The translations under genes were made by a program, and so were the position numbers. This document shows, one piece after another, positions 1 through 38,435 of a DNA stretch of 38,435 bases. Every line of letters begins with the position of its first letter. Position 1 is the first letter of the stretch. The notes beneath the pieces are model-generated. The model had not been told where the DNA came from. It saw only the letters and a program-made list of their open reading frames with translations, and did not search any database. The stretch is from Alphaproteobacteria bacterium (lineage in GTDB: Bacteria; Pseudomonadota; Alphaproteobacteria; UBA11073): the NCBI GenBank assembly GCA_013289145.1, contig JABDAM010000001.1, positions 68,466-106,900 on the forward strand. Reading direction: 5' to 3'.

Positions 1-968
1 AAAGCATGAAAAATCACATCCGCATCGGCGCCCGGTTTAACGGCATCTTCGGTTAAAATCCGGCGCCATTTGCGAGCGCCGGGAATGCCCTGGAACAACC
101 CCAATATATGCCGCGTGATGGCGGATAGCCTGGTGCCGCGCGTGAGTTGCTGTTCGATATAAGGCAGCATTTCATGGACAATATCCTGCGGCGTTTTAAC
201 ATTCGGTTTTTGCAGGATTTCATTTTGCAATTCATTCAGCCACCAGGGATTTTGATAAGCTTCCCGCCCGATCATCACGCCGTCGGTGTGGCGCAGGTGT
301 TCGCGCACTTCGGCCGTCGTTTTGATGCCGCCATTTATCACGATTTGCAGTTGCGGGAATTCCTGTTTGATGCGGTAAACGTGATCGTAAATCAGTGGTG
401 GAACCGTCCGGTTTTCCTTAGGACTAAGGCCTTTTAAAATCGCCTTGCGCGCGTGGATGATGAACGTATCGCATCCCGCCGCCGCGACGGTTTCGATAAA
501 GTGTTTTAAGAATTCATAACTGTCCTGATCATCAATCCCAATGCGCGATTTCACTGTGACGGGAATTCGCGCCGCGCGCCGCATCGCCGCCACGCTCGCC
601 GCGACGGTTTGCGGTTCCGCCATCAGGCAAGCGCCAAATGCGCCTTCTTGCACCCGGTCCGACGGACAGCCGCAATTCAGGTTAATTTCGTCATAACCCC
701 ATTGCTCTCCGATTTCCGCACAGCGCGCGAGCGCATCGGCATCATTGCCGCCCAATTGCAGCGCCAGCGGTTTTTCCGCCGCGTCAAAGCCCAGCAATTT
801 TTCCCGATCCCCATGCATAATCGCCGGTGTCGTCACCATCTCCGTATAAAGCAAAACATCCGGCGCGATCAGCCGGTGAAAAAACCGGCAATGCCGGTCC
901 GTCCAATCCATCATCGGGGCGACGGACACAAGACGCGAGAAGCTAGAGGCGAGATTATTTTCTCGCAT
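1..968 (-). CDS. dusA: tRNA-dihydrouridine synthase A (3' end beyond window)
   Basis: FMN-dependent enzyme that reduces uridine to dihydrouridine in the tRNA D-loop (U20/U20a in the DusA class). Reading leftwards, the protein carries VAPMMDWTDRHCR near its N-terminus and the NCGCPSDRVQ and FGACLM motifs, with the catalytic Cys in GCPS, followed by a TIM barrel with INGGI and DGVMIGR. About 322 codons are visible, so only a short C-terminal piece is missing past base 1. The best start is ATG at 968-966, preceded by AGAGG at good spacing. It gives an N-terminal extension of about 17 residues encoded by a palindromic repeat (935-987). The alternative is GTG at 929. sufE ends 7 nt upstream, so the two are probably co-transcribed. 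Family assignment is firm; the start is less so. Confidence 0.95.
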   Translation of the reverse strand, partial: MRENNLASSFSRLVSVAPMMDWTDRHCRFFHRLIAPDVLLYTEMVTTPAIMHGDREKLLGFDAAEKPLALQLGGNDADALARCAEIGEQWGYDEINLNCGCPSDRVQEGAFGACLMAEPQTVAASVAAMRRAARIPVTVKSRIGIDDQDSYEFLKHFIETVAAAGCDTFIIHARKAILKGLSPKENRTVPPLIYDHVYRIKQEFPQLQIVINGGIKTTAEVREHLRHTDGVMIGREAYQNPWWLNELQNEILQKPNVKTPQDIVHEMLPYIEQQLTRGTRLSAITRHILGLFQGIPGARKWRRILTEDAVKPGADADVIFHA

Positions 969-987
969 CTCGCCTCTAGCTTCTCGC
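935..987. repeat. Perfect 21-bp inverted repeat (palindromic element)
   Basis: Arms at 935-955 and 967-987 are exact reverse complements with an 11-nt loop. The element contains the TAG stop of sufE (978-976) and the Shine-Dalgarno-like AGAGG and ATG of dusA (968). A related palindrome lies at 26155-26239: about 15 of 20 core positions match, around GAAGC-AGAGG. It looks like a dispersed palindromic repeat inserted at the gene junction. Confidence 0.85.
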
Positions 988-1386
988 TTCTGCATTTTGC
1001 GCATAGCGCTGAATGCGCTCCACCATCGCGAAAAAGCCGTTGCGGCGGTTGACGGATAGGTGTTCTTCCATGCCCAGCGCGGTGAAAATTTGGTTGATGT
1101 CGGTGGATAAAACTTCGGCGGGCGTGCGGCCGTTGTAGATGATAAGTAAAATCGCGATCAGGCCGCGGACGATATGTGCGTCGCTGTCGGCGGTGAATTG
1201 CATGGCGGGTGTGGTTTGGATGGGTTTCAGCCAAACTTGCGACATACAGCCCACAACGCGCCAGGTTTCGCTGCGGTCGGCTTCGGGAAACGGCGGCAGG
1301 TTTTTGCCCAGGTCGATCACATAACGATAGCGGTCCTGCCAGTCTTCCAGCAGCGCGAAATCTTCTTTGAGTTCATCGACCGTCAT
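976..1386 (-). CDS. sufE: SufE-family cysteine desulfuration protein
   Basis: SufE accepts persulfide sulfur from the desulfurase SufS and passes it to the SufBCD Fe-S scaffold in the cytosol. The 136-aa length fits the family. The motif VVGCMSQVW (Cys47) matches the sulfur-acceptor loop (GCQSQVW in E. coli). The N-terminal helix with DELKEDFALLEDWQDRY and the LPPFPEADR segment are also typical. The start overlaps the stop of the upstream ABC permease by 4 nt (ATGA), so translation is likely coupled. The last residues (EARS) and the stop lie inside a palindromic repeat. No other suf genes are in the window. Confidence 0.92.
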   Translation of the reverse strand: MTVDELKEDFALLEDWQDRYRYVIDLGKNLPPFPEADRSETWRVVGCMSQVWLKPIQTTPAMQFTADSDAHIVRGLIAILLIIYNGRTPAEVLSTDINQIFTALGMEEHLSVNRRNGFFAMVERIQRYAQNAEARS

Positions 1387-2180
1387 TCGCCGACCACCAG
1401 CAATGCACCGCGATTACGCGCGTTTTGGATGCTGAACCACAGGACAATGACGCCGATGATCATATAAATGACATTCAACCCCACCGCCCACCACATTTGC
1501 GCGGCGTCGAAAGTGCCGTGAATAATGATCGCGCGCATGCCTTCAAAAATGTGGGAAGATGGCAGGATGAATGCAATGACTTGCAGCCACGCGGGCAAGG
1601 TTGAGATCGGATAAAACACCGCCGACATCGGCGCGATGGCATAGACGATCATCCAGGCCAGGACCTCGGCGCCTTGGCCGAAACGCATGATGACGCTGAT
1701 GACCAAAAAGCCAAACCACCAGCCCATCCACATCAGGCAGATAATAAACCCAATCAGCGGCAGACCGAGCGTGAAAATGTTATAATGATAAAATACGATA
1801 GCGAGCAGCATCGCGGGCAAAACCGAAATCGTCGCGCGCATGATGGAGGAGATAATCAGCGCCGCCATCCATTCATGCGGCCTGAGCGGCGAAATGAACA
1901 AATGACCAAGGTTACGCGACCACAATTCTTCCAGAAATCCAACCGAAACGCCGAGTTGCGAGCGGATAAGCAAATCCCACAATAACGCGCCCGCGATAAA
2001 AAGCGAGACGCCATAAGCAAAATTGTTCACATGCTGCACCAGATAAACACTGGTAAAGCCCCACATGATCATCTCCAGCGTCGGCCAAAAGGCGAGCTCG
2101 ACGAGGCGCGGCCAGGATGAACGCATAAGATAAACATAACGCTGCAAGACCGCGCCTATGCGCTCTAAACTATGCCGCAT
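1383..2180 (-). CDS. ABC-2 type transporter permease
   Basis: Membrane subunit of an ABC-2 exporter (COG0842-like). About six hydrophobic segments are visible, and the N-terminal RYVYLMRSSWPRLVELAFWPT and the ISPLRPHEW region are typical of this family. The chosen start is ATG at 2180, preceded by GAGG at 6-nt spacing; the longer frame begins with GTG at 2192. It overlaps the ATPase gene by 11 nt and sufE by 4 nt, so the three form a tight operon. The substrate cannot be read from the sequence; ABC-2 systems export polysaccharides, lipids or drugs. Confidence 0.87.
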   Translation of the reverse strand: MRHSLERIGAVLQRYVYLMRSSWPRLVELAFWPTLEMIMWGFTSVYLVQHVNNFAYGVSLFIAGALLWDLLIRSQLGVSVGFLEELWSRNLGHLFISPLRPHEWMAALIISSIMRATISVLPAMLLAIVFYHYNIFTLGLPLIGFIICLMWMGWWFGFLVISVIMRFGQGAEVLAWMIVYAIAPMSAVFYPISTLPAWLQVIAFILPSSHIFEGMRAIIIHGTFDAAQMWWAVGLNVIYMIIGVIVLWFSIQNARNRGALLVVGE

Positions 2181-2916
2181 CTTGATCCTCACCTTGATCT
2201 TCTCGGGCGATGGAGAGGAAAACTTTTTCCAGGTTTTCTTCGCCGTAACGCGCCACCAGTTCCATGGGTGTGCCTTGGTCGACCAAACGGCCGCCTTTCA
2301 TCATCAACACGTGATCGCAGAGCTGTTCGACTTCGGCCATGTTGTGCGATGCCAGTAAAATCGTCGCGCCGGTTTGCGCGCGGTAATTGGCGATAAATGT
2401 CCGCATTTGATCCGCGCTGTCGGGGTCGAGCGACGCGGTGGGCTCATCGAGCAGCAAAACTTTGGGTTTGTTCAACATCGCTTTCGCCAGCGCGACGCGC
2501 GTTTTTTGTCCGGCGGAAAGTTTGCCCGCTTTGCGGTTCAGCAAATGCGTAAACCGCAATTCATGCGCGATTTCATCAATGCGCGCGCGCAGGTTTGGAA
2601 TATTATAAAGCCCGCCGTAAATTTGCAGATTTTGCGCCACCGTCAATCGGTACGGCAATTCCACATAAGGCGAAGAAAAATTCATAAATGGCAGCGCGCG
2701 GAAACGGTCATGCACCATGTCAACGCCCAGCACGCGCACGGTCCCGGATGTGGGCAGCAATACGCCGAGCAGCGCGCCCATCGTCGTCGTTTTGCCCGCG
2801 CCGTTCGGGCCGAGCAGGCCGACCAATTGACCTTGCGGGATGGAAAAAGACAAATCCTCCACCGCCGTCACGGCGCGGTAGCGTTTGGAAAAATTCCGGA
2901 TTTCAATAGCATCCAT
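2170..2916 (-). CDS. ABC-2 type transporter ATP-binding protein
   Basis: Cytoplasmic ATPase partner of the permease encoded next to it. Of 248 residues, Walker A GPNGAGKT lies at 36-43, signature LSAGQ at 133-137, Walker B VLLLDEP at 153-159, and the H-loop is in LLASHNM. The Q-loop position reads NFSSPY without the usual Gln. I believe this substitution occurs in a subset of ABC-2 ATPases, so it need not mean inactivity. The start has no clear Shine-Dalgarno; TATATA lies 6 nt before the ATG, which would suit a leaderless transcript. An EAL-like gene ends 39 nt upstream on the same strand. Confidence 0.93.
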   Translation of the reverse strand: MDAIEIRNFSKRYRAVTAVEDLSFSIPQGQLVGLLGPNGAGKTTTMGALLGVLLPTSGTVRVLGVDMVHDRFRALPFMNFSSPYVELPYRLTVAQNLQIYGGLYNIPNLRARIDEIAHELRFTHLLNRKAGKLSAGQKTRVALAKAMLNKPKVLLLDEPTASLDPDSADQMRTFIANYRAQTGATILLASHNMAEVEQLCDHVLMMKGGRLVDQGTPMELVARYGEENLEKVFLSIAREDQGEDQDAA

Positions 2917-2955
2917 GCGGTTTATATAATCGCCGCGCCACGCAAAAGCAAATAA

Positions 2956-4188
2956 TTAACGCGGTGTGCGCACCAGCGAGCGCCCCTCGGAATCGCGCAA
3001 GACTTTATCGACGTAGCGGCCTTGGAATAAATTAATGCCGACTTTTTTACCAACGATTACAGCCTCTTCATTATCGCAGCGCGAGAGGATGACGCGTGAT
3101 AAGGCACTATCGTCATTCTCACTTTTAATGTCGGCGGCCATGCGTTCGAAATCGATATGCGACATGGCGGGATTCCAATGCATTTTTACAAAATCAAAGG
3201 CCAGCTTATTGCGGTCCACAAAAGGCGCCGTGAAATGCGTCAAACCGTCCAAACAAATCCGATACCCACGATCCGCCACATAATCACGCGCGAACATATA
3301 GGCCGCCATATCGGAAAAGACATCCACGGTTTGCAGCTCAATCACCAAACGGCCACGCAAACCTGAACTGACGCGCTGATCAAATTTCGCGAAATCAGAT
3401 GACAATAACGTCGCCACGTTCATGTTAAAACTAAATGCCCGCGTGGAGCGTTCGCCCTCCTCCGCCAGATAAACCAACATACGGCGGTCAAGCACGCCCG
3501 TTAGATATTGAAACAACCAACGGTTACCCGTCAGATCTACGCCGGGCACCACCTGCGCCTCTAAATCAGCAATGGAGACGTATAATTCATGGAATATCGG
3601 CACGGGTTTCGCGCCTGACACCGCACAAATCGGCTGATTTCGGATCATGTTAGACAAGTCCGCATTAGCCAAAGAGTCTTCAAGCCAACCCAATTGATCG
3701 GGATTAATCGTTACTCTATTTTCTTGTTTGGTATCAGCCATATCTTTCGGCTGACCCGTTTGTGTGGAATGATACATACGCTTCGCCAATTCCATCAGGG
3801 CGTTATATTCCTTATCCAGTTTATACCAGCTCGTAAAACCGCCCGCCGTCACATAATCATCCAATTTATTCATAATCATCGGATCGGCGGAAAACAAGTA
3901 ACGCAATTTAACGACCGCTTCATTCAATTTATCCAGTGCATTAACCTGACCGATGAAAACGATATCGTTGTTGCGCAGCGTGAACATCCGCCCTTCGAAT
4001 TGCGCCAACAGGCTTTCAAAAGTATTCAAAGCAACGCGGATATGATGCGGGCGGCGGTTATAAGGCTGAAGGCGCGACAAGTGACAGATCAATGCAACCC
4101 GGTCGTTTTTACGCGGCGCCAACCGTTCAAGATAATCCACCAGCGCAAATTCGCTGCTTTGCTGAGGCGTGTTAAAGTCAGTTTTCAT
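2956..4188 (-). CDS. Degenerate EAL-like (possibly GGDEF-EAL-like) protein
   Basis: About 410 aa, soluble, no signal peptide. The C-terminal half looks like a decayed EAL (c-di-GMP phosphodiesterase) fold: GRLVIELQTVDVF, a RDYVADRGYRICLDGL strand-helix unit, FDFVKMHW, and near the end ILSRCDNEEAVIVGKKVGIN with LFQGRYVDK, which resembles the VAEGVET...QGY tail of EAL proteins. The catalytic EAL tripeptide and metal ligands are not recognisable, so it is probably a binding or scaffold protein rather than an enzyme. The N-terminal region (FEGRMFTLRNNDIVFIGQ) may be a cyclase-like remnant; this is inference. ATG at 4188 is preferred over a TTG at 4197. It is divergent from hldE across about 70 bp. 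Confidence 0.55.
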   Translation of the reverse strand: MKTDFNTPQQSSEFALVDYLERLAPRKNDRVALICHLSRLQPYNRRPHHIRVALNTFESLLAQFEGRMFTLRNNDIVFIGQVNALDKLNEAVVKLRYLFSADPMIMNKLDDYVTAGGFTSWYKLDKEYNALMELAKRMYHSTQTGQPKDMADTKQENRVTINPDQLGWLEDSLANADLSNMIRNQPICAVSGAKPVPIFHELYVSIADLEAQVVPGVDLTGNRWLFQYLTGVLDRRMLVYLAEEGERSTRAFSFNMNVATLLSSDFAKFDQRVSSGLRGRLVIELQTVDVFSDMAAYMFARDYVADRGYRICLDGLTHFTAPFVDRNKLAFDFVKMHWNPAMSHIDFERMAADIKSENDDSALSRVILSRCDNEEAVIVGKKVGINLFQGRYVDKVLRDSEGRSLVRTPR

Positions 4189-4257
4189 GCTGGTCAAAAC
4201 CGGGATTCATTGCCATAAGTACCATTGGTTTTAACCCTTGGCAATTCGGTCTGTCGC

Positions 4258-5757
4258 ATGTCCTCCGTTAACATCAGCTTTGAGCAATCCCGCCATCTGC
4301 ATGATTTGCTGGCGAGTTTCGGCCGCTGCCGCGTTCTGGTCATCGGCGATTTTATGTATGACCGTTTCACGCACGGTTCCGTCGACCGCATTTCACCTGA
4401 AGCGCCCATTCCTGTTTTCCGCGTGCGGCATAATCACGAAATGCTGGGCGCGGCGGGTAATACGGCGCTGAATATCGTCGCGGCGGGCGGTACGGCAACA
4501 TTGCTTAGCGTGATCGGTGACGATCCGATCGGTGAAAAAGCGCGGCAATTGGTGCGCGAACAAATCGGTCCGGAAAGCATCCTGGTGGCGGAGGCGAAAC
4601 GCCAGACGACAATTAAACAACGCTATATCGCCAGCAATCAGCAATTGTTGCGCGCCGATACGGAAATGACGATTCCAATTGGCGCGGATGCGACGCGCGA
4701 TTTGCTGGCAGCCTATGACGCCGCCTTGCCGCAATGCCAAGTGGTTTTGATTTCCGATTATGCCAAAGGCGTTTTAACGGATGAAGTTCTATCAGCTTTG
4801 ATCAACCGTGCGCGCGGCGCGGATAAACCCGTATTAGTGGATCCCAAGCGTAAGGATTTTCGCGGCTATAGCGGCGCAACCGTCGTTAAACCAAACAAAA
4901 AAGAAATTTCCGAAGCCATCGGCCGCGCCGTTCAAAGCGATGAGGATGTTCTGGCGGCAGGCAAGGAGTTGCTCGCCCTCGCCAATTTGGAATACCTGTT
5001 AATCACGCGCGGTGAGGATGGCTTGACCGTGCTGGATAAAACCGGCGCCAACCATATCGCCGCGATACGCCGCGAAGTTTGGGATGTTTCCGGCGCGGGC
5101 GATACGGTGATCGCCCTGCTCGCGCTCGGCATGGCGGCGGGCGGCAGCGTGGTGGACGCGGCGCGCCTGGCAAACCTGGCCGCAGGGATTGTGGTGGGCA
5201 AGGTCGGCACGGCGACTGTCAGCGCGCTGGAATTATCGCACGCAATTGATGCGGCGGATGAAGAGATTGAAACACAATCCGAATTGCAAAATGTTATGTC
5301 GCTGGATCAGGCGGTGGAACAGGTTTCGCGCTGGCGCCGTTTGGGATTGAAAATCGGATTTACAAACGGGGTGTTTGATTTGCTGCACCCCGGTCATTTG
5401 TCGTCCCTGCGCACGGCGAAGGCGGAATGCGACCGCTTGATCGTCGCCATCAACAGCGATACCTCTGTGCGGCGCCTTAAAGGTCCAGATCGTCCCATTC
5501 AGGATGAAATCCACCGCGCCGCGGTTCTGGCTGCGCTGGGCCACGTCGATCTGGTGGTGATCTTTGAAGAGGATACGCCGCAGCGCGTGATTGAGGCACT
5601 TTTGCCTGATGTGCTTATCAAGGGCGGTTATCAGCCTGATGATATCGTCGGCGCGGATGTCGTGCGCGCCCACGGCGGCCGCGTGGTGATCCCGCCGATT
5701 ATCGATGGCTTCAGCACCACAAACATCATCAAAACCCGTGGAATCCGGAGAGGATAA
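4258..5757 (+). CDS. hldE: Bifunctional heptose-7-phosphate kinase / heptose-1-phosphate adenylyltransferase
   Basis: Catalyses two steps towards ADP-heptose for the LPS inner core: phosphorylation of heptose 7-phosphate at C1, and later adenylylation of heptose 1-phosphate. The N-terminal PfkB/ribokinase domain carries VLVIGDFMYDRF, GAAGNTALN and the DVSGAGDTV anion-hole motif with its catalytic Asp. The C-terminal nucleotidyltransferase domain carries TNGVFDLLHPGH, a HxGH motif. The 499-aa length is that of full two-domain HldE. ATG at 4258 is chosen over a TTG at 4225, which would add 11 residues; neither has a strong Shine-Dalgarno. gmhA follows with no intergenic base, consistent with one operon. 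Confidence 0.95.
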   Translation: MSSVNISFEQSRHLHDLLASFGRCRVLVIGDFMYDRFTHGSVDRISPEAPIPVFRVRHNHEMLGAAGNTALNIVAAGGTATLLSVIGDDPIGEKARQLVREQIGPESILVAEAKRQTTIKQRYIASNQQLLRADTEMTIPIGADATRDLLAAYDAALPQCQVVLISDYAKGVLTDEVLSALINRARGADKPVLVDPKRKDFRGYSGATVVKPNKKEISEAIGRAVQSDEDVLAAGKELLALANLEYLLITRGEDGLTVLDKTGANHIAAIRREVWDVSGAGDTVIALLALGMAAGGSVVDAARLANLAAGIVVGKVGTATVSALELSHAIDAADEEIETQSELQNVMSLDQAVEQVSRWRRLGLKIGFTNGVFDLLHPGHLSSLRTAKAECDRLIVAINSDTSVRRLKGPDRPIQDEIHRAAVLAALGHVDLVVIFEEDTPQRVIEALLPDVLIKGGYQPDDIVGADVVRAHGGRVVIPPIIDGFSTTNIIKTRGIRRG

Positions 5758-6345
5758 ATGACTGTTACGTTTCCCATGCCCAAATCATTAAATGATTATC
5801 TGCATCAATCCGTCGCGGCCATTAACGCCAGCATGTCCGACGACATCAGCATCGCGATGAACAAGGCGATTGATGTGACGGTGACGGCGCTCCGCGCGGG
5901 CAAGCCCCTCCTCACCTGCGGCAACGGCGGCAGCGCGGCGGATGCTTCGCACATCGCGGGCGAACTCGTCGGGCGGTTTTTCCGCGAACGCAAACCTTAT
6001 AACGTTATCAGTTTGTGCGATAACTCTGTTGCCTTTACCGCCATCGGCAACGATTACAGTTACGAAGAAATCTTTTCCAAACAAGTGCAAGCTTACGGCC
6101 AACCGGGTGCAGTGCTGATCGGCATTACAACCTCCGGCAATTCTAAAAATGTCCTGGCCGCCATGCGCGCCGCAAAGGAAATCGGCATGACCAACATCGC
6201 CTTTACCGGCGAAGGCGGCGGCAAATGCGCGGAACTAGCGGATGTTTTGCTGGCCGCTAATGCCAAAGTTACCCCTATCATCCAGCAAGTCCACGAATGC
6301 TGGTACCACTATTTCTGCATGGTGGTGGAGGAGCAGTTAGCTTAA
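5758..6345 (+). CDS. gmhA: Sedoheptulose-7-phosphate isomerase (phosphoheptose isomerase)
   Basis: Converts sedoheptulose 7-phosphate to D-glycero-D-manno-heptose 7-phosphate, the first step of the pathway continued by HldE. The 195-aa protein is one SIS domain with LLTCGNGGSAADASHIAGELVGR, ITTSGNSKNVL and the C-terminal HECWYHYFC segment, all typical of GmhA. Its ATG directly follows the hldE TAA, so the genes are translationally linked. The 3' end is convergent with, and overlaps by 4 nt, a small unrecognised gene on the other strand. Confidence 0.96.
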   Translation: MTVTFPMPKSLNDYLHQSVAAINASMSDDISIAMNKAIDVTVTALRAGKPLLTCGNGGSAADASHIAGELVGRFFRERKPYNVISLCDNSVAFTAIGNDYSYEEIFSKQVQAYGQPGAVLIGITTSGNSKNVLAAMRAAKEIGMTNIAFTGEGGGKCAELADVLLAANAKVTPIIQQVHECWYHYFCMVVEEQLA

Positions 6346-6713
6346 CCGAGCTGAAAGCCTAATTTCGTTCCTAAGCTCACAATTTCTTCTTTGGTTTTGC
6401 CAGATACATAAGCGTTTCCCTTCAGCATATATTGGGCAGTATCAAATTTACGGCAGGCATGATAATTTGGATATGTTCCTCCTGAACTCATGCTCTCAGC
6501 TTCCGCGAGAAAAGCGCGCCCAATATCGTGCTGGAGTTTAATAAATTGGTTTCTATGCGGAAATCCTATTTTCTGGCCCATATTTTCCAATATAGCCTTT
6601 CCTGCCAAGGCAGTAAACCAACCGTCCCAAGCCGTTTCGAGACGTCCTTTAGTAAGGGACTCTCTGCCTCGGGCACAACCTCTTTCAAATTGTTGCATTG
6701 GTGTTTCATCCAT
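6342..6713 (-). CDS. Hypothetical protein, 123 aa
   Basis: Not recognised. Mostly helical and charged, with no signal peptide or membrane segment. Features include an N-terminal FERGCARGRESL stretch, WFTALAGKAI, and a C-terminal YMLKGNAYVSGKTKEEIVSLGTKLGF. The reading frame is open with an ATG start and only a weak upstream GGATAAGG. It is visibly AT-richer than its neighbours and convergent with gmhA, the two stops sharing a TTAA. It could be a recently acquired or fast-evolving gene. Confidence 0.5.
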   Translation of the reverse strand: MDETPMQQFERGCARGRESLTKGRLETAWDGWFTALAGKAILENMGQKIGFPHRNQFIKLQHDIGRAFLAEAESMSSGGTYPNYHACRKFDTAQYMLKGNAYVSGKTKEEIVSLGTKLGFQLG

Positions 6714-6807
6714 ACCTTATCCCCTTTGTTCTATTCTATTGTTACTTAAAAATTACCATAGAATCTTGCAAGTAATAAGAAAAAATAACTCCTTGAAAAT
6801 ACGAGAT

Positions 6808-8430
6808 TTATTTCTTCCGGCTCTTCAACGCCGCCCCGATAAAACTCACAAACAGCGGATGTGGATCAAAGGGTTTGGATTTTAATTCCGGGTGAAATTG
6901 CACGCCGACGAACCACGGATGGTCGCGGCGTTCGATCATTTCCGGTAATTCGCCGTCGGGCGACATGCCGGCGAAAACCACACCCGCTTTTTCCAATTGC
7001 GATTTGTATTTAATGTTTACTTCATAACGGTGACGGTGGCGTTCGGAAATATTCGCCTTGCCGTAAATTTTTCGCAATCGGCTGCCCGTTTTAATTGCGC
7101 AAGGGTACGCGCCCAGGCGCATCGTGCCACCCAGATCGCTGCGGTTCGTGCGGCGATGCTTCACCCCGCCCTGCTCCCATTCCGTCATCAAACAGACAAC
7201 GGGATTTTTGCACGGCCCGAATTCTGTTGAACTGGCATCGGGCAAGCCGACCAGATTCTGCGCCGCTTCCAAAATCGCCATTTGCATGCCGAAACAGATT
7301 CCGAAATAGGGAATTTTTTTCTCCCGCGCATAACGGATCGCGGCGATTTTGCCGTCCGTGCCGCGCACGCCGAAACCGCCCGGCACCAGGATTGCATTGG
7401 CGTGCGACAAGCGCGCGGCCAATGCTTTTGGCGATAATTCCTCGGCATCGATCCAATCCAGATCGACTTTGGCGTTATTCGCGATGCCGCCGTGGTTCAA
7501 CGCCTCAATCAGCGATTTATAACTGTCTTTCAATGACGTATATTTCCCCACAATCGCCACGCGGGTTTTATACTTAGGATCATTAATCCGGTCCGTAATT
7601 TTCTGCCAGCGCGTCAGGTCTGGTTTTTTCGCCTTCATGCCGAAATGCGCCAAAACCTGGTCGTCCAGCCCCTCGGCGTGATAGGCTTCGGGCACGCCGT
7701 AAATGGTTTTCACGTCATAGGCCGCGATCACCCGCTCCGGCCGCACATTGCAAAACAGTGCGAGTTTTTTCCGCTGTTCCGCCGGTATCGCCTGCTCCGC
7801 GCGGCAGAGCAGCATATCGGGCTGTATCCCCGCCGATTGCAATTCCTTCACGCTGTGCTGCGTCGGTTTGGTTTTTAATTCGCCCGCCGAAGCGATAAAA
7901 GGCATCAGCGTAAGATGCACAAACATCGTCTGTTTCGCCGTTAATTCGTTGCCGAGCTGGCGGATGGCCTCGAGAAACGGCAGGCCTTCAATATCCCCCA
8001 CCGTGCCGCCGATTTCGCAAATCACAAAATCCGCGCCGGGCGCTTCGCCGCGAATAAAGGCTTTTATTTCATCCGTGATATGCGGAATAACCTGTACCGT
8101 GCCGCCCAGATAGCCGCCCTGGCGCTCACACGTAATGACGTTCTGGTAAATCCGGCCTGTGGTGATGCTGTCGTTGCGCGTCGCCGCGACGCCCGTGAAA
8201 CGCTCATAATGGCCAAGATCAAGGTCGGTTTCCGCCCCGTCGTCGGTCACAAAAACCTCGCCATGCTGATAAGGCGACATCGTGCCCGGATCAACGTTCA
8301 AATAGGGATCAAGTTTGCGGAGCCGGACCTGATAACCCCGCGCCTGCAACAGCGCGCCCAGCGCCGCCGCCGCAATGCCTTTGCCAAGTGAGGAAACCAC
8401 GCCGCCGGTGATAAATACGTATCGCGTCAT
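6808..8430 (-). CDS. pyrG: CTP synthase
   Basis: Makes CTP from UTP, ATP and glutamine-derived ammonia. The N-terminal synthetase domain begins [17 protein letters not shown] (P-loop) with [20 protein letters not shown]; the C-terminal class I glutamine amidotransferase has GICFGMQMA with the catalytic Cys and VGVQFHPEL with the catalytic His and Glu. At 540 aa it is full length. ATG at 8430 gives the canonical N-terminus; a TTG at 8442 would add four residues. It lies downstream of tpiA and secG on the same strand, an arrangement familiar in alphaproteobacteria, though three other genes sit in between. Confidence 0.97.
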
Positions 8431-8472
8431 GGGAGCAGACAATAGCGCAGTCTAGAAAAAACTCAAGGATAT

Positions 8473-9075
8473 TTATGATTCAAGTTTTGGGTATAGGCAA
8501 TCTTCCCGTTTTTTCAGCTCTGCCGCCATTATATTTTTTAATTCCTTTTCCCGGACACCTTTAACCGGCGAATATCGGAATACATCACGCAATTCATTTT
8601 CAGGGTAAAAGACTAAATTACAACTTGCGGCTGAAAGCTGTTTTTCAACATCGGATTGACCAACCGCTTCATTTTGGTCGATCACGCTGTCTTTTGCCGG
8701 TATAATTCCTTCACCCTCAATATTCACTCGCCATCCCGCCGCATAGATTTTAAAATCTTCGAAAGCGATATAGTAATCCTGATTATCATTTGGGGGCGCG
8801 TATACTTTTTGTTTCGCATCCGGATCATTGGCGCATAAATCCACATAAGAAGCGCAAATATTCGGCATATCAGCTTTTAAAAATTCTTGACGGAAATAAG
8901 GCGCAGCCTCAGCAAGAGCAGCACTAAACAATAAGAAAAAACCTTCACTCTTGTCCTCAACTTGCGGCACAGGTATCTTATGCGCCCGATTTAGCATTTC
9001 ACCGAACGATCCATCGACCGCATCACACATTGTATCCAAAAGCGCTCTTAAATTGACGTATAAAGATTCCGTCAT
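8473..9075 (-). CDS. Hypothetical protein, 200 aa
   Basis: Not recognised. No signal peptide or membrane segment. The N-terminal 70 residues look helical (SLYVNLRALLDTMCDAV); the middle holds DYYIAFEDFKIYAAGWRV and a strand-rich stretch; the C-terminus is a charged helix (REKELKNIMAAELKKRED). The ATG is preceded by AAGGG at about 10 nt, supporting real translation. It is AT-richer than the flanking pyrG and nnrD and interrupts them on the same strand, 26 nt after nnrD and 42 nt before pyrG. Confidence 0.6.
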   Translation of the reverse strand: MTESLYVNLRALLDTMCDAVDGSFGEMLNRAHKIPVPQVEDKSEGFFLLFSAALAEAAPYFRQEFLKADMPNICASYVDLCANDPDAKQKVYAPPNDNQDYYIAFEDFKIYAAGWRVNIEGEGIIPAKDSVIDQNEAVGQSDVEKQLSAASCNLVFYPENELRDVFRYSPVKGVREKELKNIMAAELKKREDCLYPKLES

Positions 9076-9101
9076 TTTCTATTTTCCCTTAAAAATACTG
9101 C

Positions 9102-9968
9102 TTAAAGATCGAAATTAGGGCGCGCAAAAATTCTTTGCCCTAGCGTTGACCCAATATTGATTAAAGCGGGCAGCAAATCCGTCGCGGTCATACTGCGGCC
9201 CAATTGAGAACCTATCGCGGCCTGTGCGTGATAATGAACGCCGGCCGCGGCCGCTTTGAATGGCGGCATCCCCTGCGCCAGCAAGGAACCGATCATCCCC
9301 GCCAGAACATCGCCCGTCCCCGCAGTCGCCAGGCATGCCGGGGCGCCTTGATTAATAATCGTCTCCTGTCCATTCTGAGCGATTAAGGTTTCCGGGCCTT
9401 TTAAAAGCACAACCGAAGGAATATGGGCGGTGGCGTTCTCAACCGCGCTCTGACGCTCTTCAATCGGGCCGAACAATCGCAGGAATTCGCCTTCGTGCGG
9501 CGTCAGTACGACTTTATCATGCAACGCGGGAAATAGTTCTTCCGCGCGGCCTTTGAAAGCCGTAATCGCGCCCGCATCCAGCACACATGGCTTGCCGGTT
9601 GCCAATACGGCCAGAGCCAATCGCGGCAAATCATCCCACAATTTGTCCCCCGGCGCAAAACCTGGCCCAATGACAAAGGCGCTATTTGTGGGCCCCTGCA
9701 GCATCTCCACCGCTTGGTCCACAGTGTCAAACGCCCTGACAACAATATGAGGCTCGCATTTAAGAGAGTTCGCAATCAGATATTCCTTATCGCACAACAG
9801 CGTTACAATTCCTGCTCCCATGCGCGGCGCGGCGGTGGTTGCCAGGTATGATGCCCCCAAACCCTGGCTGCCGAGCATCACCATATGCCCGCGTGAGTAT
9901 TTATGCGCATCAGACGCAAGTTTCGGCAAATCAGATTGCCAAACATCGAAAGCATTTCTTAATGTCAT
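9102..9968 (-). CDS. nnrD: ADP/ATP-dependent NAD(P)H-hydrate dehydratase (stand-alone domain)
   Basis: Repairs hydrated NAD(P)H by ATP- or ADP-dependent dehydration. The 288-aa protein is a ribokinase-like YjeF C-terminal domain with MVMLGSQGLGASYLATTAA, the PHEGEFLRLFG motif and ATAGTGDVLAGMIGSLLAQG with the catalytic Asp. Many bacteria fuse this domain to an N-terminal epimerase (NnrE); here it is alone and no epimerase gene is in the window. The start lacks a clear Shine-Dalgarno; GATAAT lies about a dozen nt before the ATG, so the leader may be very short. It is divergent from the 97-aa gene at 10104. Confidence 0.92.
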   Translation of the reverse strand: MTLRNAFDVWQSDLPKLASDAHKYSRGHMVMLGSQGLGASYLATTAAPRMGAGIVTLLCDKEYLIANSLKCEPHIVVRAFDTVDQAVEMLQGPTNSAFVIGPGFAPGDKLWDDLPRLALAVLATGKPCVLDAGAITAFKGRAEELFPALHDKVVLTPHEGEFLRLFGPIEERQSAVENATAHIPSVVLLKGPETLIAQNGQETIINQGAPACLATAGTGDVLAGMIGSLLAQGMPPFKAAAAGVHYHAQAAIGSQLGRSMTATDLLPALINIGSTLGQRIFARPNFDL

Positions 9969-10091
9969 GGCGAAATCGTGGCATTATCTGGCTATAATGT
10001 CAACAAAATGAAGGCCTTTCACGGCAACACGCCCGTTTTTACAGGAGAATAAAAACCCTTTAAACTATCTTTTCCATGGCGCGGCACGCGG

Positions 10092-10097
10092 TATAAT
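10092..10097 (+). promoter_or_regulatory. Consensus -10 box immediately before a start codon
   Basis: TATAAT ends 6 nt before the ATG at 10104, so transcription would start at or within a base or two of the ATG. No Shine-Dalgarno is present and no good -35 is seen at 16-18 nt. It is a candidate leaderless promoter. Confidence 0.4.
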
Positions 10098-10103
10098 TGC
10101 GTC

Positions 10104-10397
10104 ATGAGCCAGGGCAAACATTCGCACATTCTGAACGCTTCATCAAACCTGCTCGGGATTTGTTTTGTGATTATCACGGGCCTGAAACTGACGGGGATGA
10201 GCGCAAAAACCTGGGCGGATGAATTCAGCGCTTTTGCCGCAATCAACCTGTTGGGCGCATCCGTGCTGTCTTATTTATCCATGCGAGGAAATGATAAGCG
10301 CGCCTTGCAATATGAAAATTGGGCGGATTATATGTTTTTAATTGCGCTCTTTGCCTTATTCTTCGCCGTGGCGATATTTTATATGGATATTTTGTAG
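10104..10397 (+). CDS. Small hypothetical membrane protein, 97 aa
   Basis: Not recognised as a named family. Three hydrophobic segments are visible: around LLGICFVIITGL, around FAAINLLGASVLSYL, and a strong C-terminal one (MFLIALFALFFAVAIFYM), so it is likely an inner-membrane protein. There is no Shine-Dalgarno; TATAAT ends 6 nt before the ATG. It converges on secG with one base between the two stop codons. The clean N-terminus and coherent membrane topology argue that it is real. Confidence 0.65.
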   Translation: MSQGKHSHILNASSNLLGICFVIITGLKLTGMSAKTWADEFSAFAAINLLGASVLSYLSMRGNDKRALQYENWADYMFLIALFALFFAVAIFYMDIL

Positions 10398-10398
10398 A

Positions 10399-10764
10399 TC
10401 ACTTATCAGTCGGCACGGCGGGCGCGGACGGTTTCACCGGTTCGGATTTCACGGGTACAACTGGAGTAACAGGCACGGCAGGCGCAGCGGCGCTGGAACC
10501 TGCCGCAGGGATTTGATCCAGAATACTGGTATTCCTATGCATACCGGACAGCACCACCAATCCCAGGCTGGTCAGCATAAAACCAAAGGCCAAAATAATC
10601 GTCGTGCGCGTGAGCAAATTGGCGCTGCCGCGCGGCGTCATAAAACCGCCCATGGATGATGTGGATGACGTCAGACCGCCGCCGTCAGCGGAGGGTTGCA
10701 GCAAAATCACGCCAATCAGGGCCAGCGCGATGAACATGTGAAGGACTAAAATGACGGTTTCCAT
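10399..10764 (-). CDS. secG: Preprotein translocase subunit SecG
   Basis: Small inner-membrane subunit of the SecYEG channel. The 121-aa protein has two membrane segments (VILVLHMFIALALIGVILLQ and the TRTTIILAFGFMLTSLGLVVL region) flanking the conserved SADGGGL and FMTPRGSANLLTR loop, then a Pro/Ala/Val-rich tail. The true start is ATG at 10764; the longer open frame to 10878 runs into tpiA in another frame. It follows tpiA by 7 nt, the usual tpiA-secG pair. Confidence 0.95.
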   Translation of the reverse strand: METVILVLHMFIALALIGVILLQPSADGGGLTSSTSSMGGFMTPRGSANLLTRTTIILAFGFMLTSLGLVVLSGMHRNTSILDQIPAAGSSAAAPAVPVTPVVPVKSEPVKPSAPAVPTDK

Positions 10765-10771
10765 GGGCCTG

Positions 10772-11530
10772 TTATGGCAAACTTTCCGCCTCTTTGGCAA
10801 TAGCGATAAACTGCTGGGGCTGTAGGGACGCCGCCCCGACCAGCACGCCATCCACATTCGGCAGGGCCAGGATATCACGCGCGTTCATGGCATTAACCGA
10901 ACCGCCGTACAAAATATGGACGTTGTGAAACCCGCTTTCCGCCGTCAGTTTTTTGATAAAATCGTGCATCACGGCGATCTCCTGTGGCGTCGCAGGCGCG
11001 GCCCCGGCGACGGATGAAATCGCCCAGGAAGGTTCATAGAGGATAAAAAGTTCTTCGTCTTTTTTATCGTCATAGACGGATAGGGAATCCAGAACCTCGG
11101 TCCTCACAATCGTTTCAGACCGCCCGGCCTGGCGTTCTTCCAGATTTTCACCCACGCAAATAATGGGTTTCAATCCCGCCGCGCGCGCCTGCCCCGTTTT
11201 CTCCACGATACAAGCAGGCGTTTCCGCATGATGCCGTCGCCGTTCGGAATGACCGACGATGACGAATTTACAGCGCTGCTCTGCCAGCATCGGCGCGCTG
11301 ATATCACCCGTGCGCGCGCCCTTTTCCATAATGCTGCAATCCTGCGCGCCCAGTTCACCCACGCCGCGCAAATCCGCAAAAGCCGACAACAGCGTAAAAG
11401 GCGGGCAAATCACCGGCACCGCCCGCTGAAACGGCCCCGCCGCCCGCAGCGCCGCCAGCGTTTCCATCGCCAGCGCGTAATCGCCGTTCATTTTCCAGTT
11501 TGCTACTATATATCTTTGCCGCGGTTGCAT
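10772..11530 (-). CDS. tpiA: Triose-phosphate isomerase, divergent loop 6
   Basis: Interconverts dihydroxyacetone phosphate and glyceraldehyde 3-phosphate. The 252-aa protein keeps the catalytic residues: NWKMNG (Lys13), VGHSERR (His94) and YEP (Glu166), and the phosphate-binding YGGSV. The flexible lid, normally PVWAIGTG, reads PSWAISSVAG here, and the usual VGGASL reads VGAASL, so two glycine-rich phosphate contacts are changed. It is probably functional because catalytic residues are intact and it is the only tpiA visible, but activity may differ. AAAGAGG precedes the ATG by 5 nt. Divergent from the ppiD-like gene over 60 bp. Confidence 0.93.
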   Translation of the reverse strand: MQPRQRYIVANWKMNGDYALAMETLAALRAAGPFQRAVPVICPPFTLLSAFADLRGVGELGAQDCSIMEKGARTGDISAPMLAEQRCKFVIVGHSERRRHHAETPACIVEKTGQARAAGLKPIICVGENLEERQAGRSETIVRTEVLDSLSVYDDKKDEELFILYEPSWAISSVAGAAPATPQEIAVMHDFIKKLTAESGFHNVHILYGGSVNAMNARDILALPNVDGVLVGAASLQPQQFIAIAKEAESLP

Positions 11531-11590
11531 GATTGCCTCTTTGACCGCAATCTTTTATAGAAAACCTATCGCAAATCCAGTGAGAAAATA

Positions 11591-13486
11591 ATGCTCCAAA
11601 AAATCGGCAAACGCACGAAAACCATCCTCGGCACCTTGTTGTTCGTGCCCATCATCGGCTCGTTCCTGATTTGGGGCATCAGCGATATGGTAAAAGCCGT
11701 CGGGGTTTCACGTTATGCCGCGACGGTGGGCAATACGACAATTTCAACGCAGGAATTCAGTAATGCCTACCGGCGCCAACTCGACGGCATGCGCCGTCAG
11801 GGTATGAAAATCGACGCTGATATGGCGCGCCAGCTGGGCATCGGGCAGCAGATTTTGCGCAACCTGATCGAACGCCAATTGCTGTTACAGGCCGCGCATG
11901 ATTACGGCATCGTCGTTGGTGACCAAACCGTGGCGGCGGAAATCCAAAAAGAAAAATCATTTTACGACGACAACGGCAAATTCAGCCGTGATAAATTCAA
12001 AAACCTGCTCGCCAATGCGGGCGTGGGCGAACAGGAATTCGTTTCCGGCCTGCGCGGCGATATGTCCATTCGCTTGCTGCTGAATGCTTTGCAGGCCTCA
12101 GCCCAGCCGCCTGCCAACCTGCCCCGCGCGCTTTATACCCTACAGAAATCCATTTATGCGGCGGATGTTTACACGCTGCCACATGACGCCATGGGCGTCG
12201 CTCGCGCGCCGACGGAGGCTGAGTTAAAAACCTTTTACGATGCGCACAAAGATCATTATCAACGTCCCGAAATGCGCCGGGGTGTAGTAGCGGTTCTATC
12301 GCTGAAAGACTGGGGAGAAAATGCCAAGCCCAGCGATCAAGATTTAAAAAATATCTATGAAGCGCACAAAGCAGAGTTTACCATCCCCGAAGAACGCAGT
12401 GTGCAATTCGTCGCTCTGCCTGATGAAGCCAAAGCGCACCAAGTCGCCGAGGCCGCGCGCGGCGGCATTAAATTGGCCGACGCCGCTGCAAAAATAAACG
12501 GTGCGCCCGTAGCATTAAAAACCATGGAAGATGTAAAGCCCGGCACCTTGCCCGCCGACCTGGACAAAACAATTTTTAAACTCCCGCGCGGCGAAACCAG
12601 CGAACCCGTGAACACCGCGCTTGGCTGGTATGTGATGCAAATTACAAATATCCGGCCCAGCGCAACCGTGCCCATGGCGCGGATTAAGGATAAATTGATT
12701 GAAAGCTGGCGCCAGGACCGCAGCAGCGAAGATTTACCAAAGCTATTGAATAAAATTGACGACGGCATCGCGGGCGGGTCATCATTGGAAGAAATTGCGA
12801 AAACTTATCATCTGCAATTGCGGCAATTGCCGTTGGCGGATCAACAAGGCCATGGTTTGGATGCAGCCACGCTGACTGATAAAAATACCAAAGAAATTTT
12901 GGCGGCGGAATTTAAACAGAACCAGGGCGAAGTCGGCAACGTATTCGAAACCTCCGGCGGTGATTATGCGCTATTACGTGTGGATGAGGTCAAACCCACA
13001 GCTGTGCCGCCACTGGCCGCTATTCATGATCAAATCGTGACCGATTGGAAAAAATTCAATCAACGGCAATTGGCGGAGGATGCCGCGCGCAAATTAGCGA
13101 ACGATTGGCGCAAGGGCGGCAACGTGGCCGATGAAGCCAAAAAAATCGGCGCAACCATGGCGGCGCGCAATGATCTGAGCCGCGACCAGGCGCAAAAAAC
13201 GCAAAAACCTGCAACTGGCATCGACCGCGCAATTTTGCAGGCTGATGGCGCGGGTACAGTTGTGACTGCTGCGGACGCGAACAATGAATATGTCGCGAAA
13301 ATCCGCGCGATCGCGCCGCCGCCAGCGGCCAGCGTGACCGATGCGGTTCTCGGCGATATGCGCAACACCACATCCCAATGGGTGAAAAATGATTACACGC
13401 AATTGTTTTTAAACGCGCTGGAAAAACGTTATTCGGTTGAGATTAACGACAAGACGGTGAAACAAGTAGAGAATTCATCCAATTAA
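11591..13486 (+). CDS. ppiD: PpiD-like SurA N-terminal domain / parvulin chaperone
   Basis: Inner-membrane-anchored periplasmic folding factor of the PpiD/SurA_N_3 class. Of 631 aa, residues about 15-35 form one membrane anchor (ILGTLLFVPIIGSFLIWGI); then come a SurA-like N-terminal domain (TISTQEFSNAYRRQLD, LIERQLLLQAAHDYGI), a parvulin-like segment around residues 250-360 (ALGWYVMQITNI), and a long alpha-rich C-terminus. The parvulin segment is poorly conserved, so chaperone rather than isomerase activity is likely. TTGACC at 11541 may be its -35. Assignment to the family is firm; orthology to E. coli PpiD is inferred from architecture. Confidence 0.85.
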   Translation: MLQKIGKRTKTILGTLLFVPIIGSFLIWGISDMVKAVGVSRYAATVGNTTISTQEFSNAYRRQLDGMRRQGMKIDADMARQLGIGQQILRNLIERQLLLQAAHDYGIVVGDQTVAAEIQKEKSFYDDNGKFSRDKFKNLLANAGVGEQEFVSGLRGDMSIRLLLNALQASAQPPANLPRALYTLQKSIYAADVYTLPHDAMGVARAPTEAELKTFYDAHKDHYQRPEMRRGVVAVLSLKDWGENAKPSDQDLKNIYEAHKAEFTIPEERSVQFVALPDEAKAHQVAEAARGGIKLADAAAKINGAPVALKTMEDVKPGTLPADLDKTIFKLPRGETSEPVNTALGWYVMQITNIRPSATVPMARIKDKLIESWRQDRSSEDLPKLLNKIDDGIAGGSSLEEIAKTYHLQLRQLPLADQQGHGLDAATLTDKNTKEILAAEFKQNQGEVGNVFETSGGDYALLRVDEVKPTAVPPLAAIHDQIVTDWKKFNQRQLAEDAARKLANDWRKGGNVADEAKKIGATMAARNDLSRDQAQKTQKPATGIDRAILQADGAGTVVTAADANNEYVAKIRAIAPPPAASVTDAVLGDMRNTTSQWVKNDYTQLFLNALEKRYSVEINDKTVKQVENSSN

Positions 13487-13512
13487 ATTTCCCCGCCAAA
13501 GGAAGAAAGCTG

Positions 13513-14880
13513 TTACTTTTTGCTCTGCCGGTCATTGCTTCGCTTTGCCTTATGCTCATAAGGATTTTCACCCTTTTTCCGCATTAGACGCAGCGGCACA
13601 CCGGGCAGATCTAAATCTTTACGCAAATGATTGAGCAAATATTTTTCATAACTCTGCGGCAATTCGTCCGGCCGCGAAATCCACAGTGCAAATGTCGGCG
13701 GGCGGGCCTTCACCTGCGTCATGTAACGCAATTTAATCGGACGGCCGCCAACCAATGGCGGCGGATGGTTCGCCGTCAATTCCATTAGCCAGCGATTTAA
13801 TTTTCCCGTTGAAATGCGCTTGTTCCAAACCTGATAAACGCGAAATACGGCTTGCATCAATTCATCCATCTCACGCCCGCCGCGCAGAGCGGATAGTGTA
13901 ATCACCGGCACGGCTTTGGCATTGTGAAACAATTCTTCCAGCTTACGCTCAATTGATTTGCGCACGGCGGTTTTATCCTTCACCAAATCCCATTTATTGA
14001 TGACAAGAACCAGCGCGCGGCCCTCATCAATAATCATCTGCGTGATTTGCAAATCCTGTTTATCAAACAGCGTTTGCACATCCATGACGACGATGGCGAC
14101 CTCAGCCAAGCGGATAATCCGCTGCGTATCCGTCACCGCCATTTTTTCCAGCGCGCTATCCACGCGCGAACGGCGGCGCAAACCCGCCGTATCCACCAGG
14201 CGGACGGCCTGATTATCATAATGCCAATCCACCGCGATACTGTCGCGCGTCAGGCCGGGTTCAGCGCCGACCATTACGCGCGGTTCATTCAGCAGCGAAT
14301 TTAACAGCGTTGATTTACCCGCATTCGGCCGTCCGACGATGGCAAGCCGCAATGGCTTTTCATCTTCGGTTTTTGCTCCGCCGCGTTGGGGCAGAATTTT
14401 CAACGCCTCATGAATCAAATCCCGCACGCCGTCACCGTGCGATGCGGAAATCGCCAATGGCTCGCCTAATCCCAGACGGTGCGCCTCGGCGCGAACGGCA
14501 GGCGGACACTCGCTCTCAATTTTATTAATCACCAGAATGATTTTTTTATTCTGTTTCCGCAACCAACCCGCCAGCGACGCATCTAGCGGTGTCACGCCCA
14601 CCCGGCCATCAATCACAAACAGCGCCGCATCCGATAGCGCCAGCGCGCGTGAAGTTTGCTCACGCATCCGCACAAACAAGCTGTCTTTTTTATCATCTTC
14701 CAATCCGGCAGTGTCATATAGCTGCACGTATCGTCCGGCCAAATCCACTTCGGCGGCGCGGTAATCACGCGTCACGCCCGGCACGTCATCGACAATCGCC
14801 AGCTGCCGCCCGGCCAAGCGATTAAACAATGTGGACTTGCCGACGTTCGGGCGCCCCAAAATGGCCAGTGTAGGTAACAT
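13513..14880 (-). CDS. der: Ribosome-associated GTPase Der (EngA)
   Basis: Essential double-G-domain GTPase acting in 50S ribosome assembly. First domain: GRPNVGKSTLFNRLAG, DTAGLED and NKIE; second: GRPNAGKSTLLNSLL, DTAGLRRR and NKWD; then a KH-like C-terminal domain and a basic tail. Length (455 aa) is normal. Its ATG overlaps the bamB stop by one base (TAATG), giving the yfgM-bamB-der order also known from E. coli. Confidence 0.97.
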   Translation of the reverse strand: MLPTLAILGRPNVGKSTLFNRLAGRQLAIVDDVPGVTRDYRAAEVDLAGRYVQLYDTAGLEDDKKDSLFVRMREQTSRALALSDAALFVIDGRVGVTPLDASLAGWLRKQNKKIILVINKIESECPPAVRAEAHRLGLGEPLAISASHGDGVRDLIHEALKILPQRGGAKTEDEKPLRLAIVGRPNAGKSTLLNSLLNEPRVMVGAEPGLTRDSIAVDWHYDNQAVRLVDTAGLRRRSRVDSALEKMAVTDTQRIIRLAEVAIVVMDVQTLFDKQDLQITQMIIDEGRALVLVINKWDLVKDKTAVRKSIERKLEELFHNAKAVPVITLSALRGGREMDELMQAVFRVYQVWNKRISTGKLNRWLMELTANHPPPLVGGRPIKLRYMTQVKARPPTFALWISRPDELPQSYEKYLLNHLRKDLDLPGVPLRLMRKKGENPYEHKAKRSNDRQSKK

Positions 14881-16199
14881 TACCGGTACGCCACCACGTC
14901 GCCGTCCGCCGTGGTCCAGTAAATCATATCGCCCGCCACGATGGGATTTTCTGCGGGTTCCGGCAGATCTTTAACTTCTTTCACCACTTCACCCGTCGCG
15001 GCATCGCGCAATTGCGCCGTGCCACCGGAAGAAATCACAAGCACTTGGCCGTTTAATAATAGCGGTCCATACCAATAACTTTCCTTGATATCGTCATCGG
15101 ATGGACTGTCACCTTCTTTGGGCGGTGGCGGCAATAAAGATTTCGACCAAAACTTGCTGCCATCTTTGCGCGCGATTGCGACCAACTGACCATTAATAGT
15201 AATTCCAAAAACCGTATCGCCGGACAAAGTCATCGGCTGTTCCATGCCAAAATCATCCGTCCAAACGCGGTCACCCAGGCGGCGTTCAATCGCGGCGCTG
15301 TTAGCGGCAAAATTCGCGGCAATCACCGCATCGCCCGCCAGCATCGGCGGCGCGCGCAGATCATGCAAAGTTGCCAGGTTATTGACCGGACGGCCGGTGG
15401 CCAAATTGTCCGTCCACAGCACCGAACCGTTACCAGGCGCAAGCGCGGTCACTTCACCCGAAGCATAAGGAACGATCACCATATCCGCATCCGCCGCAGG
15501 CGCGCCACCCGCGATCACGCCCGCTAATTCCTGTAAGCCATGATGCTGCCATAAAATTTTTCCGGTTGCGGCGTCCAGCGCAAAGGTCTGATCGCCGCGC
15601 GTGACAACATAAACCTTGCCATTCAAAACTACCGGCGCGGCGCGCGCAGGCGCATCCAAATCGGATTTCCAAATCAACGCGCCGTTTACAGTGGATAGCC
15701 CGAGAACCTGCGGATAACCATTGGTGACGTATAGCGTTCCATTATCCACCGCCATGCCGCCCGCCAGGGTTTTTTCAAACCATTTACGCGTGCTGACGCG
15801 CCATAATTGGTTGCCGTTCGACGCGTCCAGCGCCGTTACATACCCCTGCGCATCCATGGCATAGACTTTGCCATCCGCCGCCACAGGCCGCGCAGTTAAT
15901 CGCATCCGGCCCGAAAATCCGGCGCCGATATTGGTGTCCCAAACTTGTTCAAATTTCGGCGTGATGGCGGCATGAATACCGGTTTGCGCCGCACTGACAT
16001 TCAATTCCGACCACGCCGTAACCGCTTGCGGCGCGTCCAATTGCGGCTTGGCCGAATTGTTAGCGGGCGTTTCATCCGAACTTTGCAAGATGTCGTGACG
16101 CTCCCCTTCCAGCGGTTTATCGGGTTTTGAATCGAACCATGAACATCCCGCCAGCAAAAGCGTCAAAATCAATAACCCGTGTTTTGCGCGCATCGCCAT
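14880..16199 (-). CDS. bamB: BamB-like outer-membrane assembly lipoprotein (PQQ-type propeller)
   Basis: Scaffold lipoprotein of the BAM complex that inserts beta-barrels into the outer membrane. The signal peptide ends in LLLAGC with Cys19 as the lipidation site. The mature part has repeated beta-propeller blades of the PQQ type (ALDASNGNQLWR, ALDAATGKILWQHHG, LAPGNGSVLWTDNL, AIARKDGSKFWSK). At 439 aa it is somewhat longer than E. coli BamB. It sits 2 nt after the yfgM-like gene and overlaps der by 1 nt. Context and architecture together support BamB; other PQQ-repeat lipoproteins are the alternative. Confidence 0.88.
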   Translation of the reverse strand: MAMRAKHGLLILTLLLAGCSWFDSKPDKPLEGERHDILQSSDETPANNSAKPQLDAPQAVTAWSELNVSAAQTGIHAAITPKFEQVWDTNIGAGFSGRMRLTARPVAADGKVYAMDAQGYVTALDASNGNQLWRVSTRKWFEKTLAGGMAVDNGTLYVTNGYPQVLGLSTVNGALIWKSDLDAPARAAPVVLNGKVYVVTRGDQTFALDAATGKILWQHHGLQELAGVIAGGAPAADADMVIVPYASGEVTALAPGNGSVLWTDNLATGRPVNNLATLHDLRAPPMLAGDAVIAANFAANSAAIERRLGDRVWTDDFGMEQPMTLSGDTVFGITINGQLVAIARKDGSKFWSKSLLPPPPKEGDSPSDDDIKESYWYGPLLLNGQVLVISSGGTAQLRDAATGEVVKEVKDLPEPAENPIVAGDMIYWTTADGDVVAYR

Positions 16200-16201
16200 C
16201 T

Positions 16202-16825
16202 TTACTGCACCGCTGCGGGCTGTCCGGAAAATTCAGCCGCGCGCCCGCGCATGGCCTGCGGCGATTTTGGATCACTGGCAATTTCACCATAAAGGTCGCG
16301 GCGTTTCTGCGCATCGGTTTCCGCCAGCGCGCGCAATTCCTGCGCCGCCGGTTGCCAAGGCGAATTTTGGCCGATTTTACCCAGCGCCGCCGCATCGCCG
16401 CCATTCGCCAGTAAAACACGCGCATAATCACGCACCGCATCCGGCGCGCCCGATTTCGCGACATTATCCAGCATGCGTTTTACATCATCCGGTTTATTCA
16501 AAATTTCATATTTCCCAGCGGCATAAAGCCATGTCAGAACGCGGCGATTACCTGTCGCCTTATGGGCGGCAAAATCCTCCAACGCCTTGGCATTTGCATC
16601 GGTCGCAGGCGCTTCGGATAAAACCAGTAACTCGGCCGTTTGTTGCCCGCTCACGCGCGCATCCCATGCGCGGTAAACTTGCAAACCCGCCGTCAAAACC
16701 ACCAAGGCAACCGCAATCGCCAGAATGGATTGCCAATAATCGCGGAAAAAAGATAAAACCTCTTCCTGCTGGATATCCATATCCAGCATGGCCGCATTTT
16801 CTGTTTGTTGATCTTTGCTGAACAT
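16202..16825 (-). CDS. YfgM-like TPR-fold membrane protein
   Basis: The 207-aa protein has a cytoplasmic N-terminus (MDIQQEEVLSFFRDYW), one membrane segment (SILAIAVALVVLTAGLQVYRAW) and a periplasmic helical repeat domain, the layout of YfgM, an ancillary SecYEG subunit linked to PpiD. Its position directly before bamB and der matches E. coli yfgM-bamB-der. It starts immediately after the redoxin stop codon. The Ala-rich C-terminal part is low complexity and poorly conserved, so the name rests on topology and synteny. Confidence 0.8.
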   Translation of the reverse strand: MFSKDQQTENAAMLDMDIQQEEVLSFFRDYWQSILAIAVALVVLTAGLQVYRAWDARVSGQQTAELLVLSEAPATDANAKALEDFAAHKATGNRRVLTWLYAAGKYEILNKPDDVKRMLDNVAKSGAPDAVRDYARVLLANGGDAAALGKIGQNSPWQPAAQELRALAETDAQKRRDLYGEIASDPKSPQAMRGRAAEFSGQPAAVQ

Positions 16826-17389
16826 CTACGCCGCCTCTTCGCTTCGCCATTTGATATTACATCCCATGCTGGGAAATTGTTCGCGCGGCCCCTGGCTGGT
16901 TTTGGCGATCTGTTTCATAGCTTCCAATAATTCACGCTTGGCATTCGGCACGGGCTCCATGCGGCTTTCATCCAAACGGCCGCGGTATTGCAATTCACCC
17001 GCCGCATTGTAACCAAAAAAATCCGGGGTACAGACCGCGCCATAGGCCTGCGCCACCTGCTGCGTCGCATCGTGCAAATAAGGAAAAGTAAATTTGTGTT
17101 CCTGCGCAAACTCAACCATTTTTTCGGGACTGTCCGCCGGATATTCATCCGCGTCATTCGCGCAAATCGCCGCGACGCCGATACCCGCGTTTTGTAATTC
17201 GCGCACGTCCATCACAATCCGGTCAATCACCGCCTTCACGAACGGACAGTGATTGCAAATGAACATAATCAATGTGCCATTCGGTCCTTGAACATCGGAC
17301 AGACGGTACATTTTTCCGTCCGTGCCGGGCAGCGTAAAATCCGGCGCGCGCATGCCGAAATCACAAATAGGCGTGGTAAGTGCGGGCAT
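16826..17389 (-). CDS. Thioredoxin-fold redoxin (AhpC/TSA-like), CNHC motif
   Basis: A cytosolic thioredoxin-fold protein of 187 aa with no signal peptide. It has the peroxiredoxin-like N-terminus APDFTLPGTDGK, then FICNHCPFVKAV with Cys45 and Cys48, and the RGRLDESR and SMGCNIKWR segments characteristic of a widespread thioredoxin-family protein of unknown physiological substrate. A TGGAGG Shine-Dalgarno lies 6 nt before the ATG. It is encoded between alaS and the yfgM-bamB-der group, all on one strand. Likely a thiol oxidoreductase; the partner is unknown. Confidence 0.85.
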   Translation of the reverse strand: MPALTTPICDFGMRAPDFTLPGTDGKMYRLSDVQGPNGTLIMFICNHCPFVKAVIDRIVMDVRELQNAGIGVAAICANDADEYPADSPEKMVEFAQEHKFTFPYLHDATQQVAQAYGAVCTPDFFGYNAAGELQYRGRLDESRMEPVPNAKRELLEAMKQIAKTSQGPREQFPSMGCNIKWRSEEAA

Positions 17390-17454
17390 AAAAAACCTCC
17401 ATCAAGTCGTGCTAATATGATCGGCGAGGCATGTGAAGTAAAGCCGTCTTATGG

Positions 17455-20094
17455 CTATCCTCTCAGCGCGTTCCTTACCGCTTCAATCGCTGCTTTGGCC
17501 TGGCCGCCGTCCGGGCCGCCTGCCTGGGCGAAATCAGGCTTGCCGCCGCCGCCCTGCCCGCCCATGGCCGCCGCCGCGGCTTTCACCAGCGCGACCGCAT
17601 CGACTTTTCCGGCCAAGTTTTGCGCCGCGACGATGGCGGAGCCTTTGCCCTCGCTCACGCCGATCAAGGCCACCACGCCAGCATCCAATTGGGTGCGCAG
17701 TTTTTCTGCAATCGTACGCAAATCATTCGCCGAAACATCCGGCAAAACCTGTCCTAGAAATTTCAAACCGCCGACAGTTTCCGCATTTGCGACATCCAAT
17801 GTCGATAGCAACCATTTCGTGCGCAATTCCGCAATTTCTTTTTCCAGCCGCTTTTTGTCTTCCAGTAAATCATGCACGCGGCCAGGCACATTCACCGCTG
17901 CCGTTTTCAGTTCCGCCGCGGCCGCGTTCAATAACTGTTCTTGTTCAGCAAAATATTCCAATGCCGCCTGGCCGGTTACCGCCTCAATCCGCCGGACACC
18001 CGCTGCTACGGCACCCTCGCCAACAACTTTGAACAGTCCGATGTCTCCCGTTGCGCGCACATGCGTCCCGCCACACAATTCAACCGAATAATCTTTCTTC
18101 GCGCCGGCATCGCGTCCGCCCATGCTGACGACGCGCACTTCATCGCCATATTTCTCACCGAACAGCGCCATCGCGCCTTCCTCAATCGCGGCGTCGGGCG
18201 TCATCAGGCGCGTCGTGACCGGCGTATTCGCGCGGATGCATTCATTCACCACGCGTTCAACATCCTGCAATTCATCTTTTGCAATGGCTTTAGGATGCGA
18301 AATATCAAACCGCAGCCGATCCGGGGCAACCAATGAGCCCTTTTGCGCCACATGTTCGCCCAACTTTCCACGCAAAGCTTCATGCAACAAATGCGTTGCC
18401 GAATGGTGCGAACGAATAGCGGAGCGCCGCACGCCATCCACCTGCATCATCACGCTCTCACCAACTTTAATCGTGCCCTCATTAATATGCGCGTGATGCA
18501 CAAAAACATTCCCCAATTTCTTTTGGGTATCTGTAATGGCGACACGCAACTTGCCCGCCGTCATTTCGCCGCTGTCGCCGACCTGGCCGCCGCTTTCGCC
18601 ATAAAATGGCGTTTGATTGACCAATACATGAAAATCCGCCGGCCCAGAGACAGCCTCAACATTCCTGCCATCACGCACGAGCGCTGTAATAACACCCTCA
18701 GCATGTTCTGTATTATAGCCTAAAAATTCCGTGCCATTGATTTTTTCTTTCAGATCGAACCACAGCGTTTCCGTCGCCGCTTCACCTGATCCCGCCCAAG
18801 CCTTACGCGCCATGTCACGCTGACGCTGCATCGCGATATCAAATCCTTGTTCATCCACGCCAATATTTTTGTTTTTCAGCGCATCAATCGTTAGATCGAG
18901 CGGGAAACCATAAGTATCATAAAGCGTAAAAGCCGTTTCGCCCGCCAATGTATCACCGGATTTGAGTTTCGCCGTTTCTTCTTCAAGAATTTTTAAACCG
19001 CGCGTGAGGGTCTGGCCGAACCGCTGCTCTTCCGTTTTCAACGTCTCCGTAATCAGCGCCTCGGCCCGGTTCAATTCCGGATAGGCCGCGCCCATCAGAT
19101 TTTGCAGCGCCGGAAACAGACGGTACATCAACGGATCGCGTGCGCCGATCATTTGCACATGCCGCATCGCGCGGCGCATGATGCGGCGCAGGACGTAACC
19201 GCGGCCTTCATTACTCGGCAAAACGCCGTCGGCGATCAGGAACGCACTCGCGCGCAAATGGTCGGCGATGACGCGGTGGGAAATTTTGTGCGGACCATCC
19301 GGATCGGAATGTGTTGCGTGGGCGGATGCTTCGATTAACGCACGCATCAGATCGATGTCATAGTTATCATGCTTGCCTTGCAGAATTGCAGAAACGCGTT
19401 CGAGTCCCATGCCGGTATCGACGGATGGTTTTGGCAATTTCGTTTGCGTACCGTCCGGATGTTTTTCGAACTGCATAAAAACATTGTTCCAGATTTCGAT
19501 AAAACGGTCGCCGTCCTGATCCGCGCTGCCGGGCAGGCCGCCGGGAATTTTATCGCCGTGATCGAAAAAGATTTCGCTGCACGGACCGCACGGACCGGTA
19601 TCACCCATCTGCCAAAAGTTATCACTCGTTGCGATGCGAATAATTTTGCTCTCCGGCAGACCGGCGATTTTTTTCCAATATCCCGCGGCTTCGTCGTCAT
19701 CGTGATAAACTGTAACGCACAGGCGCTCCGCGGACAGGCCGAAATCCTTTGTGATCAAATCCCAGGCGAATTTAATCGCGTCTTCCTTAAAATAATCACC
19801 GAAAGAAAAATTGCCGAGCATTTCGAAAAACGTATGATGCCGCGCGGTGTGCCCCACGTTGTCCAGGTCATTATGCTTGCCGCCCGCGCGGACGCATTTT
19901 TGCGCGGTGGTCGCGCGGGTATAGGGGCGCACCTCGCGGCCGGTAAAAACATCCTTAAATTGCACCATGCCGGAGTTGGTGAACATGAGCGTCGGATCGT
20001 TACGCGGCACGAGCGGCGACGACGGCACGATTTCATGCCCGTTTTGGGCGAAAAAGTTCAGAAATGTGGAGCGGATGTCGGAAACGGAAGCCAT
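17455..20094 (-). CDS. alaS: Alanyl-tRNA synthetase
   Basis: Charges tRNA-Ala and edits mischarged Ser/Gly. The catalytic N-terminus has [15 protein letters not shown] and RYVL-type class II motifs; the editing domain has [13 protein letters not shown] and [13 protein letters not shown]; the C-terminal C-Ala domain ends in a Gly-rich stretch ([17 protein letters not shown]). ATG at 20094 yields 879 aa starting [14 protein letters not shown], the normal beginning; a TTG at 20124 sits at the foot of the recA terminator and is rejected. No Shine-Dalgarno is seen; CATATA/TATACA lies 5-7 nt before the ATG, so it may be leaderless. Confidence 0.97.
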
Positions 20095-20122
20095 GTCTAT
20101 GTATATGCCATGTTTTCCGCGC

Positions 20123-20162
20123 AAAAAAAGCCCCTTTGGCGGGAGGGGCGGCCAAAGGGGCT
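20123..20162 (-). terminator. Rho-independent terminator of recA
   Basis: On the minus strand a perfect 12-bp stem (20162-20151 with 20140-20129, AGCCCCTTTGGC) with a 10-nt loop is followed by seven T. It lies between recA and alaS and isolates the two, leaving under 30 bp for an alaS promoter. Confidence 0.93.
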
Positions 20163-20182
20163 AACTGTTGTCCTTATCCTTC

Positions 20183-20229
20183 ATGGGATCCCGGGTCTGC
20201 GGCGCTTGCACGCCTCGCCCGGGATGACG
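20183..20229. repeat. Dispersed GC-rich palindromic repeat (GTCATCCCGGG family)
   Basis: Imperfect palindrome with GGGATCCCGGGTCTGCGGCG at one end and GCCCGGGATGAC at the other, sitting between the recA stop and its terminator. A near-identical copy in reverse orientation lies at 32482-32527, and related sequence at 32549-32614. Confidence 0.8.
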
Positions 20230-20230
20230 G

Positions 20231-21313
20231 CTACTCCTCATTCGCCGTGTCCGGTGCATCCATCATCGCGTTGGCGACGAGGCCGGCGTTGTCGCGCACG
20301 CGTTGTTCGATGGCGGAGGCGATTTGCGGGTTTTCTTTCAGGAACTGTTTGGCGTTTTCGCGGCCCTGGCCGATGCGCTGGCTGTCATAGGCGAACCAGG
20401 CGCCGGATTTTTCCACCACGCCCGCGGCCACGCCCAAGTCCAGAATTTCGCCGACTTTGGAAATCCCTTCCCCGTACATGATATCAAAATCCACGACGCG
20501 GAACGGCGGTGCGAGTTTATTTTTCACGACCTTTACCCGTGTCTGGTTACCGACGACGTTTTCCTTATCCTTAATCTGGCCGACGCGGCGGATATCGAGG
20601 CGCATTGAGGCATAGAATTTCAGCGCATTCCCGCCCGTTGTCGTCTCCGGATTGCCGAACATCACGCCGATTTTCAAACGGATTTGGTTGATGAAAATGA
20701 CGATGCAGTTAGACTTGCTGACAGAACCCGTCAGTTTACGCAGCGCCTGGGACATCAAACGCGCCTGCAATCCCATATGGCTGTCGCCCATTTCGCCTTC
20801 AAGTTCGGCTTTCGGCACCAGGGCGGCAACAGAATCCACCACCAAAACATCCACCGCGCCGGAACGTACCAGCGTGTCTGTAATCTCCAGTGCCTGCTCG
20901 CCGCCGTCGGGTTGTGAAATCAAAAGCTCGTCAATATTCACATGCAGTTTTTTCGCATAGCTGGCGTCCAGCGCATGTTCCGCATCCACGAATGCGCAGG
21001 TACCGCCCGCCTTTTGCGCCTCAGCAATAATATGCAGTGCCAGCGTGGTTTTGCCCGAACTCTCAGGACCATAAATTTCGATAATTCGACCGCGCGGCAC
21101 GCCGCCGATACCGAGCGCGATATCCAACCCCAGAGAACCAGTTGAAATCGATTCCACCTCAATACCCTCGCGTGAACCAAGTTTCATTATGGAGCCCTTG
21201 CCGAAGGCCTTATCAATCTGGGACAGCGCCGCCTCCAGAGCCTTGGTTTTCGTGGCATTTGATGTGGTGTTCATGTCTTCGTCCTTAGCAAATTTTAAAA
21301 CCTGTGCGGCCAT
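20231..21313 (-). CDS. recA: Recombinase RecA
   Basis: Central strand-exchange ATPase of homologous recombination and co-protease for LexA. Walker [10 protein letters not shown], the [12 protein letters not shown] region, [16 protein letters not shown] (Walker B) and the L2 loop [16 protein letters not shown] are intact. The chosen start is ATG at 21313 with AGGGGA 6 nt upstream, giving 360 aa; ATG at 21274 (AAGGA upstream, 347 aa) is a real alternative. The longer frame from 21388 starts inside the promoter. Two SOS boxes lie upstream and a strong terminator downstream. Confidence 0.98.
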
Positions 21314-21382
21314 GTGCGTCCCCTGTGTGTTAGGCGTTTTGCAAAGCGCGGGCAAGATGCTCAGGACACCTGCCCCGCTTAA

Positions 21383-21397
21383 GAACATATATGGAAC
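21383..21397 (-). promoter_or_regulatory. LexA (SOS) box 1 over the recA -10
   Basis: Exact GAAC-N7-GAAC on the plus strand (GTTC-N7-GTTC on the transcribed strand), the alphaproteobacterial LexA operator. It overlaps the recA -10 region, so LexA binding would block RNA polymerase. Confidence 0.88.
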
Positions 21398-21416
21398 AGA
21401 TTCGCCAAACCGTCAA
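21388..21416 (-). promoter_or_regulatory. recA promoter
   Basis: On the minus strand TTGACG (21416-21411) and CATATA (21393-21388) are spaced by 17 nt. ATATAT or TATATG, one or two bases further on, are alternative -10 boxes. The expected transcription start is near 21381, leaving a leader of about 68 nt to the ATG at 21313. Confidence 0.75.
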
Positions 21417-21431
21417 GAACAAATAAAGAAC
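21417..21431 (-). promoter_or_regulatory. LexA (SOS) box 2 abutting the recA -35
   Basis: A second exact GAAC-N7-GAAC, ending one base upstream of the -35 TTGACG. The two boxes have centres 34 bp apart, about three helical turns, so two LexA dimers could lie on one DNA face. Confidence 0.8.
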
Positions 21432-21436
21432 AATAT

Positions 21437-22747
21437 TTATCCCAAAACTTCCTTTACCAGCGCCGTCAATTGCGCCAGGGAAAAAGGTTTGGTGAGGAAA
21501 TGCACATAGGGACTGGGCGTATCGCCAAGCAGCGGCTTCAAACGCTCCTCCGTATAACCGGAAACAAAAATCACCGGCAGATCGGGCCGCGTCGCGATCA
21601 GGCGCGCGTATAATGTCGGGCCGTCCATTTCAGGCATGACGACGTCGGAAATCAACATCGCAATTTCTTTTTCATGCTGCGCGAAAACTTCCAAGCCATT
21701 AACGCCGGAATCTGCCTCCAGCACGTGATAACCTTTATGCTTGAGCGCCCGAGCGGCAAAATTACGCACGGCGTCTTCATCCTCAACCAATAGAATCGTA
21801 CCGGTGCCGGTCGTATCCACGGGCTTGGCAGCAATGGTTTCAGAAATAATAATCTCGCCCGTATGACGCGGCAGATAAATAGTAAAGGTCGTACCGCGCC
21901 CTACTTCGCTGCCCACGCCCAGATGACCGCCAGATTGCTTGATAATTCCGATGGCGGTTGATAGGCCCAGGCCCGTTCCCTTTCCTACTTCTTTGGTAGA
22001 AAAGAAAGGATCAAAAATTCGCGCTAGAATCTCCGGCGGCATGCCGGTGCCGGTATCTTGCACTTCGATCACCACCCATTCGCCGGGGAGCATGTCTTCG
22101 TCGCCGATGCGGCGCGGCACGGTGGTTGTTTCAGAATAGGTGCGCAGAGTTAGCATACCGCCATGCGGCATCGCATCGCGCGCATTCACAACCAAGTTGA
22201 CCAACACTTGCTCAATTTGGCCTTGGTCAATAAAAACAAGGCCCAGGTCGCGGCCATGCTGCATTTCCAGTTTAATATTCTCACCGATCAGACGGCGCAG
22301 CAAATGCGACAGGTCCGCCAAAACATCCGTCAGATCATGCGCCTTGGGTTGCAGGGTCTGCTGACGCGAAAAGGCGAGCAGCTGCCGCACCAGATTTGCG
22401 CCGCGGTTAGCATTCTGGCGGATCTGCATGAGATCGGCAAAAGACGGATCGCCCGCGCGGTGGCGCAACAATAACAAATCACAAAAGCCGGAAATGGCGG
22501 TCAGCAGGTTATTAAAATCATGCGCGATGCCGCCCGCCAGCAATCCCACCGCCTGCATTTTCTGCGACTGCGCAAGCTGGGATTCCAGCATGCGTTCGTG
22601 TTCGGATTTGCCGCCGGGTTTGGCTTCGGGCGCCGGGCTGGCCACCGCATTTTTCCCACACCAGAATAATCGCCGCCATGCCCACAGGCAGGCAGCCAGC
22701 ACAACGAAAAACAGCAAGACAGCAAGGATTGGCGTGACGGTAATCAT
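21437..22747 (-). CDS. cckA: CckA-type hybrid histidine kinase, short form without PAS
   Basis: Cell-cycle kinase that in alphaproteobacteria drives phosphorylation of CtrA via ChpT. One N-terminal membrane segment (about residues 5-22), then HisKA with LLAGGIAHDFNNLLTAI (His76), CckA-specific stretches SFADLMQIRQNANRGANLVR and LLAFSRQQTLQPK, a HATPase domain (RLIGENIKLEM, NARDAMP, GTGLGLST) and a C-terminal receiver with SDVVMPEMDG (Asp368). At 436 aa it lacks the second membrane segment and the PAS region of typical CckA. The ATG has no clear Shine-Dalgarno; CATATT ends 7 nt before it. Downstream of flhB, upstream of recA. Confidence 0.88.
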   Translation of the reverse strand: MITVTPILAVLLFFVVLAACLWAWRRLFWCGKNAVASPAPEAKPGGKSEHERMLESQLAQSQKMQAVGLLAGGIAHDFNNLLTAISGFCDLLLLRHRAGDPSFADLMQIRQNANRGANLVRQLLAFSRQQTLQPKAHDLTDVLADLSHLLRRLIGENIKLEMQHGRDLGLVFIDQGQIEQVLVNLVVNARDAMPHGGMLTLRTYSETTTVPRRIGDEDMLPGEWVVIEVQDTGTGMPPEILARIFDPFFSTKEVGKGTGLGLSTAIGIIKQSGGHLGVGSEVGRGTTFTIYLPRHTGEIIISETIAAKPVDTTGTGTILLVEDEDAVRNFAARALKHKGYHVLEADSGVNGLEVFAQHEKEIAMLISDVVMPEMDGPTLYARLIATRPDLPVIFVSGYTEERLKPLLGDTPSPYVHFLTKPFSLAQLTALVKEVLG

Positions 22748-22831
22748 GCTTGCTAATATGGCATGATTCTATGCCTAAGGATTATTTTGGCTTGTCAGCC
22801 CCTTAATACCTTGCAGGTCAAGCTTTCTAAG

Positions 22832-23902
22832 TTACTTCCGCCCGCCGTGCCGCTGCCGCAGATTGAAAACATAAGAAATCACCTCCGCCACCGCGTGGTA
22901 TTGCTCTACCGGAATGGGTTGGTCGAGGTCGCCATTCTCATAAAGCGCGCGCGCCAAGGGCGGGTTCGAAACCAGCGTGATTTTATTTTCCTCGGCGATT
23001 TCTTTAATTTTCAACGCGATCAAGTCCATCCCCATCGCGATGACAACTGGCGCGTCCATTTTCTCCGGTTTATATTCCAATGCGACGGCGTAGTGTGTTG
23101 GGTTGGTGATGACAACATCCGCGTTTGGCACGCTGGCCATCATGCGCTGCCGCGCCTTTTGCATGCGGAGCTGCCGGATGCGGCCTTTGATTTTCGGATC
23201 GCCTTCGGATTGTTTGTGCTCGTCTTTAACTTCTTCTTTGCTCATGCGCATATTTTTGTAAAATTCATAACGTTTATGAATGTAATCCAGCCCGCCGATC
23301 AACGCGATCGTCGCCACCACCGATCCCATCAGATGCACCACCAGTTCGCCCGTAACTTTTAAAATCTCCTGCGGCGGCATTTGCAGATATTGATCGGCCT
23401 GCAACGCGGCAGGATAAATCACGGTATAGACCACCGTCCCGACAATCAAAAGTTTGAAAAAACTTTTCACCAGTTCAAGCACCGAGTTCATCGACAGCAG
23501 GCGTTTCAAACCCGTCATGGGATTTATTTTTTCCCAATGAATCTTTAATGCCCCCGGCGAAAACATCGGCCCGGTTTGAATCATGCCACCGCCAATGCCC
23601 ATAATCGCCATCAATAAAAACGGCACAACCAGAATGGTCAAAACATGGCCCATGGTATTGGAAACGAAATCACCCAAACTGGCTTCGTCCGGCGCGACCT
23701 GATAAGACAGCGCCAGAAAGCGTTTCAAATAACCGACAATATCAATCATAATCGGCGGCATTAATTTGGATACGACCATCGTCCCGCCCAGCAAAACGAA
23801 AAACGTCTTCACTTCCTGGCTGACCACCACCTGGCCCTTGCCGCGCGCATCGGCCAGGCGCTTACTGGTGGGTTCTTCGGTTTTGTCTTCATCGTCGGCC
23901 AT
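22832..23902 (-). CDS. flhB: Flagellar type III export protein FlhB
   Basis: Export-gate component that switches substrate class after hook completion. It has the N-terminal EDKTEEPTSKRLADAR signature, four membrane segments, and the self-cleavage motif NPTH at 267-270 in the cytoplasmic domain (ADVVITNPTHYAVAL), followed by a C-terminal region that is normal for the family. The NPTH motif marks flagellar FlhB and its injectisome homologues. It lies downstream of fliQ and fliR but is separated from fliR by an unrelated gene. Confidence 0.95.
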   Translation of the reverse strand: MADDEDKTEEPTSKRLADARGKGQVVVSQEVKTFFVLLGGTMVVSKLMPPIMIDIVGYLKRFLALSYQVAPDEASLGDFVSNTMGHVLTILVVPFLLMAIMGIGGGMIQTGPMFSPGALKIHWEKINPMTGLKRLLSMNSVLELVKSFFKLLIVGTVVYTVIYPAALQADQYLQMPPQEILKVTGELVVHLMGSVVATIALIGGLDYIHKRYEFYKNMRMSKEEVKDEHKQSEGDPKIKGRIRQLRMQKARQRMMASVPNADVVITNPTHYAVALEYKPEKMDAPVVIAMGMDLIALKIKEIAEENKITLVSNPPLARALYENGDLDQPIPVEQYHAVAEVISYVFNLRQRHGGRK

Positions 23903-23944
23903 TCAAAGCTCAGGCTAAAGCAGTCCTTGTGAGTCTTCAAGATG

Positions 23945-25006
23945 CTAGGGGCGAAAGCTAAAACGCGCGCCGTGTTTATGCCGTATCTTTTGCTCTGTTG
24001 AAATAACTTTATCCAACATATTCAGCCGGACGTTAGCCCCTGCGGCAGATATTTCGCCTGATTTTTGCTGATGCTTGATTGAAGCGATTAAACCCAAGCT
24101 ATAGACATGCAACGGCGCTTCCCTGCTAAGTATATTAAGATTTCTCAGGCCTGAATGATAGGCGACTTCCTTTGCCGCCCGAATGCGCGCCGCGTCAAAA
24201 CCGTCGGCCCAGCTTAAATCATCCGACTCGGTATCTATAAGCAAAACTGAAACTTTCTTGTCTTTTACAAGAAATCTATCCAGCGTAATAACGTGCGCAG
24301 CGCCATAGATTGCCATGGTGAAATGTTCGGCGGCGACTTTGCGCAAGGCTTTGCACATAAAATTTTCAAATTTTGGCGCACATAGCTCCCCACCAAGGTT
24401 TTTATCTTTTTTGTAAATCTTCCCGCGCTCCGCCCACTTTGGATCACCTTCCGATATCCGCATACCCTTGCTGAATTCATTATATATAAGCAGGGTACTG
24501 TTATAAACCAATTTAGGTTTTGACACGTCCTGTTGCGCGTAAAGTCCCGCCAGCAGAAATTTTTTCCTGAAGTCATCCGGACATTGCCGCAGGCCTGGAA
24601 TCTCTGAGATCACATGCCGCGTATTGTACTGCATAACGCGTTGGACCATACGGGATTCGCTTTTAATTGACCGCCGATCATCCTCATGCACCACGTCTTT
24701 CATCCCCATACGCGACCCGATATCTACGACTAGGTTTTCCTCCATCAAAGCCCTGTATTGGTGATGATTCTCGCCAATAAGAACGAGAAGATTTTTTCCT
24801 TTCGCTTCCGCGGCGGCTTTTCTGGTTTTTATCAGACGGTAAAGCCGATCATACTCGTCATCCACTATTTGCTGTGTGATCACCGGCTCTGCATTATCCA
24901 CAACAGGCGCCGGAACTGGCTCATTATTCTCAGGCGCTGCTAATATGAATAAAGAAATGGCAAGGGCCAGCCTTAAAAATTTTTGATCTGAGATATTCGC
25001 ACTCAT
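23945..25006 (-). CDS. Putative TraB/ChaN/EreA-like secreted protein inside the flagellar cluster
   Basis: A 353-aa protein with a hydrophobic N-terminus (LRLALAISLFILAA) resembling a signal peptide or anchor. Two motifs stand out: LLVLIGENHH (GENHH at 78-82) and AIYGAAH (GAAH at 235-238). A GExH-type motif followed much later by a YGxxH-type motif is the pattern of the TIKI/TraB, ChaN and erythromycin-esterase-like superfamily, whose members include metalloproteases and esterases. The match is by motif only. GAGGG lies 6 nt before the ATG. It separates fliR from flhB, which are normally adjacent, and is AT-richer than both. Confidence 0.5.
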   Translation of the reverse strand: MSANISDQKFLRLALAISLFILAAPENNEPVPAPVVDNAEPVITQQIVDDEYDRLYRLIKTRKAAAEAKGKNLLVLIGENHHQYRALMEENLVVDIGSRMGMKDVVHEDDRRSIKSESRMVQRVMQYNTRHVISEIPGLRQCPDDFRKKFLLAGLYAQQDVSKPKLVYNSTLLIYNEFSKGMRISEGDPKWAERGKIYKKDKNLGGELCAPKFENFMCKALRKVAAEHFTMAIYGAAHVITLDRFLVKDKKVSVLLIDTESDDLSWADGFDAARIRAAKEVAYHSGLRNLNILSREAPLHVYSLGLIASIKHQQKSGEISAAGANVRLNMLDKVISTEQKIRHKHGARFSFRP

Positions 25007-25063
25007 ATAATGCCCTCTAAATGTAACAATAAGATAAAGCCGACGTTCAAAGCAACAAATTTC

Positions 25064-25843
25064 CTACTGAAAAATCCCCAAATAAGCCTGCTGAAAATCC
25101 GACAGCCACATTTGAATCATGACGGCTATAATCAGGCTGAGGATCGTCATGCCGACCAAAACCTGCACGGGCAGGCCGATTAAGAAAACCTGCATTTGCG
25201 GCACCAATCGCGCGAGCAAGCCCAGGCCGACGTTAAACACCAACCCCATCACAATAAACGGCGCCGCCAACTGAAAGCCGAGCTGCATGGCGTGCGCGAC
25301 GATATTCAATACCGTCATCGACATATCCTGTGCCTGTAACGCATCCCCAGGCCGGAAGACATTATAACTGCTGACCAGCGAACCGATTAACATATGATGC
25401 AGGTTTGTGACGAACAAAGTTAAAATCGCCGACAGCGTGAGAAAGTTCGTCACGATCGGCCCGGCGGAGGCCAGCGCCGGATTAAAACTCGTCGCCGCGG
25501 ACAGCCCCGTATTCGTCGCGATCAAAATCCCCGCCAGATCCAGCGCCATAATCATCAAGCGCCCCACGACACCGATAAACAGGCCGATAATGACTTCATG
25601 GACAAACAGCGCGAGCAGTAAAGAAATATCATGCGGCATGGCCGGCAAAACCGGCCACAGCGCCGGCAGCAAAGTAAAACTGATCCCCACCGACAACAAC
25701 GTGCGCAGCGTGAGATTAACATAGGAATCCCCAAACCCCGGCAAAAAGGCAAAAGCCACGCCCACGCGCGCGGTTACAAACAGCAGCGAAAAAATCCCCC
25801 CTGATACTAAATCCGACAGGCTATGAGGGCCGATCTCATGCAT
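25064..25843 (-). CDS. fliR: Flagellar type III export protein FliR
   Basis: Integral membrane component of the flagellar export gate with FliP and FliQ. The 259-aa protein has about six membrane segments and typical stretches such as LFVTARVGVAFAFLPGFG, HEVIIGLFIG, GLSAATSFNPA, LHHMLIGSLVSSY and VFNVGLGLLARLVPQMQVF. It starts 3 nt after fliQ. Downstream, the flhB gene is displaced by one foreign gene. Confidence 0.95.
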   Translation of the reverse strand: MHEIGPHSLSDLVSGGIFSLLFVTARVGVAFAFLPGFGDSYVNLTLRTLLSVGISFTLLPALWPVLPAMPHDISLLLALFVHEVIIGLFIGVVGRLMIMALDLAGILIATNTGLSAATSFNPALASAGPIVTNFLTLSAILTLFVTNLHHMLIGSLVSSYNVFRPGDALQAQDMSMTVLNIVAHAMQLGFQLAAPFIVMGLVFNVGLGLLARLVPQMQVFLIGLPVQVLVGMTILSLIIAVMIQMWLSDFQQAYLGIFQ

Positions 25844-25846
25844 GCG

Positions 25847-26113
25847 TTATTCGATGGTTGCGATTTTATCGGCCAAATGTTCGGTATATTTCCGCAATTC
25901 AGCAAGCATAAACGGCAGCGTCAGGACAATAATGCAAAACACCACCAGCAATTTGGGCACAAAGGTCAGGGTTTGTTCCTGAATCTGCGTTAAGGATTGG
26001 AACAGCGATACCAATATCCCCACAAACAACCCACCCGCGATCGGCGCTGCCATGATCAACAGCATCACGCCGATGCCGTCGCGCAGGATATCGATCACTT
26101 CGGGTGCGGTCAT
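25847..26113 (-). CDS. fliQ: Flagellar type III export protein FliQ
   Basis: The 88-aa protein has two membrane helices, with FQSLTQIQEQTLTFVPKLL between them, the FliQ signature. The start is ATG at 26113 with AGGAGA 5 nt upstream. The open frame extends to 26326 but only by reading through a palindromic repeat and the reverse of a tRNA gene, so the extension is spurious. First gene of the fliQ-fliR-(insert)-flhB run. Confidence 0.95.
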   Translation of the reverse strand: MTAPEVIDILRDGIGVMLLIMAAPIAGGLFVGILVSLFQSLTQIQEQTLTFVPKLLVVFCIIVLTLPFMLAELRKYTEHLADKIATIE

Positions 26114-26154
26114 AGTTTCTCCTGGGAGGAATCTCCTGTTTTCCAGTGTAAGAG

Positions 26155-26239
26155 GCAAGATACAAGAAGCAAGAGGTAAGAAACCGGAAGAGCCCTGCAT
26201 TTTCCTCTTGCATCTTACCTCTTGCTTCTTGTATCTTGC
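26155..26239. repeat. Perfect 26-bp inverted repeat (palindromic element)
   Basis: Arms at 26155-26180 and 26214-26239 are exact reverse complements with a 33-nt loop. It lies between fliQ and tRNA-Pro and shares a core with the palindrome at 935-987 (about 15 of 20 positions), so both belong to one dispersed family. Confidence 0.85.
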
Positions 26240-26247
26240 GACCGCGT

Positions 26248-26325
26248 CGGGACGTGGCGCAGCCTGGCTAGCGCGCCTGTTTTGGGTACAGGAGGTCGGA
26301 GGTTCGAATCCTCTCGTCCCGACCA
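26248..26325 (+). tRNA. tRNA-Pro (anticodon UGG)
   Basis: Cloverleaf with acceptor CGGGACG (26248-26254) pairing with CGTCCCG (26315-26321), discriminator A and encoded CCA (26323-26325). The anticodon stem CCTGT/ACAGG holds loop TTTGGGT, anticodon TGG. The T-loop TTCGAAT is canonical. The mature RNA is 78 nt with CCA. Confidence 0.97.
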
Positions 26326-26533
26326 TTTAAATTTAGGGATTAAAGAGATTTTAAAATGAAACAAACCGGCACGCCATATCTGGCACACAAAATATATGGC
26401 GGCCTTGAAACTTTCTGGACGGCCCTACATCTGCCTTTTTTAATGATACGCCTGTGCTTTCCATTTCCTGAAGAGCGCGGCAAACGGTTCCCGGAAGAAA
26501 AGGATTTTGCGCCACATCTAAAACAAGATATAT

Positions 26534-26570
26534 CGCCCCAATAAAATTGCGATAATATCTGAAAAAAATT
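26534..26570 (+). promoter_or_regulatory. Shared upstream motif, copy A
   Basis: TAAAATTGC, one variable base, then ATAATATC recurs at 27325-27342 with 17 of 18 positions identical and weaker similarity on both sides. Copy A starts about 126 bp before the ECF sigma ATG. It may be an operator or promoter element. Confidence 0.45.
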
Positions 26571-26638
26571 ATTTCTTGACAATTATCAATACTTTCAAGC
26601 AATACTAAATATATAGTTCGGCAAAGCTTGCCAACTCT

Positions 26639-26644
26639 TATAAT
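26639..26644 (+). promoter_or_regulatory. Candidate -10 of the ECF sigma gene
   Basis: Perfect TATAAT 23 nt before the ATG at 26668; TTCGGC at 16-nt spacing is the best available -35 and is weak. Confidence 0.4.
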
Positions 26645-26667
26645 ATCACAAAACGCGGATGTATATT

Positions 26668-27306
26668 ATGACGATGACTGAAACTGCAATTGCAACTCCG
26701 CGTTCCGCGCATCCCCCCAAAGCGCGTAACGAAAGCCAATCTGACCGAATGCTTATCAGTCGCATAAAACAAGGCGATATGGGCGCAATGAACGATTTAA
26801 TTAAAAAATATGAGAGCAGAGCCTATGCTTTTGCCCATCGGTTAACAAAAGATGAAACTGAAGCGGCAGATATTGTTGCCGACGCTTTTGTAAAAGTTTG
26901 GAAATCCATCAAAAACTTTCGGGAGGATAGCAAGTTCACCACCTGGCTCTATAGGATTGAAGCAAATTGTTTTTTCGACAACATAAAGAGCGCCCATAAT
27001 CGCTTTAATAGAGAGACGCTTGAGCTGGAACGATCAATTGTAGAGAATTTAAAGAATGATTGTGAAGATCAGATGGTCGCTTCTGCTCTAGTTAAAGACC
27101 AGAATGCCGCCCTTAAAGCAGCCTTATTAAAGATGCCCAAGGGACAACGCATAACGTTGGTAATGTATTATGCGGAATCCATGTCATATGAAGAGATCGC
27201 AGAAGCCATGAACACTCCGATCGGCACGGTAAAATCAAGATTAAATCGCGGGCGGTTGAGCTTAAGAGACAATTTAAAAGGAAGCATTCTAGAACCGGGG
27301 CAGTAA
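26668..27306 (+). CDS. ECF-type RNA polymerase sigma factor
   Basis: Sigma-70 family group 4 factor, about 212 aa. Region 2 is visible (MNDLIKKYESRAYAFAHRLT, EAADIVADAFVKVWKSI, FTTWLYRIEANCFFD) and region 4 (LPK-like LKMPKGQRITLVMYYAESMSYEEIAEAMNTPIGTVKSRLNRGR) ends the protein. A short N-terminal extension of about 30 residues precedes region 2. ATG at 26668 is favoured, with GGA 8-9 nt upstream; ATG at 26659 adds three residues. No anti-sigma gene is adjacent; two SPFH-like membrane protein genes follow after 143 bp, and the upstream regions share a motif, so they may be its targets or partners. Confidence 0.92.
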   Translation: MTMTETAIATPRSAHPPKARNESQSDRMLISRIKQGDMGAMNDLIKKYESRAYAFAHRLTKDETEAADIVADAFVKVWKSIKNFREDSKFTTWLYRIEANCFFDNIKSAHNRFNRETLELERSIVENLKNDCEDQMVASALVKDQNAALKAALLKMPKGQRITLVMYYAESMSYEEIAEAMNTPIGTVKSRLNRGRLSLRDNLKGSILEPGQ

Positions 27307-27316
27307 ATCCGCCCGT

Positions 27317-27350
27317 CGCCTCAGTAAAATTGCCATAATATCCAAGAAAA
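27317..27350 (+). promoter_or_regulatory. Shared upstream motif, copy B
   Basis: Second copy of the TAAAATTGC-ATAATATC motif, starting about 125 bp before the ATG at 27450, almost the same distance as copy A from its gene. It suggests common control of the sigma gene and the SPFH pair. Confidence 0.45.
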
Positions 27351-27449
27351 ATTTTATTGATATCGATCTGCCGTTATGCTAATTATAGCCTTCAAAGTGA
27401 CTGTATTATCAATCCCACTCTCAAACTCAACATTATAAGGAGATCACCG

Positions 27450-28241
27450 ATGTCAGAAGCAAAAGCCAAACTGCGAGACGCTAATCCAACAAAATACTTG
27501 ATTAACTGCGCGCTCGCTGGCATCGGCGGACTAGTTGCGTTGCACACCCTTTGGCAATCATTTGTGATTGTTCCTGCGCAAAGTTACGGCGTAGATGTAA
27601 AATTGGGGCAATTAAATTCCACCAATCTAAAGCCCGGCATATACGGCAAATTACCTTACTTGGAAGAGATTTACGTTCTCAATAACAATACGATGATCTG
27701 GGAAACAGAAAATGTCGGAACTCCGAAAAATACGTCAGATCAAAACTCAATCGTTGCCGATTTCCGCTTCCATGTAAAAATTAATCCCAAAGTTGGTTCA
27801 CTGGCCCTAACCATCAACAAAGTTGCAAGTGAACGCCGCGCCGAAAACACTTTAAAAGATTTGCAAAATCAGGCCCTGGACGCCTCAGTCGGCAAGTTTT
27901 CATCAAGCGCCACGGAAGCGGACCCTAAAGCGTTCCTGGAACGTTTCAAAGCCAATCTGGAATGGCGAATTCAGCAAAACAACTTGCCAATCGAAATCGA
28001 CGCTGTTGAATTGCTGGAAATGCGCGCCGGTGGGCCAGAGGGCGCAACCAGCGGTCAACGCGAAGTTATTCAGTTACGCATCAGATCCGACAATACGGTC
28101 GAGGAAATGGCCGGCCCAGCCGCCATACCGGTTCCTGCGGCGGGTGGCGGTTTTATCAATCCTCCGCAAAAAACATTCTCCGGCCCTGCAACAGGCTCTG
28201 CACCTGGAGCTTCCACCGGCGGCAAGCCACCTGCTCCCTAA
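27450..28241 (+). CDS. SPFH/prohibitin-like membrane protein 1
   Basis: The 263-aa protein has one membrane segment (about residues 17-40), then an SPFH-like domain: FVIVPAQSYGVDVKLGQL, LKPGIYGKLPYLEEIYVLNNN, SDQNSIVADFRFHVKIN, and NNLPIEIDAVELLEM, matching the band-7 pattern seen in HflC/HflK and prohibitins. The tail is Gly/Pro/Ala-rich. AAGGAG lies 7 nt before the ATG at 27450; the longer frame from 27357 lacks this. It is too short and divergent to be HflC or HflK themselves. Paired with the next gene. Confidence 0.75.
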   Translation: MSEAKAKLRDANPTKYLINCALAGIGGLVALHTLWQSFVIVPAQSYGVDVKLGQLNSTNLKPGIYGKLPYLEEIYVLNNNTMIWETENVGTPKNTSDQNSIVADFRFHVKINPKVGSLALTINKVASERRAENTLKDLQNQALDASVGKFSSSATEADPKAFLERFKANLEWRIQQNNLPIEIDAVELLEMRAGGPEGATSGQREVIQLRIRSDNTVEEMAGPAAIPVPAAGGGFINPPQKTFSGPATGSAPGASTGGKPPAP

Positions 28242-28247
28242 TAGCGA

Positions 28248-28958
28248 ATGGACACTCGCAAGCTTTCCCGCATAAAAAGCTTTTTTCCCAAAATTCGCTT
28301 GGAGAAAAGGCGTGCGCGTGCTTTGGCGGTTTCAGCCCTCGTTGGCGCGGGATTGTATAACGTGCTCACGGTGGTTAACCCCAACCAAATGGCGATGCGT
28401 GAAACCTTGTTCAACGTAACATCTGACCGTTTAATGGGACCAGGGTGGTATTTCCAAATACCCTTCGTCCAATATACGCATGTCTATAACATGAATACCC
28501 AGCGGTTTGATTTCAGCGCAGGCAGCAACCGCTGGATGTTGCCCATCTCCTCTTCCACCTCGGATCAAAACATTTTGCAGGCTGACGTTACGCTTAATTA
28601 CAAAGTCCTGCCCGATGAGCAAAAACTCATCTATCACCGTTGGGACATGCATAATTGGCCTTGGCAAGGTTATTTCGGAAAACCGGACGGCTATTATCAA
28701 TTAACCGGCCTGCTGAATGATTCCGCAAATGCCGTGTTGGGCCGCCGCCGCATGGGCGAGACTCTCAGCAATCCCAAAAAATTCGCTGAAGATTTGTACC
28801 AGGACTTCACGCAACGCTTGCAAATGAACAATGTCCCGGTGGAAGTTGAAAGCCTTGAAGTAAAAGGCTTCAATACCAGTTTTATCCCCAGCCGCACAAA
28901 GTCATACAATGCCGTGGGAACGCGCGTACCGTCCACAACGCCCCTTTCCCCCCAGTAA
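28248..28958 (+). CDS. SPFH/prohibitin-like membrane protein 2
   Basis: The 236-aa paralogue-like partner of the preceding gene, 6 nt downstream. A basic N-terminus (RKLSRIKSFFPKIRLEKRRAR) precedes one membrane segment (about 24-42), then VVNPNQMAMRETLFNV, LMGPGWYFQIPFVQY, SDQNILQADVTLNYKV and NNVPVEVESLEVKGF, the same order of SPFH elements as protein 1 (SDQN-I-ADxxxxxK and NN-PxExxxxE). The two probably form a hetero-oligomer at the inner membrane, as HflK and HflC do; this is inference. Ends in a short Ser/Thr/Pro tail. Confidence 0.72.
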   Translation: MDTRKLSRIKSFFPKIRLEKRRARALAVSALVGAGLYNVLTVVNPNQMAMRETLFNVTSDRLMGPGWYFQIPFVQYTHVYNMNTQRFDFSAGSNRWMLPISSSTSDQNILQADVTLNYKVLPDEQKLIYHRWDMHNWPWQGYFGKPDGYYQLTGLLNDSANAVLGRRRMGETLSNPKKFAEDLYQDFTQRLQMNNVPVEVESLEVKGFNTSFIPSRTKSYNAVGTRVPSTTPLSPQ

Positions 28959-29004
28959 GCGCCCCACCTTTCCACTCGTAGGATAATTTGCTAGATATGC
29001 CGGT

Positions 29005-29316
29005 ATGCAAGTCCGCATCTACCGCCCCTCTAAAAACACCATGCAATCCGGCCGTGCCCTGACCGGCCATTGGGTGCTGGAATACGCGCTGGAAACCGCC
29101 CGCCGTCCGGAACCGCTGATGGGTTGGATATCATCCGGCGATACGGATAACGAAGTGCAATTGCAATTCCCCACGCGCGAGGAAGCCATCGCCTTTGCCA
29201 AGAAAAACGGCTGGACCGCCGACGTGGAAGACGCCCAAGACCGCATTGTCGTCCCGCGCAATTACGCAACCTATTACACCTACCGCGCGCCGAAAAAGAC
29301 GGACAAAGCAAATTAG
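29005..29316 (+). CDS. NADH dehydrogenase accessory subunit, NDUFS4-like
   Basis: Homologue of the 18-kDa accessory subunit of respiratory complex I found in mitochondria and alphaproteobacteria. The 103-aa protein contains VRIYRPSKNTMQSG, HWVLEYA, LMGWISSGDTDNEVQLQF, TREEAIAFAKKNGW and the RNYATYYTYRAPK tail, all characteristic of the ETC complex I conserved region. No Shine-Dalgarno; TAGATA ends 7 nt before the ATG with TTTCCA 17 nt further upstream, so a leaderless transcript is possible. Followed after 3 nt by a Sel1-repeat gene. Confidence 0.93.
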   Translation: MQVRIYRPSKNTMQSGRALTGHWVLEYALETARRPEPLMGWISSGDTDNEVQLQFPTREEAIAFAKKNGWTADVEDAQDRIVVPRNYATYYTYRAPKKTDKAN

Positions 29317-29319
29317 GAC

Positions 29320-30465
29320 ATGCCGCAGCTCAACTGGAAAAGCCTAATTCTAAAACTGGTCGTTGGGATCGTATTAATCGGCTTATTCCTTGGCGCTAAT
29401 ATGCTTTATTATGCAGCGACTTTATTCAATCCCGATAAAGCAGCGGCAGGTGATGCACGGTCGGAATATTACATTGCTCACCCTGACCTACATCACCCCC
29501 TGAAAGAAAAGCGGCAATTAGCCGTTAAGCTATTGCAACATTCTGCCGTGCAGAATTTTGATTTATCTGAATTTTCGCTTGGCCTCTTATATATGGATCC
29601 GGAAGAAAACCGGGATATTATCGAGCAAAATCCAACCGAGGCGGCACGCTGGTTTCTAAAATACTCCGAACAGAATTTTGACAACGACGGCAGTAAAAAT
29701 ATTGATCCTTGGGATATTTTCGATCTCAGCATGCGGCGCGGCTCCCATAACATAAACGACCACACAAGACTTGCTTCCATTGCCGGAATTCTGGGACAGA
29801 TGTTTTATAACGGCATCGGGGTTAAACAAGATTACGCCCAAGCCTTTAAATGGTATAAACGTGCCTATGATTTAGGCACGGGGCACGCCGAAGGCATGCT
29901 CGGCGCGCTGTATTTATGGGGCAACGGCACCGCCAAAGATGCGCAAAAAGGTCTGGCCATGCTGCATAAATGGGCGGACCAAGGCGATTCTTTATCGGAA
30001 TATGAAATAGGACGCGCCTATTTATACGGCACGGGCGTACCGCAAGATGCAAAAGAGGCCGTAAAATGGTTTCAAAAAGGCCTCAACGAAGATTCCGCTT
30101 TTTCCGAAGTCACGATGGGCAGATTATATCAAGTCGGTATGGGCGTTGAAAAAGACAATGCCGCAGCCGTCAAATTATTTCAAAAAGCAGCGGACGGGGG
30201 CAATGCCAAAGGCGCCTATTTTCTCGCGCAGGCTTATTTGAATGGCGACGGCATCGCCATGGATAAGCGGGAAGGCGTCAAATGGCTCTACCGCGCCGCG
30301 CGTGGCGGCTATGATGTTGCCCGCTATGAATTGGGCTTAATCTGTGATCAAGGGCTGCACGGCTTCGCACCGGATAAAAAAGAGGCTTTCAAATGGTATT
30401 CCCTGGCGGCTGACCAAGGAAATCAGGATGCCATTGCCAAAATGGCGCTATTCAAGCAGCCATGA
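29320..30465 (+). CDS. Sel1-repeat membrane-anchored protein
   Basis: The 381-aa protein has an N-terminal membrane anchor (about residues 10-32) and then a series of Sel1-like (TPR-type) repeats from residue about 150: GQMFYNGIGVKQDYAQAFKW, YLWGNGTAKDAQKGLAML, GRAYLYGTGVPQDAKEAVKW, GRLYQVGMGVEKDNAAAVKL, AQAYLNGDGIAMDKREGVKW and a final unit. Such proteins are protein-interaction scaffolds, often periplasmic or membrane-facing; the partner is unknown. Shine-Dalgarno TAGGA overlaps the preceding stop. It overlaps the next gene by 4 nt. Confidence 0.88.
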   Translation: MPQLNWKSLILKLVVGIVLIGLFLGANMLYYAATLFNPDKAAAGDARSEYYIAHPDLHHPLKEKRQLAVKLLQHSAVQNFDLSEFSLGLLYMDPEENRDIIEQNPTEAARWFLKYSEQNFDNDGSKNIDPWDIFDLSMRRGSHNINDHTRLASIAGILGQMFYNGIGVKQDYAQAFKWYKRAYDLGTGHAEGMLGALYLWGNGTAKDAQKGLAMLHKWADQGDSLSEYEIGRAYLYGTGVPQDAKEAVKWFQKGLNEDSAFSEVTMGRLYQVGMGVEKDNAAAVKLFQKAADGGNAKGAYFLAQAYLNGDGIAMDKREGVKWLYRAARGGYDVARYELGLICDQGLHGFAPDKKEAFKWYSLAADQGNQDAIAKMALFKQP

Positions 30466-30989
30466 ATTATGCGGATATCCTGACCCCGGCGCAGATTTTT
30501 GGATTAGCAGCCTTTGGTTTGGACGCCACCGCATTCGCTCTTAAAAACGACCGCGCGCAATTATCGTTGCGGTCTGTCGGCTGCCTGACCTGGGTCGCGC
30601 ATTATTACTTGCTGGGTAAAATGGTGCCCGCGTTTTTTCTCTGCCTGGATTTTATTCGGTATTTTTCCGCCAATTGGGTGCGCGCGCGGCCTGCCCTCAC
30701 CTGGCCCGCGATTATTTTTTTCGCCGCGAGTTATATTACTGCTGGCCTGCTGCTGCAAAATGCTGCGATTGACTTTTTGCCCACCGTCACCGCCGTAGCA
30801 GCCTGTTACTGCACCTATGCTCTGCGCGGCATTCCGATGCGCGTGGGATTTTTCTTTATTATGTCCAGCTGGATGACGTATAACTTTATGGTACATTCCA
30901 TCGGCGGCGTGCTGAACGACGCGGTCGTGGTTTTAATCAACGCCACCACCATTTACCGCATGATCCGCGACGAGCGAAAAACCGCATGA
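30462..30989 (+). CDS. YgjV-like inner-membrane protein
   Basis: The 175-aa protein is strongly hydrophobic with five or six membrane segments. The pattern IFGLAAFGLDATAFALKNDRAQL, CLTWVAHYYLLGK, and the C-terminal INATTIYRMIRDER fits the YgjV family of small inner-membrane proteins with no established function. It overlaps the Sel1 gene (ATGA) and the pip gene by 4 nt each, so the three are probably translated from one mRNA. Confidence 0.72.
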   Translation: MNYADILTPAQIFGLAAFGLDATAFALKNDRAQLSLRSVGCLTWVAHYYLLGKMVPAFFLCLDFIRYFSANWVRARPALTWPAIIFFAASYITAGLLLQNAAIDFLPTVTAVAACYCTYALRGIPMRVGFFFIMSSWMTYNFMVHSIGGVLNDAVVVLINATTIYRMIRDERKTA

Positions 30990-31939
30990 ACCTTTATCCT
31001 GAAATCGAACCCTATCACACCGAATATCTGCCCGTCGGCGACGGGCATGAATTATACCTGGAACAATGCGGCCGCCAGCATGGCGTGCCGATCCTCGTCG
31101 TGCACGGCGGGCCGGGCAGCGGTTGCACGCCTTTGATGCGGCGCTTTTTTGACCCCGAATATTACCGCATCATCTTATTCGACCAGCGCGGCGCGAACCG
31201 CTCGCGCCCTCTTGCCTCGCTGCACGAAAACACGCCCGACAACCTTGTCACCGACATGGAAAAAATCCGCGCGCATTTGGGGATTGATCAATGGCATGTC
31301 TTCGGCGGTTCATGGGGTTCAACATTATCGTTGCTCTACGGCCAAGCGCATCCAGACCGCTGCCTCTCCCTCACCGTGCGCGGCATATTTTTGATGCAGC
31401 CCTCCGAGCTCGATTGGCTCTTCCACGACGCGCAAAATATTTTTCCGGAGGAATGGGAATTATTCATTACCCACCTGTCCGAGGCGCAGCGCAAAAACCC
31501 GCTGCGCGCCTATTACGAATTGCTGCGCTCAACCGACGTTAACACCGTCCGCGCCGCCACGCGCGCGTGGAACCGTTGGGAAAACGCCTGTTCTTATCTG
31601 CTGCCCAATCCCGAAGCGATTTCCGGCCCGCTCGACGACGCGCCCGGCATTTCCCGCGCGGCGATTGAGTGTCATTATTTTTTAAACTGCCTCTTCACCC
31701 CGCACGACCGCATTTTGCAAAACGTCGGCGCATTGCGCGGCATCCCCGCCAGCATCATCCAGGGCCGCTATGACATAGTCTGCCCCATCGCCAATGCCTA
31801 TGCCTTGCACCAAGCCTGGCCCGAAGCCGACTTCATCATCGTCCCCAACAGCGGCCACAGCGCCAACGATCCCGCGATGCGCGTGGCGTTGCTGGGGGCA
31901 GTGGAGCGCCTGAAATGTCATCCCGGACAAAGTGCGTAA
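30986..31939 (+). CDS. pip: Prolyl aminopeptidase (proline iminopeptidase)
   Basis: Removes N-terminal proline from peptides; alpha/beta-hydrolase of family S33, cytosolic. The 317 residues hold the oxyanion motif HGGPGSGC, FDQRGANRS, nucleophile GGSWGSTL, the acid in QGRYDIVCP and the catalytic His in NSGHSA. The N-terminus LYPEIEPYHTEYL is typical. The last 102 bp (31838-31939) are duplicated at 32403-32504, on the far side of an AT-rich insert, with differences mostly at silent positions. The final residues CHPGQ are encoded by the edge of a dispersed GTCATCCCGGG repeat. Confidence 0.94.
   Translation: MNLYPEIEPYHTEYLPVGDGHELYLEQCGRQHGVPILVVHGGPGSGCTPLMRRFFDPEYYRIILFDQRGANRSRPLASLHENTPDNLVTDMEKIRAHLGIDQWHVFGGSWGSTLSLLYGQAHPDRCLSLTVRGIFLMQPSELDWLFHDAQNIFPEEWELFITHLSEAQRKNPLRAYYELLRSTDVNTVRAATRAWNRWENACSYLLPNPEAISGPLDDAPGISRAAIECHYFLNCLFTPHDRILQNVGALRGIPASIIQGRYDIVCPIANAYALHQAWPEADFIIVPNSGHSANDPAMRVALLGAVERLKCHPGQSA
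31838..31939 (+). repeat. Direct repeat of the pip 3' end, proximal copy
   Basis: 102 bp, gap-free alignment with 32403-32504, 89 of 102 positions identical by hand count. This copy is the in-frame end of pip. Confidence 0.9.
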
Positions 31940-31957
31940 ACGGCGTCAATCTAGTTT

Positions 31958-32329
31958 TTAAAATTCAGATGTCAAGCTTTTGGGGCCTTGATGAGCAGTG
32001 TGGATAGCACCGCCCTTATTGCGTTCCATAACGCGTTTATTTACAAGGACATTGTAATTTATAATCTGTGTCAAAACCAAAGGGTTAGTTTCCCCTTCTT
32101 CATGCAATCTCTTTTTAACGTTAGTGATAAAGCGCACACTTTTTGCCAAAGCTGCAGAAGGATCAATTTGAAAAATATCCTCATATTCCTTTGCCAAATC
32201 TTTCATATCATCCGTTGGTAGACCTGTTAGACCCGGAATAATAGTACCAGTTTGAGCCCATCTCGTGATTGGATAAGCGGATGTTTCAGAGTTGCCATCC
32301 AAATTTTCAATATCACTTAAAACCATCAT
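31958..32329 (-). CDS. Hypothetical protein, 123 aa, on an insert
   Basis: Not recognised. Soluble, mixed charge, no signal peptide; contains PITRWAQTGTIIPGLTGLP, a helical middle (KEYEDIFQIDPSAALAKSV) and NYNVLVNKRVMERNKGG. GGAG lies 6 nt before the ATG, and a good promoter (TTGCAA, 17 nt, TATATT) stands upstream, so expression is likely. It is AT-richer than pip and pgk and is the sole gene on the segment bounded by two copies of the pip 3' end. It runs opposite to pip. Confidence 0.6.
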   Translation of the reverse strand: MMVLSDIENLDGNSETSAYPITRWAQTGTIIPGLTGLPTDDMKDLAKEYEDIFQIDPSAALAKSVRFITNVKKRLHEEGETNPLVLTQIINYNVLVNKRVMERNKGGAIHTAHQGPKSLTSEF

Positions 32330-32353
32330 TTTTATCTCCGCATCAATAGTCCA

Positions 32354-32382
32354 AATATACTATTTACATCAGCTTATTGCAA
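32354..32382 (-). promoter_or_regulatory. Promoter of the insert gene
   Basis: On the minus strand TTGCAA (32382-32377), 17 nt, TATATT (32359-32354). A start near 32347 would give a leader of about 18 nt carrying GGAG before the ATG at 32329. Confidence 0.65.
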
Positions 32383-32402
32383 ATAAATTTAATACTTGCA
32401 AA

Positions 32403-32504
32403 ATCGTCCCCAACAGCGGCCACAGCGCGAACGATCCCGCGATGCGTGCGGCGTTATTGGCGGCGGTGGAGCGGTTGAAATGTCATCCCGGGCAAGGCAC
32501 GTAA
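32403..32504 (+). pseudogene. Orphan second copy of the pip 3' end
   Basis: Encodes VPNSGHSANDPAMRAALLAA followed by VERLKCHPGQGT and a stop, matching the last 33 codons of pip with four amino-acid changes but thirteen base changes. The excess of silent differences shows that it diverged as a coding sequence before being separated from its gene body. It has no start of its own. Confidence 0.85.
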
Positions 32505-32527
32505 GCGCCGCAGACCCGGGATCCCGT
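32482..32527. repeat. Dispersed GC-rich palindromic repeat, second copy
   Basis: GTCATCCCGGGC, a variable part, then GCGCCGCAGACCCGGGATCC, near-identical to the reverse complement of 20183-20229. It begins inside the orphan pip tail. Confidence 0.8.
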
Positions 32528-32548
32528 GAAGAATAAGAACCGACCGTC

Positions 32549-32614
32549 GGGAGATCCCGGATAGCAGCTGCGCTAAGCGGCAAGCCGCTAAGCTCCGCTA
32601 GCTTCCGGGATGAC
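32549..32614. repeat. Related palindromic repeat before pgk
   Basis: GGAGATCCCGG and CCGGGATGAC flank a self-complementary middle (CTAAGCGGCAAGCCGCTAAG). It resembles the GTCATCCCGGG family but with a different interior. Confidence 0.65.
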
Positions 32615-32634
32615 AATTTGCTAAAACCACCCCC

Positions 32635-33915
32635 ATGAACTTCAAAACCCTAGACGACATCGCCCTCGCCGGCCTCAAGGTCCTCATCCGCGCGGACCTC
32701 GACGTGCCGATCAAATCCGGCGCGGTGCAGGATAAAATCCGCCTGAAACGTTTCGTGCCGACGCTGCAACGCCTATCTGCGGCGAAGGCGAAAACCATCA
32801 TCATCGGCCACCTCGGCCGCCCGAAATCGCGGGATGAAAGCTTTTCCCAGCGTCCCACCGCGACGGTCCTGGCCGTCGAAATGGGCCATGAAATCAAATT
32901 CGTGGACGACTGCGTGGGCGAGAAAGTCCGCGCGGCTGTCGATGCCATGCAACCCGGCGACATTTTGATGCTTGAAAACCTTCGCTTCCACGCCGACGAA
33001 ACCGCCACCGACAAACGTTTCGCGCACGAAGGCAAAAATAGCTGCGATATCGGCACCAGCACCTTTGCCAAAGATCTCGCATCGCTCGCCGATATCTACG
33101 TCAACGACGCCTTCGCCAATTCACACCGCGCCCATGCATCGATGGTGGAATTGCCCTGCCTGCTGCCCTCTTACGCGGGCCCCATCGTGCAGGCCGAAGT
33201 CGAAGCGCTCGAACGCGCCCTGGAAAATCCCACCCGCCCGATGATGGCGATTGTAGGCGGCTCCAAAGTTTCCACCAAACTCGACCTCCTCAACAACATC
33301 GTGCCGCGCGTGAATAAACTCGTCCTGGGCGGCGCCATGGCAAATACGTTTTTGGCCGCCAAAGGCATCAACGTCGGCGCCTCCATGCACGAAGCCGAAA
33401 TGATCGACCAAGCGCGCACCATCATGAAAACCGCCATCGATCACGGCTGCGAAATCATCCTGCCGCAAGACGCCATCCTCGCCGACCGCGTCGCCTCCGA
33501 CGCGCGCATCCGCATGGCGCCGATCACCGACGTGCGCCCGGATGAAATGATTTTGGATGTCGGCCCCACCAGCATCGCTTACCTCTATCAAACCCTCGAA
33601 CACATGAAAACGCTGCTCTGGAACGGCCCGCTCGGCGTATTTGAAATTCTGCCTTTCGACGCAGGCACCATGGCCGTCGCCAAATTCGCCGCGACGAAAA
33701 CCCAGGCCGGACAGCTGGTCACCATCGCCGGCGGCGGCGATACGGCGGCCGCGATGAACATCGCGGGCGTGGCGGACCGCCTCACCTACCTGTCCACCGC
33801 AGGCGGCGCGTTTTTGGAATGGCTGGAGGGTAAAATATTGCCGGGAATTGCGGCACTGACGCCCAGCGGCGCGACGACCGGTAGCGAAAAACTAAAAATC
33901 GTTTCGCGGAGCTAA
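32635..33915 (+). CDS. pgk: Phosphoglycerate kinase
   Basis: Glycolytic enzyme making 3-phosphoglycerate and ATP from 1,3-bisphosphoglycerate and ADP. The 426-aa protein has GHLGRPK, LENLRFH, NDAFANSHRAHAS, VGGSKVSTK, GGAMANTFL, NGPLGVFE and the nucleotide-binding AGGGDTAAA. The N-terminal substrate loop reads RADLDVP where the family usually has RxDxNVP, so the Asn that contacts 3-phosphoglycerate is Asp (residue 23). The slightly longer C-terminus ends in a Ser/Thr-rich tail. A GTG-started membrane protein gene follows after 8 nt. Confidence 0.97.
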   Translation: MNFKTLDDIALAGLKVLIRADLDVPIKSGAVQDKIRLKRFVPTLQRLSAAKAKTIIIGHLGRPKSRDESFSQRPTATVLAVEMGHEIKFVDDCVGEKVRAAVDAMQPGDILMLENLRFHADETATDKRFAHEGKNSCDIGTSTFAKDLASLADIYVNDAFANSHRAHASMVELPCLLPSYAGPIVQAEVEALERALENPTRPMMAIVGGSKVSTKLDLLNNIVPRVNKLVLGGAMANTFLAAKGINVGASMHEAEMIDQARTIMKTAIDHGCEIILPQDAILADRVASDARIRMAPITDVRPDEMILDVGPTSIAYLYQTLEHMKTLLWNGPLGVFEILPFDAGTMAVAKFAATKTQAGQLVTIAGGGDTAAAMNIAGVADRLTYLSTAGGAFLEWLEGKILPGIAALTPSGATTGSEKLKIVSRS

Positions 33916-33923
33916 TTAAAACG

Positions 33924-34550
33924 GTGCCGGTAAAAACCTCCGTATGGATCATCGGCGTGATTTGTGTGGCGCTTGCCATTTTTACGCTGCACCCGGCGAT
34001 TATGGAAGCGCGCAATCAAATCCCGCCCGGCGGATTTGACGCGCAGAAATTCACCTGCAGCGAATTATTCAAAAACCGCCCCTGGTACGGCACTTTCAAT
34101 TACTGGTTCTGGGCGATGCTGGCGCTGCCGGCATTCATGATTGCCATGATTAATCCGGCGGCGCCCCAGCCGTTACGGATCATCAAAGTCATCGCCGCGA
34201 TATTTATCTTTTATATCCTTCTCAATCTTTCCAACCATCTTTCATGGGACATCCGCAACGCGCAAATCATGAGCCATGAAGACCCCCGCCATCCCGGCAG
34301 CGGTTACCGCATGGACTGCATTGATACCGGCGATGGCGCGAGCCTGGCCTTTGCCTTGCTATTCGGCTGGATTCCGGGACTGATATATGTCGGCTGGTGC
34401 CTGATGGCCTGGCGGAAATACCATGAAACTTTAGGCCGAAAATTTACATACAATATAATAGAACTGATCGCCGTCCGATGCTCGCAAGGGCTCTCTATTT
34501 TACTCTGCGGGTACATCGCCTTTGCCGTTTATAGGTTCTATTTTAGTTAA
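33924..34550 (+). CDS. Hypothetical membrane protein, 208 aa
   Basis: Not recognised. Four or five membrane segments are visible: SVWIIGVICVALAIFTL, FWAMLALPAFMIAMI, IKVIAAIFIFYILLNL, LAFALLFGWIPGLIYVGWCL and a C-terminal one around GLSILLCGYIAFAVYRFYF. A loop between the first two holds FTCSELFKNRPWYGTFNYW. The GTG start has only a GGAG 12 nt upstream; the next ATG would remove 26 residues including the first membrane segment. The 3' end overlaps a convergent gene by 51 bp. Confidence 0.6.
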   Translation: MPVKTSVWIIGVICVALAIFTLHPAIMEARNQIPPGGFDAQKFTCSELFKNRPWYGTFNYWFWAMLALPAFMIAMINPAAPQPLRIIKVIAAIFIFYILLNLSNHLSWDIRNAQIMSHEDPRHPGSGYRMDCIDTGDGASLAFALLFGWIPGLIYVGWCLMAWRKYHETLGRKFTYNIIELIAVRCSQGLSILLCGYIAFAVYRFYFS

Positions 34551-34808
34551 TTGCTCCACAACTTCACGCAGTTCCGGCATACGCTTTTCTAAATCCTGGG
34601 CTGACAGACCAAAAGATTTCTGCCAAATAGCGGCAATAATCGCGAGTATATTATTCTGTGTGCACTCATGCTGCGGCAGCACTGATAATGCATCTGAAAT
34701 ATTTTGTGCCTCGGAATCATATTCATCCGCGGGCGCGCCGGAGGATATTAATCCTTCGATATCTTCTGATCGAAGCAAATTTTCCACTCCTGCACTTGTA
34801 ATAATCAT
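34500..34808 (-). CDS. Hypothetical small protein, possible immunity-type
   Basis: 102 aa, acidic, helical, no signal. The stretch SGAPADEYDSEAQNISDAL followed by an amphipathic C-terminal helix recalls small immunity or DUF1871-like proteins, in which a P-x-D-E-Y-D motif recurs; this is memory of a motif only and could be chance. AGGA lies 7-8 nt before the ATG. It is the last gene of the AT-rich minus-strand island that begins with the toxin at 36932, which is why an accessory or immunity role is plausible. Confidence 0.5.
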   Translation of the reverse strand: MIITSAGVENLLRSEDIEGLISSGAPADEYDSEAQNISDALSVLPQHECTQNNILAIIAAIWQKSFGLSAQDLEKRMPELREVVEQLTKIEPINGKGDVPAE

Positions 34809-34848
34809 CGTTTTTTCCTGCTAATTTGGAAGAATTTCCAATTGGTTA

Positions 34849-35406
34849 TTAAACTTTTCTAATCGAACTCATCATCAGAAAGAATGCCCAAAGAAGATAA
34901 ACTGCGCATTCAACAATGTGGCCTATGATCAATCCTGCATTATAGGGATATGACACTGCCAATTCGACACAGGATAACCCCATCATAAAGAGGCAAAATA
35001 TCAAACAAATCACCCGGACTGAAAGTGGCCACTTTTCCAACATTCCGATTAATGATTGATAAAATAAATGCATATAATTTCTTTCGGAAATTCTGAACCA
35101 GTGAATGATATTTATTTGTCGCCAAAATAAAAATGCCATAATAGCAGCACCGATAATCCAGATTTCCGGCAATAATAAAAATCCTGCCCATAATCCCCAA
35201 CGGAAATACCGTCCAATACGCTCCCAATGCTGAATGGCATGCAGGGTTTGATCATTCGCAACAATATAGCCTTCGCTTTGCTCACCCCAAGGGCAATAGC
35301 GCCACGCTCCGTCAGCATTAAAGGATAATTTGCTGCGCATCCATTGTTGCCAGAATTTATGCATGCAATATTTTATCAAGTCGTTTTTCCATGTCCAGCC
35401 TGACAT
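34849..35406 (-). CDS. Hypothetical membrane protein in toxin island, 185 aa
   Basis: Not recognised. An aromatic-rich N-terminal soluble part (WTWKNDLIKYCMHKFWQQWM, WRYCPWGEQSEGYIV, HWERIGRYFRWGLWAG) precedes about four membrane segments (LWAGFLLLPEIWIIGAAIMAFLF; VRVICLIFCLFMMGLSCVEL; the IIGHIVECAVYLLWAFFLMM pair). AT-rich, and on the same strand as the toxin and immunity genes. It could be an immunity protein or an unrelated accessory gene. No strong Shine-Dalgarno is visible. Confidence 0.5.
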   Translation of the reverse strand: MSGWTWKNDLIKYCMHKFWQQWMRSKLSFNADGAWRYCPWGEQSEGYIVANDQTLHAIQHWERIGRYFRWGLWAGFLLLPEIWIIGAAIMAFLFWRQINIIHWFRISERNYMHLFYQSLIGMLEKWPLSVRVICLIFCLFMMGLSCVELAVSYPYNAGLIIGHIVECAVYLLWAFFLMMSSIRKV

Positions 35407-35463
35407 GACCGCAAATCGGATTTTGCGCGATCCAAATCACGTTGTGCAAAATCTATTTGTGAT

Positions 35464-35637
35464 TTAATATCTTGAACCTGGAGGAAACTCCCAAACTTCA
35501 TCTTCAGGATCATACTTTGCTGTAGGCAAAAGTTCGTATCTGTCATTTCCCAATGGTATAGCCTCTGTTGCGCGAATGGTGTCCGTTCCTTCTTCTAGCA
35601 GAACCACATAAATCTCGACAGTCTTTGAGTTACTCAT
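35464..35637 (-). CDS. Shortened second immunity-like protein, 57 aa
   Basis: Paralogue of the 78-aa protein at 35766-36002: both have LLEEGT, AIPLGN, Y-LLPT, YDPEDE and WEF-PGS in the same order. This copy stops right after PPGSRY, losing about 20 C-terminal residues present in the other. A near-perfect Shine-Dalgarno AAGGAGG precedes the ATG, so it is translated. Read one frame over, the sequence past the stop stays open as a charged helical stretch (IKSQIDFAQRDLDRAKSDL), so a frameshift may have created the stop. Likely the cognate immunity of the displaced toxin tail just upstream. Confidence 0.7.
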   Translation of the reverse strand: MSNSKTVEIYVVLLEEGTDTIRATEAIPLGNDRYELLPTAKYDPEDEVWEFPPGSRY

Positions 35638-35654
35638 CTTTTCCTCCTTAATCG

Positions 35655-35762
35655 TTATGGCATTTGATTGGGTTTAAATCCTTTATCACTAACCTGCAAA
35701 AGTTGATGGGTTGCATCGTCTATTACTACATAGTCTTTATCGACTTGATAACGGGTCGCCAT
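35655..35762 (-). pseudogene. Orphan C-terminal remnant of a colicin E5-like toxin
   Basis: A 35-codon frame that starts ATG 3 nt after the first immunity stop and reads ATRYQVDKDYVVIDDATHQL then LQVSDKGF, ending at TAA. It aligns with the last 37 residues of the intact toxin (ATRYEYEGNYVVINDVTHDL then IQVGEPDF), but the DNA has diverged clearly, so it is the tail of a different toxin allele rather than a recent copy. It lacks the helical half with the RGWT motif and should be inactive. Confidence 0.75.
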
Positions 35763-35765
35763 ATA

Positions 35766-36002
35766 TCATTCCACTTTTTCAGTCGCCAAAAGAATGGACA
35801 CCCCCTTATCCGTCTTAGCATGAATACATTTAACCACTGACCCCGGTAAAAATTCCCAAATTTCGTCCTCAGGGTCATAGTTGGGTGTTGGTAATAATTT
35901 ATAGGTGTTATTCCCCAACGGAATAGCTTGTGTCGGGCGAGCGGTTGGAGTCCCCTCTTCTAACAAGTTAAGATAAACTTTTTCAGTTGCTTGATTAGTC
36001 AT
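35766..36002 (-). CDS. Putative immunity protein of the colicin E5-like toxin
   Basis: 78 aa, acidic, cytosolic. Starts 3 nt after the toxin stop, with AGAGG of the Shine-Dalgarno inside the toxin's last codons, so the two are translationally coupled. Contains VYLNLLEEGTPTARPTQAIP, LLPTPNYDPEDEIWEF and LPGSVVKC, a pattern I recall from a widespread family of short acidic proteins. It bears no clear resemblance to the immunity protein of colicin E5 itself. The immunity role is inferred from position, size, charge and the repeated pairing with a toxin tail. Confidence 0.65.
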   Translation of the reverse strand: MTNQATEKVYLNLLEEGTPTARPTQAIPLGNNTYKLLPTPNYDPEDEIWEFLPGSVVKCIHAKTDKGVSILLATEKVE

Positions 36003-36005
36003 TTG

Positions 36006-36932
36006 TTACCTCTCTGGGATTATAGGACGAATAAAATCTGGCTCACCGACTTGAATAAGATCATGTGTGACATCGTTTATCACGACATAGTTACCTTCAT
36101 ATTCATAACGTGTTGCCGTATTTTCTGGTTTCGGATTATTCGGCGCCGGAAATTGTTCGCCATGTTTTATCGTATCCGTAACTTTTTCCTTCGTCCAGCC
36201 GCGTTGCTCCATTTGCCGACCCCATTTCTCCGGTGTTTTATGATCGCCCAATTTCCATGTGTCATACGGCCTTGGGGGCTTTTCTTGCACTGGAGTTTGC
36301 TGTAGCGGTTTTGGCTGGGGTTCATTTTGAGGTTTGGGCAAACTTAGCGGCTGCGCAGTTTGCGGCTCGCTCGCCGGCGACATTTGGTTTTCCAGCCAGT
36401 TCAGGAAAACCTGCGCCGCCTCTTCACCACCTAACAAGCCGATCAAATCAAAATCCGGATAGACCGGATTAATTCTGTCCGGATAAGGATCGGCCTTTTG
36501 CGTGGGGGTCTGCTGATCTTTCGGTTCCCGAATATCCACCATCCAGCACCGGCACCCCTCTTCATCCCCCGGGGCCGGATAGTCCGACATGGAAAACTGC
36601 AAACCATCCCGCGCCGCATGGCTCGGCCGCACGCGCGGATCCTCCATGGTTTGCCAGACATAGGTCGCCTCGGGCGGCTGGTCGGCGACGGCTTGGTTTA
36701 ACGCCTCCATCGTCGCGTCGCCCGGACGCGCCTCGCCCGTCGCGCGCAAACCGCGCGCGGCCTGAAAGTTTTTCAGCGCGGCAAACAAAGGGCGATCGGG
36801 GATGTCATTAATCCCCGCATCCGGATGGGGCGCATAAAAGCCGAGGCGGTTCAGCGCGATTTTCATCACACGCACGTCGGTTTCGGCCACGCGGCTATTG
36901 CTGCCGAACGGCCTGTTCAGTTCGATGTTCAT
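36006..36932 (-). CDS. Polymorphic toxin: PG-binding-like, MuF-like and colicin E5-type tRNase
   Basis: 308 aa. Residues about 18-82 look like a peptidoglycan-binding domain (VRVMKIALNRLGFY, LFAALKNFQAARGL). Residues 91-134 carry the phage MuF/SPP1 gp7-type signature (YVWQTMEDPRVRPSHAARDG then PGDEEGCRCW). A Pro/Gln linker follows (about 135-222). Residues 225-305 match the colicin E5 ribonuclease domain: RQMEQRGWTKEKVTDTIKHG against RGQMPERGWTEDDIKNTVSN, and ATRYEYEGNYVVINDVTHDL against ATVYGSPGKYVVVNDRTGEV. Colicin E5 cuts Tyr, His, Asn and Asp tRNAs in the anticodon. The start is ATG 36932 with AGGA 5 nt upstream. The C-terminal third is visibly AT-richer than the rest. No signal peptide is seen; the delivery route is unknown. 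Confidence 0.75.
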   Translation of the reverse strand: MNIELNRPFGSNSRVAETDVRVMKIALNRLGFYAPHPDAGINDIPDRPLFAALKNFQAARGLRATGEARPGDATMEALNQAVADQPPEATYVWQTMEDPRVRPSHAARDGLQFSMSDYPAPGDEEGCRCWMVDIREPKDQQTPTQKADPYPDRINPVYPDFDLIGLLGGEEAAQVFLNWLENQMSPASEPQTAQPLSLPKPQNEPQPKPLQQTPVQEKPPRPYDTWKLGDHKTPEKWGRQMEQRGWTKEKVTDTIKHGEQFPAPNNPKPENTATRYEYEGNYVVINDVTHDLIQVGEPDFIRPIIPER

Positions 36933-36956
36933 GGAATTCCTGTGGGTTTTAGGCAC

Positions 36957-36985
36957 AAAAAAGCCGTGCGCTCTGGACGCACGGC
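36957..36985 (-). terminator. Terminator-like hairpin in the toxin leader
   Basis: Minus-strand stem GCCGTGCG / CGCACGGC (36985-36978 with 36970-36963), 7-nt loop, then six T. No gene lies upstream on this strand before pcm, so the hairpin falls within the toxin's own 5' leader, about 25 nt before its ATG. Confidence 0.75.
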
Positions 36986-37231
36986 GGGCGATGTTAATTT
37001 AATGCTATCACAACATAGGAATAAAGTCAAGATTTTTATTTGGGCAATTTTAGGAAATAATTCCACGCCTTCTTGATAAGTTTATTATGCCATTTGGGGG
37101 GTCTATAGGGTTGTTTGTCATTTTTTGTTATCGCGGCCTGACGCCTAGCCGGCTTATCGGCCCAAGTTGCGGCGTCGTGGTGATTATTTTCCCGTGGCGC
37201 CAGCTACCCAGAATCGTGCCATACTGACCGC
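36986..37231. other. Intergenic region between toxin and pcm
   Basis: AT-rich on the toxin side, GC-rich on the pcm side. It holds the toxin promoter (37002-37030). I see no further gene, no tRNA and no recognisable riboswitch. A CATACT box ends 6 nt before the pcm ATG. Confidence 0.6.
37002..37030 (-). promoter_or_regulatory. Promoter of the toxin operon
   Basis: On the minus strand TTGACT (37030-37025), 17-nt spacer, TAGCAT (37007-37002). Transcription would start near 36995, only about 10 nt before the terminator-like hairpin. Confidence 0.68.
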
Positions 37232-37918
37232 ATGAGCGTGTGGGAAGCCCGTAAAATTCGCCTGGTGATGGAGTTGCGCCAGCAGGGCATTGCCGATACC
37301 GCCGTGCTGGGCGCCATCGAACGCACCCCGCGCGAGGCCTTTGTCCCCGCGCAATTTCACGATAAGGCATATGACAATATCGCCCTGCCCATCGGCAACG
37401 GCCAGACCATCAGCCAGCCTTATATCGTCGCCTTGATGACTCAGGCCCTATGCGTTGACCGTTCGCACAAGGTTCTGGAAATCGGCACGGGCAGCGGTTA
37501 CCAAACCGCCATTCTGGCGCGTCTATGCCGCCGGATTTACACGATTGAACGCATCCCCGAACTGCTGCGCGGCGCCGAAGACTTGCTGCACAAACTCCGC
37601 ATCCGCAACTACACCGCCGCCGCCGCCGACGGCACGCGCGGCTGGGTGGCGCAAGCCCCCTTCGCGCGCATCATCGTCACCGCTGCCGCTGCCGCGCCCT
37701 TGCCGCCCGCCGAACTGGTAAACCAACTGGACAACGGCGGCATCATGGTCTGCCCCGTGACGCGCGAAGACCGCACGCAGCATTTGATTAAAATCACCCG
37801 CATCCTGGACCAATTCTATTACGAAGACCTATGTCCCGTGCGGTTTGTTCCGCTGCTGCCGGATGTTGAGGCGGCGATGAATATCATCCCCGAAACCAAA
37901 CGCATCGCGAGCGCGTAA
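37232..37918 (+). CDS. pcm: Protein-L-isoaspartate O-methyltransferase
   Basis: Repairs isoaspartyl damage in proteins using S-adenosylmethionine. The 228-aa protein has IERTPREAFVP, the substrate-side QTISQPYIVALMTQAL, motif I VLEIGTGSGYQTAIL, and IYTIERIPEL, as in PCMT enzymes. Motif ADGTRGW and ARIIVTAAAA (post I and motif II) are present. The C-terminus (FVPLLPDVEA) is slightly extended. No Shine-Dalgarno; CATACT ends 6 nt before the ATG. Confidence 0.95.
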   Translation: MSVWEARKIRLVMELRQQGIADTAVLGAIERTPREAFVPAQFHDKAYDNIALPIGNGQTISQPYIVALMTQALCVDRSHKVLEIGTGSGYQTAILARLCRRIYTIERIPELLRGAEDLLHKLRIRNYTAAAADGTRGWVAQAPFARIIVTAAAAAPLPPAELVNQLDNGGIMVCPVTREDRTQHLIKITRILDQFYYEDLCPVRFVPLLPDVEAAMNIIPETKRIASA

Positions 37919-37927
37919 GCAAAGTTC

Positions 37928-38089
37928 CCTTCTCCCTGTAGGGAGAAGGTGCCCCGAAGGGGCGGATGAGGGGGACGTGAGGTAAGAGCAAACTTTCAGA
38001 ATGGTAACAAGCGGCCCCCCCCCCTCACCCGATTTGCTAAGTTCGCTTCGCTCACTAAGCAAATTCGGCCTCTCCCTGCAGGGAGAGGC
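37928..38089. repeat. Composite palindromic repeat unit between pcm and rplQ
   Basis: Bounded by two related palindromes: CCTTCTCCCT-GT-AGGGAGAAGG (37928-37949) and the perfect 22-bp palindrome at 38068-38089 (GCCTCTCCCTG and its complement). Inside are a GCCCCGAAGGGGC hairpin (37951-37963), a CCCCCCCCC run near 38014 and an imperfect palindrome around TTTGCTAAG...CTAAGCAAA (38033-38063). It has the look of a dispersed non-coding repeat and may also terminate transcription from both sides. Confidence 0.7.
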
Positions 38090-38106
38090 GAAACGTTTAA
38101 TACAAA

Positions 38107-38435
38107 CTAAGCCGCTTCTTCTTCGCCGCTGACCTGAACCGGCCCGCTATCCTTGCCCTTGGCATCGACATCGCGATCAACCAATTCAATAATCGCCATC
38201 GGTGCCGCGTCGCCGTAACGGAAGCCGGCCTTCAGCACGCGGGTGTAACCGCCGTTGCGCGATGCATAACGCGTCGCCAGGACGTCGAATAATTTCTTTG
38301 TCATATCTTCATCGCGCAAACGCGACATCGCCAGGCGGCGGTTAGACAGACCACCCTTTTTACCCAGGGTAATCAACCCTTCCACCACGCGGCGCAAATC
38401 TTTTGCTTTCGGCAAAGTGGTTTTAATCTGTTCAT
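38107..38435 (-). CDS. rplQ: Ribosomal protein L17 (5' end beyond window)
   Basis: Large-subunit ribosomal protein. The visible part begins [20 protein letters not shown] in frame with the window edge, then [27 protein letters not shown] and [28 protein letters not shown], the complete L17 core and C-terminus, plus an acidic tail (SGEEEAA). About 35 N-terminal residues are missing to the right; the ATG at 38415 region is internal. rplQ usually ends the ribosomal alpha operon, consistent with the palindromes just past its stop. Confidence 0.97.

What the first reader, a model, noticed from the sequence alone, without database searches (positions are those of the whole stretch)
31838..32504. 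pip 3' end duplicated around a 463-bp AT-rich insert with its own promoter and gene
The last 102 bp of pip recur at 32403-32504 (89/102 identical by hand, mostly silent differences). Between them lies an AT-rich segment with one ORF, a good promoter and a ribosome-binding site. An element that integrates at the 3' end of a gene and supplies a replacement 3' end would leave this pattern; so would recombination with a divergent pip. The insert is too small to carry an integrase.
Basis: seen in the sequence. Interest (0 to 1): 0.65.

Follow-up and report, generated by a model that had tools for sequence, protein, structure and literature searches.

The report
Orphan gene added beside pip
Between two tightly packed housekeeping genes this bacterium has gained a small AT-rich gene of unknown function, together with a second, slightly different copy of the neighbouring gene's tail, and the same kind of scar turns up at several other places in its genome, which suggests that it repeatedly picks up extra genes by recombination with relatives.

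Summary
Confirmed. The last 102 bp of pip (31838-31939) recur at 32403-32504 (89/102 identical; the first 26 bp identical; 8 of 12 changed codons silent). Between them is a 463-bp, 36% GC segment with one 123-aa ORF on the minus strand. The sister genome G001 has pip and pgk 15 bp apart, with no insert: the empty site. The protein has no relative in any collection searched. The locus is not unique. In 781 kb of this genome, relics of housekeeping-gene ends also lie at ispG|prfA (a composite relic, prfA start joined to ispG end), nadA|uvrA and truB|rpsO, each beside orphan genes. G001 has one similar locus; two other alphaproteobacteria have none in 200 kb each. The composite relic argues against a simple integrase attachment site. 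I favour additive recombination with DNA of a diverged relative, for example single-crossover entry of a trimmed, recircularised fragment, a process already seen in E. coli. The insert also begins with a promoter element found upstream of about 18 mostly AT-rich genes in this genus, so the cargo may belong to a lineage-specific regulon. An integrase remnant (e14/icd-like) and a metagenome-assembly chimera remain possible. Protein function is unknown; the model rests on one MAG plus one sister.

The parts
30986..31939 (+). pip (prolyl aminopeptidase), intact; its 3' end (31838-31939) is the proximal repeat copy
   Evidence: NCBIfam TIGR01249 1e-107, above cut-off
31838..31945 (+). proximal copy of the direct repeat: pip 3' end plus the first ~28 bp of the palindromic element
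31940..32402 (.). AT-rich insert (36% GC), absent from sister genome G001
31958..32329 (-). ORF123, orphan protein-coding gene; predicted largely helical but with low confidence
   Evidence: no hit above noise in Pfam, NCBIfam, PHROGs, PADLOC, PDB, IMG/VR, GTDB contigs, plasmids, phages or 385 genomes of the class; single-sequence AF2 pLDDT 49; ORF-length test
32354..32382 (-). sigma-70-like promoter of ORF123 (TTGCAA, 17 nt, TATATT)
   Evidence: consensus match only
32377..32402 (-). promoter element TTGCAAGTATTAAATTTATTTGCAAT shared with about 17 other genes of G000/G001, mostly AT-rich; ends at the junction with the distal pip copy
32403..32510 (+). distal copy: displaced pip 3' end (reading frame still open to the stop codon)
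32481..32615 (.). full copy of the dispersed palindromic element (>=15 places in G000, none found in G001 with this query)
32635..33915 (+). pgk, the original neighbour of pip (15 bp away in G001)
   Evidence: Pfam PF00162 2.5e-134

Best explanation
An AT-rich orphan gene with its own promoter was ADDED between pip and pgk by recombination with DNA of a diverged relative, not by transposition. The donor carried its own pip 3' end (about 13% different, already with the same palindromic element behind it) followed by ORF123. Inferred steps: a fragment starting inside pip's last 110 bp and ending at ORF123's promoter was trimmed and joined end to end; a single crossover in the shared pip tail inserted it. 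That leaves a whole pip with a recombinant tail, the cargo, then the displaced native tail. Shown: the duplication, the empty site in the sister genome, the divergence pattern, and similar relics at other loci of the genome. Inferred: donor, circle, crossover point. ORF123 is probably expressed from its own regulated promoter as one of a set of lineage-specific accessory genes; what the protein does is not known.
For: (1) G001 empty site, pip-pgk 15 bp apart. (2) Both copies share the same palindromic-element insertion after codon AAA, which G001 pip lacks, so they descend from one common ancestor later than the split from G001. (3) Polarised with G001, distal-specific changes are 3 silent and 0 replacement; proximal-specific 3 silent and 2 replacement: the distal tail evolved mostly as a working gene end and was displaced late (small numbers). 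(4) Comparable scars in G000: ispG|prfA with a composite relic prfA-start|ispG-end (29/29 bp ispG core), nadA|uvrA, truB|rpsO; G001 has ispG-prfA 9 bp apart and nadA next to uvrA, without relics. (5) Survey at E<=1e-3: 7 same-strand intergenic gene-end relics in 781 kb of G000, 1 in 198 kb of G001, 0 in 400 kb of two other genomes. (6) G001 C17: another gene 3' end duplicated around a 715-bp, 41% GC insert with one opposite-strand ORF. (7) Precedent: in E. coli, trimmed recircularised DNA entering by single crossover duplicated 109-950 bp of a gene end; such duplications were seen in 56 of 60 clones, 14 of them sequenced (PMC3240628). (8) DprA and a ComEC fragment at a contig end are present, compatible with DNA uptake.
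Against: No donor sequence was found and no circle can be shown. The 26-bp identical block at the inner border (also 29 bp in ispG) is what a site-specific core would look like, although conserved internal codons predict it too. Not every expanded junction has a relic: of the expanded gaps tested only pip|pgk and ispG|prfA did. The genome is a 70%-complete MAG in 60 contigs.
Confidence: 0.5

Rival explanations
1. Remnant or trans-mobilised satellite of an integrase-type element that targets the 3' end of pip and carries a replacement 3' end, as prophage e14 does at icd in E. coli.
For: Anatomy matches: gene regenerated by an element-borne 3' end with mostly silent differences, displaced native end distally, identical core at the inner border. 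Eight tyrosine-recombinase genes in the genome. e14 duplicates 165 bp of icd with 12 nt changes and 2 conservative replacements (PMC11148124).
Against: No integrase in the 463 bp; none on the contigs of the relic loci of G000. Other relics involve different, unrelated gene ends including 5' ends, and one joins two genes' ends.
Confidence: 0.25
2. Old tandem duplication inside one lineage (pip tail to ORF123) followed by complementary loss of one cargo copy and one element copy.
For: The prfA|ispG junction reads like a tandem-duplication junction, with a short TTGA match near it.
Against: Needs several independent losses; a long-dead distal copy should have collected replacement changes and none is seen among three.
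Confidence: 0.12
3. Metagenome-assembly chimera of two strains with different pip-pgk intervals.
For: The genome is in 60 contigs and about 70% complete; the two pip tails look like alleles of two strains.
Against: The longest exact match between copies is 26 bp, below the final k-mer sizes usually used (own knowledge). The prfA relic at another locus has an in-frame stop and the nadA and truB relics are degenerate, so they are not intact strain alleles. A separate genome shows a similar anatomy.
Confidence: 0.1

Closest known systems
Prophage e14 at icd in E. coli (integration into a protein-coding gene with a replacement 3' end)
   Same: Target gene kept whole by a divergent 3' end; displaced native end at the far side; mostly silent differences (PMC11148124).
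   Different: 463 bp, no integrase; other relic loci in the genome include 5' ends and a composite relic.
Single-crossover integration of trimmed, recircularised DNA (main product in an assay for homology-facilitated illegitimate recombination, E. coli)
   Same: Foreign DNA flanked by a partial duplication (109-950 bp) of the end of the homologous gene (PMC3240628).
   Different: Here seen as natural scars of different ages in an uncultured genome; donor about 13% diverged; short homology (102-110 bp).
Minimal mobile elements of Neisseria (cargo exchanged between conserved neighbour genes)
   Same: Different or absent cargo between the same two housekeeping genes in relatives.
   Different: There gene cassettes are exchanged (PMC2649163, citing Saunders and Snyder 2002); here cargo is added and a gene-end relic is left behind.

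Membership tests
Integrase-mediated element at a gene 3' end (e14/icd type) | Direct repeat of the gene end, gene regenerated by the incoming copy | tested here: met
Integrase-mediated element at a gene 3' end (e14/icd type) | Integrase gene in the element | tested here: not met
   Only ORF123 in the insert; no Pfam hit; integrases lie on other contigs
Integrase-mediated element at a gene 3' end (e14/icd type) | Identical core at the crossover | tested here: inconclusive
   26/26 bp at the inner border, P=0.016; codon conservation could also explain it
Trimmed-circle single-crossover integration | Cargo flanked by a partial duplication of one homologous gene end | tested here: met
   same at ispG, nadA, truB, G001 C17
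Trimmed-circle single-crossover integration | Joint between the two ends of the donor fragment | tested here: inconclusive
   Clear at C7 (prfA start joined to ispG end); at pip the cargo end meets the pip tail, donor sequence unknown
Trimmed-circle single-crossover integration | Circular intermediate and RecA-dependent crossover | not testable with these tools
   needs experiment
Minimal mobile element | Same conserved neighbours with different cargo in relatives | tested here: met
   G001 empty; further expanded junctions; only two genomes of the genus held
Minimal mobile element | Cargo replaced by double homologous exchange in both neighbours, no scar | tested here: not met
   gene-tail scar present

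The most novel reading that the evidence does not exclude
This genus builds up a lineage-specific regulon of orphan genes by repeated additive capture: single AT-rich genes, many with the same activator-type promoter element just upstream, are inserted beside housekeeping genes, each event leaving a gene-end relic that records the order of arrival.
Probability: 0.2. Interest if true: 0.72.

Novelty: new variant of a known kind. Interest (0 to 1): 0.45.

Why it matters
How orphan genes settle into compact genomes is usually guessed from their presence or absence. Gene-end relics give a readable physical record: which side was homologous, how diverged the donor was, and in what order cargo arrived. 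If the shared promoter element is real, it would also show how newly arrived orphan genes come under common control, and offers a handle on what they do.

Tried and rejected
Longer decayed pip paralogue: rejected, homology stops at 32403. Insert as an ancestral gene: disfavoured by the empty site in G001. Transposition of the palindromic element as the cause: it is shared by both copies, so it predates the event; no Y1 transposase was found in the genome. Known protein family for ORF123: nothing in any search; weak plasmid, phage and class hits (E 0.05-0.9; 0.002-0.006 per genome) are noise-level. Structure: single-sequence model too poor for a fold search. RNA families: none. Pgk start relic at the cargo end: none beyond noise. 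Relics at the neighbouring expanded junctions pgk|pcm, nadC|nadA, ssb|nadC: none beyond noise. A literature search for natural cases of the trimmed-circle scar returned nothing.

Full report
WHAT IS THERE. The window is bases 68466-106900 of contig C1 of G000, a 1.42-Mb, 60-contig, about 70%-complete genome; only one other genome of its genus (G001) is held, and all others searched are related at class level. pip (30986-31939, TIGR01249 1e-107) is followed by a 463-bp AT-rich stretch, a second copy of the last 102 bp of pip (32403-32504, 89/102 identical), a dispersed palindromic element, and pgk (32635-33915). The similarity is ungapped, starts sharply at 31838/32403 and fades at about 31945/32510.

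THE PALINDROMIC ELEMENT. Both pip copies run into TGTCATCCCGG, the left end of a ~137-bp element found at 15 or more places in G000 and not in G001 with this query. In G001 pip ends ...ERLKTSGI*; in G000 both copies read ...ERLKCHPGQ.., with the stop codon inside the element. Both copies share this insertion, so they had a common ancestor after the split from G001. Only the distal copy keeps the full element.

WHICH COPY IS NATIVE. With G001 as outgroup, in the pip part the distal copy has 3 private changes, all silent; the proximal copy has 5, two of them replacements; one site is unresolved. The distal tail has therefore evolved as a working gene end until recently. This fits two allelic tails from diverged lineages brought side by side, and fits an old in-place duplication poorly. 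The numbers are small.

THE INSERT. ORF123 (minus strand) is longer than chance (7 of 3000 shuffles), with codon-position GC of 47/37/32%. It has no recognisable relative in Pfam, NCBIfam, PHROGs, PADLOC, PDB, IMG/VR, GTDB contigs, plasmids, phages or 385 genomes of the class. AlphaFold without an alignment gives a low-confidence, mainly helical model.

EMPTY SITE. In G001 pip and pgk are 15 bp apart, with no insert, repeat or palindromic element.

NOT AN ISOLATED CASE. I took stretches of G000 (781 kb), G001 (198 kb) and two other genomes of the class (200 kb each) and searched 35-residue gene ends for same-strand intergenic relics within 6 kb: G000 7, G001 1, others 0. Housekeeping cases in G000 besides pip: ispG|prfA, where a relic at C7:46456-46559 joins the prfA start (with a stop codon in it) to the ispG end, 29 bp of which is identical to ispG; nadA|uvrA, with a 63-bp relic of the nadA start; truB|rpsO, with a 64-bp relic of the truB end. 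G001 has ispG-prfA 9 bp apart and nadA directly beside what reads as the uvrA start. In G001 C17, a gene 3' end (~120 bp) is duplicated around a 715-bp, 41% GC insert with one opposite-strand ORF, much like pip; prophage-like genes follow. The remaining two G000 hits concern accessory genes: a colicin-E5-type toxin gene in this window, with a second orphan tip and immunity copy, and an integrase gene. Many junctions are longer in G000 than in G001 without detectable relics.

A SHARED PROMOTER ELEMENT. The last 26 bp of the insert, at the junction with the distal pip copy, match several other places in G000. A matrix grown from these hits finds 18 strong sites 46-91 nt upstream of gene starts in G000/G001 (consensus TTGAAAGTAATAAATTTCTTGCATTT); the genes are AT-rich (mean GC 0.449 against 0.525, p = 9e-8). 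Of ten of these proteins tested against Pfam, one had a hit above its cut-off (ELM1 family); the site before C12:780 precedes a gene that looks like bamD (my reading, not tested), so the set is not purely orphan. Cargo genes at relic loci have the element more often than other genes (5/15 vs 13/880; without ORF123 p = 8e-5). Matrices with shuffled columns give at most 2 upstream sites against 28; the matrix was trained on these data, so this is a lead, not proof. For ORF123 the second TTGCAA of the element doubles as the -35 box, 17 nt before TATATT, which suggests an activator or UP-type site.

MECHANISM. Integration at a gene 3' end with a replacement end (e14/icd: 165 bp duplicated, 12 nt changes; PMC11148124) would explain pip alone. 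It does not explain relics of unrelated 3' and 5' ends or the composite relic. A single crossover with a trimmed, recircularised donor fragment explains pip, and a fragment running from the ispG end through cargo to the prfA start explains C7. In E. coli this product outnumbered true homology-facilitated illegitimate recombination and duplicated 109-950 bp of a gene end (PMC3240628). Unequal recombination between strains would leave the same scar and cannot be told apart here.

LIMITS. One MAG and one sister; no donor; no reads. The survey covers just over half of G000 and about 14% of G001, with a simple ORF caller. The E. coli precedent used a plasmid delivered by conjugation, so its transfer to this organism is inference.

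Noticed in passing
window 32377-32402 (-) and 17 other sites in G000/G001 (e.g. L187:1913, L101:16824): Shared upstream element (TTGAAAGTAATAAATTTCTTG) 46-91 nt before AT-rich, mostly family-less genes; possible lineage-specific regulon.
   Followed up: partly
L110 (G000 C7) 6456-6559: Composite relic: prfA start with an in-frame stop joined to the ispG end, between orphan genes; ispG and prfA are 9 bp apart in G001.
   Followed up: partly
L101 (G000 C1) 17426-17488: Relic of the nadA 5' end, 1.7 kb from nadA, with three orphan ORFs between.
   Followed up: partly
L117 (G000 C29) 13248-13311: Relic of the truB 3' end in a truB-rpsO interval filled with orphan ORFs.
   Followed up: partly
L187 (G001 C17) 950-1910: B3/4-domain gene with its 3' end duplicated around a 715-bp AT-rich insert with one opposite-strand ORF; prophage-like genes follow.
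   Followed up: partly
window 35485-36956 (-): Peptidoglycan-binding + colicin-E5-type RNase toxin gene with a small likely immunity gene, followed by a second orphan toxin tip (35676-35756) and a decayed second immunity copy (35485-35600).
   Followed up: partly
window 32481-32615 and 15+ places in G000: Dispersed ~137-bp palindromic element of two hairpins, TGTCATCCCGG...CCGGGATGACA; it supplies the pip stop codon; no Y1 transposase found in the genome.
   Followed up: partly
window 29320-30989: Sel1-repeat gene and YgjV-type membrane gene lie between a 103-aa gene and pip; the corresponding genes overlap by 4 bp in G001.
   Followed up: no
L105/L106 (G000 C2) 58761-58990 and 65678-65882: 230-bp, 73% direct repeat including an integrase gene start, spanning 6.9 kb: possible tandem island ends.
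   Followed up: no
window 26533-26570 and 27316-27353: 38-bp, 84% repeat upstream of a sigma-factor-like gene and of the following gene: possible shared promoter.
   Followed up: no
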